5,906 nucleotides of DNA from the NCBI GenBank assembly GCA_021767305.1, contig JAASTL010000078.1:1-5906 (forward strand). Direction: 5' to 3'. The notes below the pieces were generated by a model. The model ran no database searches, had not been told where the DNA came from, and saw only the letters and a program-made list of their open reading frames with translations. Shown piece after piece: positions 1 through 5,906 of the stretch (positions are counted from its first letter, which is position 1; each line of letters begins with the position of its first letter). This stretch comes from Piscirickettsiaceae bacterium. GTDB lineage: Bacteria; Pseudomonadota; Gammaproteobacteria; Thiomicrospirales; Thiomicrospiraceae. The position numbers and the translations under genes are program-made.

Positions 1-53
1 AATAGCTGGCTATTCGCAAGTTTTCCAACAAAAATCAGTCGAATTTTAGCCAT
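1..53 (-). other. Possible truncated gene edge, unidentified
   Basis: An ATG at 51-53 on the minus strand opens a frame that stays open to the left edge and begins MAKIRLIFVGKLANSQL. The hydrophobic strand-like start looks protein-like, and a weak GAG lies 5 bases upstream, but 17 codons do not allow an identification. A plus-strand frame ending in TAG at 47-49 (tail AGYSQVFQQKSVEF) is a competing reading. Only one of the two can easily be real, and neither is well supported. Confidence 0.25.
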
Positions 54-98
54 TTTTACTCGTGTATCTATCTCGTGTTTACACCCTAGTAGGTGCAA

Positions 99-166
99 AG
101 CTCTCAAATCATCAATACATAAATTGGATAATTAATCATACGGCTCTAATGAAACTCTTGAGAGCT
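99..166. repeat. 9-bp inverted repeat AGCTCTCAA / TTGAGAGCT
   Basis: AGCTCTCAA at 99-107 is matched exactly in inverted orientation at 158-166, with 50 bases between. No T-run follows the right arm directly, so it is not a textbook intrinsic terminator. It could be a spaced operator pair, a long stem-loop or a remnant. Function unknown. Confidence 0.5.
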
Positions 167-271
167 ATAAAATAATCTATTCATTTTCAATTACTGATAA
201 AAATTAACTATCAATATCTTGGATTTAATCAATTAGCTAAGCAGCTAAACATACAAGATAATAATTAAATA

Positions 272-299
272 TTGAAAAACTATACAATATCTATACAAT
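272..299 (+). promoter_or_regulatory. Candidate sigma70-type promoter of the photolyase-like operon
   Basis: TTGAAA (272-277) and TACAAT (294-299) each match the sigma70 consensus at 5 of 6 positions with a 16-bp spacer. Transcription would start near 306 and give a leader of roughly 130 nt before the ATG at 434. TATACA boxes lie in the spacer and overlap the -10, so a regulator binding them would act directly on this promoter. In AT-rich DNA such matches also arise by chance. Confidence 0.42.
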
Positions 300-308
300 T
301 AGTATACA
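281..308 (+). repeat. Three TATACA boxes phased at 11 bp
   Basis: TATACA occurs at 281-286, 292-297 and 303-308, exactly 11 bases apart, so all three lie on nearly the same face of the helix. The second and third boxes also frame a small inverted repeat, TATAC-AATTA-GTATA (292-306). TATACA matches the half-site TRTACA that I recall for LitR-type MerR regulators of photolyase genes, but no good inverted partner at the 12-base spacing is present. Confidence 0.5.
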
Positions 309-422
309 TATTGACTATTTTATGAACAAGTTTGCTTTATCTGATGCAACAACTCATACACATGGTTGCAGCAATTAATCAACTTAGGTTCATAAACCTT
401 TAAACAGATTTCTAAAAATCTT

Positions 423-426
423 AGGA
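423..426 (+). promoter_or_regulatory. Ribosome binding site of the short photolyase-like gene
   Basis: AGGA at 423-426 lies 7 bases before the ATG at 434 and supports this start. Confidence 0.65.
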
Positions 427-433
427 AAACATT

Positions 434-1246
434 ATGCGCTGGTTTGAGCACACTATTTCTGATCAATTTTTTGAAGTTAAGCCTGCTGGAAGAAGTTCCA
501 AGTGCCGCTTTAAAGATTGGATTTTGGATGATTCAAATTTTGAAGAATCCCCTATCAAAGGGGGATACAAACAGGCTGAGAAAAAACTCGAAAAGCTTGA
601 TGTTGATTATTATTCGAAATCCCGCAACCATCTTGGAGGTGGTGTATCTCAGCTTTCAGCATACATAGAGCATGGCTTAATAGACCCGGCGACCATCCTC
701 AAATATATCGATTCAACCAGTGATCGTGAAAGTGCTTATCGCTTTCTACAACAGCTCAGTTGGCGTGATTTTTTTGCCAAGCGCTACAAAGAACAACCTG
801 AGAGTGTTTGGGTTGATTTACAACCTTATAAAACAGGTTATACAGCCGACGATTATGCTGATGAACTACCGGCAGACATAGCAGAAGCACAGACCGATGT
901 CGCAGTAATCAACCAGTTTATTAAAGAGATGCAGCAGAATGGTTACCTACATAACCATGCACGTCTCTACCTTGCTGCCTATATAGTTCACTGGCGCCGT
1001 GTTAAATGGCAGGTGGGTGCGCGCTGGATGCTGAAATATTTGATTGATGGCAATATCGCTTCAAACAATTATTCTTGGCAATGGGTTGCCAGTACCGGCA
1101 GCAATAAACCCTATATTTTCAACCTAGAAAACCTGCGTAAATATGTGCCAGATGACGAATACAACCTCAATACCGAAGATAACAAAGCCATCACCGGCAC
1201 CTATGATGCTCTTAACCATAAACTCTTCCCAAAACGGAGTAATTAA
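434..1246 (+). CDS. Short photolyase-like protein (FAD-binding domain only)
   Basis: A 270-residue protein equivalent to only the C-terminal FAD-binding domain of DNA photolyase/cryptochrome; full-length members are about 450-500 residues and begin with an alpha/beta antenna domain, absent here. Family landmarks appear in order: GGYKQA near 43-48, the SQLSAYIEHG helix (72-81), SWRDFF (109-114), HNHAR (173-177) and LIDGNIASNNYSWQWVASTG (203-222). By eye, N211 matches the Asn facing FAD N5 in E. coli photolyase, while W192 and W215 match two members of the tryptophan electron-transfer chain. The outer Trp seems missing (no Trp between 126 and 187; Tyr136 or Tyr141 lies nearby), and the usual DGD is DGN. 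It probably binds FAD and acts in DNA photorepair or light sensing; the choice is open. The partner gene starts 2 bases after its stop. Confidence 0.88.
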   Translation: MRWFEHTISDQFFEVKPAGRSSKCRFKDWILDDSNFEESPIKGGYKQAEKKLEKLDVDYYSKSRNHLGGGVSQLSAYIEHGLIDPATILKYIDSTSDRESAYRFLQQLSWRDFFAKRYKEQPESVWVDLQPYKTGYTADDYADELPADIAEAQTDVAVINQFIKEMQQNGYLHNHARLYLAAYIVHWRRVKWQVGARWMLKYLIDGNIASNNYSWQWVASTGSNKPYIFNLENLRKYVPDDEYNLNTEDNKAITGTYDALNHKLFPKRSN

Positions 1247-1248
1247 TC

Positions 1249-1668
1249 ATGGACTTTAAAAACAATACCACTTGGATTTGGTTACAAGCGAATGATTTAA
1301 ATGCCAATCACCCAGCAATTCAGCAGGCCGGTGAATACGATGCCATTCTGTTTATCTGGGACGAAGCGCACTTTGCATCACAATTTTATTCCAAGCAACG
1401 TCTGTTTTTTATTTGGCAATGTCTGCAGGACTTTAAAGACTTGCCTTTAATAGTGATTAAAGGTGAGACAGACTTAATTCTCAAAAGGTTATACAAAGAC
1501 AATCCTGACACAGTCATTTTCAGCCCAGAAAATCCGAACATCAGTTTCTCCAGATGGCCGTTTGTCACCTCTCTGAGTCAAGAGCAATTGATTAAGTTTG
1601 ATAAAAAGCTGCCGTTTAGCTTTTCTAAATTTTGGAAAAGTGCTGAAAAACAGCTTTTTGCCAGCTAA
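1249..1668 (+). CDS. Stand-alone photolyase N-terminal-like alpha/beta protein
   Basis: This 139-residue protein resembles the N-terminal Rossmann-like (HUP) domain of photolyases, which normally precedes the FAD domain in one chain. Likely strands are TTWIWL (7-12), DAILFIWDE (31-39), LPLIVIKGE (65-73) and DTVIFSPENPN (87-97). DLNANHPAI (16-24) aligns with the family's DLRLHDNPAL stretch, and LPFSFSKFWK (121-130) recalls the F-x-x-F-W run that follows this domain in cryptochromes. The normally conserved RRDLR reads QANDL, so the usual basic residues are lost. Its ATG lies 2 bases after the stop of the FAD-domain gene, and its GGAG ribosome binding site (1236-1239, 9-base spacing) sits inside that gene, so the two are translated from one message. 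I infer that it docks on the FAD-domain protein. Divergence is high; it could be an unrelated Rossmann-fold protein. Confidence 0.62.
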   Translation: MDFKNNTTWIWLQANDLNANHPAIQQAGEYDAILFIWDEAHFASQFYSKQRLFFIWQCLQDFKDLPLIVIKGETDLILKRLYKDNPDTVIFSPENPNISFSRWPFVTSLSQEQLIKFDKKLPFSFSKFWKSAEKQLFAS

Positions 1669-1696
1669 ATTAATTGTCACTGCGTGAATCATTAAA

Positions 1697-2104
1697 ATGC
1701 AAAAATGGCACTCTTATTTAGGTTATGGCGGACTTATTCCATTTATTGGTTTGAGTCTACTAGCTCTGTCTGGGGGCACACTATTTAATGAACCCGCGCG
1801 CTTTTATCTTATTCCTTATGGCGCACTCATTTTTAGCTTTATTGGCGGGATTTATTGGGGTGTTACGCTTAGCAATACAAACAAAACTATATTGTTACTG
1901 GTCTCAATCACTGTCATGCTTTGGGCATGGCTTTGGATTATCCTGCCGGGTATTCCACCTTCTTTAATGGCTTTGAGTTTTTGGCTTTTACCCCTATTTG
2001 AATTTTTCTATTTAAGACAGGTATTTAATTCTGAATTTTTACTGATGCGCAGAGTGCTCTCAATCATTGCAGGAATAAGTTTAGCAACACTCTGTTTCGT
2101 CTAA
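1697..2104 (+). CDS. DUF3429 family inner-membrane protein
   Basis: A 135-residue hydrophobic protein with about five likely membrane helices: near residues 7-26, 38-58, 64-83, 86-106 and 117-135. LGYGGLIPFIGL near the N terminus and YGALIFSFIGGIYWG (41-55) are typical of DUF3429, a membrane family of unknown function that I recall occurring beside photolyase-family genes. There is no signal peptide beyond the first helix. It starts 28 bases after the preceding gene with only a weak GTGA as ribosome binding site. An in-frame TGA at 1685-1687 rules out a longer start. It is the last gene of the plus-strand operon and ends facing pdxH. A biochemical role cannot be read from the sequence; a part in membrane light-stress or flavoprotein function is inference from position only. 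Confidence 0.82.
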   Translation: MQKWHSYLGYGGLIPFIGLSLLALSGGTLFNEPARFYLIPYGALIFSFIGGIYWGVTLSNTNKTILLLVSITVMLWAWLWIILPGIPPSLMALSFWLLPLFEFFYLRQVFNSEFLLMRRVLSIIAGISLATLCFV

Positions 2105-2186
2105 TTAACTTTCATAGCAATTAAAATCAATTATTTAGTCTCTACAGAAAAGTTTAATTTACCAGCCATGGAGCTAAGTTCACAGA
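2105..2186. other. Convergent intergenic gap without a clear terminator
   Basis: Both operons end here, 82 bases apart. A 6-bp inverted repeat TAGTCT/AGACTA (2136-2141 with 2184-2189) and a direct repeat of ATGGAGC (2168-2174, 2189-2195) are present, but no GC-rich stem followed by a T-run was found on either strand. Transcription may end by Rho or run into the opposing gene. Confidence 0.45.
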
Positions 2187-2879
2187 CTATGGAGCCAGTC
2201 GGCTAATCTGCCAGCCGCTATCCGTTTTTTCTTGTGGCTGATAAACGATTCTATCGTGAATACGATCTTTACCCCCTTGCCAAAACTCAAAATAGACGGG
2301 TTCTACGCGATAACCTCCCCAAAACTTTGGGAACTCAATCTCTTTTTCTTGGAACTGCTGTTTCAACTTGGCAAATTGATTCATCAATACAGAACGCGAA
2401 GAAACTACTTTACTCTGCTCACTGACCCAAGCTCCCATTTGGCTTCCTTTTGGGCGTGAAAAAAAGTAATCCATTGATTCTTTGGTGGAAATCTTACTCG
2501 CCTTGCCACGAATCTTGACCTGTCTTTCCAAATCCAACCATAAGAACTGCAAACTCACTAACGGATTATTTTCAATCTCTTGCGCTTTACGACTGCCGTA
2601 ATTGGTAAAAAAGACAAAACCTGATTCATCGTATTTCTTTAACAAAACTGTTCGAGTATTTGGCCAACCCTGTTCATCAATAGTGGCCACTACCATTGCA
2701 TTAGGTTCAGTTAATTGCTGCTGTTGCGCTTCAAAAAACCACTGTTCAAACTGCTTAAACGGATTAGTCGCAACACTAGATTCATCTAACTCACCACGCT
2801 CATAAGAGCGACGTAGATCATGCAGTTCTTGACCAACAACCTCACTCTGGTGAGCGTTTTTGAACGGTTTTTCACTCAT
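2187..2879 (-). CDS. pdxH: Pyridoxamine/pyridoxine 5'-phosphate oxidase
   Basis: A cytoplasmic FMN enzyme that oxidises pyridoxine or pyridoxamine 5'-phosphate to pyridoxal 5'-phosphate with oxygen, the last step of vitamin B6 synthesis and salvage. The 230-residue product has the expected length and landmarks: DLRRSYERGELDE (21-33), RTVLLKKYDESGFVFFTN (76-93) with GSRKA (95-99) for FMN, SRPKGSQMGAWVSEQS (141-156), and the C-terminal signature WGGYRVEP...FWQGGKDRIHDR (187-210) ending in SRLAP. A GTG at 2918 in frame would add 13 residues, but the ATG at 2877-2879 is preferred because AAAAGGA (2888-2894) lies 8 bases upstream and the family starts there. It lies 83 bases after the TIGR02450 gene on the same strand with no separate promoter visible, so cotranscription is plausible. 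No key residue appears missing. Confidence 0.96.
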   Translation of the reverse strand: MSEKPFKNAHQSEVVGQELHDLRRSYERGELDESSVATNPFKQFEQWFFEAQQQQLTEPNAMVVATIDEQGWPNTRTVLLKKYDESGFVFFTNYGSRKAQEIENNPLVSLQFLWLDLERQVKIRGKASKISTKESMDYFFSRPKGSQMGAWVSEQSKVVSSRSVLMNQFAKLKQQFQEKEIEFPKFWGGYRVEPVYFEFWQGGKDRIHDRIVYQPQEKTDSGWQISRLAP

Positions 2880-2887
2880 TAGAATCG

Positions 2888-2894
2888 TCCTTTT
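2888..2894 (-). promoter_or_regulatory. Ribosome binding site deciding the pdxH start
   Basis: AAAAGGA on the minus strand with 8 bases to the ATG at 2877-2879. It selects the shorter 230-residue PdxH over the in-frame GTG at 2918, which has no comparable site. Confidence 0.75.
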
Positions 2895-2915
2895 ATATTT
2901 TTCAGTAATGACAAA

Positions 2916-2961
2916 CACTTGGATAGGCGCTTAGACAAACACTTAGACAAGTACTTATGAG
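2916..2961 (+). repeat. Degenerate 12-bp tandem repeat in the pdxH leader
   Basis: About four 12-base units stand in register: CACTTGGATAGG, CGCTTAGACAAA, CACTTAGACAAG and a decayed TACTTATGAG. They fill most of the gap between the TIGR02450 stop and the pdxH ribosome binding site. They fit the consensus CACTTWGACRAG at 9, 10 and 12 of 12 positions, the last unit more poorly. The same unit type recurs at 4486-4561. Confidence 0.65.
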
Positions 2962-2962
2962 T

Positions 2963-3181
2963 TTACTTCCAACCCTGTTGCCATTGTTCACTATTTTTTA
3001 GCACTTCAGCTGTGATGGTATAACTATTTTTCGTCATTACCGCCTCTAATTCTAAATCAATCAACTGACCGGTAACTTCATCTTCATTAACGGCAACAAC
3101 CAGAAAGTGTTTCTCTCTATTTTGAGGGTTGAGCGCGGTCCATTTCGAGTGAAATAACTTTTTCGGGTTGAAACGGTTCAT
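2963..3181 (-). CDS. TIGR02450 family small Trp-rich protein
   Basis: A 72-residue protein of the small tryptophan-rich family TIGR02450 (DUF2389-like), whose function is unknown. Its hallmark segments are visible: NPKKLFHSKWTALNPQNREK (5-24), EAVMT (46-50) and the C-terminal EQWQQGW (65-71), with Trp at 14, 67 and 71. Length is normal and there is no signal peptide or membrane helix, so it is probably cytoplasmic. I recall this family in cyanobacteria and gammaproteobacteria, often near photolyase/cryptochrome genes, which fits this locus. Its ATG overlaps the TGA of the upstream hydrolase in an ATGA arrangement (3178-3181), and no strong ribosome binding site precedes it, so translation is probably coupled to the hydrolase. 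The reason for that coupling is not evident. Confidence 0.88.
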   Translation of the reverse strand: MNRFNPKKLFHSKWTALNPQNREKHFLVVAVNEDEVTGQLIDLELEAVMTKNSYTITAEVLKNSEQWQQGWK

Positions 3182-4230
3182 GATGATTCAGCTCTATGCT
3201 CAATAAAGGATTGTAAGTTACGGTAAAAAGCATTCGGTTTTTCTATCCACGGAAAATGTCCGCAGCCATCAATTAGATGTTTACCCGCAAACTCCAGATG
3301 CTTTTCCATCGCATCCAAGTTGTATGGCATAAGATAATCTTGCTTACACTCTAGGAAATAGCTTGGTTTATTGAGTTTTTGCAGTTGCGGGTAAGTAATT
3401 GGGTTAGCGTCATAGGCCTTCCATGCAATGACATTGAGGTCGATATTAAAGTCATCTAAACCAAATTGCTCGGCGTACTCTACACCTTGTTGATAATTCA
3501 AAAAGTAAGTTGGAAGTACCTGTTTTATCTGCTTTAGGGTAATACGGTCTAGTTCACTTTCAGCAACTTCCGTTTTATGTTCCCAGTTTGCCTCATCATC
3601 CCAGGCTAAATTTAATTCTGTGCGGTTACGTAGATCAATTTCGCGAGTGAGATTACGCATCGCTTTCTTTTCCGGATCAACGGGGTTTAATAGAATAATT
3701 TTAGCTACATACTGAGGGAATTCTCGGGCATACAGCATAGCCATTAAGGCACCCCATGAGTGTCCAATAACAACAGCGGGGTGATCCATACCAGTTTTTG
3801 CTTGCCAATGGGATTGCACAGCATGAATCTGCTGGTTCCATGTTTGTAGAAGTTGCTCAGGACTCTCTTCAACTGCTGATATGTTTAATAATTCGCGGTT
3901 TTCCCCAATACCAATCATATCCATTAAGACAACGTCCTTATTCCAAGCACTGATGGCTTGTTGAATAGGTTGCAAGTTCCAACTAGAAAATCCTGGTCCG
4001 CCACCTAATAGAATCACCAATTGTTTGGGTTGACTGGCATTTGCAGAGTTGATTAATAAGCTACTAGAGACATTTGATTGTGAATGATTTGCTTGCCCTA
4101 CTTTAAGGTGAAATTTGAGGGGTTGCTGCTGAAACTGAATAGTGGATGCTTGAGAGTTGTAACCTGATGCCATTGCCCAGGTAGAAATAAAACAGAGGGA
4201 GCTGAACATTAAATATCTGCTGAACTTCAT
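3178..4230 (-). CDS. Exported alpha/beta hydrolase (proline iminopeptidase-like)
   Basis: A 350-residue alpha/beta-fold hydrolase. Residues 1-21 form a signal peptide with a hydrophobic core and an AMA cleavage motif (19-21), so the enzyme probably acts in the periplasm. GGGPG (76-80) provides the oxyanion-hole loop, GHSWG (156-160) carries nucleophile Ser158, Asp298 in the CKQDYLMPY loop is the likely acid, and His325 in GCGHFPWIEKP completes the triad. HGGPG-like plus G-x-SWG motifs suit proline iminopeptidase-like or related hydrolases, but the substrate cannot be read; a lipase, esterase or lactonase role is equally open. The start is supported by AAGGG (4240-4244) with about 9 bases to the ATG. 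It heads the minus-strand run, overlaps the TIGR02450 gene by 4 bases, and has a long structured leader. Confidence 0.86.
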   Translation of the reverse strand: MKFSRYLMFSSLCFISTWAMASGYNSQASTIQFQQQPLKFHLKVGQANHSQSNVSSSLLINSANASQPKQLVILLGGGPGFSSWNLQPIQQAISAWNKDVVLMDMIGIGENRELLNISAVEESPEQLLQTWNQQIHAVQSHWQAKTGMDHPAVVIGHSWGALMAMLYAREFPQYVAKIILLNPVDPEKKAMRNLTREIDLRNRTELNLAWDDEANWEHKTEVAESELDRITLKQIKQVLPTYFLNYQQGVEYAEQFGLDDFNIDLNVIAWKAYDANPITYPQLQKLNKPSYFLECKQDYLMPYNLDAMEKHLEFAGKHLIDGCGHFPWIEKPNAFYRNLQSFIEHRAESS

Positions 4231-4238
4231 CTAGAACA

Positions 4239-4244
4239 CCCTTA
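4239..4244 (-). promoter_or_regulatory. Ribosome binding site of the hydrolase gene
   Basis: On the minus strand TAAGGG, read on as AAGGGTGT, lies about 8 bases before the ATG at 4228-4230. The GGGTGT part (4236-4241) also occurs within the upstream leader at 4318-4323, and both copies are complementary to ACACC segments in that leader. Confidence 0.6.
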
Positions 4245-4279
4245 AATTCAAATTGACGAAAATATCTTCTGATGAAAAC

Positions 4280-4354
4280 AAAAAAACTTGCGTGAGTTTG
4301 GTTGTAAGCCAAACTCCACACCCAAGGTGTAAATTTAGGTGTTTTTTCGCAAGT
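4280..4354 (-). terminator. Terminator-like closing helix with T7 in the hydrolase leader
   Basis: The ACTTGCG/CGCAAGT helix ends directly at TTTTTTT on the minus strand, as in an intrinsic terminator, but it encloses a large branched loop instead of a short one. It lies about 110 nt after the predicted transcription start and about 50 nt before the hydrolase ATG, so it would act as an attenuator. On the plus strand the T-run is an A-run upstream of the helix, so it does not serve that direction. Confidence 0.42.
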
Positions 4355-4396
4355 GCAATTGGATACTCTTCTTGAACCTAAAGTGTCAGGTTACAA
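4280..4396 (-). ncRNA. Structured leader RNA or small RNA ending in a T-run
   Basis: Read on the minus strand from the predicted start near 4395, the RNA first forms a hairpin TTG-T-AACCT / AGGTT-CAA (4396-4372; 8 pairs with one bulged base). A 7-bp helix ACTTGCG/CGCAAGT (4354-4348 with 4292-4286) then closes a multi-branch region and is followed at once by seven T (4286-4280). Inside it are a perfect 8-bp hairpin GAGTTTGG/CCAAACTC with a 7-base loop (4316-4294) and ACACC/GGTGT pairings (4342-4338 or 4330-4326, each with 4322-4318). The geometry fits a riboswitch-like attenuator or an independent small RNA. I match it to no known class. Confidence 0.5.
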
Positions 4397-4401
4397 TTCA
4401 A

Positions 4402-4429
4402 ATTATATTTAATGTATAACTCTTGTCAA
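4402..4429 (-). promoter_or_regulatory. Near-perfect sigma70-type promoter reading toward the hydrolase
   Basis: On the minus strand TTGACA (4429-4424) and TATAAT (4407-4402) match the consensus exactly, with a 16-bp spacer. Transcription would start near 4395, leaving a leader of about 165 nt before the hydrolase ATG. A TATACA box (4418-4413) lies in the spacer, as at the other operon's promoter. The same DNA lies just upstream of the divergent photolyase gene. Confidence 0.72.
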
Positions 4430-4465
4430 ATATTTTGTACAATTATTTTTACATTAATAAAACAG

Positions 4466-5906
4466 ATGTTTATCTATTTCCCAATGACTTTAACGAGCAC
4501 TTTGACGAGCACTCTAACTGGCAATCTTTCTGAGAAACACTTTGAAAGTCACTCTGAGACTCAAGATGTTTCATTTGCCAACCCCTCTTTACCTAAAGTC
4601 GAGTTGGTTTGGTTTAAACGCGATTTAAGAATCAGCGACCACCTGCCTTTACTCGAGGCTTGCCGTTATGCGCAGAAAAACACGAGCCAGATTTTACCTA
4701 TCTATCTCATTGAACCAGAAATTTGGCAAAACCCAGATGCTTCTGCCCGCCATTGGCAATTTATTAATGATTGTTTAATTGAGCTTAACCAAGACCTTTC
4801 CGTGCTGGGTCAACCATTGCAAGTATTGCAAGGTTCGGCTACCGATGTGTTTGCCGATTTACTGCAACAGTTTCAGGTTCTAACCGTATGGAGTCACTTA
4901 GAAACCGGAAACCTAGCCAGCTTTAAACGCGACCTTGCTGTTAAATCTCTGCTAAAAAATCAGCAAGTGAATTGGATTGAATTCCCACAACACGCGGTGC
5001 AACGGGCTGGCATTAATCGTGATTTTTACAGTCAACTCAGCCAACATTTTTTTGCAATGCCAGTCCTACCTAAACCTGAAAAACAGGAGTTTTGGTCAAA
5101 CAAGGTTGCGGTTGAAGATCAGCAAAGCATATCTCTAAAAAACTTTGCTAGTCCAGCAAACATAACTAAGTGCTTGGAAATCACCGAAAGGATGCAAAAC
5201 CCTTATTTGGATTTCAACAAACCGTTCAATAAACCATATTCACCCTTAATCCAAAAAGGTGGTCGTTCCCAAGGCATTAAACTGCTACAGAGTTTTTTAG
5301 AACATCGCCATCGCAAGTATTTGGCAAATATTTCCAAGCCATTAGGTGGCGACCTTTTCAGCTCTAGGCTCAGCCCTCACCTTGCTTATGGCACCTTATC
5401 GATTCGAGAGGTGATGCAGCTAAGCCGAGACACACTCAAGCAAAATCGCAGTAAAGCAATGCAACCTTTTGAGATGGTTGATGAATTGGATGGCTTGGAT
5501 AATAACGAAAATAGCCTCAATCAACCCAGAAGTAGGCAGGCTAGAGGTATTCAGGTTTTTCAGCAACGCCTCTACTGGCAGAGCCACTTTATACAAAAAC
5601 TGGAAACGGAGCCGGCTATTGAAGAACATGCTATGCACCCTGCCTATGAAGACATACGTGCATGGGATAAAACATCACAACAACATTTTCAGGCATGGTC
5701 CACCGGAAACACCGGTTTTCCGATGATTGACGCTTGTATGCGTTGTTTATTGGCAACCGGCTGGCTGCCTTTTAGAATGCGGGCTTTGTTGGTGAGTTTT
5801 GCCAGTTACCAGCTTTGGATTCCCTGGCAAAAAACTGCTCATCATCTCGCCCAATTATTCACCGATTATGAACCCGGTATTCACTACTCTCAAATTCAAA
5901 TGCAAT
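4466..5906 (+). CDS. Photolyase/cryptochrome family flavoprotein, truncated at the right edge
   Basis: 480 codons are open to the window end with no stop. After an atypical N-terminal extension (1-43), the alpha/beta antenna domain starts at KVELVWFKRDLRISDHLPL (44-62) and runs to about 200. The FAD-binding part shows RLSPHLAYGTLS (301-312), RGIQVFQQRLYWQSHFIQ (360-377), WSTGNTGFPMIDACMR (411-426) and TDYEPGIHYSQIQMQ (466-480). By eye, His473 replaces the Asn facing FAD N5 in E. coli photolyase and Ile477 replaces the FAD-proximal Trp; W454 remains. This belongs to a divergent bacterial branch, not classical class I; the DYEPGIH motif seems shared by relatives, so it is probably not damage. 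The product repairs UV-damaged DNA or senses blue light. Two in-frame ATGs (4466, 4484) exist, neither with a good ribosome binding site. An extra acidic stretch lies near 337-350. Confidence 0.9.
   Translation, partial: MFIYFPMTLTSTLTSTLTGNLSEKHFESHSETQDVSFANPSLPKVELVWFKRDLRISDHLPLLEACRYAQKNTSQILPIYLIEPEIWQNPDASARHWQFINDCLIELNQDLSVLGQPLQVLQGSATDVFADLLQQFQVLTVWSHLETGNLASFKRDLAVKSLLKNQQVNWIEFPQHAVQRAGINRDFYSQLSQHFFAMPVLPKPEKQEFWSNKVAVEDQQSISLKNFASPANITKCLEITERMQNPYLDFNKPFNKPYSPLIQKGGRSQGIKLLQSFLEHRHRKYLANISKPLGGDLFSSRLSPHLAYGTLSIREVMQLSRDTLKQNRSKAMQPFEMVDELDGLDNNENSLNQPRSRQARGIQVFQQRLYWQSHFIQKLETEPAIEEHAMHPAYEDIRAWDKTSQQHFQAWSTGNTGFPMIDACMRCLLATGWLPFRMRALLVSFASYQLWIPWQKTAHHLAQLFTDYEPGIHYSQIQMQ
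4486..4561 (+). repeat. Degenerate 12-bp tandem repeat in the photolyase 5' coding end
   Basis: Units GACTTTAACGAG, CACTTTGACGAG, CACTCTAACTGG, a decayed 16-base unit, CACTTTGAAAGT and CACTCTGAGACT follow the consensus CACTTWGACRAG at 8-12 of 12 positions apart from the decayed unit. They encode a tetrapeptide-like pattern TLTS-TLTS-TLTG-NLSE. Because the unit is 12 bases, gain or loss of a copy keeps the reading frame. Confidence 0.65.

What the first reader, a model, noticed from the sequence alone, without database searches (positions are those of the whole stretch)
434..1668. A photolyase split into two genes in reversed domain order
The first gene encodes only the FAD-binding half. The next gene, 2 bases later, encodes a protein resembling the missing alpha/beta half. 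In normal photolyases the alpha/beta half comes first in one chain. Short photolyase-like proteins without the N-terminal domain are known, but a dedicated separately encoded antenna-like partner would make this a two-subunit photolyase or cryptochrome with a swapped gene order.
Basis: partly seen in the sequence, partly recalled or inferred. Interest (0 to 1): 0.72.

Follow-up and report, generated by a model that had tools for sequence, protein, structure and literature searches.

The report
Two-gene photolyase with swapped order
A light-driven DNA-repair enzyme that is normally one chain is here encoded by two neighbouring genes in reversed order, an arrangement already described in cyanobacteria, and in the genomes surveyed the two halves are almost always inherited together.

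The parts
434..1246 (+). SPL gene: FAD-binding catalytic half of a photolyase (270 aa), without the alpha/beta domain and without the Fe-S cysteines
   Evidence: PF03441 E 2.2e-21; profile of SPLs matches class I photolyases 1tez/1owl at about 8e-26; FAD-site residues kept, cysteines absent
1249..1668 (+). Partner gene: separate alpha/beta (photolyase N-terminal type) subunit (139 aa)
281..308 (+). Three exact TATACA direct repeats with an 11-base period upstream of the SPL gene; candidate operator of a LitR/CarH-type light regulator (lead only)
   Evidence: 0.01 matches expected by chance; half-site T(G/A)TACA of Pseudomonas LitR in PMC9758184

Best explanation
The two genes encode the two halves of one photolyase as separate subunits. 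Protein 1 (SPL) binds FAD and the DNA lesion and does the photochemistry. Protein 2 supplies the alpha/beta domain that in ordinary photolyases is the N-terminal part of the same chain; it docks on protein 1, probably much as in a normal photolyase, where it would stabilise the fold and may hold an antenna pigment. The two genes lie together in FAD-first order. Shown here: both domain identities, near-perfect co-inheritance, gene order, natural fusions, and genomes that encode the two far apart. Inferred: physical heterodimer, light-driven repair of a UV lesion (most likely the cyclobutane dimer), and light-induced expression. Unknown: whether an antenna pigment is bound.
For: Fold and profile of the partner. 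Partner, whole or partial, for 79 of 80 SPL loci examined. The same 21 of 62 family genomes hold both genes, each pair adjacent with SPL first (5e-17 if genomes were independent). 45 of 45 cyanobacterial SPL genomes and the same 9 of 289 genomes in the Hellea class hold both. Natural fusions, 120 of 120 listed in FAD-first order; one folds with pTM 0.92. 22 of 56 adjacent pairs have a 4-base stop/start overlap; SPL and partner trees correlate, r 0.84, 0 of 1000 permutations (vertical descent alone could give this). FAD-site residues kept in 81 of 81. Knockout and expression of the cyanobacterial counterpart phr4/phr5 affect UV-C survival (PMC9426592).
Against: No complex of the window's own proteins could be predicted, and sequential aligners could not test the domain geometry of the fusion. 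One locus (L034, contig end) has no partner found, and one genome (G152) has a partner without SPL. The window's partner alone is below the PF00875 cut-off. Foldseek gives the partner model no hit at E <= 0.001, and its first row is an adenylyltransferase. phr4/phr5 loss did not reduce UV-B survival (PMC9426592).
Confidence: 0.84

Rival explanations
1. The partner is a structural subunit without any antenna pigment: it only seals or stabilises the FAD and DNA sites of SPL.
For: FO synthase CofH, a marker of 8-HDF synthesis, is over its cut-off in 0 of 62 family genomes. No pigment could be shown here.
Against: Arg51 (62 of 64) and Asp38 (61 of 64) are kept; Arg51 aligns with the 1owl residue that PMC9178010 says salt-bridges 8-HDF (passage). 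Other pigments (flavin, lumazine, folate) were not tested.
Confidence: 0.4
2. The two genes are translated into one fused chain by a programmed frameshift, as PMC9426592 considered for phr4/phr5.
For: Short, mostly tight spacing between the genes; natural one-chain fusions exist.
Against: Of 45 cyanobacterial pairs, 9 lie 89 kb to 2.4 Mb apart on one contig and 4 on different contigs, where no frameshift can join them. Spacing varies from overlap to 226 bases. This does not exclude frameshifting in some species.
Confidence: 0.05
3. The pair is the decayed remains of a single photolyase gene.
For: Two half-length reading frames next to each other.
Against: Order is reversed relative to ordinary photolyases; both frames are intact and conserved across many lineages.
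Confidence: 0.01
4. The pair is a two-subunit cryptochrome-like light sensor, not a repair enzyme.
For: The partner's best single-sequence PDB hit is a cryptochrome (E 0.0032). The window has a second photolyase/cryptochrome gene, so repair may be covered.
Against: The SPL profile is closest to class I CPD photolyases; phr4/phr5 gives UV-C protection (PMC9426592). Neither protein has a recognised output domain in Pfam.
Confidence: 0.1
5. The partner is an unrelated alpha/beta protein (for example of the universal stress protein type) that only happens to sit in the operon.
For: 4 of 64 relatives hit Usp, best E 0.0023.
Against: 25 of 64 hit PF00875; the 50 structural rows listed are all photolyases or cryptochromes; partner kept also where the genes are far apart; fusions.
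Confidence: 0.02

Closest known systems
Phr4/Phr5 (two genes) and Phr6 (fused) of marine Synechococcus/Cyanobium (PMC9426592; SynWH7803_0266/0267 in PMC3441193)
   Same: FAD-domain gene beside a photolyase-domain gene in reversed order; homologous fused forms exist
   Different: Phr4 has four Fe-S cysteines, the window SPL has none of them; different lineage; gap of 2 bases here against 7 G-C pairs there
Short photolyase-like (SPL) class, Xu et al. 2021 (not held; seen through citing passages)
   Same: Photolyase FAD domain without an N-terminal alpha/beta domain
   Different: SPL is described in those passages as lacking the domain; here the domain is present as a second gene
NewPHL / Phr7 (Emmerich et al. 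2020, not held; seen through citing passages)
   Same: FAD domain first, no Fe-S cysteines
   Different: One chain with a C-terminal Z-domain; here a separate gene of alpha/beta photolyase type
Class I CPD photolyases such as E. coli Phr (1dnp) and Synechococcus 1owl
   Same: Both domains, FAD-site residues, partner fold
   Different: One chain with the alpha/beta domain first

Membership tests
SPL class | Photolyase FAD domain | tested here: met
   PF03441 E 2.2e-21
SPL class | No alpha/beta domain in the same chain | tested here: met
   No PF00875 match in protein 1; chain of 270 aa
SPL class | Fe-S cluster (attributed to SPL by Xu et al. as cited in PMC9649867) | tested here: not met
   Window lacks the cysteines; 33 of 80 related loci also lack the full motif, 47 have it. 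If the cluster is defining, the window is outside the class in this respect
Phr4/Phr5 | Adjacent FAD-domain gene then photolyase-domain gene | tested here: met
   434-1246 then 1249-1668, same strand
Phr4/Phr5 | Second gene encodes a photolyase alpha/beta domain | tested here: met
Phr4/Phr5 | Four conserved Fe-S cysteines in the FAD protein | tested here: not met
   None of the cysteine columns is Cys in the window
Phr4/Phr5 | UV-protective activity | not testable with these tools
   Needs experiment; in print for Synechococcus RS9916 (PMC9426592)
NewPHL / Phr7 | C-terminal Z-domain in the same chain | tested here: inconclusive
   The SPL chain ends about 40 residues after the last conserved FAD-domain motif, leaving little room; no Z-domain model was available to search
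8-HDF-binding photolyase antenna domain | Basic residue at Arg51 that salt-bridges 8-HDF | tested here: met
   Arg51 in the window and in 62 of 64 partners; binding itself not tested
8-HDF-binding photolyase antenna domain | Host makes 8-HDF (FO synthase) | tested here: not met
   CofH over cut-off in 0 of 62 family genomes; 57 of 62 have weak sub-cut-off matches; CofG not searched; the window's own genome is not held

The most novel reading that the evidence does not exclude
'Short photolyases' are not one-domain enzymes at all: across Proteobacteria, Cyanobacteria, Chloroflexi and Acidobacteria the SPL class is an obligate two-subunit photolyase whose alpha/beta subunit is a separate, overlooked gene, sometimes hundreds of kilobases away. 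That would weaken the main argument for SPL as the one-domain ancestor of the photolyase/cryptochrome family and would offer a natural system in which the catalytic and antenna-type halves can be exchanged in trans.
Probability: 0.7. Interest if true: 0.62.

Novelty: new member of a known kind. Interest (0 to 1): 0.45.

Why it matters
SPLs have been proposed as possible ancestors of all photolyases and cryptochromes because they seem to lack one domain. If the missing domain is regularly present as a second gene, that argument weakens, and assays of an SPL protein alone would have been done without half of the enzyme. A photolyase whose two halves come as separate chains also lets the catalytic and antenna-type parts be mixed, titrated and exchanged.

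Tried and rejected
The window's own genome and its relatives could not be searched: no genome is held. SPL in viral contigs: 32 pattern matches, none confirmed. Partner in plasmid records: no match. Fold search of the fused model: Foldseek and VIA-align are sequential; in nearly all listed VIA rows only the FAD half (up to about model residue 289) aligned, so they do not test the inter-domain geometry. One VIA row in that list (7pub_Ff) is not a photolyase. For the partner alone, Foldseek's first row was an adenylyltransferase (E 0.0086), no row reached E 0.001, and 39 of the 50 rows listed were photolyases or cryptochromes. A pseudogene reading, a frameshift-fusion reading and a universal-stress-protein reading were considered and are given as rivals. 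8-HDF as antenna was tested through CofH only and is not supported for this family. The first run of the cysteine script stopped with an error after printing part of its results and was redone with a motif-based count. The LitR-type repeats were not found by the motifs used upstream of SPL in L001-L003. Xu 2021 and Emmerich 2020 are not held, so a printed statement of the SPL-partner link in them cannot be excluded; my paper searches for it were made, of openly licensed papers only.

Full report
OBSERVATION. The window has two adjacent plus-strand genes, 434-1246 (270 aa) and 1249-1668 (139 aa), with 2 bases between them and different reading frames. Protein 1 matches only the FAD-binding domain of photolyases in Pfam (PF03441, E 2.2e-21). 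Protein 2 gives one weak match, to the photolyase N-terminal domain (PF00875, E 0.0044, below the curated cut-off).

WHAT PROTEIN 1 IS. A profile of SPL sequences (A1) matches class I photolyases 1tez and 1owl at E about 8e-26 over profile positions 41-230. In 81 sequences (window plus 80 loci) the residues at window positions R64, N65, S75, W192, D205, N211 and W217 are invariant; W215 is W in 75 and F in 6. In the alignment to E. coli photolyase, N211, W215 and W192 fall on what I recall as the FAD Asn378 and the electron-transfer Trp382 and Trp359; the third Trp of that chain has no clear Trp counterpart, in a poorly aligned stretch. The Fe-S cysteine set (one Cys plus CxxCx3-8C) is found in 47 of 80 loci and not in 33, nor in the window. 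By record title, those with it are mainly Cyanobacteria, Chloroflexi and Acidobacteria and those without mainly Proteobacteria.

CO-OCCURRENCE IN 80 LOCI. They are the ones most like the query, not a random sample. Partner as a separate gene directly downstream: 56 (L046 cut by a contig end) plus 8 found by a stop-to-stop search (L009, L020, L029 partial, L045, L048, L058, L068, L079), 64 in all. Fused to SPL: 2 (L069, L070). Partner not in the fetched locus but in the same genome: 11 of 11, all of genera that I recall as Nostocales; in one of them (L073) it may lie only about 4.4 kb downstream. SPL at a contig end, partner on another contig of the genome: 2 (L078 whole; L036 partial, with one stop in the match). 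None found: 1 (L034, contig end; its genome shows only a weak hit in a 469-aa frame). That makes 79 of 80.

CO-OCCURRENCE IN GENOMES. In the family of Thiomicrorhabdus sp. Milos-T2 (62 genomes), the partner (E <= 1e-10) is in 21 and SPL (E <= 1e-40) in 21, and they are the same 21; the coordinates put each pair side by side on one strand, SPL first, at most about 170 bases between matches. Two random 21-of-62 sets coincide with probability 5e-17, which ignores kinship. In 194 genomes of the class of a cyanobacterium, 45 have SPL at E <= 2.3e-80 and all 45 have the partner; one further genome, G152, has the partner alone. In 289 genomes of the class of Hellea balneolensis, SPL (E <= 3e-97) and partner occur in the same 9, each pair adjacent. 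Weaker SPL-profile hits in longer frames (8 in the cyanobacterial sample, frames 385-405 aa; 33 in the Hellea class, 381-491 aa) are never accompanied by the partner. By length these are probably NewPHL-type or ordinary photolyases; I did not type them. The three centre genomes were chosen because they hold the pair, and some members of these groups were in the profiles.

ARRANGEMENT. Of the 45 cyanobacterial pairs, 29 are adjacent downstream on the same strand, 3 lie 315-1677 bases downstream, 9 are on one contig but 89 kb to 2.4 Mb apart, and 4 are on different contigs, which may partly reflect assembly. Among 56 adjacent pairs in the 80 loci, 22 have a 4-base stop/start overlap, and spacings run up to 226 bases. 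Trees of SPL and partner correlate (n 55, r 0.84, 0 of 1000 permutations), as vertical descent would also give. All 120 listed natural fusions have the FAD domain first; they were found with a fused query, which favours fusions. The AlphaFold2 model of one fusion (L070, 453 aa; A4 with 94 rows, 58 of them fused) has pLDDT 93.1 and pTM 0.92. With one domain unplaced, pTM could hardly pass the larger domain's share of the chain (about 0.6), so the relative placement is confident; that is my inference. Whether it equals the canonical placement could not be tested.

MECHANISM. Most likely the two proteins form one photolyase from two chains. The catalytic steps (FAD excitation, electron transfer to the lesion) belong to protein 1; protein 2 supplies the alpha/beta domain. 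An antenna role is possible: Arg51 (62 of 64) and Asp38 (61 of 64) are kept, and Arg51 aligns with Arg51 of 1owl, which PMC9178010 says forms a salt bridge to 8-HDF in the Synechococcus photolyase (passage). Against 8-HDF here, FO synthase CofH is over its cut-off in 0 of 62 family genomes (57 have weak matches below it; over the cut-off in 3 of 14 control genomes; CofG was not searched). Another pigment, or none, remains open.

CONTEXT. Downstream lie a DUF3429 gene, PdxH, a TIGR02450 Trp-rich protein, an alpha/beta hydrolase and a full-length photolyase/cryptochrome that runs off the window end. Relatives L002 and L003 both have CIA30 and DUF2189 genes nearby; L002 also a ChrR-type cupin, L003 also PdxH and a DUF1731 epimerase (ten of the neighbouring genes scanned). 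Upstream of SPL are three exact TATACA repeats with an 11-base period, 281-308 (0.01 expected), matching the T(G/A)TACA half-site of the Pseudomonas light regulator LitR (PMC9758184, passages), whose published spacing is different (N12). The motif was not found upstream of SPL in L001-L003. This suggests light-induced expression but is only a lead.

PRIOR ART. PMC3441193 (2012; passages) noted in Synechococcus WH7803 two clustered genes, one for each photolyase domain, and suggested a heterodimeric complex. PMC9426592 (2022; section 5 and part 1 of the discussion) described phr4/phr5 in all marine Synechococcus it examined, the reversed order, the fused phr6, lower UV-C (not UV-B) survival on loss, and UV-C protection in E. 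coli. SPL as a class and possible ancestor is cited to Xu et al. 2021 (not held; passages in PMC9649867, PMC9498864 and PMC9178010). None of the passages I saw links SPL with a separate partner outside picocyanobacteria, apart from the remark in PMC9426592 that Nostoc punctiforme has the same gene complement.

VERDICT. What this work adds is the breadth and strictness of the pairing, the distant-gene cases that speak against a frameshift product, and the form without Fe-S cysteines in Thiomicrorhabdus relatives.

Noticed in passing
281-308: Three exact TATACA direct repeats with an 11-base period upstream of the SPL gene (0.01 expected by chance); a TGTATA also lies at 4413 beside the second photolyase gene. 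Possible LitR/CarH-type light operator.
   Followed up: partly
4412-5905: A second, full-length photolyase/cryptochrome gene runs off the window end; best NCBIfam hit is crypto_DASH at 125.8 bits, under its cut-off of 317, on an incomplete protein.
   Followed up: no
1697-4230: Neighbouring genes: DUF3429, PdxH, TIGR02450 Trp-rich protein and an alpha/beta hydrolase; several such genes are, from recall, common near bacterial photolyase genes, which was not tested.
   Followed up: no
G152 (C97:13665-14081): One cyanobacterial genome has the partner gene but no SPL hit at E <= 1e-30; incomplete assembly or a real orphan.
   Followed up: no
P0140 (692 aa): A fused SPL-partner protein from Aphanothece microscopica also carries Pfam domains PF01648 and PF22624 in the database annotation; possibly a gene-calling artefact.
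   Followed up: no
L024: A metagenome bin titled Klebsiella pneumoniae carries an SPL pair 47% identical in SPL to the query; the label is probably wrong.
   Followed up: no
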